The notes beneath the pieces were generated by a model that saw nothing but the letters and a program-made list of their open reading frames with translations, ran no database searches and was not told the origin of the DNA. From positions 1 to 43,137 of IMG/VR virus record IMGVR_UViG_3300046507_000896: a stretch of 43,137 nt of DNA. One strand, written 5' to 3'. Each line of letters opens with the position of its first letter. Positions within the stretch are counted from its first letter, which is position 1. This document shows, piece after piece, positions 1 through 43,137 of this stretch. A program made the position numbers and the translations under genes. This DNA comes from a virus.

Positions 1-771
1 CTACCAGTTCATAATTGCCAGCTCACCGGTGACCGCAGCTTTCCCCTGCCTTGGATTCGCGGTGCTGTAGCGGATATCCATCATCTCCAGACGGAACCCA
101 TCGAACACACGGCGCACGTCTGGATGATCGTTGATGCTGATCATCACCTTGCCCTGGCACTTCCGCATGAAGTCGGCCATTCGCTCGTACTCCTCAAAGC
201 CGAAGTCCTCCCCATAGCCCTGGGTCTTCCAATACGGAGGGTCCATATAGTGGAACGTGTGGGGTCGGTCATATTTCTCCGCACACTTGAGCCATGGAAG
301 ATTTTCGACGTACGTCCCAGAAAGGCGTTGCCAGGCTTCTGACAGGTTCTCCTCGATCCGCAACAAGTTGATGGGTCGGCCGGTGGTAGCTGTACCGAAG
401 GTTTGTCCGGTTGCCTTGGCGCCGAAAGCATGGTGCTGAAGATAGAAGAACCGTGCAGCCCTCTGGATATCCGTCAGGGTTTGCGGCACCGCCATTTTTT
501 GCCACTCAAAGATCTGCCGCGAGCTGAGTGCCCATTTGAACTGGCGTACGAACTCCTCGAGATGGTGCTGAACGACACGGTATAGGTTCACCAGGTCGCC
601 ATTGAGGTCGTTTAGGACCTCCACTCGGGCAGGCTGGTCGCGCTTGAAGTAAAGCGCGGCGCCGCCGGCAAACACTTCCACATAGCATTCGTGATCAGGG
701 AAAAGCGCCAGCAGGCGCTTGGAAAGTCGCCGTTTACCGCCCATCCATGGAACGATTGGATTCGCCATCAT
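1..771 (-). CDS. dam: Dam-type DNA adenine N6-methyltransferase (D12 class)
   Basis: 256-aa protein that should transfer methyl groups from S-adenosylmethionine to adenine N6 in a short DNA site, often GATC in this family. The N-terminus has the D12 signature around NPIVPWMGGKRRL (residues 4-16). An AdoMet-binding FAGGAA motif follows at about residue 35, and the catalytic DPPY lies in HYMDPPYWKTQGYG near residue 175. The length is typical and the stop codon is the first three bases of the window, so the gene is complete. An AAGGAG ribosome site lies just upstream of tandem ATG codons; either could be the start. Phage enzymes of this type often protect phage DNA from host restriction or alter regulation. 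The target sequence cannot be read from the protein. Confidence 0.9.
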   Translation of the reverse strand: MMANPIVPWMGGKRRLSKRLLALFPDHECYVEVFAGGAALYFKRDQPARVEVLNDLNGDLVNLYRVVQHHLEEFVRQFKWALSSRQIFEWQKMAVPQTLTDIQRAARFFYLQHHAFGAKATGQTFGTATTGRPINLLRIEENLSEAWQRLSGTYVENLPWLKCAEKYDRPHTFHYMDPPYWKTQGYGEDFGFEEYERMADFMRKCQGKVMISINDHPDVRRVFDGFRLEMMDIRYSTANPRQGKAAVTGELAIMNW

Positions 772-814
772 TGCACTCCTTTGCGTTTACGCGCCCTTCC
801 TGGACGCGAAATGT

Positions 815-836
815 CCGAAACGGTGACCCGTTTCGG
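815..836. other. Perfect 9-bp inverted repeat between two leftward genes
   Basis: CCGAAACGG, a TGAC loop, then CCGTTTCGG form a perfect stem-loop in the short gap between the zinc-ribbon gene and dam. No clear T-run follows on either strand, so it is not a standard intrinsic terminator. It may be an RNA processing or stabilising hairpin, or a protein-binding site. Confidence 0.5.
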
Positions 837-865
837 TGTAATTCCTTGGCTCGTGATTACTCGAC

Positions 866-1582
866 CTAAGTAGCGGCATCCACCTGATTGCCCAAACTCT
901 CTGCCAACTCGGCCTGACGAGCTTCCTCTTGGCGAAGCGCCTCAAGCCGCTGCTGATGCTGCTGGATTTGTCGCCAGCGCGAGATATGACGATCGGTCGC
1001 GTGGTCGTACTCAGCAGCAGACACCTTTTGTTGCGGGAAGTCCTGAATGCTGTCCCAGGCCGCCGGGTCGAGCCGAAGCACGTCGCGATGCAGTGCATAA
1101 CGCAGCTGGTCAGCCATGATTGATTGCACTGCAGCGGGCAACTCGCCGGGCTCCGCATCTGGAGCAAAGCCAATCAGCTGCATTGCCGCGTCGAGGGCGG
1201 CCGCCTTCTCCATCAGTGGGGTATGGACATCCTGTAGCGCGCGGCAGTTGCTGACCGATTGATCCACCATTGAGCGCAGCGACAGACACTCGCCCTTTGT
1301 GCGCTCCGCCTGGTCCTGCTTTGCACAAAGCAGGCCGACCATCGCCTCATAGATATGAACCGACGCCTTGCTCGGCTTTTGAGCCTTGGTTGATGTGCAG
1401 GCAGGACATGCGCCCCCCTGGCGCTGAGACATTGGGCCAAACCAACCACAACGGCAGGAACAGAGCTGCTGACCGGCCAGTGGAATAGGTTTGAGGTTCG
1501 CGATTGGTTCGGGCTCGCCGGGCCTGATGCGATCAGGGTCTTGAAACGGCGGCGTTATGGATTCTGGAGGTTTTCCAGGCAT
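866..1582 (-). CDS. Phage protein with N-terminal zinc-ribbon-like cysteines
   Basis: 238-aa protein of unknown role. The first ~40 residues are proline-rich. They are followed by CSCRCG and, about 16 residues later, CPAC, a four-cysteine arrangement that could bind zinc. The rest is helical, and the last ~45 residues are rich in Q, R, E and A, consistent with a coiled coil. I chose the ATG (MPGKPP) over a GTG three codons upstream because AGGTG lies at usual distance before it. It is the last gene before dam in the leftward virion operon. A virion-associated or late accessory protein is possible, but no family is recognised. Confidence 0.65.
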   Translation of the reverse strand: MPGKPPESITPPFQDPDRIRPGEPEPIANLKPIPLAGQQLCSCRCGWFGPMSQRQGGACPACTSTKAQKPSKASVHIYEAMVGLLCAKQDQAERTKGECLSLRSMVDQSVSNCRALQDVHTPLMEKAAALDAAMQLIGFAPDAEPGELPAAVQSIMADQLRYALHRDVLRLDPAAWDSIQDFPQQKVSAAEYDHATDRHISRWRQIQQHQQRLEALRQEEARQAELAESLGNQVDAAT

Positions 1583-1664
1583 ATTAAGCACCTGCGGTAT
1601 AGGGCCTCACGGCCGGATTGTCAGGCAAGAGTGCCCCCCGAAACAGGCAGGCCACTCGGTTCAA

Positions 1665-4600
1665 TCAACTGGCAAGCTTCTCCTTTTCCTGGGTCAGCGT
1701 GGCCAGCTCTTTGTCTTTCTGCGCCGAACTCTTGCCGCTGAGGCGCACGGCCGCCATTTTGGCGTTTATCGCCTGGGTCGATGACTTCGCGCCAGTAGAG
1801 GCCAGCGGCTTGGCGGTTTCTCCTGACTTCAGCCAGGCCTTAAATTCTGGCATTTTCATCTCGGTTACATCGCCTACGTTCCAGCCTTTGTCAAAGTTCG
1901 ACTTGTAGGCCCTCACGGCAGCAGCCTGGTTTGTGTAGCCAATCATGACCTTGTGCTCGTCAAACTTCCCAGAGGCCTGGTCCTTCTGGTCCACCACGAA
2001 CACGCGCTGGCTGTATGGCTCAGGCCCCACATACACATCGACCTGGTCACCGTCGGCACCTGTGGTTCTTTTAATGTAACCGTAGTGATCTGACATTGAA
2101 TGCGACCACTCATTGCCGTCCTTGTCGACGCCTTTGCGCTCCGAACCGCGGGGGTTCTCGATCGCAATATTCAGCCCTTGCAGGTTGATATGGCCTTTCC
2201 GGTAGTTACCCGCCTCTTTCTGGGCGGTGCTGGGTTCCGGGAGATCATTGTCGGGAGAGGTTGCTGCGTCACGCGCAGCAATATCCAAGGCTTCCGCCGG
2301 CGGCAAACTCGCGCGATCGGATTTAGAAGAAGGCAGCAGATCAGTCGGCTGTGTATCTTCCTTGTCACCATACTGGTCCGCCTGGTCCTCATGAAGCTTC
2401 TGGGCGTAGTCGTCGGCGCTTTGTACATCCTTGAAGACCCCCAGGTGCTTACCGGTTCGCTCATACGCCCTGATCGCCTCACCATCAGACATGATCCTGC
2501 CGTCATCGCTGACGGTCGGAATTAGAACCTCCTTACCGTCAACTCCGATCGACATAGAGCGCACAGTGCTAATAGAGCCATCCGCATCGCGCACCGTTGG
2601 CCTAGTGTTCAAGTCGATGTTGCCGGCGGTGATCAGGCCACCTGTGCCAGATCCGGGCAAGCCAGTATCGTCAGCCTGCCGTTCTTGCTCTTGCGCCTGT
2701 AAGCCCTGATTGGGCAGCACTTCAGTTCCTCCTGACGGCTCCGGCTTCGGATCGGCAGATTGCAATGCTGGCAGCACGGGCTGCACGTCGGCGGCAGGCC
2801 TTTGCACAGGCTCAGTCGCCTCGGAGTTGTCCTCGTCACCTCCGCCGGCTTGTAAGGCCTGGATGTAAGGAGAAAACCTCGCGGCCAGAGCCCGGGCGGA
2901 TGCAGCGGACGCCCCAGTATTTGGGTTCTCTGCGAGACGAATCAGTGCGTTTCGCACTGGCGCGCTCTCGTAAAGTCGTGCAAACCCACCGATCGAACCA
3001 GCGATAGGGATCGCCTTGAGACCGGCAGCGGACGCAGCGGCAAAACCTCCGATGCTGTAGTTTTGCTGCCCTGTATTGGTCATGACGCCAGCCTGGCCCG
3101 CACGCCGAGTCGCATCTAAAACCTGCCGCAACCCTTCAAGCTGCCGACGGTCAGCATCCCTGAAAAAGATGTTGGCCTGAGCCGGCATCTTGTTCATGTT
3201 ATTGATGAATCGATCGGGAGACAGTCCGTCAGCGCCCTGCGAGTTTCTGAGAAGTCTCTGGATAATGGTTGCCCGCGCTGCCTGCCGGCCTTCCGTGTCG
3301 AGGCTCTGGAAAAGGTTCCTAACCTCGCTTGGCTTGCGACTGAACAACAAGCTCTCGGCCAGTTCCGGGGTGACATCTCCGCGATCAAGCACAGACTTCA
3401 TGCGGGACTTGCTGACTTTCCCGGCCTCCTCGCCATAAATCGCATTTGCCTGGCGAAGCTTGAGCACGTCTTGCGCAGGTAGGTTCGCCCGCGCAACATC
3501 ATTCATATCGTCGTATAACGACGATTGCAATCGTGTCAGCAATGCCTTAGCCCTTGTCGGCAACTGGCTTCTCGCGGCGCCGTCGAAGGACTTAACGATG
3601 TCTCGCAACGCTGTGCGGTTCTCCCGGAGTGAGGAGTATGTTTGCGGTGCCGCGTTCAGCGTTTGCATGAACTGCTGGATTTCGCTCGCCGCCTCCGGGC
3701 TTCCTACAATCCCCGGCCGGTTTAGCTCGGCAAGAGCGTCATCCGCGGCTTGGGTCGTTCTGGCATACGGCACAACTCCTACCTTATCCAGCTCAGCCTC
3801 GTACCTGCCAATCCTGTTACCAGCACCTTTACGGCGGCGTCCCACCCTTGCCTGAAGGCTTTCCATGATCTGATCAGCCTGGGGCGGCGGGTATTGATTA
3901 TTGAGATCCTCAACCGCGGCTATCCGTGCCTCTCGCTGCGCTTGCCGGGCACCAGCCGTACCTGCGAATGGAATTCGCTCACCGGCTACCTGCGCGCTGC
4001 GCGACATGAATGTTTCAGGCGGAAATACATCGGAAGTCATCAATGGGATGTTGGTCTGCTCGGCAGCTCGAACAAGTTGAGCGTTTTCGCCCTGGGCAGG
4101 ATTTCGCATTGCCCTGACTGCACGCTTGCCGGCGTCCACAACACCGCCCGCGGCACTCGCTACAAACGGGGTTGCCGCGCCGAGCGCGCCAGCAATTGCA
4201 ATATCACCGCCGTCAAAATTACCACCTGCATTTTCTTGCAGGCCCTCGAGCCCCGCCTGTGTAGCAGCAGAACCCGCCCCCAACACAACCGCTTGACGGG
4301 CGAGACCACCGCCAGCCAATGTTGCTACACGGCCTGCTGGGGTGAATGCAGCGCCAATGCCTACCGCTTGCGCGACATCAAGCCCAGTTAGACCTGGCTT
4401 GTTGATGACCGCTTGAACACCGGTCTTGTTGTTCGCCGCGATCAGGTTTCCCTTTTCATCCTGAGAAATACCGATGTAGGGAGAGCTGGAGCGCAGCATT
4501 TTTGCAATTTCGCCCGGATCGGTTGTGGTCGGCAGCGCTGCAAACAGCGCTGCCTGCTGTCCAGCTGGGATATCGAGCCCTTTGAACAGTCCAGAGTTCT

Positions 4601-4823
4601 GCAACTCCGGCAATTCTTTGGTGGCGCGCGTCTGACGTTCAGACCCCGTGAACATCTCCTTCACACCCTGGATAAAGCCGCGCTCCCGGGGCTCTTCCTT
4701 GTCTGCGAGCGGTGCAGCCTCCCAAGCCGGCCTTGTAGAGGCGGTTTCCGGTTTTGCGACATTGCCGGCACCCGTTGCGCCGGCACCCGCGTCATAGAGC
4801 GGGGCATCTTCCCAAGCGGCCAT
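1665..4823 (-). CDS. Large internal virion / ejection protein with pyrophosphatase-like polyvalent domain
   Basis: 1052-aa protein. The first ~240 residues hold short WE-AAPL repeats and Gly/Ala-rich hydrophobic segments. Residues ~240-640 are helical and charged. A Pro/Gln-rich linker leads to a small domain near residues 740-830 ([14 protein letters not shown] through [18 protein letters not shown]), a type I associate with phage internal virion proteins. A C-terminal domain follows ([39 protein letters not shown]), resembling the inorganic-pyrophosphatase-like domain of phage 'polyvalent' proteins. Its start codon overlaps the stop of the upstream gene by one base, so it lies in the virion operon. 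Inference: it is packaged and ejected into the cell, its C-terminal domain acting early in infection. Size and place resemble podovirus ejection proteins. The pyrophosphatase assignment is from motif memory. Confidence 0.75.
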
Positions 4824-6412
4824 TATGGTTTCACCCTTTGTTTTCCATTCGGATCGATGAACACCGTGCCAGACGGCAAGCGGTTGTAGTCATCGTCAGT
4901 CGCGATGCTCGGCGCAGCGGCACTCTGCTGCCGGGCCGGCGCAGTTGCCTGCGGCAATTGCAAGCCCCGCTGCTGAGCCGAACCCGCCTGCGGAATTACG
5001 GTACCGATGTCCAAGGGTTCAGCGCGGGCGTTTTGGCGGCGCTGCTGGATCATGTTCGTCTTGAGCTGAATAGCCTTTTCGTTCAGGGACGATATCTCGT
5101 CAAGGCGCTGCTGGACCAGTTTCGGATCGTTGAGGTTTGTAACCAGCTCGTTCCAGGCACGCTGGGCATCCCCATCGGTTTGCACGCCCGCATTCAGACG
5201 CAAGCTGTCATTTCGCAGTCGCTCGAGAGTTGCGTTCAGCGAGCCATAGTTGCGCGACTCCTCGGTGCTGGTACCGGTCGAGTTGCGCACTTCGGATACC
5301 CTGTTGGCAATCGGGCCAAGATTGAGCTTCCCGTCAGAGATCTGCTTGCTGATGCGGCTGAGTGACTGGTTCATCGTTTGAGCGTTGGCGATGGCGTCTA
5401 GATCGCCGTCCTCGGCTTTCTGGATTGGAGCGGCCAGTGGTTTACTTGATGCATCCACAGGCGCCAAACCCATCTGCTGGCCGTACCGCAAAGCCGCATG
5501 ACGGTTTTCAGGAGTATTGAAAGCACCGTTGAGGAGCTTGTAACCAGACACGCGATCGACCAGTTTTTCGATCGGGACCTCCAACACATCCTCATCACCG
5601 TCGGTTGTGGTCCCGCGATTCTTGGTCATCGGTGCATTGTATTTCTGGCCATCCTCACCAGTTACTTCAAGCTCGAAAACAACAGTGCCCTTGGTTTGCC
5701 CAGGAAGCACCTGCACGATTTTCTTTTGGCCACCACCACCCTTCTGGATATCCGGGCCGAACACACGATTGACCGCGTCCAGGGCCTCCGGCGCATTTGA
5801 GTTCAGGTCGCCCGCAAATACACGCCCAGCGGTATCAACGTCACTTTTCATTTGTGGAGAAAGGACGTGTCGGGGGTCCATCCACGGGTTGCGCTTGAAC
5901 ACTTGCAGGTCGCTTTCGTCGAGGTCACCACCCGCCGCGATCTTCGCGTACGCGGACTTTGCGATTAAGGCGTCCTGTTTCTGCTGTTGCGCTTTGTCTT
6001 GCTGGTCGATTCGCCGGCTGAACTGCTGTTGTTGCATGTCGAAGCGCTGATCTTCCCGCTGCATGCGTGCTGCTGCTTGCTGCTGACCCGCCGCCTGGAG
6101 ACCATAGGACGCCTGAAACTGCCGATCTTGGCGTGAAGCGTTATCGGCATCACGCTGCCGAAGGTATTGGCGCTGGTCCTGTGTGTCAGCATAATTTCGT
6201 TGATCCGTCTCCCGACGGTATGCGAGATCATCCTTTCGCAGCCCCATCTCCTGCTGCTGGATTTCTCGGCCATATTGCCGATCCTCGGCGTGTTGGGCGA
6301 GCTGGGCGCGCTGAATTTCTTTCTGATCCTTCTGCGCGAGCAGGTTGGTCACCAGGCCAAAGCCTTGGGCGAAACCATCCATTCCGCCACGGGTATCTAA
6401 TCCGCCTGCCAT
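4823..6412 (-). CDS. Gln-rich coiled-coil internal virion protein
   Basis: 529-aa protein. Residues ~25-155 are extremely rich in Q, R, D and E with heptad-like spacing and read as a long coiled coil. The rest is mixed, with a segment around [19 protein letters not shown] that may be a small beta domain. The C-terminus ([25 protein letters not shown]) resembles a short motif common at the ends of phage internal virion proteins. It is translationally coupled to the 1052-aa gene (TAATG). Known podoviruses carry two or three internal proteins that form the DNA-ejection channel, and this gene has the position and composition for that role. No enzymatic motif is visible. Confidence 0.65.
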
Positions 6413-6530
6413 TTGTTGTCTCCCGACAATAATTTCTGAGGTGCCGCGTAGATAATTCGTCTGTGCGGAAATAATTGCATAAGCTGCATGAGTTCAGGCC
6501 AAAAAGATGGCCCAAAAGGGGAACACCTTC

Positions 6531-6944
6531 ATGAAATGGATGCATGCTTTGTTGGGGGCTACGGCCCTCATCTCCTGCCAGGCTTTTGCCGACAGTTGCT
6601 GGATTATCACGGACCTGAAGGGGAAAGCAGCCTTCGCCAGCGACAACTACTCAGTGACCGATGACAAGATCGGCAACACCGTGTTTTGGTTGAACATCAG
6701 CGAGCACAGCCCCTCGATCGCCGTGAACGGCGCCAAGGCTTCTTACGCAGGCGGCGAACTGATGAAAATCAACGAAAGCACGCTCCTTTATGCGTACCCG
6801 AACGACCAAGCGGTAATTGAAACTTGGTCGATCGACGCCAACGCTGGCAAGGCGTACATGACGCAAGCAAGGTCCGGTGCTGGATCGCGAAATAAGGCAT
6901 CTTTTTACATCGGGAATGCAAAGACTGGCTGTGCAGCTACATAA
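6531..6944 (+). CDS. Secreted small protein (candidate moron)
   Basis: 137-aa protein with a clear Sec signal peptide, MKWMHALLGATALISCQAFA, probably cut after AFA, giving a mature domain of about 117 residues with Cys in DSCW and near the C-terminus (KTGCAAT) that could form a disulfide. I chose the ATG preceded by GGGGA; an in-frame ATG eight codons earlier has no ribosome site. It is the only plus-strand gene in the first 36 kb, placed against the flow of the virion operon. Its 3' end overlaps the converging gene by 8 bp. That arrangement suggests an independently expressed lysogenic-conversion gene acting in the periplasm or outside the cell. Family and function are unknown. Confidence 0.75.
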   Translation: MKWMHALLGATALISCQAFADSCWIITDLKGKAAFASDNYSVTDDKIGNTVFWLNISEHSPSIAVNGAKASYAGGELMKINESTLLYAYPNDQAVIETWSIDANAGKAYMTQARSGAGSRNKASFYIGNAKTGCAAT

Positions 6945-7185
6945 ATGAGCCGGCGATGTACCCTACGCCCGCGCCGATCGCAGTGCCAATTGGGCCAAAC
7001 GCAGACCCCACCATTGCACCGGTGGTTGCCATGCCTACTTGGCTAGATTGCTTGTTAGCCTTCGCCTGCTGATTCATCTGGTCCTCGGCCAGCTTTGCCT
7101 GTTGCTGCTGTTGTGACAGCTGGGAGAGGCCTTGCATCGCCTCACCCTGCATTTCTTGCTTCAGTCCAACCAATCCGTATGCCAT
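6937..7185 (-). CDS. Small virion protein with Gly-rich hydrophobic C-terminus
   Basis: 82-aa protein. The first half is a Gln/Lys-rich helix (LSQLSQQQQQAKLAEDQMNQ). The last ~30 residues, GAMVGSAFGPIGTAIGAGVGYIAGSF, form a glycine-zipper-like hydrophobic helix that could insert in a membrane. It sits five bases after the next upstream gene in the virion operon. A role in the ejection apparatus is an inference from position and membrane-active composition. A holin is less likely because the lysis genes lie 17 kb away. Confidence 0.65.
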   Translation of the reverse strand: MAYGLVGLKQEMQGEAMQGLSQLSQQQQQAKLAEDQMNQQAKANKQSSQVGMATTGAMVGSAFGPIGTAIGAGVGYIAGSFM

Positions 7186-7189
7186 AGCC

Positions 7190-7606
7190 TTACCCTCCCT
7201 GCTTCAGGCCGCTGAGGCCCATGCCGCCAGCCATGATTTGCTCCTGCAGGTCACGCGCGGAGATTCGCGCGTTATTGCTCGCATCCACTGAAGCCGAGGC
7301 TCGACCAAGCTGCATTTTCCGGTCTTGCGCGGCCTGTTGGGTAGGTGACAGGACGAGGCCCATCCCCTGCTGCTGTAGCTGGAGCCCTTGATTCGCGCTA
7401 TCGAAAGATTTGTTCACCGACTCGGTGGCGGTCGCTGCTTGTTCGCCGGCAAAAGAATCGCTGGTTGCGATGTTCGCCAGCTTGTCGACGTATGGCTGAA
7501 AGCGCGCCTTCCAGTCGTCCCATTGAGCTCGGCTGAGCTGCCCAAGAACATTGGAGGCTCCTTGTTTGCCGGCAAACGCGGCGCTCGGATCAACGTAGTA
7601 GGTCAT
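7190..7606 (-). CDS. Small Ala/Gln-rich virion protein
   Basis: 138-aa protein starting MTYYVDPSAAFAGKQGA. It is predominantly helical, with Q- and A-rich stretches and no cysteines or membrane segment. The start codon shares one base with the upstream stop, which supports translational coupling and the start choice. With its two neighbours it forms a trio of small, low-complexity proteins between the tail and the ejection proteins. No family is recognised; a minor structural protein is the simplest reading. Confidence 0.65.
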   Translation of the reverse strand: MTYYVDPSAAFAGKQGASNVLGQLSRAQWDDWKARFQPYVDKLANIATSDSFAGEQAATATESVNKSFDSANQGLQLQQQGMGLVLSPTQQAAQDRKMQLGRASASVDASNNARISARDLQEQIMAGGMGLSGLKQGG

Positions 7607-8295
7607 TATGCGTAGCCCGCGAAGTTGGCACCGCCTGCGACATTGTCATAAAGCTTGCCGCTGGTACCTGATGGATTGAGAACGGTGGAATTGGCCGCGG
7701 TTGTCCTTGCTGGAGCCATATTGTTGAGACCGTAGGAGACTCCACCTGCGACAGCACCAAGCGCCGTGCCAGCGAGTTGTAGGTTCGCTGACTTACGGTT
7801 GAAGTTGGTGAAGGCCGCCCCTTGGGCATCCTGAGCCGCCTGGCTTGCAACGGTGTTCAGGCCGGCCTGTGCCTGGGATGATTGTCCCTGACCAATTGCT
7901 GCGACATTGCTGAGCCCGGCGATTTTTTGGCTTTTTTGTTCAAACTGCGCGCGCGCCATAGTGTCGCCGCCGGCCGTCCCTACACTTGTTGCCAGATCGC
8001 CCTGGGCAGAGGTGAAGCGACCACTATTCGGATTCAGCCCATATTGCTGGGTGACACCCTGGTTCAGTTGCTCCATTCCGGAGCTGAGCGCCTTTTGCGT
8101 CCCGGCGTTGGTCTTGCCGCGGACGTACGCCATGCTCCCTTCGGAATCCATGTCGTCAACACGCTTCATGTACGCATTTTCAACCGGAGCCAGGCGCTCC
8201 TGGGCATAGTTCCACTTTTCAGCCGCCACTTGCGCGGCATACTTTTGCTCCGGCGTATCCTGGATTGAGTTATCGGTCTTGCTTCCGCCGCTCAT
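7606..8295 (-). CDS. Virion protein, helical N-terminus and Gly/Ala-rich C-terminus
   Basis: 229-aa protein. Residues ~15-60 are a charged helix (EQKYAAQVAAEKWNYAQERL). The middle is Gln/Ser/Ala-rich. A short hydrophobic segment, LAGTALGAVAGGVSYGLNNM, lies near residue 175. The composition matches the other putative internal proteins. The start ATG overlaps the preceding stop by four bases, giving tight coupling. An internal or ejection protein is inferred from order and composition only. Confidence 0.65.
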   Translation of the reverse strand: MSGGSKTDNSIQDTPEQKYAAQVAAEKWNYAQERLAPVENAYMKRVDDMDSEGSMAYVRGKTNAGTQKALSSGMEQLNQGVTQQYGLNPNSGRFTSAQGDLATSVGTAGGDTMARAQFEQKSQKIAGLSNVAAIGQGQSSQAQAGLNTVASQAAQDAQGAAFTNFNRKSANLQLAGTALGAVAGGVSYGLNNMAPARTTAANSTVLNPSGTSGKLYDNVAGGANFAGYA

Positions 8296-8756
8296 AATTC
8301 GCCTCGCTTGATCAGGTCTTGGTTGTAGGCAGAAAAGGTCTCATCGTGAAAGTGTCGGCGAATGCTGGCAGATACTTCTGCCATCCAGGCGGTACCTCCA
8401 ATCAGGTACGCACACTGCACCACCAGGCCGGTAAGCTGGTCCCTGAGGACAAAAGCCAGGCTGCGTCCATGATGGTCGCCGTCCAACTCAAGCGTGACAC
8501 TGTCGCGCCAATCTTGAAGCGCAGCCGCCATCAACGGGCGAACAAAATTCTCAAAATGGCGGTAAAACGGGTTGATCGGCAGCTCGATAAGTGCCAGCCA
8601 GAAGGCATGGTAAATGTCGTTCGTGGTGAGAGCTTTGTCACCGTCGACGATGTCGTCGAGCGTCTGCGATATCGCGAAAAGCGTTTCGCAAAACGTAATG
8701 GCGTTAGGGTCACCCTTAAGAACCCGGGCAAGTAGCTGCTCTTGTGTTTCACTCAT
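8292..8756 (-). CDS. Conserved-looking phage protein of unknown function
   Basis: 154-aa soluble protein (MSETQEQLLARVLKGDPN...). It is rich in aromatic residues and histidine, with no membrane segment or recognisable catalytic motif. An acidic TLDDIVDGDKAL and a LIGGTAWMAEVS stretch stand out. It lies ten bases downstream of the tailspike stop and overlaps the next virion gene by four bases. An assembly factor or minor structural protein is possible; the sequence alone does not say. Confidence 0.6.
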   Translation of the reverse strand: MSETQEQLLARVLKGDPNAITFCETLFAISQTLDDIVDGDKALTTNDIYHAFWLALIELPINPFYRHFENFVRPLMAAALQDWRDSVTLELDGDHHGRSLAFVLRDQLTGLVVQCAYLIGGTAWMAEVSASIRRHFHDETFSAYNQDLIKRGEL

Positions 8757-8766
8757 CGATTAGCCC

Positions 8767-10578
8767 TCACGCGAAAATACGGGTCAGATCGGCCTGGCGC
8801 AGTTTTATCGTTGCGTCTTGGCCGGTGCCGGTTTTGAAAATGATGGAAAGCCTGAATTTCAGGCTTGTGGGCGCCTGGGCCAGCGCCAAAATCTGGGTCA
8901 CCAGGGTTCCGGCAATGTTGCCGATTGGCATCGCGTTATTGAGCTCCTGGTTCTGCCCGATCTGAGCAATGGTCGTACCGCTTGCGCTCACCGCCACGAC
9001 TTGCAGGGCAACCTGCAGCACGCTGGTGTTGACGCTTGAGAACTCCCAGCCGGCAATAGCGCGCAAGCGCTGGCCAACAGCAACTTTGGAGACGTCCACA
9101 GACTGCTCGAGGGTAAGCGTCGGGGTTGCTGCGCTTGGCATGCCAGTAATACGCAAAACCTGCTTTTCCCCGATGTCTGCTGCCTCTTTCGACGCCGTCA
9201 CAGCCAAACCATTGAGGTTTGTGCCCTGCAAGGTGCAGGACGTCGCCAATTGGCCCGTAGCGTTGCTCCCTGCGCCCAGCGTGCCGTTGGTGCCGGTCAG
9301 CAGCGCGTTGGGGATCAGGCTGCCCCCGGGCACCACTGCAGCGTCGTAAAGCACGCTCGATGTTGGAAGGATCGCCGGAAAGGTGAACAGCCGCTTCAAC
9401 GCTTCACCCACCTTACGGCCGATGATTCGAGCGCCCATTGGTGTCGGGTGCAGGCCGTCTCCCGTCATACCCTCTTTGGGCCAGTAGCTCGTGCCAGACG
9501 CAGGATCGACCATCTCATCCCACGGGTTAACTACGATGACACCCAAGCTCGGTGCAACGTTCAAGTACCAGTTGTGCACCGCGAAGTGGTTCGCCGTCTG
9601 CTGAATAGGTAGTCCAACGTTTGCCCCGATCACTGGGGTTTCCGCAATGGCAATAACCACCTTTCCACGCTTGATTAGCGCGGCATACAGGTACTCCAGA
9701 TTGCGGATCGTCTGCTCCAGGCTCATCCCGTTCAGTCGGTCGTTGCCCGTACCGAAGTGCACCATTACGTCGAAGGCGTTGCTGTTGGCAATCACATCAG
9801 CTTGCAGGCGGGCCACCATTTGAGAAGTGGTGTTGCCGTCGATCCCTTTGTTGAGGGTCAGCGGAAAAGCGGCAAGGCCACCCGTTTCGGAGACAGCCCA
9901 GTCAGCGAAGCCCACGTTGCCCTTGGTGCACTGAAAGGCGCGGCTATCGCCCAGCACCAGCACATCGGTCAGCAACGGCCGGTAAAGCATCGCCTGGGCC
10001 TTTTGCACCGCACTATCAGCCTTGGAACCTTGCTCAGCCGTGGCGGCGCCGATATCTCCAGCAGTTACCGTCAGCTTACCTTCGGGATTGGGCAGCACAT
10101 CGTTCAGCTGCTTGACTGTGCCCGAGCCGCCACCACCGCCACCCTGTCCAGCGATTGCCGCCAGCTTGGCTGGACACTCGGCAAGCGTAACTGTCCCATA
10201 GCGGTCGGTGAGCGGGTATTTGCCGTCGTGGTTTGGCCCGCCGGCGGCGGTTCCGGTAGTCCAGTCGGCGAACTCAGCCAAATTGACCTGACGATCCTTC
10301 AGGAACTCCTCGATCTTTTCCAGCAGATCTCGGATGCCTTGGTTTGTGACAAAGCGAAGTAACACATATGGGACGTTCGTTATTTCCGCATTGGGTGAGG
10401 CGTCCAGCGTCACGCGGGTGTCGGTCTCCACAGTGACCAGCTCGAAGCACTGACCACTAGGCACCACCAAAACGTCGCCGCGCACGGCATTCGATAACCA
10501 TGAAGTGCCGGCGCCGGTCGCAATTACTGCGCCCGCAGCAATAGAGACCGTTCCGGCGCGGTAGATATGGGTAGCCAT
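8767..10578 (-). CDS. Tailspike with SGNH/GDSL esterase domain
   Basis: 603-aa protein. An N-terminal virion-attachment part (residues 1-~145) is joined by a GGGGGGSG hinge to a short helical segment and then an SGNH hydrolase. Catalytic blocks are visible: GDS with Ser212, GTGND with Asn279, and DGLHPT with Asp374 and His377. Residues ~400-603 form a Thr/Val/Ala-rich beta domain that may bind ligand or trimerise. SGNH enzymes on phage tails commonly remove O-acetyl groups from lipopolysaccharide or capsule, so this protein likely recognises and deacetylates the host surface glycan. It sits at the end of the tail-tip block, where receptor-binding proteins usually lie. Confidence 0.85.
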   Translation of the reverse strand: MATHIYRAGTVSIAAGAVIATGAGTSWLSNAVRGDVLVVPSGQCFELVTVETDTRVTLDASPNAEITNVPYVLLRFVTNQGIRDLLEKIEEFLKDRQVNLAEFADWTTGTAAGGPNHDGKYPLTDRYGTVTLAECPAKLAAIAGQGGGGGGSGTVKQLNDVLPNPEGKLTVTAGDIGAATAEQGSKADSAVQKAQAMLYRPLLTDVLVLGDSRAFQCTKGNVGFADWAVSETGGLAAFPLTLNKGIDGNTTSQMVARLQADVIANSNAFDVMVHFGTGNDRLNGMSLEQTIRNLEYLYAALIKRGKVVIAIAETPVIGANVGLPIQQTANHFAVHNWYLNVAPSLGVIVVNPWDEMVDPASGTSYWPKEGMTGDGLHPTPMGARIIGRKVGEALKRLFTFPAILPTSSVLYDAAVVPGGSLIPNALLTGTNGTLGAGSNATGQLATSCTLQGTNLNGLAVTASKEAADIGEKQVLRITGMPSAATPTLTLEQSVDVSKVAVGQRLRAIAGWEFSSVNTSVLQVALQVVAVSASGTTIAQIGQNQELNNAMPIGNIAGTLVTQILALAQAPTSLKFRLSIIFKTGTGQDATIKLRQADLTRIFA

Positions 10579-10596
10579 AAGTTTTCCTGAGATGGA

Positions 10597-11430
10597 TTAC
10601 GCGGGACCGGGGCCGACCGGGAGGATGATCCCTTGATCGACTGGCCTTCTGGTTTCGATGAACAAAAACGGCATGTGAATCAGCGTTCCAGAGCGCCCTG
10701 TCAGGATGACTCGGGGAATGATCTCGCCGATGAGGCCGGGCACATAAAGTCGGCTGCCAGCCACTTCACCGTTGTAGCGCATGAAATAGCCGGTACCTAT
10801 GGAGCTGACGAGCATCCACTCATTGCGAGCGCCGAACGTATCAGAGCCCTGCCAAAACTCGACGTATTGGTCTGGCTCTACCTGGTCCCTGCTGCTGTAG
10901 TTCCACACGCCACTGGAGCGTTTGTAGCTGACCGCGTTATTGCCCGAGTCAAACACGACTACAGAACCAGGCGCCCATACCCGAATCCCATGGGTTTCTC
11001 CGCTGATGTATCCACCGGATGCAATGACCATGAACTCGCACATATAAGCGCGCATAAGCGGATAAAGCTGAGCGTGGTTTTGAGGGTTTCCGGGCAAGTT
11101 AACGATGGTGAAGGCCACTATTACGCCCGTCCAAGCGCCAGGGGCGCCTTTGGGCGCGATGTACCCGATTACTGTCGCAACCTGAGAAGCAATGTTGCGT
11201 GGCCGTGCGAACACTAAAGGTGGTGTCGGGCTGGTTGAAACCCCGAAAAAACTGTACTCAAAAAATATGGCTACAGGAGGAATGCCGTCCCGTTCTTTGT
11301 AAAGACGAACGTCTGTCCATCCGCCGTTATCAATATGTCCGGCACCATCGCCCACAGCTACAAAGATGGGGTTATTTTCATCGACCGAAAGGTTTCCCCA
11401 GTCGTTTTTCACCCTGAAACCGGTACTCAT
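10597..11430 (-). CDS. Putative tail/receptor-region protein
   Basis: 277-aa protein beginning MSTGFRVKNDWGNLSVDENN. The reading frame stays open a further 98 codons upstream, but that stretch lies over two other genes, and this ATG overlaps the preceding stop as ATGA, so it is the likely start. The protein is beta-rich, with many W, Y, F and G residues, and has no membrane segment. It lies between the tail-tip protein and the tailspike. A surface-exposed tail component is likely. The specific family is not recognised. Confidence 0.65.
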   Translation of the reverse strand: MSTGFRVKNDWGNLSVDENNPIFVAVGDGAGHIDNGGWTDVRLYKERDGIPPVAIFFEYSFFGVSTSPTPPLVFARPRNIASQVATVIGYIAPKGAPGAWTGVIVAFTIVNLPGNPQNHAQLYPLMRAYMCEFMVIASGGYISGETHGIRVWAPGSVVVFDSGNNAVSYKRSSGVWNYSSRDQVEPDQYVEFWQGSDTFGARNEWMLVSSIGTGYFMRYNGEVAGSRLYVPGLIGEIIPRVILTGRSGTLIHMPFLFIETRRPVDQGIILPVGPGPA

Positions 11431-11702
11431 GACGAAATCCCTAAAATCAGAAAACACGACACAGGCGCAGCCGACCAGGTAAGCAAGTTGCCATTGACCA
11501 CCACCAGCGGAACCGGCGAGAGGCCGACGTTTTCGGCGGGCATGAGGCTGATGTCCAACTTCAATCCGGCGTAGGGGGTCAGATCCAGGCTGCCGGCGGC
11601 GTTGCTCTGAGTTCTGACCGACTCCATTTTGCGAATAGTCCTCACCGAACTGTCGAAGGTGACCTGCTTGTTTTTGTCGCGGCATCGGATGATCGATGTC
11701 AT
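11427..11702 (-). CDS. Small tail-region protein
   Basis: 91-aa protein MTSIIRCRDKNKQVTFDSSVRTIR..., joined by four-base ATGA overlaps to the gene on each side. That coupling is strong evidence that it is real. The sequence is mostly beta, with a hydrophobic C-terminus (VSCFLILGISS). It may be a tail-tip accessory protein; no family is recognised. Confidence 0.65.
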   Translation of the reverse strand: MTSIIRCRDKNKQVTFDSSVRTIRKMESVRTQSNAAGSLDLTPYAGLKLDISLMPAENVGLSPVPLVVVNGNLLTWSAAPVSCFLILGISS

Positions 11703-13462
11703 AGCAGCAACTCCCCAATTTCAATTCGCAAGTCGCCGGCGGGGTCGTACCAGCGCTGATAGCTGTCGGTCATCACCATTCTGGTGCCGCCAAGGAGGCC
11801 GTTCATGAAAATCCCCGCCTGCGGATCAATCACGAACCTCGGCAGGCCACCGGCGCCGACCTGCGAGCTTTTGAGTTGCCCGTACACCTGCCCGAACCCG
11901 ATAGTGATGTTGGCAACGTCGATTGCCTCAGCACGCAGCTGACCACCGACCGTTGTCACCGGTGTTACACCATCGTTTGCCGTGAGCTTGCCGATACTGA
12001 TCGGTCCAATCTGGGCTTGCTGGATGGATGCCTCTTTCACCAGCAGCGTGTTGATGTAGACCTTCTCCCCATCGATGGTGAAGGGATTCACATAGTTCGG
12101 TCCGTGCACGCCTGGCGTTGCAATCCAGAAGCGGTTGGCCAGGATTGCAAAGTCGGCAACCGTGCCGTCGTTGTACGCACCGAAACCACTGATCAGCCCG
12201 TTTACGTCGAGCCTCAGCGTGTATTGAGCGGAAAGCCCCTCAAGCGCCGTGGTGTGCGTACTCAGCGTTTGCTGGATGGCCGCAGATTGCTCATTCACGC
12301 TACTTTGCAGTGAGGTGATCGAATTCGCCGTCGCCTCAAACTCATTGGCGATGGTCTGCTGGTCACTGAGGTACTGGGCCGCGGTGTTATCCATCCGCGA
12401 TACCAGTCCTTCCAGATTTCTGGCCTGGGCCTCGATCGCGCTGGCAAAGGTTTCGCTGTACTGAGTCAGCACAGCCTCAGCGCCCTCAAGGCGCGAGGAC
12501 ATGCTGCTCAGCGCCTCAGTGGCGGCCTCTTGCAGATTAATCCGCGCGGTACGCTCAGAGACGATGTCTGCGGAGTTCTCGCCGATGCTGGCTTGCATCA
12601 GGTCAATCTGGTGCGCGATAGCCTGCTGGTCGGAGGTAATCACCTCCTGCAGTTGAGTGATAGCGGCAGTGATGTCTTTTCCAGTCTGCACCCGCAGATC
12701 TGATACCTGGCGCCGGATCTGCACGTTCTCATCATCGCGCAGATAGCGCTCGGCCGAAGTCATCAATTTCGCGGACTGGGCGGCTGCACCAAGCATCGCT
12801 ATCGTCTGGTCCAATCCTTCGAGGTCGATGGCCTTGGCCAGTGCCTTCGCCAGCTCGCTCTGACTCGTCTCCTTTGTTATCAGCTCCAGCAGGTAGTCGA
12901 TATCAAGCATAGACTCAACGTAAGTGCCGTCAGGGCTGTTAGGCGGCCCCTCTACGTTTGAAGTCGAAACCCAGGTGATCCAGTAGTAATAGCTGATGCC
13001 TTTCTTCGGGTCATCAGGATCTACCGCATCACCGCGAATCGGATCGCTGTAGATCATGCCGGTGGCACGACTGATCAGCGTGGCCTGGCCGAAGTTGTCG
13101 GTTTCGCTGCGGTAGATGTTGGTCAGCGAGTGGTTGCGGTAGAGCTTGTAGGGGTTTTCCCAGGTCAGCGTGTTCATGCCGAAGACGCCGACCGCTTGAA
13201 ACCCGACAGGGGCCGGCGGTACTGCGCGATCTGGAATGCCAGGCGTTGGAACCAAACCACCGGTACCACCTGGCTTCCAGCCTGGTCGGAGCGTGAACGC
13301 CCCGCTTTCCAGCAGATCCCGGAAGGTCAGCTTCTTGTCGAGGCCGTTCCCGCGATTCCCCTCGCCCGTTTCGATGATCTCGGTGAGAGCACTGAAAAAC
13401 GGGCGCAACTCCGCCGAAACCTTGCTGCTTGGTGCAGGAAGGCTTGAGCGTTTGGTCGTCAT
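11699..13462 (-). CDS. Tail-tip / central fibre protein with DUF1983-like segment
   Basis: 587-aa protein. An N-terminal region (1-~75) leads to a fibronectin-III-like segment (PPAPVGFQAVGVFGMNTLTWENP through SYYYWITWVST, ~80-165). A long alpha-helical part (~190-410) has repeated Q, T, A and L heptads typical of a trimeric coiled coil. A C-terminal region includes GLISGFGAYNDGTVADFAILANRF, matching the DUF1983 pattern in the C-terminal part of lambda J-like proteins. In a short-tailed phage it would be a fibre or tail-tip host-recognition protein. The start overlaps the preceding stop by one base (TAATG type). The role is inferred from the domain family. Confidence 0.8.
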   Translation of the reverse strand: MTTKRSSLPAPSSKVSAELRPFFSALTEIIETGEGNRGNGLDKKLTFRDLLESGAFTLRPGWKPGGTGGLVPTPGIPDRAVPPAPVGFQAVGVFGMNTLTWENPYKLYRNHSLTNIYRSETDNFGQATLISRATGMIYSDPIRGDAVDPDDPKKGISYYYWITWVSTSNVEGPPNSPDGTYVESMLDIDYLLELITKETSQSELAKALAKAIDLEGLDQTIAMLGAAAQSAKLMTSAERYLRDDENVQIRRQVSDLRVQTGKDITAAITQLQEVITSDQQAIAHQIDLMQASIGENSADIVSERTARINLQEAATEALSSMSSRLEGAEAVLTQYSETFASAIEAQARNLEGLVSRMDNTAAQYLSDQQTIANEFEATANSITSLQSSVNEQSAAIQQTLSTHTTALEGLSAQYTLRLDVNGLISGFGAYNDGTVADFAILANRFWIATPGVHGPNYVNPFTIDGEKVYINTLLVKEASIQQAQIGPISIGKLTANDGVTPVTTVGGQLRAEAIDVANITIGFGQVYGQLKSSQVGAGGLPRFVIDPQAGIFMNGLLGGTRMVMTDSYQRWYDPAGDLRIEIGELLL

Positions 13463-15078
13463 TAGGTCAACTCAGAGGGCGTATTCGCGATTTGGATTGA
13501 GAAAACTTCGTTAGAGCCTGCCGCCTCGACCTGCCACTCACGCGCCTCCGCGTACCCAGCAGGCAGCCGAAACATTCCGCCAGCTTCAATTGGCATATCA
13601 AGCACCAGCGCTTTGTCCGCAAACACCCGAAATTGAACTGGGTAAGCGTCGGCAATCACCTTTCCGCAGTTGAAGTTTGCAGCTCCAGGTGGAAACTCGA
13701 AGATCTTCGACCTCCATCGATACTGCATCGGCGGCCCGCCGCGCCACTTGGAAATGCTGCTGCCTTGGATGAGGTACAGCGACGATGCAGCAATGTCGTA
13801 GTAGGAATTGGCGGCGGCCGCATCGATGAACTCAATGCCTTCTCCCGGAGCCAGGGCGAAACAACCGCCACTGTAGAAGGCCAGGTATCGCCCCTCATAC
13901 CGGCAGGCGTGGATTGAGGATGGATTGAGCGCCTGCCATTGCTCAGGTGTTAGAACTCCGTCAGTGATCAGCTGGGGCTCGCCTCCAGATACCGCCACCA
14001 GCCCCTCCGTTGAGGCATAGACGACATACTCCCCCATATCCACCACTGATCCCCTGGAGATGCATACGCGGTCGGCATCAGGGTCTGAGGCCGTCATTGC
14101 GGCCGGCGTAGTCCCAGTAACGAGCCGAGGCCGCCCAGTGGTGGCCACCACCAACCCGGCAGTGGTCACACCAATTCCCACGATCTTGTCGGGAAACGAT
14201 ATCTGGTAGTCGACGGGCCAGGCGTGAGGATAGTACGGCTCGCAAAAACACAGCGTATTGTCAAAAAAACCGGCGAAGATGCCGTTCGGCATTTCCACCA
14301 AACCTACCATCGTGGCGTCTGGCATATCCCAAGTGAGCGACGGGCACGCGATGCCAAGTTCGTCACTGTTGATATCGTCCACCCAACTATTTTGGGCCAC
14401 GGGAAAGTCAGCGAGATATAGGAACTCGCCACCACTTTCTGACCGGTAGAGGCGCTTCGTGACGATGTTGTAAGGGCCTGCCGGAGCCGCCGGCAACTGA
14501 ACGTTGACCTTGCCAGGCAACTGACCTTCGGCGCCATCCCAGCGCGTGATGATGTTCGATGCTGAACTGGGAGGCCCTTCCTCGCCGTACGCCGTGACAT
14601 AGGTAACGATGTACGTTGCATTGACCACTGTGGCCGGGGCAGTACCGCTGTCGCCGGCCTCGGTCACCAGCGGCGCGCCGTCTGGGGCTGGAACTCCAAG
14701 GCGGTAAAAGCCTGACGGGTAAGGTCCAGCCCCCTGAGTTGCGACACCAATCGGTGCCATTTTTGGAAATGAGTCGCCAGTCCAATAAACCCGCGACCAA
14801 GCATCCTTCGCCAGCGGGCTTTTGGCTGCATTGACCTGCTGGCCAGCGCCCCAGGCAAACCAGAACCCGGCGCCATTGTTACCGAATGGGTACCGGTAGA
14901 TAGATGACGGATTGATCACACCGCCAATTCCAAGCACGGGCAGCGGCGCATTTTCAGCCCGCAGTGAACCCTTGCGCAGATTTACGTTGCGGGCCGCCTG
15001 GGCGTTGGTCGGCTGCAAAAGACGCGGAGTCAGTGCTGGCAACTCGCCCTTGAAAGACGTGATCGCAATCGATGTCAT
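13462..15078 (-). CDS. Large beta-rich tail/virion protein
   Basis: 538-aa protein starting MTSIAITSFKGELPALTPRLL. It shows repeated short beta strands and several aromatic/glycine blocks, including a fibronectin-like segment around TVVNATYIVTYVTAYGEEGPPS. The overall pattern suggests a beta-propeller or beta-sandwich tail protein. Position after the adaptor proteins and before the fibre protein fits a tail-tube or hub component of a short tail. The start overlaps the upstream stop by four bases. No catalytic motif is seen. Confidence 0.7.
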   Translation of the reverse strand: MTSIAITSFKGELPALTPRLLQPTNAQAARNVNLRKGSLRAENAPLPVLGIGGVINPSSIYRYPFGNNGAGFWFAWGAGQQVNAAKSPLAKDAWSRVYWTGDSFPKMAPIGVATQGAGPYPSGFYRLGVPAPDGAPLVTEAGDSGTAPATVVNATYIVTYVTAYGEEGPPSSASNIITRWDGAEGQLPGKVNVQLPAAPAGPYNIVTKRLYRSESGGEFLYLADFPVAQNSWVDDINSDELGIACPSLTWDMPDATMVGLVEMPNGIFAGFFDNTLCFCEPYYPHAWPVDYQISFPDKIVGIGVTTAGLVVATTGRPRLVTGTTPAAMTASDPDADRVCISRGSVVDMGEYVVYASTEGLVAVSGGEPQLITDGVLTPEQWQALNPSSIHACRYEGRYLAFYSGGCFALAPGEGIEFIDAAAANSYYDIAASSLYLIQGSSISKWRGGPPMQYRWRSKIFEFPPGAANFNCGKVIADAYPVQFRVFADKALVLDMPIEAGGMFRLPAGYAEAREWQVEAAGSNEVFSIQIANTPSELT

Positions 15079-15620
15079 GGGAACCTCGGTGTTTTCATCC
15101 TTGTGCTGCCGTACTGGTGACCGGCCAGCGCCTCAGATCGGGCATTGGTGCAGAGGGCATAGAACGCCGCCTGGTCCATCAAGGCGCGCTGCATGTCGGA
15201 CCACGGCTTCTCGGGCATCTTGCGTAGCCAGTACTGGGTGCCGAGCGTCAGCGCCTCGCAATAACGATCCAGCAGCCAGTCCGGGGGCACAGCTACGGAG
15301 GAACCAAACGTGGGTCGCACAACCACATCAGCGGTCAGCCCCGGAGTGCCGCCGGTGACAATGACCGTGTCCGGCGAAGGCTGGAACACCTGGCAATATG
15401 CAGGCCGACCATCCTGATACAGCGCCTGGATGCGGATAGGCTCCAGGCCTGGCCCGGCGGTGATCTGCTGCTCACCATCGGACAGCTGGATTCTGACCTT
15501 CCAGGCCGGCACCTCCGTACACAGCTCGCGCAACGCCCAGGCCACACCATCGCGGATGGAGGCGATTACCACCCCCGGCAAGTTCGGCAGGATCTGGTCG
15601 ACCAGCTGGCTCACGTTCAT
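15075..15620 (-). CDS. Head-tail connector / tail-tube candidate
   Basis: 181-aa protein MNVSQLVDQILPNLPGVV..., with helical ends and a beta-rich middle (VRIQLSDGEQQITAGPGL). It overlaps the adaptor gene by four bases upstream and the 538-aa gene by four bases downstream. Genes in this slot of short-tailed phages normally encode connector or tail-tube proteins, so that role is inferred from synteny; the sequence is not recognised directly. Confidence 0.65.
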   Translation of the reverse strand: MNVSQLVDQILPNLPGVVIASIRDGVAWALRELCTEVPAWKVRIQLSDGEQQITAGPGLEPIRIQALYQDGRPAYCQVFQPSPDTVIVTGGTPGLTADVVVRPTFGSSVAVPPDWLLDRYCEALTLGTQYWLRKMPEKPWSDMQRALMDQAAFYALCTNARSEALAGHQYGSTRMKTPRFP

Positions 15621-16315
15621 TGCTGCGGTACCTGTTGCTGAGATGTGGCGGCGACCGGCAGAGGGCCAAGCATGCGATCCGTCTGCACCTTCATGCCCAG
15701 GGCAGTCTGGAACATCTGAAAGTGCATCGTTGCGCGGTTGAGGTTTGCCGCGTGTTCGGCGTCTTTCGCGTAGGCCCTGGAGAGGATGTAATCCACCAAC
15801 ACCGGCGCAAACGAATCGTCCAGGCGAATTTTCTCAGCGGCTGAATCGGTCGCCATTGCCTGGGTGTGCGGGTCTGGCACCGACGAGTAAATGATCTCCA
15901 GCTTGCTGGTGGCCATCGCCGGCGGGTAGACGTAGAACTGTCTCGGCGCCGCCTCATCGAAGATGTACTGCTCAATCTCCTCAACCTGCTGCTCGGCGTG
16001 CCACCGCCGCCTGGTTGAGTCGATGGCACCCCGGGTCGTGAGAATCACGCTCAGCCCACCGCCCGCGGGGGTGATGTTTCGCACCACCTCCAGCAGGCGC
16101 AGACCGCCCTCGGGAATGGATTGCCTGGTGCCCGGGGAACAAGTAATTTCGGCCGTGACAGAACTTGCGTTGGGCTTGATGTTGCAGATCGCCGCATACG
16201 CTTCGTTCAGCCAGTCCAGCAGCTCGGTGTTTGCCCACCGGGTGCCGTTGGAAGTGACTTCCTGCAGGATCTTTTTGGCTCGGGTCAGGATGTTGCCTAC
16301 AGTCGTCACGGCCAC
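15617..16315 (-). CDS. Head-tail adaptor (DUF6682-like)
   Basis: 232-aa protein with N-terminus TTVGNILTRAKKILQEVTSNGTRW and helix ELLDWLNEAYAAICNIKP, the pattern I associate with DUF6682 phage adaptors, which sit under the portal and close the head. The middle is beta-rich (FYVYPPA, KLEIIYSSVPDP) and the last ~50 residues include a helix AEHAANLNRATMHFQMF. Length and position after the capsid fit an adaptor. The family name is from memory of the motif. Confidence 0.75.
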   Translation of the reverse strand: MAVTTVGNILTRAKKILQEVTSNGTRWANTELLDWLNEAYAAICNIKPNASSVTAEITCSPGTRQSIPEGGLRLLEVVRNITPAGGGLSVILTTRGAIDSTRRRWHAEQQVEEIEQYIFDEAAPRQFYVYPPAMATSKLEIIYSSVPDPHTQAMATDSAAEKIRLDDSFAPVLVDYILSRAYAKDAEHAANLNRATMHFQMFQTALGMKVQTDRMLGPLPVAATSQQQVPQQ

Positions 16316-16318
16316 GGT

Positions 16319-16993
16319 TTACACCTCTTGCATGTAGGAAAGTTTCGCCAGCTCGGTGGTCCATACGAACTCACAGCCGGTTCTGGTGTTGCGCAGCAGG
16401 CGATTGCCGGTGACGGGCACCGAACGCTCCTGCTCATCGTCAACGTCTTCGAGGTCCGGCGCATGAGCTTCGGGCTGGGCTTTCGGTGGATCGCCTGCCA
16501 CCAACTTCATGTTGATGCCGGGGATGCTCATCTCATCGACAAGTGCCTGCGGGATGTACACCTGGCCGTCTTCGCCGTTCACGGAGATAGGCCCAACGTG
16601 ACGCCCTGGGCCTGGGTTGGCAGCGACCTGCACGGTTTCGAGAGCAGCACTTTGACGGTCAGTGCTTTCCTCGGCGCGCTGGTCGGTACCCAGGCCCTGA
16701 TCGGCGCCTTCAGGTGCTACGTGCGCATCCGAGTCAGTACCGGCACCAGGATCGCCGGTGGTCTTCGGGTCAGCGAGGCCGGCAGTGCCGGCGTTACCCG
16801 GCTCCGGATCAGGGTTCGGCACTTCTTCGTCGTCTGCCTCATCGGCCAGAGCCTTCTCAAACCCTTCGAGCAACTCGGCGCGGAGCGTGTCCTCGCTTTT
16901 GCGGTTGTCTGCCTTAACCCCCAGATCGGACAACATCTCGATCAAGCCCGGTTTGTCGGCGGTTTTTGCCTTTTCAATCAATTCGCGAATCAT
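16319..16993 (-). CDS. Acidic head-region protein
   Basis: 224-aa protein. The N-terminal ~50 residues (MIRELIEKAKTADKPGLIEMLSDLGV) look like a small helical bundle. A long acidic, Pro/Gly/Asp-rich low-complexity linker (~55-130) follows, then a C-terminal domain of ~90 residues ending RTGCEFVWTTELAKLSYMQEV. I preferred the ATG with GGAG six bases upstream over one seven codons earlier without a ribosome site. It follows the capsid gene after a terminator hairpin. It could be a head-completion or decoration protein; the function is unknown. Confidence 0.65.
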   Translation of the reverse strand: MIRELIEKAKTADKPGLIEMLSDLGVKADNRKSEDTLRAELLEGFEKALADEADDEEVPNPDPEPGNAGTAGLADPKTTGDPGAGTDSDAHVAPEGADQGLGTDQRAEESTDRQSAALETVQVAANPGPGRHVGPISVNGEDGQVYIPQALVDEMSIPGINMKLVAGDPPKAQPEAHAPDLEDVDDEQERSVPVTGNRLLRNTRTGCEFVWTTELAKLSYMQEV

Positions 16994-17012
16994 GTTTTTC
17001 TCCGAGAAATGC

Positions 17013-17034
17013 AAAAAGCGGCCGGAGGGCCGCT
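17013..17034 (-). terminator. Intrinsic terminator after the major capsid gene
   Basis: On the minus strand AGCGGCC, a CTCC loop, then GGCCGCT followed by a T-run: a seven-pair GC-rich stem placed directly after the capsid stop. It probably lowers read-through into downstream minor-protein genes, so capsid message is in excess. Confidence 0.8.
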
Positions 17035-17056
17035 TATGGGTTGGAGATATGGGTGA

Positions 17057-17995
17057 TCAGCGGCTGCAGTACAGGTTGCCGATCGCTTTCGGGTCGATGA
17101 CGCCGGAACCGAACACGTTCAAACCACGAACGAGTTTGCCGAAGTCGTTAGGGTTCGGCAGGGTTTCCATCTGGGTCATCTGACTGGCGAAGGTGAGACC
17201 CTTCTTGTGGCCAAACATGACGTTGCTGGCCTTTTTGGCTGCCGCGACGTCATCCACTGCCGTCGTGTTGTTGCTGATGAACACGGTGAAGCGGTCGAGC
17301 ATGCCGACCTTGCCGTTACGGAAGACCGAGGTTGCATCGCCCATGATGCTGGCATCGCGCAAATCGGACTTTTTCAGCATGCCGTTCATCCAAGCCGGAA
17401 GAACCACCCAGCGGCCTTGCTCGGGTACGTTTTGCTCGTCGAGAACGGTGCCGCAGTCCACCAACACATCCAGGATGTTGTCTTTGGTGATCTGCACGGG
17501 CGCGCCGGCTTTGCCCAGGTTGATGCCACCCGACTTGGCGCCGGCATTGTCGCCACGGTTTGCCGCAGCGGCGTCGGCGTAGTGACGGTTGAGCAGCTGA
17601 GTGTCGATAGCGATCTTCATCTGTTCGCCACCGTCGGTGCTGAACTCGTCCATGAGTTTGATATCAGCCTGGTATGCATCAACGTCGTTCACCTCGAACG
17701 CGAAGTACTTGCCCTGGTCGATTTGCAGTTGGACCTTGTCGCTGACCGGCTTCTCGTAGGTGACGCCACCGCCGATAATGTAGTCCTTGATGACAATCGA
17801 CGGCACAGTGCGGATGTTGATGGTGTCGCCCTGATTTTTGATTTCGCCTTCGTAGTCGGTGTTGGCGATTTCACCGAATACGGTTGCGGCGTACAGCTTC
17901 TGTACCAACTTGCCCGACCAGAGCGCCGGGATGAAGCCCGATGCACTGGTGGAGCTGTAGTTTGGGTGCCCTACGGCGCGTGCTGGACCTGCCAT
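17057..17995 (-). CDS. Major capsid protein
   Basis: 312-aa protein that builds the head shell. Features fit an HK97-fold coat protein of a short-tailed phage: FIPALWSGKLVQKLYAATVF at the N-terminus, an E-loop-like region INIRTVPSIVIKDYIIGGG (~60-80), a long helical P-domain part (EQMKIAIDTQLLNRHYADA) and a C-terminal beta segment (NVMFGHKKGLTFASQMTQME). It follows the scaffold gene and is preceded by AGGAG seven bases before ATG. It is shorter than P22 coat (~430 aa), lacking room for an extra insertion domain. A strong terminator follows the gene. Confidence 0.85.
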   Translation of the reverse strand: MAGPARAVGHPNYSSTSASGFIPALWSGKLVQKLYAATVFGEIANTDYEGEIKNQGDTINIRTVPSIVIKDYIIGGGVTYEKPVSDKVQLQIDQGKYFAFEVNDVDAYQADIKLMDEFSTDGGEQMKIAIDTQLLNRHYADAAAANRGDNAGAKSGGINLGKAGAPVQITKDNILDVLVDCGTVLDEQNVPEQGRWVVLPAWMNGMLKKSDLRDASIMGDATSVFRNGKVGMLDRFTVFISNNTTAVDDVAAAKKASNVMFGHKKGLTFASQMTQMETLPNPNDFGKLVRGLNVFGSGVIDPKAIGNLYCSR

Positions 17996-18042
17996 GGTGT
18001 AGCTCCTATTTCTTGACGCCTCGCGGCGTTACAGAGCGCGTG

Positions 18043-18984
18043 CTATCGCGAAATGCGACCTTTTGCTACCGCGTCTGAGATGTCCTGTTCAATCGCAGTC
18101 GCTTCGGCTTTGGTGTACCGCTTGCCCAGCGCCACATCCTTATAGAACTCGTTGATTTCAGTATTGCTCCACCACTTGCCCTCCGCCGGAGGCGTGGGAT
18201 CGGTGCGAGTGGAGCGTGGCTGAACGTTTTCCGGTGGAATGGTGCGATCTGGGTTCGGTGCTGCCGAAGCGGGCTGCGCGTCTTTGAAGGCCTGGAACAG
18301 CGCAGCGGCGCGAAATGCGTCGTTGGCGGTTTGGGCCTCGATCAGAAGTTGCTGCCGCTCTTTGCCGCTGAACGTGTCCATGTGGCTCAGCCATTCATGG
18401 AACGCGGGCAATCCGTTGATCTCAACAGCGTCGGGGATTCGCTGGAGCAACTGCCGGAAGAAATCCTCCCGGGCCTGCTCAGCTTTTTCCTGTTCGCTAC
18501 GCTGGTTGTTCTGCTTCAACCCCTCGATTTCGGTTTTCAGCGTTTCCAGCTCCGCGGGATTAGCGGCAGATGCCTGCCCGCCAGCCACGCGCTGGATAAT
18601 CGCGATGAGATCAGGCCCGTAGTCCTCGATCTCCTCGGGGGTCAGATCCGACACGGCGCGCTGCACGGCATTGCCTGCGGGTTGTTTCGCCTTTGCCATT
18701 TCTGCGGTCAGTCGGGATACCTCCTGTTGAAGCGCAGGTACCTCGGCGTTGTACTTCCCTTGCATGACCTTGAAGCGTTGCTCCCAGTAGTCAGCCCCAT
18801 CGTTGCGGGCGGCGGGGGCCGGCTCCGGTTTGGCGGGTGCTTGTTGGTCTGAGATCACCGGCGCATCGGGATTTGCTGCCGGAGCCGCATCTGGTGCGGG
18901 GTTCTCGGCCGGCTTGTTCAGTGCTTCCTGAATCGCCGTTGCTTCATCGATCTGCGCCTGTACGTTGCGGGGTAGCGTGCTCAT
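18043..18984 (-). CDS. Scaffolding protein
   Basis: 313-aa acidic, Ala/Pro/Gln-rich protein between portal and capsid genes, the usual place for a scaffold. Residues ~30-80 are a low-complexity Pro/Ala linker. Residues ~90-210 are coiled-coil helices (VPALQQEVSRLTAEMAKAK, LKTEIEGLKQNNQRSEQEK). The C-terminal ~50 residues (WWSNTEINEFYKDVALGKRYT...) are basic and likely contact the coat. I chose MSTLPRNVQ because AAGGAG lies nine bases upstream; the frame is open further up but crosses a terminator. Function is inferred from composition and position. Confidence 0.8.
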   Translation of the reverse strand: MSTLPRNVQAQIDEATAIQEALNKPAENPAPDAAPAANPDAPVISDQQAPAKPEPAPAARNDGADYWEQRFKVMQGKYNAEVPALQQEVSRLTAEMAKAKQPAGNAVQRAVSDLTPEEIEDYGPDLIAIIQRVAGGQASAANPAELETLKTEIEGLKQNNQRSEQEKAEQAREDFFRQLLQRIPDAVEINGLPAFHEWLSHMDTFSGKERQQLLIEAQTANDAFRAAALFQAFKDAQPASAAPNPDRTIPPENVQPRSTRTDPTPPAEGKWWSNTEINEFYKDVALGKRYTKAEATAIEQDISDAVAKGRISR

Positions 18985-19078
18985 TGATCGTATTCTCCTT
19001 GGGTAGAGCCGGCAGGTCCGGGCTTCTGGGTGTGCTACTGGTTCCGAGCATTTGGCCGAATGACCGGAGAGTGGCCAC

Positions 19079-19106
19079 AAAAAAACCGCCTCAAGTTGGG
19101 CGGCTT
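19079..19106. terminator. Terminator between portal block and scaffold (both orientations plausible)
   Basis: CCGCC and GGCGG arms around an eight-base loop, with A-runs on one side and T-runs on the other, so the hairpin can stop transcription on either strand. For the leftward operon it lies just after the small gene that follows the portal. Confidence 0.75.
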
Positions 19107-19115
19107 TTTCTGTAG

Positions 19116-19367
19116 CTACTGGGTGGGCCGCGAGGCACTTGCCTGGATTCGCTCAAGCATCTCGCGGGATTCTTCAAACGACTTGATCAGCTCCCTGGCC
19201 AGGCTCGCCCGGCCCTGGGCTCTGAATAAAGCTTCCAGGCAGTTCACCCCCTCCAGGTTCTGCTGCGCTTCCGTCAAATGGCTGCTCAGTATTTCCTTGA
19301 GGTGCTTCCATTCCGGGCTGTTGGTCAGGTTGACCAGGGCTTGCCACTGTTGGTTGCTGGGTTTCAT
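19116..19367 (-). CDS. Small helical protein overlapping the portal C-terminus
   Basis: 83-aa protein MKPSNQQWQALVNLTNSPEWKHLKEILSSHLTEAQQ... in a different frame from the portal gene, whose last ~190 bases it overlaps. Composition is protein-like and mainly helical, and it ends just before the terminator. Two in-frame ATGs lie upstream; I chose the one with GGTGGCGGAG before it, though spacing is not ideal. It may be a head-assembly accessory protein. The overlapping portal tail is low-complexity, so the small protein probably carries more of the constraint there. Confidence 0.6.
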   Translation of the reverse strand: MKPSNQQWQALVNLTNSPEWKHLKEILSSHLTEAQQNLEGVNCLEALFRAQGRASLARELIKSFEESREMLERIQASASRPTQ

Positions 19368-21507
19368 TGGCTCCGCCACCTGCATGTTGAAGTTGGGCAA
19401 CCACGGCACCGTTGCTCATGCCGAGGCGCTGGGCCTCAGCACGGGTTTTCTCGGCCTTCGCGGTCAGTTCAGCTGTTAGGGCAGCGGTTTTCTCGGTTTC
19501 TGCTTCGACCTGCTGCCCCACCGCCGCGGCTTGCTGTTGTTGCTGTTGGGCCTGCTGCGCCTGCTGCTCCTCCTGCTGGGCCTTCATCTCGGCTTTCGTC
19601 GGGATCAGGCCTGGCATATCCAAGCTTTCAGCAACCTTGCGCAAGATCGCGGCCCTGCCCTCAAGGCCGAGGATTTGCATGTCGGTCGGATTGTTTGTGA
19701 AACCCAGGAACTGCGTACGCGCGTTCAGCGTTTGCTCACGCTGTAACATCGCGTTTGCGCCCCGGGCCACAACCTTGCAGTCACCCTTGATGGCGTTGTC
19801 ATCGGAATACCGCATGTTGAACAACCACAACGCTTCGATGACGCGGCGAACCACTCCGCGGTCAATATGGCGGATCGCGTCCTTGATCCCTTTGTTGGCC
19901 GATTCCATGAGCATCGACAGGCCGCTGGCCGTGTTACCAGCACCGCCGATCTTTTCCGCGCCGTAGATGTATCGCGGGATATTCGTCGCGTCGTCCGCGC
20001 GCTTCTCCCAGGAGTCATAGACCGCCTGCAACTCACCAGCCATGCTGACCGGCTGATAAAAGCGAATCACCGGTGACGTCGCCCCACCCTGCATCCCTGG
20101 CGTCTGGCCGCTTTTCACCCGCCAGCGCTTCAGCGGGTACATCTCGTTAGGGTTTTCACCTGGCTGCAAACGGTCTTCATCCACTTCCACCTGTGGACCG
20201 CTGGCAAATGCCATGTTGTTGGCCTGCGCGCGGGCTGTTGAGCCGCAGAAGTCCTGCACATCGCTCATCAGCTCAGGAATCGACATACCCCAGAACGAGC
20301 CAGGCACGATCTGGAACGACGCCTTGTGATATGGCCGGCCGCCCAAAGGGTTGCGGTTGAACACACAGCGGATAACGTGATTTCCGATCAGAATCGCATC
20401 GACCTGGTACTCATCAAGCACGTCTGGCACTTGGGATGGATCAATGCCCCACTGCAAGAGCATCAGCCCTTGGGCACCGCCCCAATAGTGCAGGCCCTCG
20501 ATGGTCTCCCCGTTATTGATCATCCAGTCGCCGGCCTTGTCCTCAAGACGTGCCCGCTGCGAATCCGTTGCAAGCCATTCGCGCAGACCGCCCTGACCGT
20601 GCTCAGCAAGAACGGCACGAACCGCGTCATCGCTATACCCTGGTACCCCTGTCAGTGCATTGAGGCGCGACCGAGTGTAGCGCTCGCGCTCAATGATGAA
20701 CGCGCCGTCGTCGGTGTTCGTCGAGTCTGGCGACGGGTAGATGTCGAAGGGCGAAACCCGGTGAAACAGGGGCTGAATCTCCTCTGTTTCGATCATCTGC
20801 CAATTTTGGCCCCAGGCAATCTGTGGCACACGTTGAAGCAAGGGACCTTTGACGAATGCGGCCGGGTAAATCGTGAAGTCGTCGATGAACTCCTCGAGCG
20901 CGGTTTCCCATCCACCCTCGGCCAACTGGTCGGCAATCAGCGTTTCATGTGCCTCGCTTGCTTCCTTGGCCTTCTCCTGGATCAACTCGCGCAGCTTGAC
21001 CGCAAGCTCAGCCGGGTCAGGCATCGTCTGTGGAGGCGCGTCCTGCTCCTGTTGACCCTGCTGGACTTGCTGGGCTTGCATCATTTGTTGGGCGAGCTTC
21101 TGCTGAAATGCAGCAAGAAACTCTGGCGGGATATCTGCCACCGGCGTTGGATCGAGCCCCCAGGGGTGACCGTTGACCGGAATAAGGATGTCTCGAATCC
21201 AGGAAGCGCCCGCACGGCACTTGGTGGTGGTCAGCTTGGGGTAGATCTCGCTGCCACCTGCCTCGCGGATCGCCTGGAGTTTCGCCTCCTCGTGCTTGCC
21301 TTTCTGGCGTCGCGCGCAGTCGAGCAGCCTGTCGTCAATCTCACGCTTGGCATTTTTGGCAGACTCGAAACACCGGCGTATGTGCGCCGCCAGTGACGAC
21401 TGAACCTGCTGAGCACGTCGACTTTGCAGCGCCTGCTCTTCAGTGGCGAGGTCATCGGCATGCAGGTCTGCGGCGCTCCTGTATTGCAGCAAACCGAATT
21501 CAGCCAT
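19174..21507 (-). CDS. Portal protein
   Basis: 777-aa protein forming the dodecameric ring through which DNA enters and leaves the head. It has the layout of P22/epsilon15-class portals: a helical N-terminus with a Gln-rich insertion (~140-165), a wing domain around FIDDFTIYPAAFVKGPLL and HRVSPFDIYPSPDS, a stem/crown core including MSIPELMSDVQDFCGSTARAQ, and a Gln/Ala-rich coiled coil near residues 650-700. The last ~60 residues are Pro/Gly/Gln low complexity and overlap the next gene. Size is close to P22 portal (725 aa). It lies after the terminase genes as expected. Confidence 0.88.
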   Translation of the reverse strand: MAEFGLLQYRSAADLHADDLATEEQALQSRRAQQVQSSLAAHIRRCFESAKNAKREIDDRLLDCARRQKGKHEEAKLQAIREAGGSEIYPKLTTTKCRAGASWIRDILIPVNGHPWGLDPTPVADIPPEFLAAFQQKLAQQMMQAQQVQQGQQEQDAPPQTMPDPAELAVKLRELIQEKAKEASEAHETLIADQLAEGGWETALEEFIDDFTIYPAAFVKGPLLQRVPQIAWGQNWQMIETEEIQPLFHRVSPFDIYPSPDSTNTDDGAFIIERERYTRSRLNALTGVPGYSDDAVRAVLAEHGQGGLREWLATDSQRARLEDKAGDWMINNGETIEGLHYWGGAQGLMLLQWGIDPSQVPDVLDEYQVDAILIGNHVIRCVFNRNPLGGRPYHKASFQIVPGSFWGMSIPELMSDVQDFCGSTARAQANNMAFASGPQVEVDEDRLQPGENPNEMYPLKRWRVKSGQTPGMQGGATSPVIRFYQPVSMAGELQAVYDSWEKRADDATNIPRYIYGAEKIGGAGNTASGLSMLMESANKGIKDAIRHIDRGVVRRVIEALWLFNMRYSDDNAIKGDCKVVARGANAMLQREQTLNARTQFLGFTNNPTDMQILGLEGRAAILRKVAESLDMPGLIPTKAEMKAQQEEQQAQQAQQQQQQAAAVGQQVEAETEKTAALTAELTAKAEKTRAEAQRLGMSNGAVVAQLQHAGGGANETQQPTVASPGQPDQQPGMEAPQGNTEQPFDGSAAEPGGGELPGSFIQSPGPGEPGQGADQVV

Positions 21508-21853
21508 GGGTCATTGCCTCGTGTACGTTGTTGATTTCAGCCTGTCGGCCGGATCGGCGCAGTTTCGCGCTGTGCTCGAGCCTCCGCAGGTTGGCCAGCA
21601 GATCCTGCATGTAGTTGACGGGGTCAGCCGCAAACTCGGCCAATTTGACGTTGAGTGTCACGCCCAGATCGTGAGCCATCTCGAATTGCACCCGAACTGC
21701 CGGGTGCCCACCGTCCGGCTCCTTGATTTCAACCGCGTCGACCTGGACCAAGCCAATATCACGGCGCAGCTGGAAGCTCTGGACGGTGAGCGGTGCAACC
21801 AGGCGGGCTATGACGTCGGCGACCTGCTTCCATTCAATAAACATAGTGGTCAT
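21500..21853 (-). CDS. Small conserved-looking protein between terminase and portal
   Basis: 117-aa protein MTTMFIEWKQVADVIARLVAPL..., soluble and mixed alpha/beta, with no membrane segment. It overlaps the terminase large-subunit stop by four bases (ATGA) and the portal start by eight bases, so all three are translationally coupled. It may act in packaging or head assembly; no family is recognised. Confidence 0.65.
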   Translation of the reverse strand: MTTMFIEWKQVADVIARLVAPLTVQSFQLRRDIGLVQVDAVEIKEPDGGHPAVRVQFEMAHDLGVTLNVKLAEFAADPVNYMQDLLANLRRLEHSAKLRRSGRQAEINNVHEAMTHG

Positions 21854-23532
21854 GTGTGCGCGCTCCAGCTGCGTCGGGCTCGATCTGTGTTTGATGTCGT
21901 TGATGGCGCCGGGATAGTCCCGCCCGTAGCCTCGAAAACCCCGCAGCGGGCCAGGGTTTCAAAAGCCTTGGCACCGTGGCTTGCCCAGTCGTGTCTCGGC
22001 TGATCCTTGTACACGCCCAGCCTCAGATCCCACTCCTTGCGGTAGTTGTCGATGCAGTCGATCAGCCTCGACACGCCGGCGGTCCTTGGCCTGCCTGTAT
22101 CGGCATCGCCAGTCGACGCCCGGGTGTCTTGCTCATCCTCAGCGAACCAGCACAGCGGCAGGAAGTTACGCACCGCCTGCACGCCCTCGCTGTTGCGGGA
22201 GACGCGCGGGACGATCTGAAACGTGATCCCGTACTGCTTTGCCACGTCGATTCGGGATTTCCCTGTGCCGATCTCGCGCACCACGATGTCGTGCGGGGCG
22301 TAGTGGGCGCCGTAGGAATACCCCAGCTTTTTGAGCAGATCGCCGTAGTACTCCATGCCCTCGCCGGAATGCTCGATGTAATCGATGATGTGCACCTGGC
22401 GGCCCACCACCTGGAACAGCACGATGGACATAGCGTCCCCCATACCCAAGTCCCAGGCCGTGAATACCGGCAGCGTAGGGTTGCGAGTCACCGCCTTGGT
22501 GATTCGGCCCTGTTGCCGCAGGAATCGCATCTGCGTGAGGTAATAAGCGCCTTTGATGCCCTGATCAAACGCTTCATCCGGCGTGGCCGGATATTCGCGT
22601 TTCATGTCGTCGTGCAGCGCTTCGGCCTTTTTGGCGTACCAGGCTTGCTGGGCGCGATCGAGGCGGATGCCATGCTTGGCAGACAGCTCGGCGAAGTACT
22701 CCTGCAGCCATTGCGGCACCACCACCTGGTCAAATGCCTCCAAGCGGTACGTGGGATCTTTGAACCAAGGAAAGAAGTGAAACTTCCAGTCCATCACCGT
22801 AGGTGTGCGGCCGGCGTCCTTGATGGCCCTGGCCAACTCGCAATACGTGAAAAAGTAGCCTTCGCGGCCCTCTGCCGTGCTTTCGATTGTCACCCGGTTG
22901 CCCAGGCCCACCGCCTCGAAAGCACCGGTGACGATCTCCTGGGCCTTGTCCGGGCTCAGTTTGCAGATCTTGCCGAACTCCGACACATGCAAGCGCTGGA
23001 GGGTACCGCCCCGGAACGAGGTCGACACCTGGATGCTGGAGCCGTTGTCGAAGATGTAGCCCTGATCCTTATCGCTGCGCGGTACCGGCAAACGCATACC
23101 GATCAGCTTGAAGATCGCAGTCCATGCGGGGTCGCCTGACAGCTTTTCGTAGGCGAACCTGATCTTGTTACGGTAGATCTCTTTGGCGTCCGGCAACGTG
23201 TGGCAGATGCAGCCGGCGCTGTAGTTCCTGGTGAACAGGCAATCGTCGAGCGCGTCGATCATCTCGAAGGTGGTGAAGCCCAACTGCCGAGCCTTGAGGA
23301 TGATGTCGCGGTTATGTTCGTTGAGGAATCGCTCGCGCTGCTGCTGGTTAGGCTTGAAGCGCTGAACCTTGCCGTTCTTGTCCTTGATCTTGTACAGGGA
23401 GTTGAGCCTGTACCACTTGTTGCTCAGGGCTTTCAGCAGCAAAGCGTTGCCCTTGAGCTGCTTGGCGCGGTGCAGGGCGATGAACTCGTCGCCCTCTCGC
23501 ATCAGCCGTTGGCGGTCGGTTTCATTCCCCAT
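21850..23532 (-). CDS. terL: Terminase large subunit
   Basis: 560-aa ATP-driven packaging motor and nuclease. The ATPase part shows an adenine/Walker A region ILKARQLGFTTF (~80-90) and a Walker-B-like LHVSEFG. The C-terminal nuclease part has acidic positions in FTAWDLGMGDA and SYGAHYAPHDIVVRE, and a later acidic cluster. I chose the ATG (MGNETDRQR) inside the end of the small-subunit gene; an alternative start ten codons upstream gives 570 aa. It probably works with the small subunit and portal for headful-type packaging, an inference from its P22-like neighbours. Confidence 0.88.
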   Translation of the reverse strand: MGNETDRQRLMREGDEFIALHRAKQLKGNALLLKALSNKWYRLNSLYKIKDKNGKVQRFKPNQQQRERFLNEHNRDIILKARQLGFTTFEMIDALDDCLFTRNYSAGCICHTLPDAKEIYRNKIRFAYEKLSGDPAWTAIFKLIGMRLPVPRSDKDQGYIFDNGSSIQVSTSFRGGTLQRLHVSEFGKICKLSPDKAQEIVTGAFEAVGLGNRVTIESTAEGREGYFFTYCELARAIKDAGRTPTVMDWKFHFFPWFKDPTYRLEAFDQVVVPQWLQEYFAELSAKHGIRLDRAQQAWYAKKAEALHDDMKREYPATPDEAFDQGIKGAYYLTQMRFLRQQGRITKAVTRNPTLPVFTAWDLGMGDAMSIVLFQVVGRQVHIIDYIEHSGEGMEYYGDLLKKLGYSYGAHYAPHDIVVREIGTGKSRIDVAKQYGITFQIVPRVSRNSEGVQAVRNFLPLCWFAEDEQDTRASTGDADTGRPRTAGVSRLIDCIDNYRKEWDLRLGVYKDQPRHDWASHGAKAFETLARCGVFEATGGTIPAPSTTSNTDRARRSWSAHT

Positions 23533-24085
23533 CACCAGCTGCCTCAGCCAGCAGATCCTCAAGGGATTTGCCTGTGCTTTCCCGTTCTTTATCAGTGTCC
23601 AAGCCGTGGGCTTGGCGTTCCAGCTTGATCAGCCGCTCCAAGGACTGCGTGGCGTGGCCGATGCTCTTGCCGACGTAGTCCAGCGGAATATCGATCTCGA
23701 CCGGCTCACCCTTCTGGGTCATGACGGTGATCTTGCCGGCGGCGACCTGCTCGTGAATGCGCTCGACATACTGCTGAGTGATGTCGCGGGTTCTGGCGAT
23801 CACCACCTGGTGGCCGCGTACCAACTGGGCACCAGCCTCGGCAGCTTGCTCGACGATCTCGGCGTCGTTCGTTGCCTCTGTTACAGCAGCAGCGGCGGCG
23901 CGCCCGGTCTTCTCACGGACGCGCTGGCGGATCATCTCGGACAGGTCTTTCTGCCACTCGTGCTTATCGGCACGATTACGGATTGAGCTTTCCGATACGT
24001 TGTGCCGACGGCCCAGTTCGCGGTTCGTAAAGCAGCCCGTCCGGTAATCCCTTTCGACGGCTGCCCAATCACATTTAGCAGCCAT
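23522..24085 (-). CDS. terS: Terminase small subunit
   Basis: 187-aa DNA-recognition subunit. The N-terminal ~45 residues hold a helix-turn-helix (FTNRELGRRHNVSESSIRNR), the centre is a long helical oligomerisation part, and the acidic C-terminus (EDLLAEAAGDGE) would contact the large subunit. Its end overlaps the large-subunit start by 11 bases. It opens the packaging/head block, just downstream of the lysis genes, a common podovirus order. The packaging site is often inside or near this gene, but I cannot point to it. Confidence 0.85.
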   Translation of the reverse strand: MAAKCDWAAVERDYRTGCFTNRELGRRHNVSESSIRNRADKHEWQKDLSEMIRQRVREKTGRAAAAAVTEATNDAEIVEQAAEAGAQLVRGHQVVIARTRDITQQYVERIHEQVAAGKITVMTQKGEPVEIDIPLDYVGKSIGHATQSLERLIKLERQAHGLDTDKERESTGKSLEDLLAEAAGDGE

Positions 24086-24125
24086 GAGAGCGCTTCCTTT
24101 GCTTAAAAATCGGGGTGGTGCCGCG

Positions 24126-24581
24126 TTACGACCCGGCGCCCAGACAGAACTTTGTGACGTAGTCCTGCAGGCCGGTCAGGGCGTGAATGGCCTCGTCGCC
24201 GTCGGCTGAGATGGCGATAATTCGTGCAGCAGCCGCGGGGTCAAGTTCGGCTCGCGTTTCTGCATCATCCAGGCCGGCGGCGGTGGTGGTGGCTCGCACA
24301 ACGGGACACTTGGCTGGGACTGACAACCGGCGAGCGCCAGAAGCGACATCAGCGCGCAGCTGCTTGATAGTGTTCTGAGCATCGGTCAGCGCCTTTGTTT
24401 GGTCGGTGTCGAACTGGGCGATCAGGCGCTGAGTGTTGCGCCGGGATTCGGCGGCCTTGTTCAACGTTGTGACCAGATAGGTTGCGGTGGCCAGATCCTT
24501 GGCCTGGGATTGAATCTGCTGCCAGCCGCCATAAATCAGAATCAGGCAGCCAGCCAGGGCAGCGATGAGGTATCGGATCAT
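24126..24581 (-). CDS. Rz-type inner-membrane spanin
   Basis: 151-aa protein with N-terminal anchor MIRYLIAALAGCLILIYGGW followed by a periplasmic coiled-coil region (AKDLATATYLVTTLNKAAESRR). It is the i-spanin that joins an outer-membrane partner to disrupt the outer membrane at lysis. The start ATG overlaps the endolysin stop by four bases. The frame extends 20 codons further up, but that part reads over the endolysin end. The o-spanin gene is fully nested inside it in another frame. Confidence 0.8.
   Translation of the reverse strand: MIRYLIAALAGCLILIYGGWQQIQSQAKDLATATYLVTTLNKAAESRRNTQRLIAQFDTDQTKALTDAQNTIKQLRADVASGARRLSVPAKCPVVRATTTAAGLDDAETRAELDPAAAARIIAISADGDEAIHALTGLQDYVTKFCLGAGS
24176..24382 (-). 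CDS. Rz1-type outer-membrane lipoprotein spanin (nested in Rz)
   Basis: 68-aa protein with a lipobox: MLRTLSSSCALMSLLALAGC, with acylated Cys20 after LAG, then a proline-rich stretch (CEPPPPPPAW) typical of Rz1. It is encoded entirely within the Rz gene in a different frame, the classic embedded arrangement. It would be lipid-anchored in the outer membrane and bind Rz across the periplasm. An internal ATG (MSLLALAGC) is a possible alternative start. Confidence 0.82.
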   Translation of the reverse strand: MLRTLSSSCALMSLLALAGCQSQPSVPLCEPPPPPPAWMMQKREPNLTPRLLHELSPSQPTATRPFTP

Positions 24582-25033
24582 GACAATGCTCGGCGGAGCC
24601 CTTCCGCTAACACTGTTTCCGGATAAGCAAACCCCGCGCATTCATGGGCAATGATGCCGCTCACCATCAGGACCAAGATGGCGGGTTTCCTGACGTCGAT
24701 CACGTCATTGGCGCTCACGCCCAGGCGGCGGGCCACGGCCGCGATGTAGGCCTCAGTGTTGTTCTCGTTGCCTGGCGCCCACCTGGTGATGGTTTCGCGC
24801 ACGGTGTCGATGCCAGGGCCGCCCACGCCAGGCATTCCGTCTTTGCCTCGGTAGTTGATCAGCAGCTTGCCCAGGGCGCGGATACCGTTCTCAGGTCTGT
24901 CAAAGCGTGCAAACCGTGGGGATGGCACGCCAACTTCTAGCCCAAGCTGCCCTTGCCAGACATTGCGCGGGTTGTAGTCGATGTTACCGGGGTTGTTGTT
25001 GCGCACGCCGCGAGGCGTTGTGATCGTGGTCAT
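24578..25033 (-). CDS. Endolysin / peptidoglycan-degrading enzyme (RNNNPGNI family)
   Basis: 151-aa protein with RGVRNNNPGNIDYNP at the N-terminus and FARFDRPENGIRALGKLLINY, patterns of a phage muralytic family often labelled 'structural protein P5' or lysozyme-like. TITRWAPGNENNTEAYIAAVARRLGV follows, then a hydrophobic C-terminal segment (AILVLMVSGIIAHEC). It cuts cell-wall glycan at lysis. It directly precedes Rz/Rz1, with which it is translationally coupled. No cleavable signal peptide is seen, so export probably depends on a holin. Confidence 0.8.
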   Translation of the reverse strand: MTTITTPRGVRNNNPGNIDYNPRNVWQGQLGLEVGVPSPRFARFDRPENGIRALGKLLINYRGKDGMPGVGGPGIDTVRETITRWAPGNENNTEAYIAAVARRLGVSANDVIDVRKPAILVLMVSGIIAHECAGFAYPETVLAEGLRRALS

Positions 25034-25479
25034 GGCGTAGCCCTCGGCTCCCCTGGAGCTATGGTGACAGTGCGGACCGTGCCGCCCGTGTAGATATCCC
25101 GCTTCATCGCAGCGCGCACCGCCTCCTCCGCGCTTGCACCCATATCCATTGCGGCCAAAGCGTAAGGCGCACCGCTGCCGATGGCGTCCGGGTTCGACGG
25201 GTCAAGATCCTGTTTCCATATCCCGGTCGTGTCGTCGTGACCGATCATCAGCAGCTTGCCGCCGTCGACGACATAACCAGAGCACTCCACAGGCAATGGC
25301 GAGGGAGTGCCGAAGTAAGCGGCGATCAAAGCCTTTTCGTCGCACACGGCGCCCGACAGAAAGAAGCTGACACCATCTACAACCTGGCACTTCTGTGCGC
25401 TGTCGGAAACGACTCGATCGTTACGGACCTGGCGGCCGTCATAGGCGATAACGCCGTCTTTGTAGGCAATGGTCGTCAT
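25030..25479 (-). CDS. HslV/proteasome-like Ntn-hydrolase
   Basis: 149-aa protein. After Met removal it begins TTIAYKDGVIAYDGR, closely matching the mature HslV start (TTI...DG...), so Thr2 would be the N-terminal nucleophile. The C-terminal part IGSGAPYALAAMDMGASAEEAVRAAMKRD-IYTGG follows the HslV GNYALAAA...A...A..D.CIYTN pattern. HslV is a self-compartmentalising protease subunit of ~175 aa; this is shorter. Its stop overlaps the endolysin start by four bases, putting it in the lysis operon. No ATPase partner (HslU) is in the window. A proteolytic role in late infection is inferred; substrates are unknown. Confidence 0.7.
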   Translation of the reverse strand: MTTIAYKDGVIAYDGRQVRNDRVVSDSAQKCQVVDGVSFFLSGAVCDEKALIAAYFGTPSPLPVECSGYVVDGGKLLMIGHDDTTGIWKQDLDPSNPDAIGSGAPYALAAMDMGASAEEAVRAAMKRDIYTGGTVRTVTIAPGEPRATP

Positions 25480-25546
25480 TGAATTACCGTGATGTGGGTC
25501 TGTGAGCAGGAAGGCGCCGTCAGGGTCTGGTGTTCTTCACCACGCC

Positions 25547-25792
25547 CTAGCAGGTGACAGTTGGAGGCTGGCCATTGAGGTGCGCCTGGAGGAGCAGAAA
25601 GCCTGGGGCGGCCGGGTCAGCGCTCGGATTTAGGGGGCGCCGCCAGCGTCTTTCGCCCGTAGGCGTGACCTTGTTGAACACGATGGCCAGGTGGTCCTTG
25701 ATGGCCTTCCACTGCGTCGGGGTGGGCTGACCCATGTCTGGGTTCAGCTCGGTGAAGCCTTGCAGCCAGTATGCAAATTGCTCGGGGGTCAT
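25547..25792 (-). CDS. Small phage protein (MTPEQFAYWLQGF type)
   Basis: 81-aa protein MTPEQFAYWLQGFTELNPDMGQ..., a type I associate with Pseudomonas phage lysis regions but without assigned function. GGAG lies eight bases before this ATG. A possible upstream start adds 12 residues without a ribosome site. The sequence is soluble with a Trp-rich helix at its start. It lies between the TM coiled-coil proteins and the Ntn-hydrolase. Confidence 0.65.
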   Translation of the reverse strand: MTPEQFAYWLQGFTELNPDMGQPTPTQWKAIKDHLAIVFNKVTPTGERRWRRPLNPSADPAAPGFLLLQAHLNGQPPTVTC

Positions 25793-25846
25793 GGATTCTC
25801 TCCAGTTGCGCGCCACGATTTGGCGCATTCGAAAACGTGGCGCGGA

Positions 25847-26164
25847 TTACTGCGATACCCGATTGAGGGCTTCGTCCGCTTTGTCGGCAGCCTGGGCCGC
25901 TGTCGTTGCAGCCTTCGTGGCTTTGTCGGCGGCGGTACCGGTCTTGCGGGTCAGCTCTTCCAGGCGTTTATCACGCTCAGTCATCGCGGTGTCGTACGCC
26001 TCGCGGATGCCCTTGACCTGATTGCTCTGGCTCTCGGCTAGCGACCAGTAGGCAGCCTGGTAACCCAGAACGGCACCACCACCCACCAGCACGACTGCAA
26101 TGGCCCAGACCTCGGCCCGGCGCCACCAACGGCGTGCGATAAATTCCAATGCGCATCTGTCCAT
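25847..26164 (-). CDS. Single-TM protein with coiled-coil tail
   Basis: 105-aa protein with a basic N-terminus, one membrane helix AEVWAIAVVLVGGGAVLGYQAAYW (~17-40), then a charged Ala/Lys/Asp-rich coiled coil (AADKATKAATTAAQAADKADEAL). It overlaps the upstream gene by one base. Topology resembles a membrane-anchored lysis accessory protein, antiholin or spanin-like regulator. True function is unknown. Confidence 0.65.
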   Translation of the reverse strand: MDRCALEFIARRWWRRAEVWAIAVVLVGGGAVLGYQAAYWSLAESQSNQVKGIREAYDTAMTERDKRLEELTRKTGTAADKATKAATTAAQAADKADEALNRVSQ

Positions 26165-26541
26165 CAGGCGATTCCTCCCAGCTTGGTGCGCAGGCGAGTA
26201 ATCTCGTCGCTCTGCTGCGTCACGCGGTCAGTGAGTTGAGCGACCTGGCTGGTCAGCGCTTCGATCTTGCCTTCCATGCGCCCAACGGCGGCCGCTAGGT
26301 CATTCCGCTCTTTCGCGAACTGATCGGCGCGGGCCTCGGCTTCTTTGCGCGCGGCGCGCTCCTGGTTCAGTAGCTCGTTCAGGCGCTTCAGGGTGCCGAT
26401 ATCGGCGCTGTCCATTGCCCGGTCGGTCGCGTCCTTGGAAAGGAACCGGCGCAGCCAAAGCAGGCCGCCCAGTACAACGGTGGCGCTACCGCCCAGCCAG
26501 GTAGCTGTGCCTGGGCCGAGGTCAGTAGGATCCATCGTCAC
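26164..26541 (-). CDS. Putative holin or lysis-associated membrane protein
   Basis: 125-aa protein with one hydrophobic segment, TATWLGGSATVVLGGLLWLRRFL (~13-35), and a long coiled coil with clear heptads (LNELLNQERAARKEAEAR, MEGKIEALTSQVAQLTDRV). It is the first gene of the lysis cluster after a terminator region. Its position makes it a holin or holin-partner candidate, but most holins lack such a long coiled coil, so this is an inference from context. Confidence 0.65.
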   Translation of the reverse strand: MTMDPTDLGPGTATWLGGSATVVLGGLLWLRRFLSKDATDRAMDSADIGTLKRLNELLNQERAARKEAEARADQFAKERNDLAAAVGRMEGKIEALTSQVAQLTDRVTQQSDEITRLRTKLGGIA

Positions 26542-26628
26542 TCCATGAAGAAATTGGCCTTCGCCAGCAATAGGTCAGCCCCGGCGGCACTCCCTGCTCA
26601 GTGCGAAGGGTGTGGCGGGGCCGAAAAC

Positions 26629-26656
26629 GAAAAGGCCCCAGCATGTGCTGAGGCCC
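26629..26656 (-). terminator. Terminator upstream of the lysis cluster
   Basis: On the minus strand GGCC-T-CAGC, ACAT loop, GCTG-G-GGCC, then TTTTCG: a bulged GC-rich stem with a T-run. A second perfect hairpin (GCCAGGG, TTCG loop, CCCTGGC) lies ten bases upstream at 26666-26683. Together they would stop leftward transcription before the lysis genes unless an antiterminator acts. Confidence 0.7.
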
Positions 26657-26755
26657 TGAATAAGTGCCAGGGCGAACCCTGGCGGTTTGTGCTTAAGTGT
26701 CGTCATCTCGACGATACGGCACGTCGCTGCAACGCCTCACGGCGTGGCGGTGCAA

Positions 26756-26971
26756 TCACCCCTGCTCGGGATTCTTTGGCTGAGTGACCGCTGGGGCCGT
26801 GGTGACAGTCACCTGGCCCTGGTACAGCGTCTTCAACTCAGCGACATAAACGGCTTGCTGCGGCGCCTGCTCGATCATCGCTTGAGCGCGGGCGTTCGCC
26901 TCATCCTCTGTGTCGAACTGCGTTTGCAGTGGCGACTTCGGGAAGGGCTGAGGGATTACTACGTAAGGCAT
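26756..26971 (-). CDS. Small phage protein
   Basis: 71-aa protein MPYVVIPQPFPKSPLQTQFDTEDEANARAQAMIEQAPQ.... AGGTGA precedes this ATG. An upstream start would add ten residues. The sequence suggests a small alpha/beta fold with no membrane helix, like many tiny phage proteins that contain an 'EDEANARAQAMIE'-type helix. It ends ahead of the terminator hairpins. Function unknown. Confidence 0.6.
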   Translation of the reverse strand: MPYVVIPQPFPKSPLQTQFDTEDEANARAQAMIEQAPQQAVYVAELKTLYQGQVTVTTAPAVTQPKNPEQG

Positions 26972-26975
26972 GGTG

Positions 26976-27167
26976 TCACCTGTCTGGTTGGCTGCCCGCA
27001 ATCAATCGGCCGTTGATGAGGCATGTGTCAGCGTGCAAAACGAATGGCGGCTCTGCGGCCATCACGAGCGCGATCTGGCCATTGGCGCTGATCTCCAGGT
27101 CGTAATAGGCGCGGGCAACCGGACGCGATCCATGCTGCTGATCCGGCCATTGCTCATCCTTGTGCAT
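26976..27167 (-). CDS. Small phage protein, probable
   Basis: 63-aa protein MHKDEQWPDQQHGSRPVARAYYDLEISANGQIALVM.... The YDLEISANGQIALVM and FVLHADTCLINGRLIAG strands look like a compact beta protein. It ends five bases before the next start, so the two are probably cotranscribed. The ribosome site is weak and the start uncertain. It lies just after the tRNA gene. Confidence 0.5.
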   Translation of the reverse strand: MHKDEQWPDQQHGSRPVARAYYDLEISANGQIALVMAAEPPFVLHADTCLINGRLIAGSQPDR

Positions 27168-27187
27168 TCACCCACATGACTGTTGTT

Positions 27188-27273
27188 TGGCGGAAGGCGA
27201 AGGAGTCGAACCCTTACCGTTTCCAGCAGCACCGGGTTCAAACCGGTTTGCCTACCACTTGGCGCCGCCTTCC
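27188..27273 (-). tRNA. Probable tRNA-Ser (anticodon UGA)
   Basis: Reading the minus strand: acceptor arm GGAAGGC pairs perfectly with GCCTTCC, followed by discriminator G and encoded CCA. The D arm has GCC/GGC around AAGTGGTA. The anticodon arm ACCGG/CCGGT encloses TTTGAAC, giving anticodon UGA. A ~16-base variable arm marks the serine/leucine class. The T arm contains TTCGACT with four good pairs and one mismatch. It would read UCA, a rarer codon in GC-rich pseudomonads. The terminator just upstream means it needs its own promoter or processing from a read-through transcript. Confidence 0.72.
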
Positions 27274-27281
27274 AGTAACGC

Positions 27282-27303
27282 AAAACCCCGCACACTGGCG
27301 GGG
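27282..27303 (-). terminator. Terminator upstream of the tRNA
   Basis: On the minus strand CCCCGC, CAGTGT loop, GCGGGG, then TTTT. A six-pair GC stem with a short T-run, placed between the control region and the tRNA. Confidence 0.65.
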
Positions 27304-27484
27304 CTCTTGAATGGGTGCAGGTGGCTGGTGCAACTCTCCAGCTCTGGTGGGGCAGATCGCCGGGTCGCGCACCCTGCCCTCTCATCGCGTAGCCGCCCAT
27401 TGTCCGCACGGGATTAGACGACGCCTCTACCAACTTAGCCCAGCTGCCTGGGCGATAACCTGCATAAAACAATCGGGCATTAGC

Positions 27485-27590
27485 TGCGCAATATGCGCAA
27501 TTCCAATCCCCTGAAACATTCACACAACCCGCGCAGCGTCTGTTTTTGCGCAAGCTGCGCAGGTGCGCACTGACTGCGCAGAACTGCGCA
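27485..27590. promoter_or_regulatory. Array of seven TGCGCA palindromes
   Basis: The six-base palindrome TGCGCA occurs at 27485, 27494, 27547, 27556, 27564, 27575 and 27585; a near match (CGCGCA) lies at 27530. Five of them are spaced 9, 8, 11 and 10 bases apart, close to one helical turn, so a protein could bind them on one face of the DNA. No convincing gene crosses the array. It lies between the early region and the tRNA/lysis/late operon, so a late-gene control site or a binding array for a phage regulator is a reasonable inference. No known regulator is matched. Confidence 0.55.
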
Positions 27591-27687
27591 CCCTGGCTCA
27601 ATGTGCGTTGATATAGATGGCGACCCTGTCAGATCGCTGTCGTGGCGCTTCCCCCCAGTCCCCACGCTGACTGTTCCCCCTGCGCCG

Positions 27688-28086
27688 TCACTGCTGCCGG
27701 CCGGGCTTTGTGCATCTGCATCGGGGGTTGATCGTCACCATTACGGGCCAGGACGGACTGTGAACCGTTTCCCGACCCCGAGGGACCGAACCCCGTAGAT
27801 CAACCCCGATGAAAACGGCGCCCATGCGCGATTCGCACGGGGTCAAACTGTGCCTCAGCAAGTGCTGACGCCATGAATAGGCGCAGATGGCCGGCACTGA
27901 TCTCCGGTTTTCGACGTGGTCCCCAATCTGCCAGATGGGTTGAACCTCGGCGATCAAGTCACCGAACCCGCCGTGCTTTGCGTGCCACGACCTGGCATCG
28001 TCACGCATCGTTAGCGCCTCAGCCTGCGACTCATCTGCATAAAAAATGCGTGTTTTCCCACGCTGCCCGCCAACATCACCCAGCAT
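27688..28086 (-). CDS. Uncertain phage protein
   Basis: 132-aa frame MLGDVGGQRGKTRIFYADESQAEALTMRDDARSWH.... The first ~65 residues look protein-like (RIFYADESQAEALTMRDDARSW, DLIAEVQPIWQIGDHVENRRS); the last half (PSWPVMVTINPRCRCTKPGRQQ) looks less so and covers a long inverted repeat. No good ribosome site precedes the ATG. It may be a real small gene with an altered 3' end, or a remnant. Upstream (28087-28250) a short frame VRDTIARVGLRAGLDAVPPVV runs into its start, but I cannot support it as a gene. Confidence 0.35.
   Translation of the reverse strand: MLGDVGGQRGKTRIFYADESQAEALTMRDDARSWHAKHGGFGDLIAEVQPIWQIGDHVENRRSVPAICAYSWRQHLLRHSLTPCESRMGAVFIGVDLRGSVPRGRETVHSPSWPVMVTINPRCRCTKPGRQQ
27719..27811. 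repeat. Long-range inverted repeat
   Basis: CATCGGGGGTTGATC and GATCAACCCCGATG match in inverted orientation with one extra G, separated by about 64 bases. As RNA it would form a long hairpin with a large structured loop. It could be a structured regulatory RNA or a binding site. It overlaps the doubtful coding frame. Confidence 0.45.
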
Positions 28087-28215
28087 CAACTGGAGGTAAT
28101 AGGTGCATTGGCTGCCGGTGTTCTTTCGTAACGCGTGACTACCGGCGGTACCGCGTCCAGGCCCGCCCGAAGGCCCACCCTGGCTATGGTGTCGCGCACA
28201 AAGTCAGGACATAAA

Positions 28216-28240
28216 AAAACCCAACTCGGTGGCTGGGCTC
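28216..28240 (-). terminator. Terminator copy 1 of a repeated family
   Basis: On the minus strand an AGCCCA...TTGGGT stem with loop GCCACCGAG and a seven-T run, placed after the small gene ending at 28252. It is a diverged copy of the two terminators near 28.5 and 29.2 kb. Confidence 0.7.
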
Positions 28241-28251
28241 TTGAACATGAC

Positions 28252-28464
28252 TTACTTCGGTATCTCTTCGGTAGATATTTTCCACTCAGGCTCCCACCCG
28301 GCAGGTAGGGAGTTTGCAAATTCCTGAGCCTCTTCCCGAGTAGCAAAAATCCTATGGAGCATCGCTAGGTTAAGAATGACCACATATCCCTCTTGCCACC
28401 CCTTCCCCTCTTTTAGGTGGTACCCAAGAGCATCACCTTCAAGCTTAACTATTTGGCCAGGCAT
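28252..28464 (-). CDS. Small protein flanked by repeated terminators
   Basis: 70-aa protein MPGQIVKLEGDALGYHLKEGKGWQEGYVV...FATREEAQEFANSL. A good GGTGAG ribosome site precedes this ATG; the frame continues upstream but crosses a terminator. It ends with a helix and acidic tail (EWKISTEEIPK). It has its own terminator on each side, so it is probably an independent accessory unit. Function unknown. Confidence 0.6.
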   Translation of the reverse strand: MPGQIVKLEGDALGYHLKEGKGWQEGYVVILNLAMLHRIFATREEAQEFANSLPAGWEPEWKISTEEIPK

Positions 28465-28518
28465 AGCGCTCACCCTTTCAGATCCATGAGTGAGCAATAT
28501 GACATGGGGCACAGGCAT

Positions 28519-28545
28519 AAAAAAGCCCGACTCAGTGGCCGGGCT
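28519..28545 (-). terminator. Terminator copy 2 of a repeated family
   Basis: AGCCCG/CGGGCT stem with loop GCCACTGAGT and a six-T run on the minus strand. Nearly identical to the copy at about 29.2 kb, and related to the copy at 28.2 kb. Confidence 0.8.
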
Positions 28546-28563
28546 TTCTCTCACAGCATTAGA

Positions 28564-28698
28564 TTAAGCTGGTTGTGCGCCGATTGGTACGCGACGAACC
28601 GTGCCAGCATCCTTGGCAGCTTTGTACAAAGCCAACGCAGCATTGAGGCGCTCGGCCTTGCTGATATGTGCTTTTTCTTTGACTTCAGAAGATCGCAT
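28564..28698 (-). CDS. 44-aa basic protein
   Basis: MRSSEVKEKAHISKAERLNA followed by ALALYKAAKDAGTVRRVPIGAQPA. It is a basic helical peptide with a clear stop and GAGG about nine bases before ATG. Its start overlaps the end of the 163-aa gene by 14 bases, so the two are cotranscribed, and a terminator follows. The pairing of a ~160-aa protein with a tiny basic partner, enclosed by terminators, resembles a toxin-antitoxin or moron cassette, but no family is recognised. Confidence 0.6.
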   Translation of the reverse strand: MRSSEVKEKAHISKAERLNAALALYKAAKDAGTVRRVPIGAQPA

Positions 28699-29176
28699 AA
28701 CCGGATCCCTCTAATACTGGATAGATACTGTAACCGAGCTGATCTCGGTAGCTATTTAGCAGTCGCCCATAGTATGGACCAAGCTTTGGGCGATCTTCAA
28801 GGGCAATCGCAACAAACCCCTTGACCTCACGATGTCGTCTCAGCATCCAGGAAGACTGGAAAATCCCTGCACCTAACGTCATCATCTGCCTGTAATTAAG
28901 ACACCCAAGATCTTCATGGGTTCCAGGCTCTGTAAAGCTTGGCACTCCAAGCACAAAGTCCCGCTTTAGGGCAAACTTTATTTCCCAGCAATTTCGGGGA
29001 AGTTTACGACCCAGCTGGTCCTCTATGCGCTCTTTGTGTGCTGAAAGACCGGCTGACAAGGGCAGGTACCAGATTCCGTACTCAAAATGATCAACGCTTA
29101 TAGTGTGCAAAATAGCACAATGTTCATCGAGGAGCGGAACCTCCTCAAAAGATTCATCCAACCGTAACGCAGCCAT
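28685..29176 (-). CDS. 163-aa accessory protein of unknown function
   Basis: MAALRLDESFEEVPLLDEHCAILHTISVDHFEYGIWYLPLSAGL.... It is soluble, mixed alpha/beta, with three cysteines (C20, C64, C92) and an aromatic-rich C-terminus (NSYRDQLGYSIYPVLEG). No catalytic motif stands out. It is bracketed by copies of the same terminator, and its sequence looks less GC-rich than neighbouring replication genes, which suggests separate acquisition. It may be the larger member of a two-gene unit with the 44-aa protein. Confidence 0.6.
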   Translation of the reverse strand: MAALRLDESFEEVPLLDEHCAILHTISVDHFEYGIWYLPLSAGLSAHKERIEDQLGRKLPRNCWEIKFALKRDFVLGVPSFTEPGTHEDLGCLNYRQMMTLGAGIFQSSWMLRRHREVKGFVAIALEDRPKLGPYYGRLLNSYRDQLGYSIYPVLEGSGYAIF

Positions 29177-29218
29177 TCAGAGCCTCAACATGTCCTTTTG
29201 AGGCCAAATGCCTACGAT

Positions 29219-29248
29219 AAAAAGCCCGACTCAGTGGCCGGGCTTTTT
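29219..29248. terminator. Terminator copy 3 of a repeated family
   Basis: AAAAAGCCCG...CGGGCTTTTT with loop containing GCCACTGAGT. A-runs and T-runs on both sides allow activity on either strand. Almost identical to copy 2. Confidence 0.8.
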
Positions 29249-29314
29249 CTTCGATCCCGTTAACGCGCAGGGATCAGATGATGGATGGCAATTTCGCTCA
29301 TTTACCCACCAGTG

Positions 29315-29926
29315 TCAAGCGACTTCATCCAGCAACTGTTCACGATCCAATATCTCTGTGACATGCACCACTGCGGCCTCCTCCATCGCAGCCAGGCACT
29401 TGTGAATACCGAGCCGCCAGCGACCCCGGGTTGAATCCGGCCGTGCCTCGGTGTCCCAGGTATTTATGTCGTAGAACTCATCAGGGAGGATCGCCACATC
29501 AGTAGATCGCTTACCCTGTTTGCCCTTCATCTTGGGGATGAACCAGACCGTGGTTGCCTTGTAGATGAAGAGTGCCGGCGCAGGAGAACCAATACGCGGG
29601 ATGGTCCTGGAAATAGCCCCAACCCTGTTGCCTTTGCTGGTCGAGTACTTCCCAACCAGTAGGTCCCAGTGAGCCGTATTTAGCTCCCGGTGAAGCAGTG
29701 CGTGAAGACAGCAGTCGTAATCAAATTGGTCACGCGCCGAGAGTAGCGCCCTGAAACCGCCATTACGCGGTCCCGAGTCGATCAGCTTCTGCCAACTCTG
29801 TTTAGTACTGTTGTCGATGTTGTCGGCTGCCAGTACCCGGACGATTGCCGACATTACGTTCCGGTAGATCGCGGGACTGTAATCCGCAAGCATCTTGCGC
29901 GGCGATGCCGCAGTGACGTTACTCAT
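29315..29926 (-). CDS. Candidate late regulator (Q-like by position)
   Basis: 203-aa protein MSNVTAASPRKMLADYSPAIYRNVM.... It is basic and helical, with a conserved-looking core: NTAHWDLLVGKYSTSKGNRVGAI, then LPDEFYDINTWDTEARPDSTRGRWR, and a helical C-terminus (ILDREQLLDEVA). Its place after replication genes and before the lysis/late operon is where a Q-type antiterminator or late activator lies in lambdoid phages. I do not recognise a classical Q motif or zinc site, so the role is positional inference. The start overlaps the next gene's stop by four bases. Confidence 0.6.
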   Translation of the reverse strand: MSNVTAASPRKMLADYSPAIYRNVMSAIVRVLAADNIDNSTKQSWQKLIDSGPRNGGFRALLSARDQFDYDCCLHALLHRELNTAHWDLLVGKYSTSKGNRVGAISRTIPRIGSPAPALFIYKATTVWFIPKMKGKQGKRSTDVAILPDEFYDINTWDTEARPDSTRGRWRLGIHKCLAAMEEAAVVHVTEILDREQLLDEVA

Positions 29927-30321
29927 TGAGGTATCCCCGCTTCGATAATCTGTTCGACCTCTTCGACGATTTGGTCAAAACGGCCTTCTGGCAATTCGTT
30001 TCGTAGAGCCCGGATCAGCATCTGCTCGCGGCTCTGCCAGTACGGGTCGGTGCGGCGCGCCTCCGTCCTGAGTTGCTTCATGTGCACCAGTAGCCGCTGG
30101 CGATCGCGCCTGATGTGCTTTAGCGCGGCATTGGCCCGGTGGTACCAAACCGGATCAGCGTATTCGCCATCGGCTTGAGACTTCCCTTTCACAACTCCCA
30201 GCTGGCATTCAAGTCGGATTGAGTCGCGGCTCAATTCCTCGTCGAGAATCTCGCACTCGGCGAGGGTGGACGGCATTTCACGCGGTCCGTTAAGGCTCGG
30301 CCTTGCGTTGGCGGTACTCAT
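29923..30321 (-). CDS. Early-operon helical protein
   Basis: 132-aa protein MSTANARPSLNGPREMPSTLAECEILDEELSRDSIRLEC.... It is highly charged and helical (ALKHIRRDRQRLLVHMKQLRTEAR), and ends with FDQIVEEVEQIIEAGIPQ. Four-base overlaps with the helicase gene and the next gene show tight coupling. Nothing suggests an enzyme; it could be a DNA-replication accessory or nucleic-acid-binding protein. Confidence 0.65.
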   Translation of the reverse strand: MSTANARPSLNGPREMPSTLAECEILDEELSRDSIRLECQLGVVKGKSQADGEYADPVWYHRANAALKHIRRDRQRLLVHMKQLRTEARRTDPYWQSREQMLIRALRNELPEGRFDQIVEEVEQIIEAGIPQ

Positions 30322-31691
30322 GCGTTCGTTCTCCCCCTGTATTGACTGGCGAAGGGGCGACTGATTTCAACCTCTTCCTGGCTGGGCTCGCGGCCCACGA
30401 AATTTACGAAACGGGCGAACTTGCCCTGCTGCTGAACAACACACGATCCAACAGGTGCGTGTCTGCACTTGGGCATGATCAACTCGGTGACACCGTTCTG
30501 GCCCTGCTCGTCGTCCATGTCCCGATGGACAAGGATGATGCAGTGGGCATCAGCCTCGATCTGTCCGGAGTCGCGCAGGTCGGAAGCGATCGGTTTCTTG
30601 CCCGGCCGCTTGGTCGAGTCACGGTTTAGCTGGGCCAACAGGATCACCGGCACCTCCAGTTCCTTGGCGATGTTGACGATCCCGGTCGATATCTTGCCGA
30701 GCTCGGCGGTACGGTTGAACGCCTTGCCATCTGATCCGATAAGGCCGATGTAGTCGATCACCACCACGTCGAGGCCGTGTTTGCGCTTGACCTGGCGGCA
30801 GATGCTCCTGATCCGCGCAACGGTAAGGCCCGACTTGTCGCTGACGTACAGAGGCCTATCGAGGATCTTGTTGACTGCCGAGGTCAGGCGCGGCCAGTCG
30901 TCATCCTGCAGTTGGCCGTTATCGAGAACCTGCAGATCTACGCTGCCCAGGGAAGCCAGTGCGCGGTTCGCCAGTTCTTCCTCGGGCATCTCCAATGAGA
31001 ACACCATGCCAACGCCAAGCCCCGAGCAGGCAATGTGCTGGGCGATCTGCAGGCCGAGCGTGGTCTTACCGCTCCCAGGCAGGCCGGCGACGATGGTCAC
31101 GGTTTTTTTGCGCAGACCGCGGATTAACTTGTCCAGATCTACCAGGCCAGTGGAGAGCCCCGACTGAACGGCGCCGTTGAACTTGGCATCGATGATGTCG
31201 ATGTTTCGCGTCACCACTTCGTCCATGCGTTTGTAATCCGGCTCGCCGGTGTCCAGATCGCGAAGATCTGCCATCGCCTGCTGGGCGCCTGCGATGATCT
31301 CAGCCACTGGCCTGTTATCCTTGGCCGATTCGCGCACGGCATCGGCCGCCCGCACCAGGCGACGAAGTACTGCTCGCTCCGTGACTGTCCGCGCGTAAGC
31401 CTTCCAGTTGGCCGTGCTGGGCGTGTTTTTGGCCAGTTCGCCGGCGTAGGCAATGGTCGCCCCCCCACTGGGAAGATATGGCCTAAAGTCGTGAAGGGTG
31501 ACCGGGTCAACCGGTGCGCCAGTAGCGTGCAGGTCGAGCATTACCTGGAACAACGCTGCGTTTTCCGGATCATGGAAGTCGGCGGTGGTCACGCTGGCCG
31601 TGATCGAATCAAACAGGTCGCCATTCAGCATCAGGGAGCCCAGCAGCGCGTGTTCCGCTTCGTCGCTGTACAGCTCGCGAAAGTCGTTCAT
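30318..31691 (-). CDS. dnaB: Replicative DNA helicase, DnaB family
   Basis: 457-aa hexameric 5'-3' helicase. The N-terminal helical domain (EAEHALLGSLMLNGDLFDSI, ~11-30) matches DnaB-N. The RecA-like core has Walker A GLPGSGKTT (203-211), a Walker-B region VVVIDYIGLI, and the DnaB block VPVILLAQLNRDSTKR. Length is typical of ~460 aa phage DnaB proteins. It is coupled by ATGA to the loader gene upstream, forming with the O-like initiator a standard origin-loader-helicase set. Confidence 0.92.
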   Translation of the reverse strand: MNDFRELYSDEAEHALLGSLMLNGDLFDSITASVTTADFHDPENAALFQVMLDLHATGAPVDPVTLHDFRPYLPSGGATIAYAGELAKNTPSTANWKAYARTVTERAVLRRLVRAADAVRESAKDNRPVAEIIAGAQQAMADLRDLDTGEPDYKRMDEVVTRNIDIIDAKFNGAVQSGLSTGLVDLDKLIRGLRKKTVTIVAGLPGSGKTTLGLQIAQHIACSGLGVGMVFSLEMPEEELANRALASLGSVDLQVLDNGQLQDDDWPRLTSAVNKILDRPLYVSDKSGLTVARIRSICRQVKRKHGLDVVVIDYIGLIGSDGKAFNRTAELGKISTGIVNIAKELEVPVILLAQLNRDSTKRPGKKPIASDLRDSGQIEADAHCIILVHRDMDDEQGQNGVTELIMPKCRHAPVGSCVVQQQGKFARFVNFVGREPSQEEVEISRPFASQYRGRTNA

Positions 31692-32518
31692 GTGCGCCCC
31701 CGTGCCGAAGCCCAGGTGAAACCGGCCAGCAAGGCGCCGTTTTCGCGCAGCCGATCCAGTGCCCGAGCGCCGATGTATTGCTCTAGGCTGGGGGCGCAGC
31801 GCCCTTCCCCGTCCGGCTTAGAAGTCGGATGCAGATTGGAGACCACCACGGTAGGGCGGATCAGGTTGTAGCGCTTGTCGATCACCTCATGCAGCACCGC
31901 CAGCTCGTATTGGGTACCCGACTGGGCGCCGACTTCATCAATGACCAGCAGGTCGAAGCTCGCCAGCTCATTGATCACATCGCCTTCGGTGTAGCCTGAG
32001 TCGCGGACCATGGAGCGTTTGAACACTCTGATAATCTCGGCGGCAGTAGTGATCACCGCGATCGCGTTCAGCCCGATGACTTGACGAACAATGCTGCAGG
32101 CTAGATGCGTCTTGCCGGTACCGACATTCCCAGTCAGGAGCAGATTGCGGCCAGCGGCGAAGTGCTCGCCAAAGTTATCGGCATAGCCCTGGCACTTTTC
32201 CAGCGCTCCGACCATCTCCGGGGCGGTGGCGCGGTAGGTGGCGAAGGTGCTGTCCGAGAATCGAGGCGAGATACCCGAGCCGACGAGCGCGCTGTTGAGG
32301 CGTTCGTCCGCAACCTGAGCCACGGCCAAGGTGTGCGCTTCACTGCCAGGCTCCGCAACGCGCAGGCCGTGGAACTGGCATTTCTTGCACGGGCGGACCA
32401 GCATTGATCCGTCGAACTGCTCCACCTCAGTGCGAGACTCGACTTCAGGATGGTGCGGACAGTTGCCAGAGAACGTGCGCAGTTCAGGCTGGCGGCGGAA
32501 ATTAGAACGCTGGGCCAT
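31688..32518 (-). CDS. dnaC: DnaC-like helicase loader
   Basis: 276-aa AAA+ ATPase. An N-terminal metal-binding cluster is suggested by CPHH (20-23) and CKKC (44-47). Walker A GNVGTGKTHLA and Walker B DLLVIDEVGAQ follow, then a sensor region with VVSNLHPTSK. It loads DnaB at the origin. I preferred the ATG with AGGAGG seven bases upstream, inside the end of the initiator gene; an upstream alternative would add 23 residues. DnaC and IstB share this fold; the DnaB neighbour decides for DnaC. Confidence 0.88.
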   Translation of the reverse strand: MAQRSNFRRQPELRTFSGNCPHHPEVESRTEVEQFDGSMLVRPCKKCQFHGLRVAEPGSEAHTLAVAQVADERLNSALVGSGISPRFSDSTFATYRATAPEMVGALEKCQGYADNFGEHFAAGRNLLLTGNVGTGKTHLACSIVRQVIGLNAIAVITTAAEIIRVFKRSMVRDSGYTEGDVINELASFDLLVIDEVGAQSGTQYELAVLHEVIDKRYNLIRPTVVVSNLHPTSKPDGEGRCAPSLEQYIGARALDRLRENGALLAGFTWASARGRT

Positions 32519-33308
32519 TGGGAGCCTCCTGCGAATACATATCGTCTGTGTGCTGGGGCAAGTTGTTGTAAGCGGATGGCTTACCATTTTTGGCGCCAGT
32601 GCCTGGCAACACCGATTCGGGGTAGATGTCCGACCAACTGCTGGTGGTGGACTTGTCCAGCACGGCGTCGGGCTCTGGATGGTTGGCCAGTTTCTTGGCG
32701 ATCAGTTCACATGCTCGCAGGGTCAGCGGTGCACGCTTTGCCTTGCGCATTTCGCAGAAGTCGGCCCAGGCTTGTTCCGATGCGTTTGCCGGTTTGGCAG
32801 TCAAAGGATCGAACTTTTGAGCCTTGATCTTTCCAGCCTTCTCAGGAGCCTTGGCGAATTCTTTTTGGTTAAGGATGGTTAATGGGTGGTTAGTGGGTGG
32901 ATTGGGTGCACCCGGTGCACCCCGTTCGGTCGTGGCGTGCACCCCGTTCTGTTCTGGTGTGCACCCCGTTGCGTCGTCAGGTGCACCCCGTTCGGAGCGG
33001 GGTGCATCCGGTGCACCCCGTGAAAGGTCGAGGTCGTAGCAGACCGGAACACGATCGCGCTGGGAGATATACGCGGCGGCAACGGCCTGGTTTCCACGCT
33101 TGATCAAGCCAATCGACTCCAACTCACGAAGGCGGTATTGGACTGTGCGCGGCGCCAGACCGGTATCAAGCGCAAGACTCGAAACGGCAGGGAATGCAGC
33201 GCGCCCGGACTGATCGGCGTAGTTGGCCAGGCACAGCAGCACATGACGCGTATGCGAATCGGTGACAACCTGCTGGGTGAGCGCCCAGGACATGGCTTGA
33301 ACACTCAT
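32502..33308 (-). CDS. Replication initiator, lambda-O-like, with winged-helix N-terminus
   Basis: 268-aa protein. The first ~90 residues are a winged helix-turn-helix (THTR-like SHTRHVLLCLANYADQSGR, AAFPAVSSLALDTGLAPRTVQYRLRELESIGLI). A central low-complexity region with repeated GAP, GVH and GCT elements (~95-135) is encoded by the iterons. The C-terminal part (~140-268) holds helices QAWADFCEMRKAKRAPLT that would contact the loader. In lambda the O protein binds iterons inside its own gene; the same arrangement appears here. Confidence 0.85.
   Translation of the reverse strand: MSVQAMSWALTQQVVTDSHTRHVLLCLANYADQSGRAAFPAVSSLALDTGLAPRTVQYRLRELESIGLIKRGNQAVAAAYISQRDRVPVCYDLDLSRGAPDAPRSERGAPDDATGCTPEQNGVHATTERGAPGAPNPPTNHPLTILNQKEFAKAPEKAGKIKAQKFDPLTAKPANASEQAWADFCEMRKAKRAPLTLRACELIAKKLANHPEPDAVLDKSTTSSWSDIYPESVLPGTGAKNGKPSAYNNLPQHTDDMYSQEAPNGPAF
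32906..33023. other. Candidate replication origin: 22-bp-spaced iterons
   Basis: GTGCACCCCGTT(C/G) starts at 32915, 32937, 32959 and 32981, exactly 22 bases apart. GTGCATCC follows at 33002 and GTGCACCCCGTG at 33011, and a further GTGCACCC lies at 32906. Since 22 is not a multiple of three, each copy is read in a different frame, so the DNA rather than the protein is being conserved. A run of related TTAACC-type steps (32860-32900) beside it is relatively AT-rich and could be the melting region. Confidence 0.85.
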
Positions 33309-33532
33309 AAGTCCAGCTCCCGCGTCACACGGCGGATGAAGTCGTCATAGCTCTCGGTCATGACCACGCCGCGATCCTCCAGCGCGCCTCGTGAGGCCTT
33401 GGCCATGGCGTAGACCTCCCAGCGGTCGCGCTCAGGCAGGTGGCGGCAATTGGAATAATTCGGCCAGGGGCCGGCGACCACTTCGGCCGTGGCGCTGACA
33501 TGCAGGGTGGTGCCGCTGGTGAGAATGCTCAT
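33305..33532 (-). CDS. Small early protein
   Basis: 75-aa protein MSILTSGTTLHVSATAEVVAGPWPNYSNC.... GGGAG lies eight bases before ATG, and four-base overlaps join it to the genes on both sides. A Cys/His/Trp-containing N-terminal half and helical C-terminus (FIRRVTRELDL) are seen. It is too short for a family call. Confidence 0.65.
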   Translation of the reverse strand: MSILTSGTTLHVSATAEVVAGPWPNYSNCRHLPERDRWEVYAMAKASRGALEDRGVVMTESYDDFIRRVTRELDL

Positions 33533-33636
33533 ATACGGCGCTCCCTGACCAGCCGGAGAACTTCTTCGGTGGTGAAGCCAGCCAAGAACAGCACAGCCAC
33601 AATTGAACGAAATTTTCGTTCCTCGGATCTGGTCAT
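33529..33636 (-). CDS. 35-aa early peptide
   Basis: MTRSEERKFRSIVAVLFLAG then FTTEEVLRLVRERRI. Four-base ATGA overlaps with the genes on both sides make it likely to be translated. It is a basic peptide with a short hydrophobic centre (IVAVLFLAGF), too short for a reliable TM call. Function unknown. Confidence 0.55.
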   Translation of the reverse strand: MTRSEERKFRSIVAVLFLAGFTTEEVLRLVRERRI

Positions 33637-33944
33637 TGCAGCGTCTCCCCATCCGGCTTGGCCAGGCCGTAGCTGACCATGTGCACGTGGTCGACCTTGC
33701 ACTTGGCGAAGGAAGGCTCCATACCGATCAACCGACGAGTCAGTACGCGCAAAGCAATGGCAGCCTCAGCAAAAGAGCAGGCGGCCTCGTGGATGTTGTC
33801 CAGCAGGTTTTCTTCGTCGAACAGGACATCGAGGTAGTCGTCATGCAGGCGCCAGGCGAAGAAAGCCAGCTGGTCATTGCCGAACTGCTCGAAGTACGCC
33901 TCGTTGCGCTCCTCGATAACTGGGGGCGTTTCGGTGTTGTTCAT
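33633..33944 (-). CDS. Early-operon acidic protein
   Basis: 103-aa protein MNNTETPPVIEERNEAYFEQFGNDQLAFFAWRLHDDYL.... It is acidic and helical, ending YGLAKPDGETLQ. AAGGA lies seven bases before the chosen ATG, and this ATG overlaps the stop of the BRO gene. The frame is open further up but runs over that gene. Unknown function, possibly a small host-interaction protein. Confidence 0.65.
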   Translation of the reverse strand: MNNTETPPVIEERNEAYFEQFGNDQLAFFAWRLHDDYLDVLFDEENLLDNIHEAACSFAEAAIALRVLTRRLIGMEPSFAKCKVDHVHMVSYGLAKPDGETLQ

Positions 33945-34705
33945 GCGGAAGTCCTTAGGCGCAGCTTGAAGCGGCCTTGCTGAATATCGGGGTGGGTAGC
34001 GCGCTCGGCGGTGACGAACGCGCACTCGGAGGCGAACCGGTCAAAGCGGCGGGTGATATCGGCGGTGGGCCAGATCGGATACGGCTGTGCACCGTCGTCA
34101 GCGTGGTTGCTACGCACCATGGCAAACGGCAGCGGCGCGCCGGGGATGTCTCGCATTACGGCGTTGATAACCCAGGGAGGAATGCCGTGCCGGAGGTTGA
34201 TGCGGTGGCGGATCGTCGTCATCGACTCAAAACCGGCAGGCCTTGAGTCGAGGTATCGGACCTGCTCGACGCTAGCCACCCGGGTTTCAATGCCGGCGAC
34301 TGCCTGATCGATGCGATCCTGGCGGCGCTCCATGTCCACCAGTAGCTGGGCATTCGCCAGCAACTGCTCGGCCGGCGACAGCGGGTGCTCATAACTGCCC
34401 GTTTTTCGAATGCTCGGCAGTACCTCGCCCACCACCCATTCCTCGAATGCCTCAGCAGCTGGCATCTTCGAGCGCATCACAAGACGATAAAGATCTCGTT
34501 CTGGCACCACTTTCACGTGCCGGACCTGACCCGCCATTTCGACGGGGTAGGTCTGCGCAGCCTTGCAATGAGTGCGAATAGCTTTGTCGGTGTCGGCATA
34601 ATCCAGAAGATCGGCGACATCCTTGGCGACAAACAACGGCTCTCCGTGCTCACCGGTGATGACGCGGATGGCGGTACCGCGAAAGTCGAAGGGAACCAGG
34701 TTCAT
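33941..34705 (-). CDS. BRO-N domain antirepressor-like protein
   Basis: 254-aa protein. Residues 1-~105 form a BRO-N domain: TAIRVITGEHGEPLFVAKDVADLLDYADTDKAI, then VKVVPERDLYRLVMRSKMPAAEAFEEWV and a typical VLPSIRKTGSY. The middle is a coiled coil (ERRQDRIDQAVAGIETRVAS). The C-terminal ~90 residues form a second domain of uncertain type. BRO/Ant proteins bind DNA or inactivate repressors in many temperate phages. Overlap with the next start by four bases places it in the early operon. Whether it binds CI is not visible. Confidence 0.82.
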   Translation of the reverse strand: MNLVPFDFRGTAIRVITGEHGEPLFVAKDVADLLDYADTDKAIRTHCKAAQTYPVEMAGQVRHVKVVPERDLYRLVMRSKMPAAEAFEEWVVGEVLPSIRKTGSYEHPLSPAEQLLANAQLLVDMERRQDRIDQAVAGIETRVASVEQVRYLDSRPAGFESMTTIRHRINLRHGIPPWVINAVMRDIPGAPLPFAMVRSNHADDGAQPYPIWPTADITRRFDRFASECAFVTAERATHPDIQQGRFKLRLRTSA

Positions 34706-35007
34706 TGATCACCCCCGATTTCCCGCGCCACGTATTCGGGTTGCGCAGAACGTGGCGCCGGGTTCACCACACCAATTTCCTTGAAGTGATCAATCGCTGA
34801 CTCAATTGAAGAGACTCCAGAGTCATCGAGATACTTGGCCAGGCCCGCGAGCACCTGAACATCTCGGCCCTTACCGTGCTCAACGTTCATCGCGATGGCA
34901 CGGGCAAGCGCTCCGAGCCATTCGAGTTGTTGCTTGGCGCAGATCAGCTGGAACTCTGCCTCAGAAGCAACCGCATGGATTTCTGGCGCGTTAAGGACAG
35001 CATTCAT
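34702..35007 (-). CDS. Early-operon helical protein
   Basis: 101-aa protein MNAVLNAPEIHAVASEAEFQLICAKQQLEWLGALARAIAMN.... It is largely helical and amphipathic, joined by four-base overlaps to both neighbours. No membrane helix or catalytic motif is visible. Like its neighbours it reads as one of several small regulatory or host-takeover proteins. Confidence 0.65.
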   Translation of the reverse strand: MNAVLNAPEIHAVASEAEFQLICAKQQLEWLGALARAIAMNVEHGKGRDVQVLAGLAKYLDDSGVSSIESAIDHFKEIGVVNPAPRSAQPEYVAREIGGDQ

Positions 35008-35273
35008 GCGGCACCTCCGGCCGCCGGTTCAACGGCGGCATGTGAGGCGTAAACGAGTGCAAGGGCGTTCTCGGCGGCGAAGTATGCCAGCGTCGCCTGG
35101 TTGGATACGGCCGGAACACACATCAATTCCCGCAGGCCAGCAGATACTGCTTCAAGCAGATTGGTCGCTGCGTCGAGCGACTCGTGAACGGGCACGCCAC
35201 CTGCTGCTGAAAGGACAGCGTGGCTACCGCTGACCATGAACTCATGCTCAAGTGTGAGGGATTGACTTTTCAT
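35004..35273 (-). CDS. DUF3077-like protein, copy 1
   Basis: 89-aa protein starting MKSQSLTLEHEFMVSGSHAVLS. Its centre, GGVPVHESLDAATNLLEAVSAGLREL, matches the pattern GxxxxDAxxxAxxLL I associate with the Pseudomonas DUF3077 family. It resembles the protein encoded just upstream. I chose the ATG after GGGGG; the frame continues upstream but lies over that neighbour. Biological role of the family is unknown. Confidence 0.6.
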   Translation of the reverse strand: MKSQSLTLEHEFMVSGSHAVLSAAGGVPVHESLDAATNLLEAVSAGLRELMCVPAVSNQATLAYFAAENALALVYASHAAVEPAAGGAA

Positions 35274-35602
35274 GCTTGCCCCCTCTCTGCGATTTCCGAG
35301 GGAAGGCCTTTCTGAACGGACCAGAGCAAAGCACTGACGCTGTCGGCTACAAACCTCAATGTGGCCATGCCATCGCAATACACCATCTCACCGTAGTTAA
35401 GGCTTTCGTGCATGTGCTGGCAGATCTGGCCGAGGCCAGAAGCGAGGGTGCGCGCCTGCTGAATCGCGTCACGGGAGCCAATACCGGGAACGACCTGGAG
35501 CATGCACTCCCGTTTGTTATCGATAGGGGTTTCGCAAAAACCGACTTCAGTTGTGAGCGTGTCTTGCGCTTCGGATTGTTTGTTGCTATTTTTTGGGTGC
35601 AT
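35270..35602 (-). CDS. DUF3077-like protein, copy 2
   Basis: 110-aa protein with a polar N-terminal ~25 residues and a core MLQVVPGIGSRDAIQQARTLASGLGQICQHMHES, resembling DUF3077. It ends with a helix (LRFVADSVSALLWSVQKGL). It overlaps copy 1 by four bases. It is the first gene of the early operon after the Cro-like pair and a ~275-base gap. That gap (35603-35878) holds a hairpin and only very short frames. The family call rests on pattern only. Confidence 0.6.
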   Translation of the reverse strand: MHPKNSNKQSEAQDTLTTEVGFCETPIDNKRECMLQVVPGIGSRDAIQQARTLASGLGQICQHMHESLNYGEMVYCDGMATLRFVADSVSALLWSVQKGLPSEIAERGQA

Positions 35603-35662
35603 GAAATCGTCCTCTAGACGAAGAAATACCTAAGCGCTTGCGTCAACAAGTGCCGATTGAGA

Positions 35663-35685
35663 ACCCGCTGCCAGGCGGGTTTTCT
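35663..35685 (+). terminator. Hairpin with T-run on the plus strand
   Basis: ACCCGC, TGCCAG loop, GCGGGT, then TTTCTGCTTTTT. It is best as a rightward terminator, although no rightward gene is seen before it. It may end an antisense transcript, or act as a weak leftward attenuator between the Cro-like genes and the rest of the early operon, like tR1 in lambda. Confidence 0.5.
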
Positions 35686-35878
35686 GCTTTTTGGACTACG
35701 CCAAAAACAGAGTTTGAAGCAGGCGCACTATCAGGGCGGCCCTGTTATTTGTTGCTCTGGTGCGTCTGCGTGCTTCATTCTTGAATCCTTGCACTGGGGT
35801 TACATCCAGTAGCCATAGAATACTTCAGGTATCCAGCCATAGGGCGGCCAGACCTGCGCATCCGAGGAACACACCTCA

Positions 35879-36073
35879 TCAACGACTTGGAAACTTGCTG
35901 ATTTCTGTTGCTGAAACTAAGCCGCATTCCGCTAGGTCCACGAAAATGGTTCTACCCGCCGCAATTGCTTTGGATAGAGCTGGGCCAGTACAGTCCAGCG
36001 CCAGCGCAGCTTTTTTCCTGCCTTCTCGCTCGACATACTCGGCGAGCGGAACGCGGACACACGCACCGATCAC
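35879..36073 (-). CDS. Cro/YdaS-like small DNA-binding protein, second copy
   Basis: 64-aa protein MIGACVRVPLAEYVEREGRKKAALALDCTGPALSKAIAAGRTIFVD. The segment RKKAALALDCTGPALSKAIAAG matches a Cro-type helix-turn-helix, and the N-terminal LAEYVEREG matches the first helix. It overlaps the first Cro-like gene by four bases and resembles it (ALSKAI/AISKAI), so the pair may come from duplication. It may form a second regulator of the same operators. Confidence 0.7.
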   Translation of the reverse strand: MIGACVRVPLAEYVEREGRKKAALALDCTGPALSKAIAAGRTIFVDLAECGLVSATEISKFPSR

Positions 36074-36366
36074 TGAACTGCCTGCTGGATACTGGATGCA
36101 TCCACAGCACCAACAGCGGACTCGCCTACTTTGGTGATCTGGCTCAAAATTTCTTCAAGGTCGAGGCGGGGCTTTTCTCGGTCCCCTCCAGATGGGAACC
36201 CCTTCAGCTCAACACCGGTAAAGCAGCCGGGGTGCTCTTCGGATATGAGAATTAAGCGCCCGGCCTTAATGGCTTTACTGATTGCAGCCTGGCTTGAGCC
36301 CAAGACTTTTGCGGCCTCGTCCTGACCATGCAGATCAACAAATTCGTGAAGTTGGATGGGCGTCAT
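36070..36366 (-). CDS. cro: Cro-like repressor
   Basis: 98-aa protein MTPIQLHEFVDLHGQDEAAKVLGSSQAAISKAIKAGRLILI. The helix-turn-helix is QDEAAKVLGSSQAAISKAIKAG. A C-terminal extension of ~50 residues after it (FPSGGDREKPRLDLEEILSQI) is longer than in lambda Cro (66 aa). It is divergent from cI across ~106 bases that hold three operator-like sites and starts the leftward early operon. It should shut off cI and tune early transcription. Confidence 0.8.
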   Translation of the reverse strand: MTPIQLHEFVDLHGQDEAAKVLGSSQAAISKAIKAGRLILISEEHPGCFTGVELKGFPSGGDREKPRLDLEEILSQITKVGESAVGAVDASSIQQAVQ

Positions 36367-36399
36367 GGGCTCACCTGAAAATGGCTAATGACGCGAAGA

Positions 36400-36461
36400 A
36401 TAACTATCAGTATTGTTTTTGTCCATACCGATGGTTTTTGCAAGGATCTACTAATGGTTAT
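36400..36461. promoter_or_regulatory. Operator region with three repressor sites between cro and cI
   Basis: Three related 14-mers: ATAACTATCAGTAT (36400-36413), and on the opposite strand AAAACCATCGGTAT (36438-36425) and ATAACCATTAGTAG (36461-36448). They share the form ATAACCATNRGTAT and lie 25 and 23 bases apart. A leftward promoter with TGGACA and TAGTTAT elements and a rightward promoter with TTGC-type and TATAAA elements overlap the sites, as expected for a CI/Cro switch. Confidence 0.75.
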
Positions 36462-36472
36462 AAATTTACCTC

Positions 36473-37201
36473 ATGAAAAAACGAACCCTCCCAGACGCAC
36501 TTGCAAACGAGTGCGCGCTCCTGAAGGCGCTTTACGTTGCGAAACGTAAAGAAATGAATCTGACCCAGTCAGATCTCGCGGATGCGCTGGGCGTGAGCCA
36601 GGCGGCGGTTAGCCATTATTTGAATGGCGAGAATCCGTTAAATACAAGAGTGGCCGCGATCTTCGCGCAAAAGCTTGGCGTCCCAGTTCAAGCCTTCAGC
36701 CCTCGCCTTGCAAGGCAGATTGAGCAGAGTGCTGCGGCCGCCAACCTTGGCGCCGGCCTTAGCAACGACGCGAACATTCAATACGTGGGACAGCCAAGGC
36801 TGTCGTTTAGCTATCCATTCCTAAGCTGGGTAGCAGCTGGCTCATGGGCAGAAGCCAATGAGCCTTACCCGCCCGGCTTTTCGGATCGATACGAACTGTC
36901 CGACTATGAAGCCAAGGGCGCGGCCTTCTGGCTCGAAGTAAAAGGCGACTCTATGACTTCTCTGTCAGGAATGAGCATTCCTGAGGGGATGCTGATACTT
37001 GTGGACACAGAAGAAGAAGCACGCCATGGCAAGCTTGTCGTGGCAAAGCTTACCGATAGCAACGAGGCAACCTTCAAAAAGCTTGTAGAGGATGGTGGTC
37101 AGCGCTTCTTAAAGCCGCTCAACCCCGCCTACCCGATGATGGCAATCAACGGTAATTGCAAAATAATTGGCGTTGTCGTCCGGGCGCTGATGAAACTCTG
37201 A
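36473..37201 (+). CDS. cI: CI-type phage repressor (HTH + S24 peptidase)
   Basis: 242-aa repressor. Residues ~25-65 form an HTH_3 domain (MNLTQSDLADALGVSQAAVSHYL). The C-terminal ~110 residues are a LexA/CI S24 self-cleavage and dimerisation domain: KGDSM with Ser160, IPEGMLILVD, and Lys in TFKKL near residue 202. A likely self-cleavage bond lies in WVAAGSW (Ala122-Gly123). It keeps lytic genes off and would cleave itself on RecA activation. No ribosome site precedes the ATG, and the TATAAA element lies only ~9 bases before it, so the message may be leaderless, as for lambda cI from PRM. Confidence 0.9.
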   Translation: MKKRTLPDALANECALLKALYVAKRKEMNLTQSDLADALGVSQAAVSHYLNGENPLNTRVAAIFAQKLGVPVQAFSPRLARQIEQSAAAANLGAGLSNDANIQYVGQPRLSFSYPFLSWVAAGSWAEANEPYPPGFSDRYELSDYEAKGAAFWLEVKGDSMTSLSGMSIPEGMLILVDTEEEARHGKLVVAKLTDSNEATFKKLVEDGGQRFLKPLNPAYPMMAINGNCKIIGVVVRALMKL

Positions 37202-37221
37202 GTAATAACACTCCCGAAACG

Positions 37222-37245
37222 CCCGCACCCCAGCGGGTTTTTTTT
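37222..37245 (+). terminator. Terminator after cI
   Basis: CCCGC, ACCCCA loop, GCGGG, then eight T: a clear intrinsic terminator 20 bases after the cI stop. Confidence 0.9.
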
Positions 37246-37261
37246 GGCCCGGAAAAATAAA

Positions 37262-37301
37262 ATAACCATAAGTATTGATTTGATAATATAACCGCTAGTA
37301 T
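37262..37301. promoter_or_regulatory. Second operator pair in front of the LuxR-type gene
   Basis: ATAACCATAAGTAT (37262-37275) and ATAACCGCTAGTAT (37288-37301), 26 bases apart, match the sites between cro and cI. They lie directly upstream of the next gene, overlapping AT-rich promoter-like sequence, so CI and/or Cro probably control that gene too. Confidence 0.7.
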
Positions 37302-37336
37302 ATTTACTCCATCGCAACCCGTATGGAGCTACAAGG

Positions 37337-37657
37337 ATGACCACCACAACCATCAACTTCGCAGGCTTCACCGGCTTCCTGGGCCGCGGAGCAGCTCCGC
37401 GTGAGCTGCAGTGTTTGATGGCAGTGGCGGCTGGTAAGACCTCAAAAGAGGCCGCTCGCGAGCTGGGGGTTTCAGCTAACGCCATCGATAAACGCCTTCT
37501 GGCACTGACAACCAAACTGGGTGTCACTCGGCGGGCCGCTCTCGTAGCAAAAGCTTTCGCGCTAGGCCTGATTCAGGCTGCCTGCGTTATTGCCCCCAAC
37601 CCCGGACCGCAGCGCCAAGAAGACAGCGCCCAGTTCCTGGGCACTTTTATCGCTTAA
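37337..37657 (+). CDS. LuxR/GerE-type helix-turn-helix regulator
   Basis: 106-aa protein. Residues ~20-80 match the LuxR C-terminal DNA-binding domain: PRELQCLMAVAAGKTSKEAARELGVSANAIDKRL, with KRLLALTTKLGVTRRAALVAKAF following. There is no sensor or receiver domain, so it is a stand-alone DNA-binding protein. It follows the cI terminator with its own operator pair. It may be a lysogeny or late-gene regulator, or affect host genes; its targets are unknown. Confidence 0.8.
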   Translation: MTTTTINFAGFTGFLGRGAAPRELQCLMAVAAGKTSKEAARELGVSANAIDKRLLALTTKLGVTRRAALVAKAFALGLIQAACVIAPNPGPQRQEDSAQFLGTFIA

Positions 37658-37722
37658 ACCAAACCTGATTTTTGCGAATGCCAAAAACGCGGCCGGGATC
37701 TGTTCGGCCCTGGGAAAGTGAA

Positions 37723-37881
37723 ATGGAAACCTACGAAGAGAGCTGGCCGACCGTCGTCACCCGCGCAGAGGCCCTGGCAGAAGTGAAAAAGCACGGATCA
37801 AGCGTCGATGAGTTCGACGAAGACCTTGGTGTTCACGAGCAATACAAGTCGGCGGATGTCCTCGCCTGGCTGGGCTATTAA
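37723..37881 (+). CDS. Small acidic protein
   Basis: 52-aa protein METYEESWPTVVTRAEALAEVKKHGSSVDEFDEDLGVHEQ.... It is acidic, with aromatic C-terminus (VLAWLGY). The frame opens 17 codons earlier, but that part is poor and basic, and this ATG has a GGGAAAG-type site. It lies in a run of small rightward genes between the LuxR-type gene and integrase. Function unknown. Confidence 0.6.
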   Translation: METYEESWPTVVTRAEALAEVKKHGSSVDEFDEDLGVHEQYKSADVLAWLGY

Positions 37882-37921
37882 CCCCCTCCACCATCATCAA
37901 AATTAACAGCAGGAGTTGGAC

Positions 37922-38374
37922 ATGGACCGTAAGAAATTCAACCTCTGGAGGCTTCTCCGGAACGTGATCATCGGGGCAGTTGTGGCCGCCGTTATGAGTG
38001 CTGTGCTGATGGAGACCTCGCCCGATGTAGTAAGCCCATCGCGCGGCGAAAACACGATGTTTGCGTTTCTGTTTATCGCTCTTTCAGCAGGCATGTACGG
38101 CATATTCGCGATGCTCAGCGCTGCCGATAAGGGTGACGAAGGAAAGATACGGGGTGAGGCCGAAGTCGCGGCTGAATCGCTGCATATCGACCAGCGCATC
38201 AAGATGGCCGCGAATGCCCGTCGCTACGAGTTTCTGCGCGACGTCGCATTCAGTCTGACGCTGCCGATCAAGGTGCGTGACTTCTACGGCAATCTGCTGG
38301 TGAAAGAAGGCCTCGACAGCGAGCTCGATCGCGTCATGAGGGCATTTGCTGTCGGCGCGGATGCGCAGCCATGA
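37922..38374 (+). CDS. Two-TM membrane protein
   Basis: 150-aa protein with membrane helices NVIIGAVVAAVMSAVLM (~15-30) and MFAFLFIALSAGMYGIFAML (~47-66), then a charged cytoplasmic tail (IDQRIKMAANARRYEFLRDVAF). AGGAG lies six bases before the ATG. It could be a superinfection-exclusion protein, as many lysogen-expressed membrane morons are, but this is inferred only from topology and location. The next gene overlaps its stop by four bases. Confidence 0.7.
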   Translation: MDRKKFNLWRLLRNVIIGAVVAAVMSAVLMETSPDVVSPSRGENTMFAFLFIALSAGMYGIFAMLSAADKGDEGKIRGEAEVAAESLHIDQRIKMAANARRYEFLRDVAFSLTLPIKVRDFYGNLLVKEGLDSELDRVMRAFAVGADAQP

Positions 38375-38715
38375 AGCGCCGTCAGATCTCCCCCGCCCTT
38401 CTCGCGCTGCTGCTGATCGCGGGCCAGGCTGCCGCCGGCGAGCAGGTAATCAGCGTCCAGCACGACAGCATGCGCGGCGTCACCTGCTGGATCTTGAACA
38501 ACACCGGGATCAGGTGCTTGCCGGACAGTTTGTTCCTAAAGCAGGCCACCCCTGCGAGAGACACAGGCCAGGCTTCTCACGCTGACTCAGGTCCAAAAAT
38601 AGGACTTCAAATGGCCGCCCTGCTCCCGTCCGAAACCAGCGAATCGTCAACTTGCGCAAAATCGCAGATTAGCGCACCGGCAGGTCGGCCATATGAAAAG
38701 GGGTTCCATCTATGA
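38371..38715 (+). CDS. Secreted small protein
   Basis: 114-aa protein with signal peptide MKRRQISPALLALLLIAGQAAA (cut near AAA/GEQ) and a short mature core with two cysteines (GVTCWILNNTGIRCLPDS), perhaps disulfide-linked. The C-terminal ~50 residues are low complexity. ATGA overlaps link it to the genes on both sides. Its periplasmic fate is clear; its function is not. Confidence 0.65.
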   Translation: MKRRQISPALLALLLIAGQAAAGEQVISVQHDSMRGVTCWILNNTGIRCLPDSLFLKQATPARDTGQASHADSGPKIGLQMAALLPSETSESSTCAKSQISAPAGRPYEKGFHL

Positions 38716-38879
38716 GCCGCCGCAACGGTACCAAGGGCCAGCGCCTGATCGAACTGTTCAACGCCCTGCAGCGCCGGGAAACCACCTTCGGCCAGATCTA
38801 CGCAATGTCGGCTTCGTGCGGGATCGACGCGCGCCGGGTACTGGCTGACCACTTTCAGCGGGGAGCAGACCGTGACTGA
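38712..38879 (+). CDS. 55-aa protein
   Basis: MSRRNGTKGQRLIELFNALQ, then RRETTFGQIYAMSASCGIDARRVLADHFQRGADRD. It is basic and helical. It begins with an ATGA overlap, and the next gene starts inside its last codons, so it is probably translated from the same message. It may be a small DNA-binding protein; no family is recognised. Confidence 0.6.
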   Translation: MSRRNGTKGQRLIELFNALQRRETTFGQIYAMSASCGIDARRVLADHFQRGADRD

Positions 38880-39549
38880 TTTGATATGCCGTAAATCCAT
38901 GACTCGCTGCCTGATACCGGGTATGTGTTCGCCACACGGCGGCTGCCAAACGCCAGAAGTGGCACCAGCATTCCGCACTTTGCTGGCCGAACGCAACTCG
39001 CTGGCCTTCCTGCTCAAGCGCTTCGTGGATGGCGAGCACGACCAAGACGAGAACCAGGCCGAGCGCCACATGTACCACGACGAGGCGAAGAATCTGCTGG
39101 CTTACCTAGGCCGCGAGTTGCACGGCCACACCTTGGTGCCGGACGAGGCCCTGCGCAGGCTGAAAGCCGAGAACGAGCGGCTGCAAACCCTGACTCAGAC
39201 CGAGATCGACAAAGCTCGCGAAAGTGCAAAGGAGGTAATGGGTGCGCGTATGACGCTTCACACGCTGGAGCGGGAGCGCAATCAGCTGAGAGCGTTCGCC
39301 GTTCAAATGATCAACGCCAGCTTCGATGGCGGCAGCTTTGACGGCGGCGACATTCAAAACATCGCAGTGAAGCACGGCCTGTTGCGGATCGAGCAATACG
39401 AGGATGACTGTGGCGCGGTTTGCGCCTGCCGGGAGTATGGCTTTCCGGCTGAGTGCTATCGCAAGACGCCGATCCTTGGCACCGGGCCGAAAGAGGTCGC
39501 GACACCATCCACGGATAACGAAAACGTGTCGCGACACGAAGAGCGGTGA
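38872..39549 (+). CDS. Coiled-coil protein upstream of excisionase
   Basis: 225-aa protein with a GTG start preceded by GGGGAG, beginning MTDLICRKSMTRCLIPGM. A Cys/His-containing N-terminus, a central coiled coil (LRRLKAENERLQTLTQTEIDKARES, LHTLERERNQLRAF) and a C-terminal segment with CGAVCACREYGFPAECY (four cysteines) suggest a metal site. It overlaps the preceding gene by eight bases. Unknown function. Confidence 0.6.
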   Translation: MTDLICRKSMTRCLIPGMCSPHGGCQTPEVAPAFRTLLAERNSLAFLLKRFVDGEHDQDENQAERHMYHDEAKNLLAYLGRELHGHTLVPDEALRRLKAENERLQTLTQTEIDKARESAKEVMGARMTLHTLERERNQLRAFAVQMINASFDGGSFDGGDIQNIAVKHGLLRIEQYEDDCGAVCACREYGFPAECYRKTPILGTGPKEVATPSTDNENVSRHEER

Positions 39550-39553
39550 AGCT

Positions 39554-39829
39554 ATGCGCTATGTGACCGTTAGGAAATTTGCCAGCGAGTCTGGCTATAC
39601 AGAAGACGCGATCCGCTCAAAGATCCGTGACGGGATCTGGCGGCTCGGTGAGATATGGATCAAGGCGCCGGATGGCCGGACGCTACTCGATGTAGAGGGA
39701 TACGAATCATGGGTAGAGGCGGGAGGGGAGTTCGGGCAGTCTCCGATTCGAGTATCGAAATCACGTTCATGTATCGGGGCGTCAGGTGCCGCGAGCGGAT
39801 CACGCTCAAGCCCACCGCCACTAATCTGA
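39554..39829 (+). CDS. xis: Excisionase-like protein
   Basis: 91-aa protein MRYVTVRKFASESGYTEDAIRSKIRDGIW followed by RLGEIWIKAPDGRTLLDVEGYESWVE. The N-terminal ~55 residues match a winged-helix excisionase of the type paired with this integrase in Pseudomonas prophages. The last ~40 residues overlap the integrase start in another frame and look unstructured. It should bend attachment-site DNA and steer integrase towards excision. Confidence 0.8.
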   Translation: MRYVTVRKFASESGYTEDAIRSKIRDGIWRLGEIWIKAPDGRTLLDVEGYESWVEAGGEFGQSPIRVSKSRSCIGASGAASGSRSSPPPLI

Positions 39830-40938
39830 AAAAGGCTGAGCAGCACAAGGCCGCTATCGAGCACGCGATATCGATCGGAACCTTCGACTACTCGGTGACC
39901 TTTCCAGGATCTGCCCGGGCGGCGAAGTTTGCGCCCGAGGCATCCCGCGAGACGGTCAATGGTTTCTTGACCCGGTGGCTGGCTGCCAAGGAGAAGCATG
40001 TCGCCAGCAGTACCTTCGACGGGTACCGGAAGCTGGTCACGCTTCGCCTGATCCCGGCCCTGGGCGACTCGATGCTGGTGGACCTGAAACGAAAGACGGT
40101 GCGGGACTGGCTCGACACTCTGGAGGTGAGCAACAAGACGCTCAGCAATATCCAGAGCTGCCTGCGCTCCGCCCTTAACGACGCCACAGAGGAGGAGCTA
40201 ATCGAATTGAACCCTCTGGCTGGCTGGACCTACTCGCGCAAGGCCGCTCCGCCGAAAGAGGACGACGTCGACCCATTCAGCCCCGAAGAGCAGCAGGCCA
40301 TTCTGGGCACCCTCTCCGGCCAAGCCCGCAACATGATGCAGTTCGCCATCTGGACCGGCCTTCGCACCAGCGAACTGGTGGCGCTGGATTGGGGTGATAT
40401 CGATTGGCTGCGTGAAGAGGTCATGGTGAGCCGCGCGATGACCCAGGCCAGCAAGGGAACGGCGGAGACCACAAAAACCGCCGCTGGGCGCCGAAGCGTG
40501 AAGCTGCTCCTCCCTGCGATGGAAGCGTTGAAGGCGCAAAAGGCGCACACGTTCCTCGCAGATGCCGAGGTGTTTCAGAACCCGCGCATGCTTGAACGCT
40601 GGGCGGGTGACGGCCCGATCCGAAAGACGATGTGGGTGCCGGCGATGAAGAAAGCCGGTGTGCGCTACCGTCGCCCATACCAAACTCGCCATACCTATGC
40701 GTCGATGATGCTGTCAGCAGGCGAACACCCAATGTGGGTGGCCAAACAGATGGGGCATAGTGATTGGACTATGATTGCACGAGTTTATGGCAGGTGGATG
40801 CCAAATGCAGATAATTCAGCGGGAGAAAACGCAGTACGCGTTTTCTCAGAACTAAGTCGATTAGACGGAGCAAATCACAATGGGCTCGATTGTAAGCCTC
40901 ACGATTGGCGGGATAGAGATCGACTGGGGGAAAAATAA
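39709..40938 (+). CDS. int: Tyrosine-recombinase integrase
   Basis: 409-aa protein. An N-terminal arm-binding domain (MGRGGRGVRAVSDSSIEITFMYRGVRCRERI) leads to a core-binding domain (NGFLTRWLAAKEKHV...LRSALND, ~84-157). The catalytic domain has Arg219 (TGLRTSELVAL), Lys256, Arg327 (YQTRHT), His350 and Tyr360 (IARVYGRW). The first His of the HxxR box is Tyr here (Y324), seen in this family. I chose the ATG in the excisionase tail because an AGAGGGA site precedes it and the protein then begins like known relatives. It recombines the phage att with the ssrA 3' end. Its last ~20 codons overlap the next gene. Confidence 0.92.
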   Translation: MGRGGRGVRAVSDSSIEITFMYRGVRCRERITLKPTATNLKKAEQHKAAIEHAISIGTFDYSVTFPGSARAAKFAPEASRETVNGFLTRWLAAKEKHVASSTFDGYRKLVTLRLIPALGDSMLVDLKRKTVRDWLDTLEVSNKTLSNIQSCLRSALNDATEEELIELNPLAGWTYSRKAAPPKEDDVDPFSPEEQQAILGTLSGQARNMMQFAIWTGLRTSELVALDWGDIDWLREEVMVSRAMTQASKGTAETTKTAAGRRSVKLLLPAMEALKAQKAHTFLADAEVFQNPRMLERWAGDGPIRKTMWVPAMKKAGVRYRRPYQTRHTYASMMLSAGEHPMWVAKQMGHSDWTMIARVYGRWMPNADNSAGENAVRVFSELSRLDGANHNGLDCKPHDWRDRDRLGEK

Positions 40939-42076
40939 CGGATACATCAACCATTCAAAACTATTCACTCCCTCGGATAGAGCTCTACTGTCCATTACGA
41001 AAGATGATGATTGCGAATACGAGAACTATGGCTACCGGCGAACACTTCGCGATGCAAAGCCAAGGTTAGAACTGTACGGTTACAACGAATACACGATCAG
41101 GGAAATTTTTAACGAACATAAATTAAGCTACCCTGAATACCTCCCTCCTTTAGATATTGACTTTGACACTTTTGCAAGCATTGTAAAAAACATTGTTATC
41201 ACGCCTCAGGACCATCCGGAAGAAGATGGAAATTACGATCTTGGCGAATACGCCCAGATGATGTTCGGGCTGCCCGAATTTGCTGATTTAAGAGAAGCCG
41301 TGGGCACCAGGGATAGAAACACACTGTCTTTTTTTGAAAATCTTAATCCCTATATTCAATTGTGGTTGCTCTCAAAAAACCCTAAGAATCTTGATTTACA
41401 GCTTGAATGGCACACTGGCGGGATAATTGGAGGAGGCTGGACGAGCGATGAGGAGCTTTTCCGTGATTGGGAAAATGAGCACTCCTATTTAATTATCACT
41501 GAAGGCTCCAGCGATACATTCGTCATCAAAGAGGCAATTAGCTATTTGCGCCCTGACATTAAGGATTTCTTCAAATACATCGATATGACTGAAAACTATC
41601 CATTCACTGGCACAGGCAACCTTTTTAATTTTTATCAAGGTCTGGCGAGAATAGGGGTTGAAAACAAATGCCTCGTAATATTTGACAATGACACCGAAGG
41701 ATTAGAAAAGCATCAAAAGTGCTCAAAGATAAAAACCTTAAGCAATCTCAAAACCACTACGCTACCGCCACTTCCAGATTTTGAAAACGTCGATACAATC
41801 GGACCGAACGGTTTGTTTCGAGCAAACATTAATGGAAGCGCAGTCTCAATTGAATTATTTCTTGACCTTCAATACAAGAATTCGAAGCCGCCAATTGTAA
41901 GGTGGAGTAGTTTTAACAACCATATGCAATGTTACCAGGGTGCGCTAACGGATAAAGAATTCTATGTTTCCCAATTCCGAAAAGCTCTTAAAAAACCTTC
42001 TGGGTACGACTTTAGAAAGCTTCATGCCTTGATTGACCACATAGTATCGTGCTGCGGCTCAATGACAGCCCGATAA
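40880..42076 (+). CDS. HEPN/Toprim-associated-type protein with TOPRIM domain (candidate defence gene)
   Basis: 398-aa protein. Residues 1-~90 (MGSIVSLTIGGIEIDWGKNNGYINHS) match my memory of the 'HEPN/Toprim N-terminal' domain. A TOPRIM domain follows at ~202-285: ITEGSSD with Glu208, and VIFDNDTEG with Asp269 and Asp271. SIELFLDL (Glu325) may complete the metal site. TOPRIM domains bind Mg2+ and act in nucleases, primases and topoisomerases. No HEPN RxxxxH motif was found, so this is the TOPRIM form. GGAG lies about nine bases before ATG. The gene starts inside int, ends ~55 bases before the attachment site, and is AT-rich (20 G/C of 60 at 41821-41880). That place and composition fit a transferred phage-defence gene expressed in the lysogen. 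Nuclease activity is inference. Confidence 0.78.
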   Translation: MGSIVSLTIGGIEIDWGKNNGYINHSKLFTPSDRALLSITKDDDCEYENYGYRRTLRDAKPRLELYGYNEYTIREIFNEHKLSYPEYLPPLDIDFDTFASIVKNIVITPQDHPEEDGNYDLGEYAQMMFGLPEFADLREAVGTRDRNTLSFFENLNPYIQLWLLSKNPKNLDLQLEWHTGGIIGGGWTSDEELFRDWENEHSYLIITEGSSDTFVIKEAISYLRPDIKDFFKYIDMTENYPFTGTGNLFNFYQGLARIGVENKCLVIFDNDTEGLEKHQKCSKIKTLSNLKTTTLPPLPDFENVDTIGPNGLFRANINGSAVSIELFLDLQYKNSKPPIVRWSSFNNHMQCYQGALTDKEFYVSQFRKALKKPSGYDFRKLHALIDHIVSCCGSMTAR

Positions 42077-42131
42077 TCAATGACAGCAAAATGGCAGCTT
42101 GGAGGCTGTAAGCCACGTAATATAAGGGTTA

Positions 42132-42162
42132 GACGCGGGTTCAAATCCCCCCGGCTCCACCA
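42132..42162 (+). other. ssrA: attR: 3' end of tmRNA gene ssrA (fragment)
   Basis: GACGCGGGTTCAAAT and CCCCCCGGCTCCACCA match the T arm, acceptor strand and CCA end of pseudomonad tmRNA as I recall it. CGGCTCC would pair with the known 5' end GGGGCCG. No tmRNA body precedes it, so this is the duplicated 3' fragment left by integration. The intact gene should lie beyond the left end of the window. The T stem has one C-C mismatch (42136/42150), consistent with the left part being phage-derived. Confidence 0.75.
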
Positions 42163-42169
42163 CCTCAAC

Positions 42170-42199
42170 AAAAAAAGACGTCCACGGACGTCTTTTTTT
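42170..42199 (+). terminator. Terminator of ssrA
   Basis: AGACGTCC/GGACGTCT stem with A-run before and seven T after. Placed eight bases after the CCA end, it is probably the original ssrA terminator, now the first chromosomal element to the right of the prophage. Confidence 0.85.
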
Positions 42200-42786
42200 G
42201 TGCCTGAAACCCAGTAGATACAGAGCTTTCAGGGCTGCTGGGAGGAGGCACGCTCAGTCCTAAAGCATCCGATAATGCCGACGCCTACCGATCACCAAGG
42301 CGGAATTCGGCCAAAAGCAGCCTGTCGGATTGTTTAGTAAGTCGGAGTTGATACAGGTAAGGCTGATGCAAGGACGTTGATTTAGAGCTGTTCTATCAGC
42401 ATTTTCGGGTAGGCCTGGATGACAGGGTTGACGGGATGGCTCTCAGCCATGGAGCCGTCTTATAGTGCCGCTCAACGATGAGTCCAACAGAACAGGATCA
42501 ATTATTGACACCTCATTCAACCAGCCGCGATGCTTGAGGACATTCCAATGCCCGCATCAGCCGCACCATCGTTAGGACAGCGCTGACTGCCTAAAAAACT
42601 ATTTGACCCATCATAGAAGCTGTAAGAACAGTACTCGTGTGTTCCAATTTCGACTGATGCGACCCACAAACTTGATCTCGTGATCGCTCAACTAAAGATC
42701 TTCCGCGCTTCAATACGATGAGCCCCTTGAGCCCGTTGCTACACACTCTGGGACAAAAGCAGTCAGCAAGCAGCAGCAATGGCGAT
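42200..42786. other. Gene-free stretch of about 590 bp beyond attR
   Basis: No frame with a convincing start, ribosome site and protein-like composition was found on either strand. The sequence is mixed in composition and may be the remains of older insertions at this ssrA locus. No terminal repeats of a named insertion sequence were recognised. Confidence 0.5.
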
Positions 42787-43137
42787 TCAATTTTTGAAAG
42801 TCGTGTCCATAATATCTTGACGTTCGGCAACCCGCCGACACACAACGCCATAAACAATTTCCGCGATTTTGTTTGCCAATAAAGGCGGTACCGCATTGCC
42901 CACTTGGTGGTACTGCTGAGTTCGATTCCCTTCGAAATAATAGTTGTCTGGGAAGGTCTGAAGCCGCGCGGCCTCGCGAACGGTCAAGCTACGACATTGT
43001 GCTGGGTCGTAGTGAATAAAGTAGTGGCCATCCTTCGAGATATGGCTGGTGATAGTCGTTGCCGGAAGTTCTGCGAGCTGCACCCTAAAGCGGTCACTGA
43101 ATTTACCGCTTTCCCAGTTCTTGTGAGCAGGAGCAAG
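42787..43137 (-). CDS. DNA cytosine-5 methyltransferase, C-terminal part (continues past window)
   Basis: The frame is open to the last base of the window, giving about 116 C-terminal residues. [14 protein letters not shown] (motif IX-like) and [14 protein letters not shown] (motif X) are characteristic of C5-cytosine methyltransferases; [10 protein letters not shown] precedes them. The catalytic Pro-Cys motif and target domain lie beyond the right end. It is leftward, facing the prophage. A restriction-modification partner may lie further right; it cannot be seen here. An orphan Dcm-type enzyme is the alternative. Confidence 0.85.

Follow-up and report, generated by a model that had tools for sequence, protein, structure and literature searches.

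The integrase gene, the attachment core and the gene between them

The window, that is, the whole stretch of DNA that was analysed, is a 43,137-base virus record in which open reading frames (ORFs) were called mechanically. Toward its right end lies a tyrosine integrase gene, int (39709..40938, plus strand), whose product contains Arm_DNA-bind_2 and Phage_integrase domains (Pfam E-values of 1.5e-20 and 2.4e-15). The mechanical ORF begins at 39655; related integrases favour the ATG at 39709. Relatives of Int that are 80-93% identical are found in Pseudomonas phages, and Pseudomonas aeruginosa phages, JBD68 among them, carry int at 80% identity. This likeness ends at about residue 393, and the rest of the frame (40833..40938, plus strand) is a tail specific to the cargo. 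Among the relatives as well, similarity stops within the last 10-35 codons, and the cargo that follows provides int with its C-terminus and stop codon.

The gene that concerns us here (40880..42076, plus strand) begins 59 bp within the int ORF, which stops at 40938, and encodes 398 amino acids. After its end, 61 bp precede a 25-bp attachment core, GGTTCAAATCCCCCCGGCTCCACCA (42138..42162, plus strand), which is the 3' end of the tmRNA gene (ssrA) and forms the right end of the prophage. This identification draws on Rfam, on related loci and on a duplicate of the core in Pseudomonas viridiflava. The Rfam match to the tmRNA 3' end (42102-42162, E = 3e-7) stays short of the gathering score, since the gene is represented by its 3' end alone. 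An identical core lies 3' of int in most of the related loci. Beyond the core the sequence contains a terminator-like hairpin (42170..42199, plus strand), and in P. viridiflava the core is likewise followed, on its host side, by a similar hairpin (aaagacgtccaagggcgtctttttttg).

Positions 39496-42236 of the window are kept in P. viridiflava with 93.7% identity. The P. viridiflava genome has a single complete tmRNA gene, the 3' terminus of which is at contig position 428363; the 25-bp core recurs at 387134, where int and a homologue of our gene adjoin it. The presence of two cores 41.2 kb apart, one of them accompanied by int and the homologue, indicates that the P. viridiflava element is a 41.2-kb prophage inserted in ssrA. 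The homologue is the last gene of this prophage, at the int end, which is the same end as in the window. An earlier note on this DNA had described the gene as the last of the prophage, in a cargo position between int and the attachment site, and the identical layout in P. viridiflava bears this out. The note had also named the site attR. The core is indeed the tmRNA 3' end and is duplicated in P. viridiflava; the window, however, lacks a second copy, and the name attR is there an inferred one. When the leftmost 20 kb of the window were compared with a phage collection by Megablast, no phage was found.

Several other features of the window may be recorded. On the host side of the core an ORF that is truncated where the record stops (42790-43083, minus strand; Pfam E = 2.4e-17) encodes a C-5 cytosine DNA methyltransferase, of which the C-terminal portion is present, and a D12-class N6-adenine DNA methyltransferase (4-771, minus strand) occupies the left end of the record. 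The lysogeny region includes an S24 cI-like repressor (36473-37198, plus strand) and, downstream of it, a small LuxR/GerE-type regulator (37337-37654, plus strand); a LuxR-type regulator is likewise annotated in phage D14B. A BRO-N domain protein is encoded in the early region (33944-34705, minus strand), and a tRNA-Ser (TGA) gene (27188-27273, minus strand) inside the phage overlaps an unassigned ORF at 27062-27601.

The gene is intact and under purifying selection

The ORF is intact and starts with ATG on the plus strand at the coordinates given in the earlier note. The choice of start codon is supported by the Pfam match described below, which begins at residue 1. The gene was said to be AT-rich and this is so: its G+C content is about 0.41-0.42, compared with about 0.60-0.62 in int, and a value of about 0.42 holds from the end of int onward. 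Comparison with the P. viridiflava copy (locus L026), which is 97% identical at the protein level with 12 amino-acid changes, provides a measure of the constraint on the sequence. The two copies differ at 58 nucleotides, 44 of which fall in third codon positions, and the corresponding values of dN and dS are 0.014 and 0.207. The resulting dN/dS of 0.067 (about 0.07) shows that purifying selection on the gene is strong, and this rules out a pseudogene or a chance ORF. No PHROGs family was found for the gene.

The DNA just upstream was also inspected. A promoter-like site at 40787-40815 is no more than chance would give, one such site having been found and 2.7 being expected. An inverted repeat with perfect 10-bp arms and a 5-base loop is present at 40823-40847, in the tail of int and just 5' of the gene; it was dropped as a feature, one of its arms being altered in P. 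viridiflava.

The N-terminal half is a HEPN/Toprim-NTD1 domain

Residues 1-195 (40880..41464, plus strand) form the domain known as HEPN_Toprim_N or HEPN/Toprim-NTD1, for which an alpha+beta fold is predicted. The match to PF18871 covers residues 1-194 and profile positions 1-216 of 223, with E = 7.4e-27, and its score of 95.2 bits, against a curated cut-off of 25, places the protein in this family. When the domain was modelled alone, the alpha+beta fold was returned with a pLDDT of 90.9. Solved structures yielded no relative: the best Foldseek match had an E-value of 1.6 and the highest VIA Z was 2.3, values that do not in themselves prove a new fold.

The earlier description of a HEPN/Toprim-type N-terminus is thus right as to the family, but no HEPN domain was detected in the protein. 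None of the HEPN RNase families of Pfam matched the 398-residue protein, whose C-terminus is a TOPRIM domain, and an identity as a HEPN RNase was rejected. The term "HEPN/Toprim N-terminal" is merely the name of the shared N-terminal domain, for which a 2013 survey of HEPN proteins lists two HEPN families, TOPRIM and an Mrr-type nuclease as fusion partners (PMC3710099). The domain is modular. A Staphylococcus epidermidis plasmid protein, for example, matches NTD1 with E = 2.3e-15 and has a different C-terminus, without TOPRIM motifs and with an RNIVHH (RX4H) motif. Other relatives, at the search sensitivity used, share mainly the TOPRIM half.

The C-terminal half is a TOPRIM domain that most resembles the retron Eco2 effector

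Residues 199-398 (41474..42073, plus strand) were assigned to the TOPRIM superfamily, as had been proposed, on the basis of VIA-align, motif conservation and profile comparison. An AlphaFold model built from an alignment of 61 homologues (pLDDT 91.4) shows a TOPRIM fold over these residues, and E208, D269 and D271, within the ITEGSSD and VIFDNDTEG motifs as originally numbered, are invariant. Other searches gave little. A sequence-only search of solved structures returned chance matches and no relative of the 398-residue protein, Foldseek alone found no match to the full model at E = 0.001 or better, and the Pfam OLD-like TOPRIM model remained below threshold (E = 0.08; 13.9 bits, with 23.2 required). 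In PADLOC and NCBIfam the C-terminal half weakly matches RT-Toprim, or retron Ec67, models, with E of about 0.02-0.03.

The top VIA-align match of residues 199-398 was retron Eco2 (9lm3), with Z = 9.7 over 165 residues and 22% identity. T7 primase (Z = 9.4), a small Toprim protein (Z = 9.1) and OLD C-terminal regions (Z = 7.5-8.8) scored lower, and RNase M5 was also among the TOPRIM structures that aligned (Z = 7-10). Alignment of the C-terminal profile with an RT-Toprim protein by hhalign extended over 171 columns with 23% identity and paired TEGSSD with CEGKTD, GTGNL with GTGDL, DND with DND and SIELFLD with VIEDFFD. By fold, profile and alignment, then, the TOPRIM domain is closest to the effector of retron Eco2 (Ec67), and the earlier assignment to the OLD/Gabija type did not hold; the protein has no OLD ATPase.

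The likeness to Eco2 extends to the active site. In Eco2 the active-site residues are E374, D378, D460, D462, S513, E515 and K562, and changing them to alanine abolishes defence (PMC12405507). The codons for E208 to D212 (EGSSD; 41501..41515, plus strand) encode the counterparts of E374 and D378, and those for D269-N-D271 (the DxD motif; 41684..41692, plus strand) the counterparts of D460 and D462. E325 (41852..41854, plus strand), which is aligned by hhalign, is the likely counterpart of E515. K359 (41954..41956, plus strand) is probably the equivalent of the catalytic K562, a pairing suggested by the order of the residues and by invariance. E208, D212, D269, D271, E325 and K359 are invariant in every one of the 61 homologues, among which position 323 is either Ala or Ser.

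What does this domain cut? The isolated TOPRIM domain of Eco2 has RNase activity (PMC12405507), and an RNase is preferred here over a DNase because this closest relative is one. The Eco2 score is barely above those of other TOPRIM proteins, so the substrate cannot be read from the fold, and RNase as the more likely activity rests on one distant relative with 22-23% identity. It is also conceivable that the protein has the same defensive role but that its TOPRIM domain nicks or degrades incoming phage DNA or recombination intermediates, as would OLD or the GajA protein of Gabija. The structural likeness to OLD C-terminal regions (Z = 7.5-8.8) and the sub-threshold OLD-like Pfam match are in keeping with such an enzyme. 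By all three measures, however, the nearest protein is Eco2, a reported RNase, and the slot between int and the core provides neither an ATPase nor a helicase partner. We therefore consider a DNase unlikely, although it deserves to be kept in mind.

Homologues are widespread and lack a conserved partner

Within Pseudomonas the gene is patchy, occurring in 9 of 299 genomes. A scan of the genomes of bacteria and archaea confirmed 172 relatives, spanning Pseudomonadota, Bacteroidota, Bacillota, Planctomycetota and one archaeal MAG record. Relatives are present in 49 plasmid records, and NCBI applies the name "HEPN/Toprim-associated domain-containing protein" over the full length. A scan of viral contigs with the single protein as query found no relative, and the same scan with an alignment as query found 7. 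Defence genes adjoin homologues in a number of places: AbiV and CBASS genes at one locus, AbiEii at another, and a restriction endonuclease with RelBE at a third. Across 60 homologous loci no conserved partner gene was found, the commonest neighbour being a tyrosine integrase (5 of 60), and this lack of a conserved neighbour family favours a one-gene system.

Two individual loci may be mentioned. In Aeromonas (NZ_CP077204.1, L006:5001-6293) the homologue lies among Mu-like prophage head and tail genes; it adjoins the tape measure gene and is encoded on the opposite strand, as is typical of a moron. In an Oscillospiraceae MAG (L057:6477-6823, 7001-8203) the homologue starts about 180 bp past a complete tmRNA gene, which again links the family with ssrA, this time in a distant phylum.

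The slot between int and the core is a defence hotspot

It was of interest to compare the DNA between int and the core with the same interval in related phages. Matches to int in IMG/VR numbered 207, of which the best 80 were read, some near-identical contigs being included. Among 92 int loci, counting the window, 47 had int and the core in one record. In these 47 the distance from int to the core ranged from 58 to 2878 bp, with a median of 1042, and clustering of the intervening DNA yielded 34 different contents. The exchange of content at this boundary that had been surmised earlier is thus evident, and related phages do not always carry the same gene. Three loci are nearly without cargo (58 to 218 bp). 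In all 44 slots longer than 300 bp the G+C content is below that of the adjoining int (mean 0.461 vs 0.597). The main cargo is on the same strand as int in 24 loci and on the opposite strand in 19, and in 13 of the 24 same-strand loci the mechanical start of the cargo falls within the int frame.

The slots contain Pfam families that include RelA_SpoT, Panacea, RiboL-PSP HEPN, DarT, Macro, ParA-like AAA_31, HNH and GmrSD, and further TIR/SEFIR, YaaC, DUF3800, DNA methylase, zeta toxin and AAA_15 with or without an OLD TOPRIM. Cargo with no known part in defence, such as a 2-hydroxyacid dehydrogenase, is also present there. By contrast, the 202 ORFs that lie upstream of int in these loci fall into 65 clusters, the biggest of which has 52 members. 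In a PADLOC search at E = 1e-5 the 48 proteins of the slot set matched 208 models, among them those for DarT, AriA, Old and GajA and the candidate PDC-S33 (427 bits), and 48 upstream control proteins matched 10 models, all of helix-turn-helix regulators. The contrast of 208 with 10 is qualitative, since models rather than proteins are counted and related ATPase models overlap heavily. With fixed flanks, varying cargo and an enrichment of defence families, the slot is a defence hotspot, in agreement with the suggestion that this boundary is rich in defence genes.

Other slot contents were noted in passing. A protein with a RelA/SpoT domain and a length of about 380-418 aa is the commonest cargo, the one that matches PDC-S33 at 427 bits (loci L114, L117, L107, L134, L151, L133 and L157, at about 7154-8416). 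In IMGVR_UViG_2506783020_000011 (L128:5269-7275) the slot encodes an AAA_15 ATPase with an OLD-like TOPRIM/RloB-like C-terminus, which means that two unrelated types of TOPRIM effector use one place. Many cargo clusters have no Pfam match; those without one at E = 0.01 include L141:7121-7864, L150:7121-7765, L122:7690-8703, L131:5409-6614 and L116:7238-8227, and their genes are candidates for defence genes not yet described. The slot is accordingly a compact place in which to seek further one- or two-gene defence systems.

These data also bear on readings in which the gene does not act in defence. It might be part of an addiction or toxin-antitoxin module by which the prophage is retained in the cell, and the slots of other phages do hold toxin-antitoxin pairs (DarTG, Panacea, zeta). 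The slot of the window, however, has no second gene, nor is there a conserved partner in the 60 homologous loci, and we regard this reading as improbable. Anti-defence genes are established residents of phage defence hotspots in P2/P4-type elements, and the gene could in principle be one of these, aiding the phage against host immunity on entry. Against this are the catalytic nuclease domain, the lack of an early-gene position and the plasmid and chromosomal homologues that adjoin defence systems, which together make counter-defence very improbable. Finally, an accessory role in integration or excision at ssrA, or in other phage housekeeping, as might be imagined for a gene that adjoins int, overlaps its frame and belongs to a family whose commonest neighbour is a tyrosine integrase (though at 5 of 60 loci only), was rejected as largely refuted by slot turnover, related integrases with the same core having unrelated cargo or almost none (58 to 218 bp in three loci), and by the frequency of the gene on plasmids without such an int.

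A model for the action of the protein

Taken as a whole, the computed evidence, which covers the domains, the conserved active site, purifying selection, the layout, the turnover of the slot and its enrichment in defence families, suggests that the gene encodes a one-gene anti-phage effector, an Eco2-type two-metal TOPRIM nuclease, most likely an RNase, that is gated by NTD1 and is carried as slot cargo by an ssrA-integrating Pseudomonas prophage. We assign this reading a probability of roughly two in three. In the proposed mechanism NTD1 would most likely silence the nuclease, standing in for AriA or for the RT-msDNA guard of Eco2, until a phage cue frees the nuclease from this N-terminal restraint. 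The TOPRIM domain would then cut RNA, most likely tRNA or mRNA, so that translation stops in the infected cell, and RNA cleavage would halt phage growth in the manner of abortive infection. The slot itself would probably be refilled by recombination at the last int codons and the att core, a route suggested by the junctions, and each prophage might thereby arm its lysogen with a different weapon. A more specific version, which we put forward tentatively and hold to be somewhat doubtful, is that of an Eco2-like defence in which the RT and the DNA-RNA guard have been swapped for an N-terminal protein sensor of unsolved fold that directly gates the RNase, with the slot serving as a defence magazine holding one cargo at a time.

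Comparison with known systems

The protein family and its architecture are already known. The NTD1-TOPRIM fusion was predicted to be an abortive-infection protein by Anantharaman et al. in 2013 (PMC3710099), as a prediction without a test; a limited literature search found no experimental test of defence by this family. The domain order is the same as that described in 2013, and the protein is essentially no different. The statement in the earlier note that no characterised system has this exact layout must be qualified to this extent, and NCBI names the family as well. As for the slot, a narrow literature search found no description of one between int and the ssrA core in JBD68-related Pseudomonas phages. 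What differs from the 2013 prediction is that the gene is here a prophage cargo in this slot and that its TOPRIM domain is tied to the Eco2 type. The family is widespread yet has been only predicted since 2013. The present copy brings a well-predicted structure, catalytic residues named from a tested relative and a 97% identical partner prophage, and its function is directly testable.

Of the tested systems the nearest is retron Eco2 (Ec67; type I-C, RT-Toprim), with which the protein has in common the TOPRIM fold and the set of catalytic residues, that is, an effector of the Eco2 type. Eco2 has an RT in the same protein, whereas ours has NTD1 instead; no RT domain was matched in the 398 residues by Pfam, PADLOC or NCBIfam, and because there is no RT an msDNA gene is not expected. 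The AriB protein of PARIS is also a TOPRIM nuclease effector, a two-metal tRNase (PMC12409363). Here, in contrast, a single gene is found without the AriA ATPase: the slot has no ATPase gene, and the 60 loci have no conserved partner. OLD and GajA share the TOPRIM domain with its E and DxD residues. In OLD, however, an ABC ATPase domain is N-terminal, and in our protein that position is taken by PF18871, with no Pfam match to AAA_15 or AAA_21. Gabija combines the ATPase-TOPRIM protein GajA with the helicase GajB; our protein has neither the ATPase domain nor the helicase, and the slot is too small for a second gene of GajB size. With respect to location, the closest parallel is provided by the P2, P4 and K139-type hotspots, in which a fixed place in the phage, in some cases next to the integrase, holds a varying antiviral system (Rousset et al. 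2022, PMC9122126). The slot described here is alike in this regard, and is distinguished by its position between int and the att core in ssrA-integrating, JBD68-related Pseudomonas phages.
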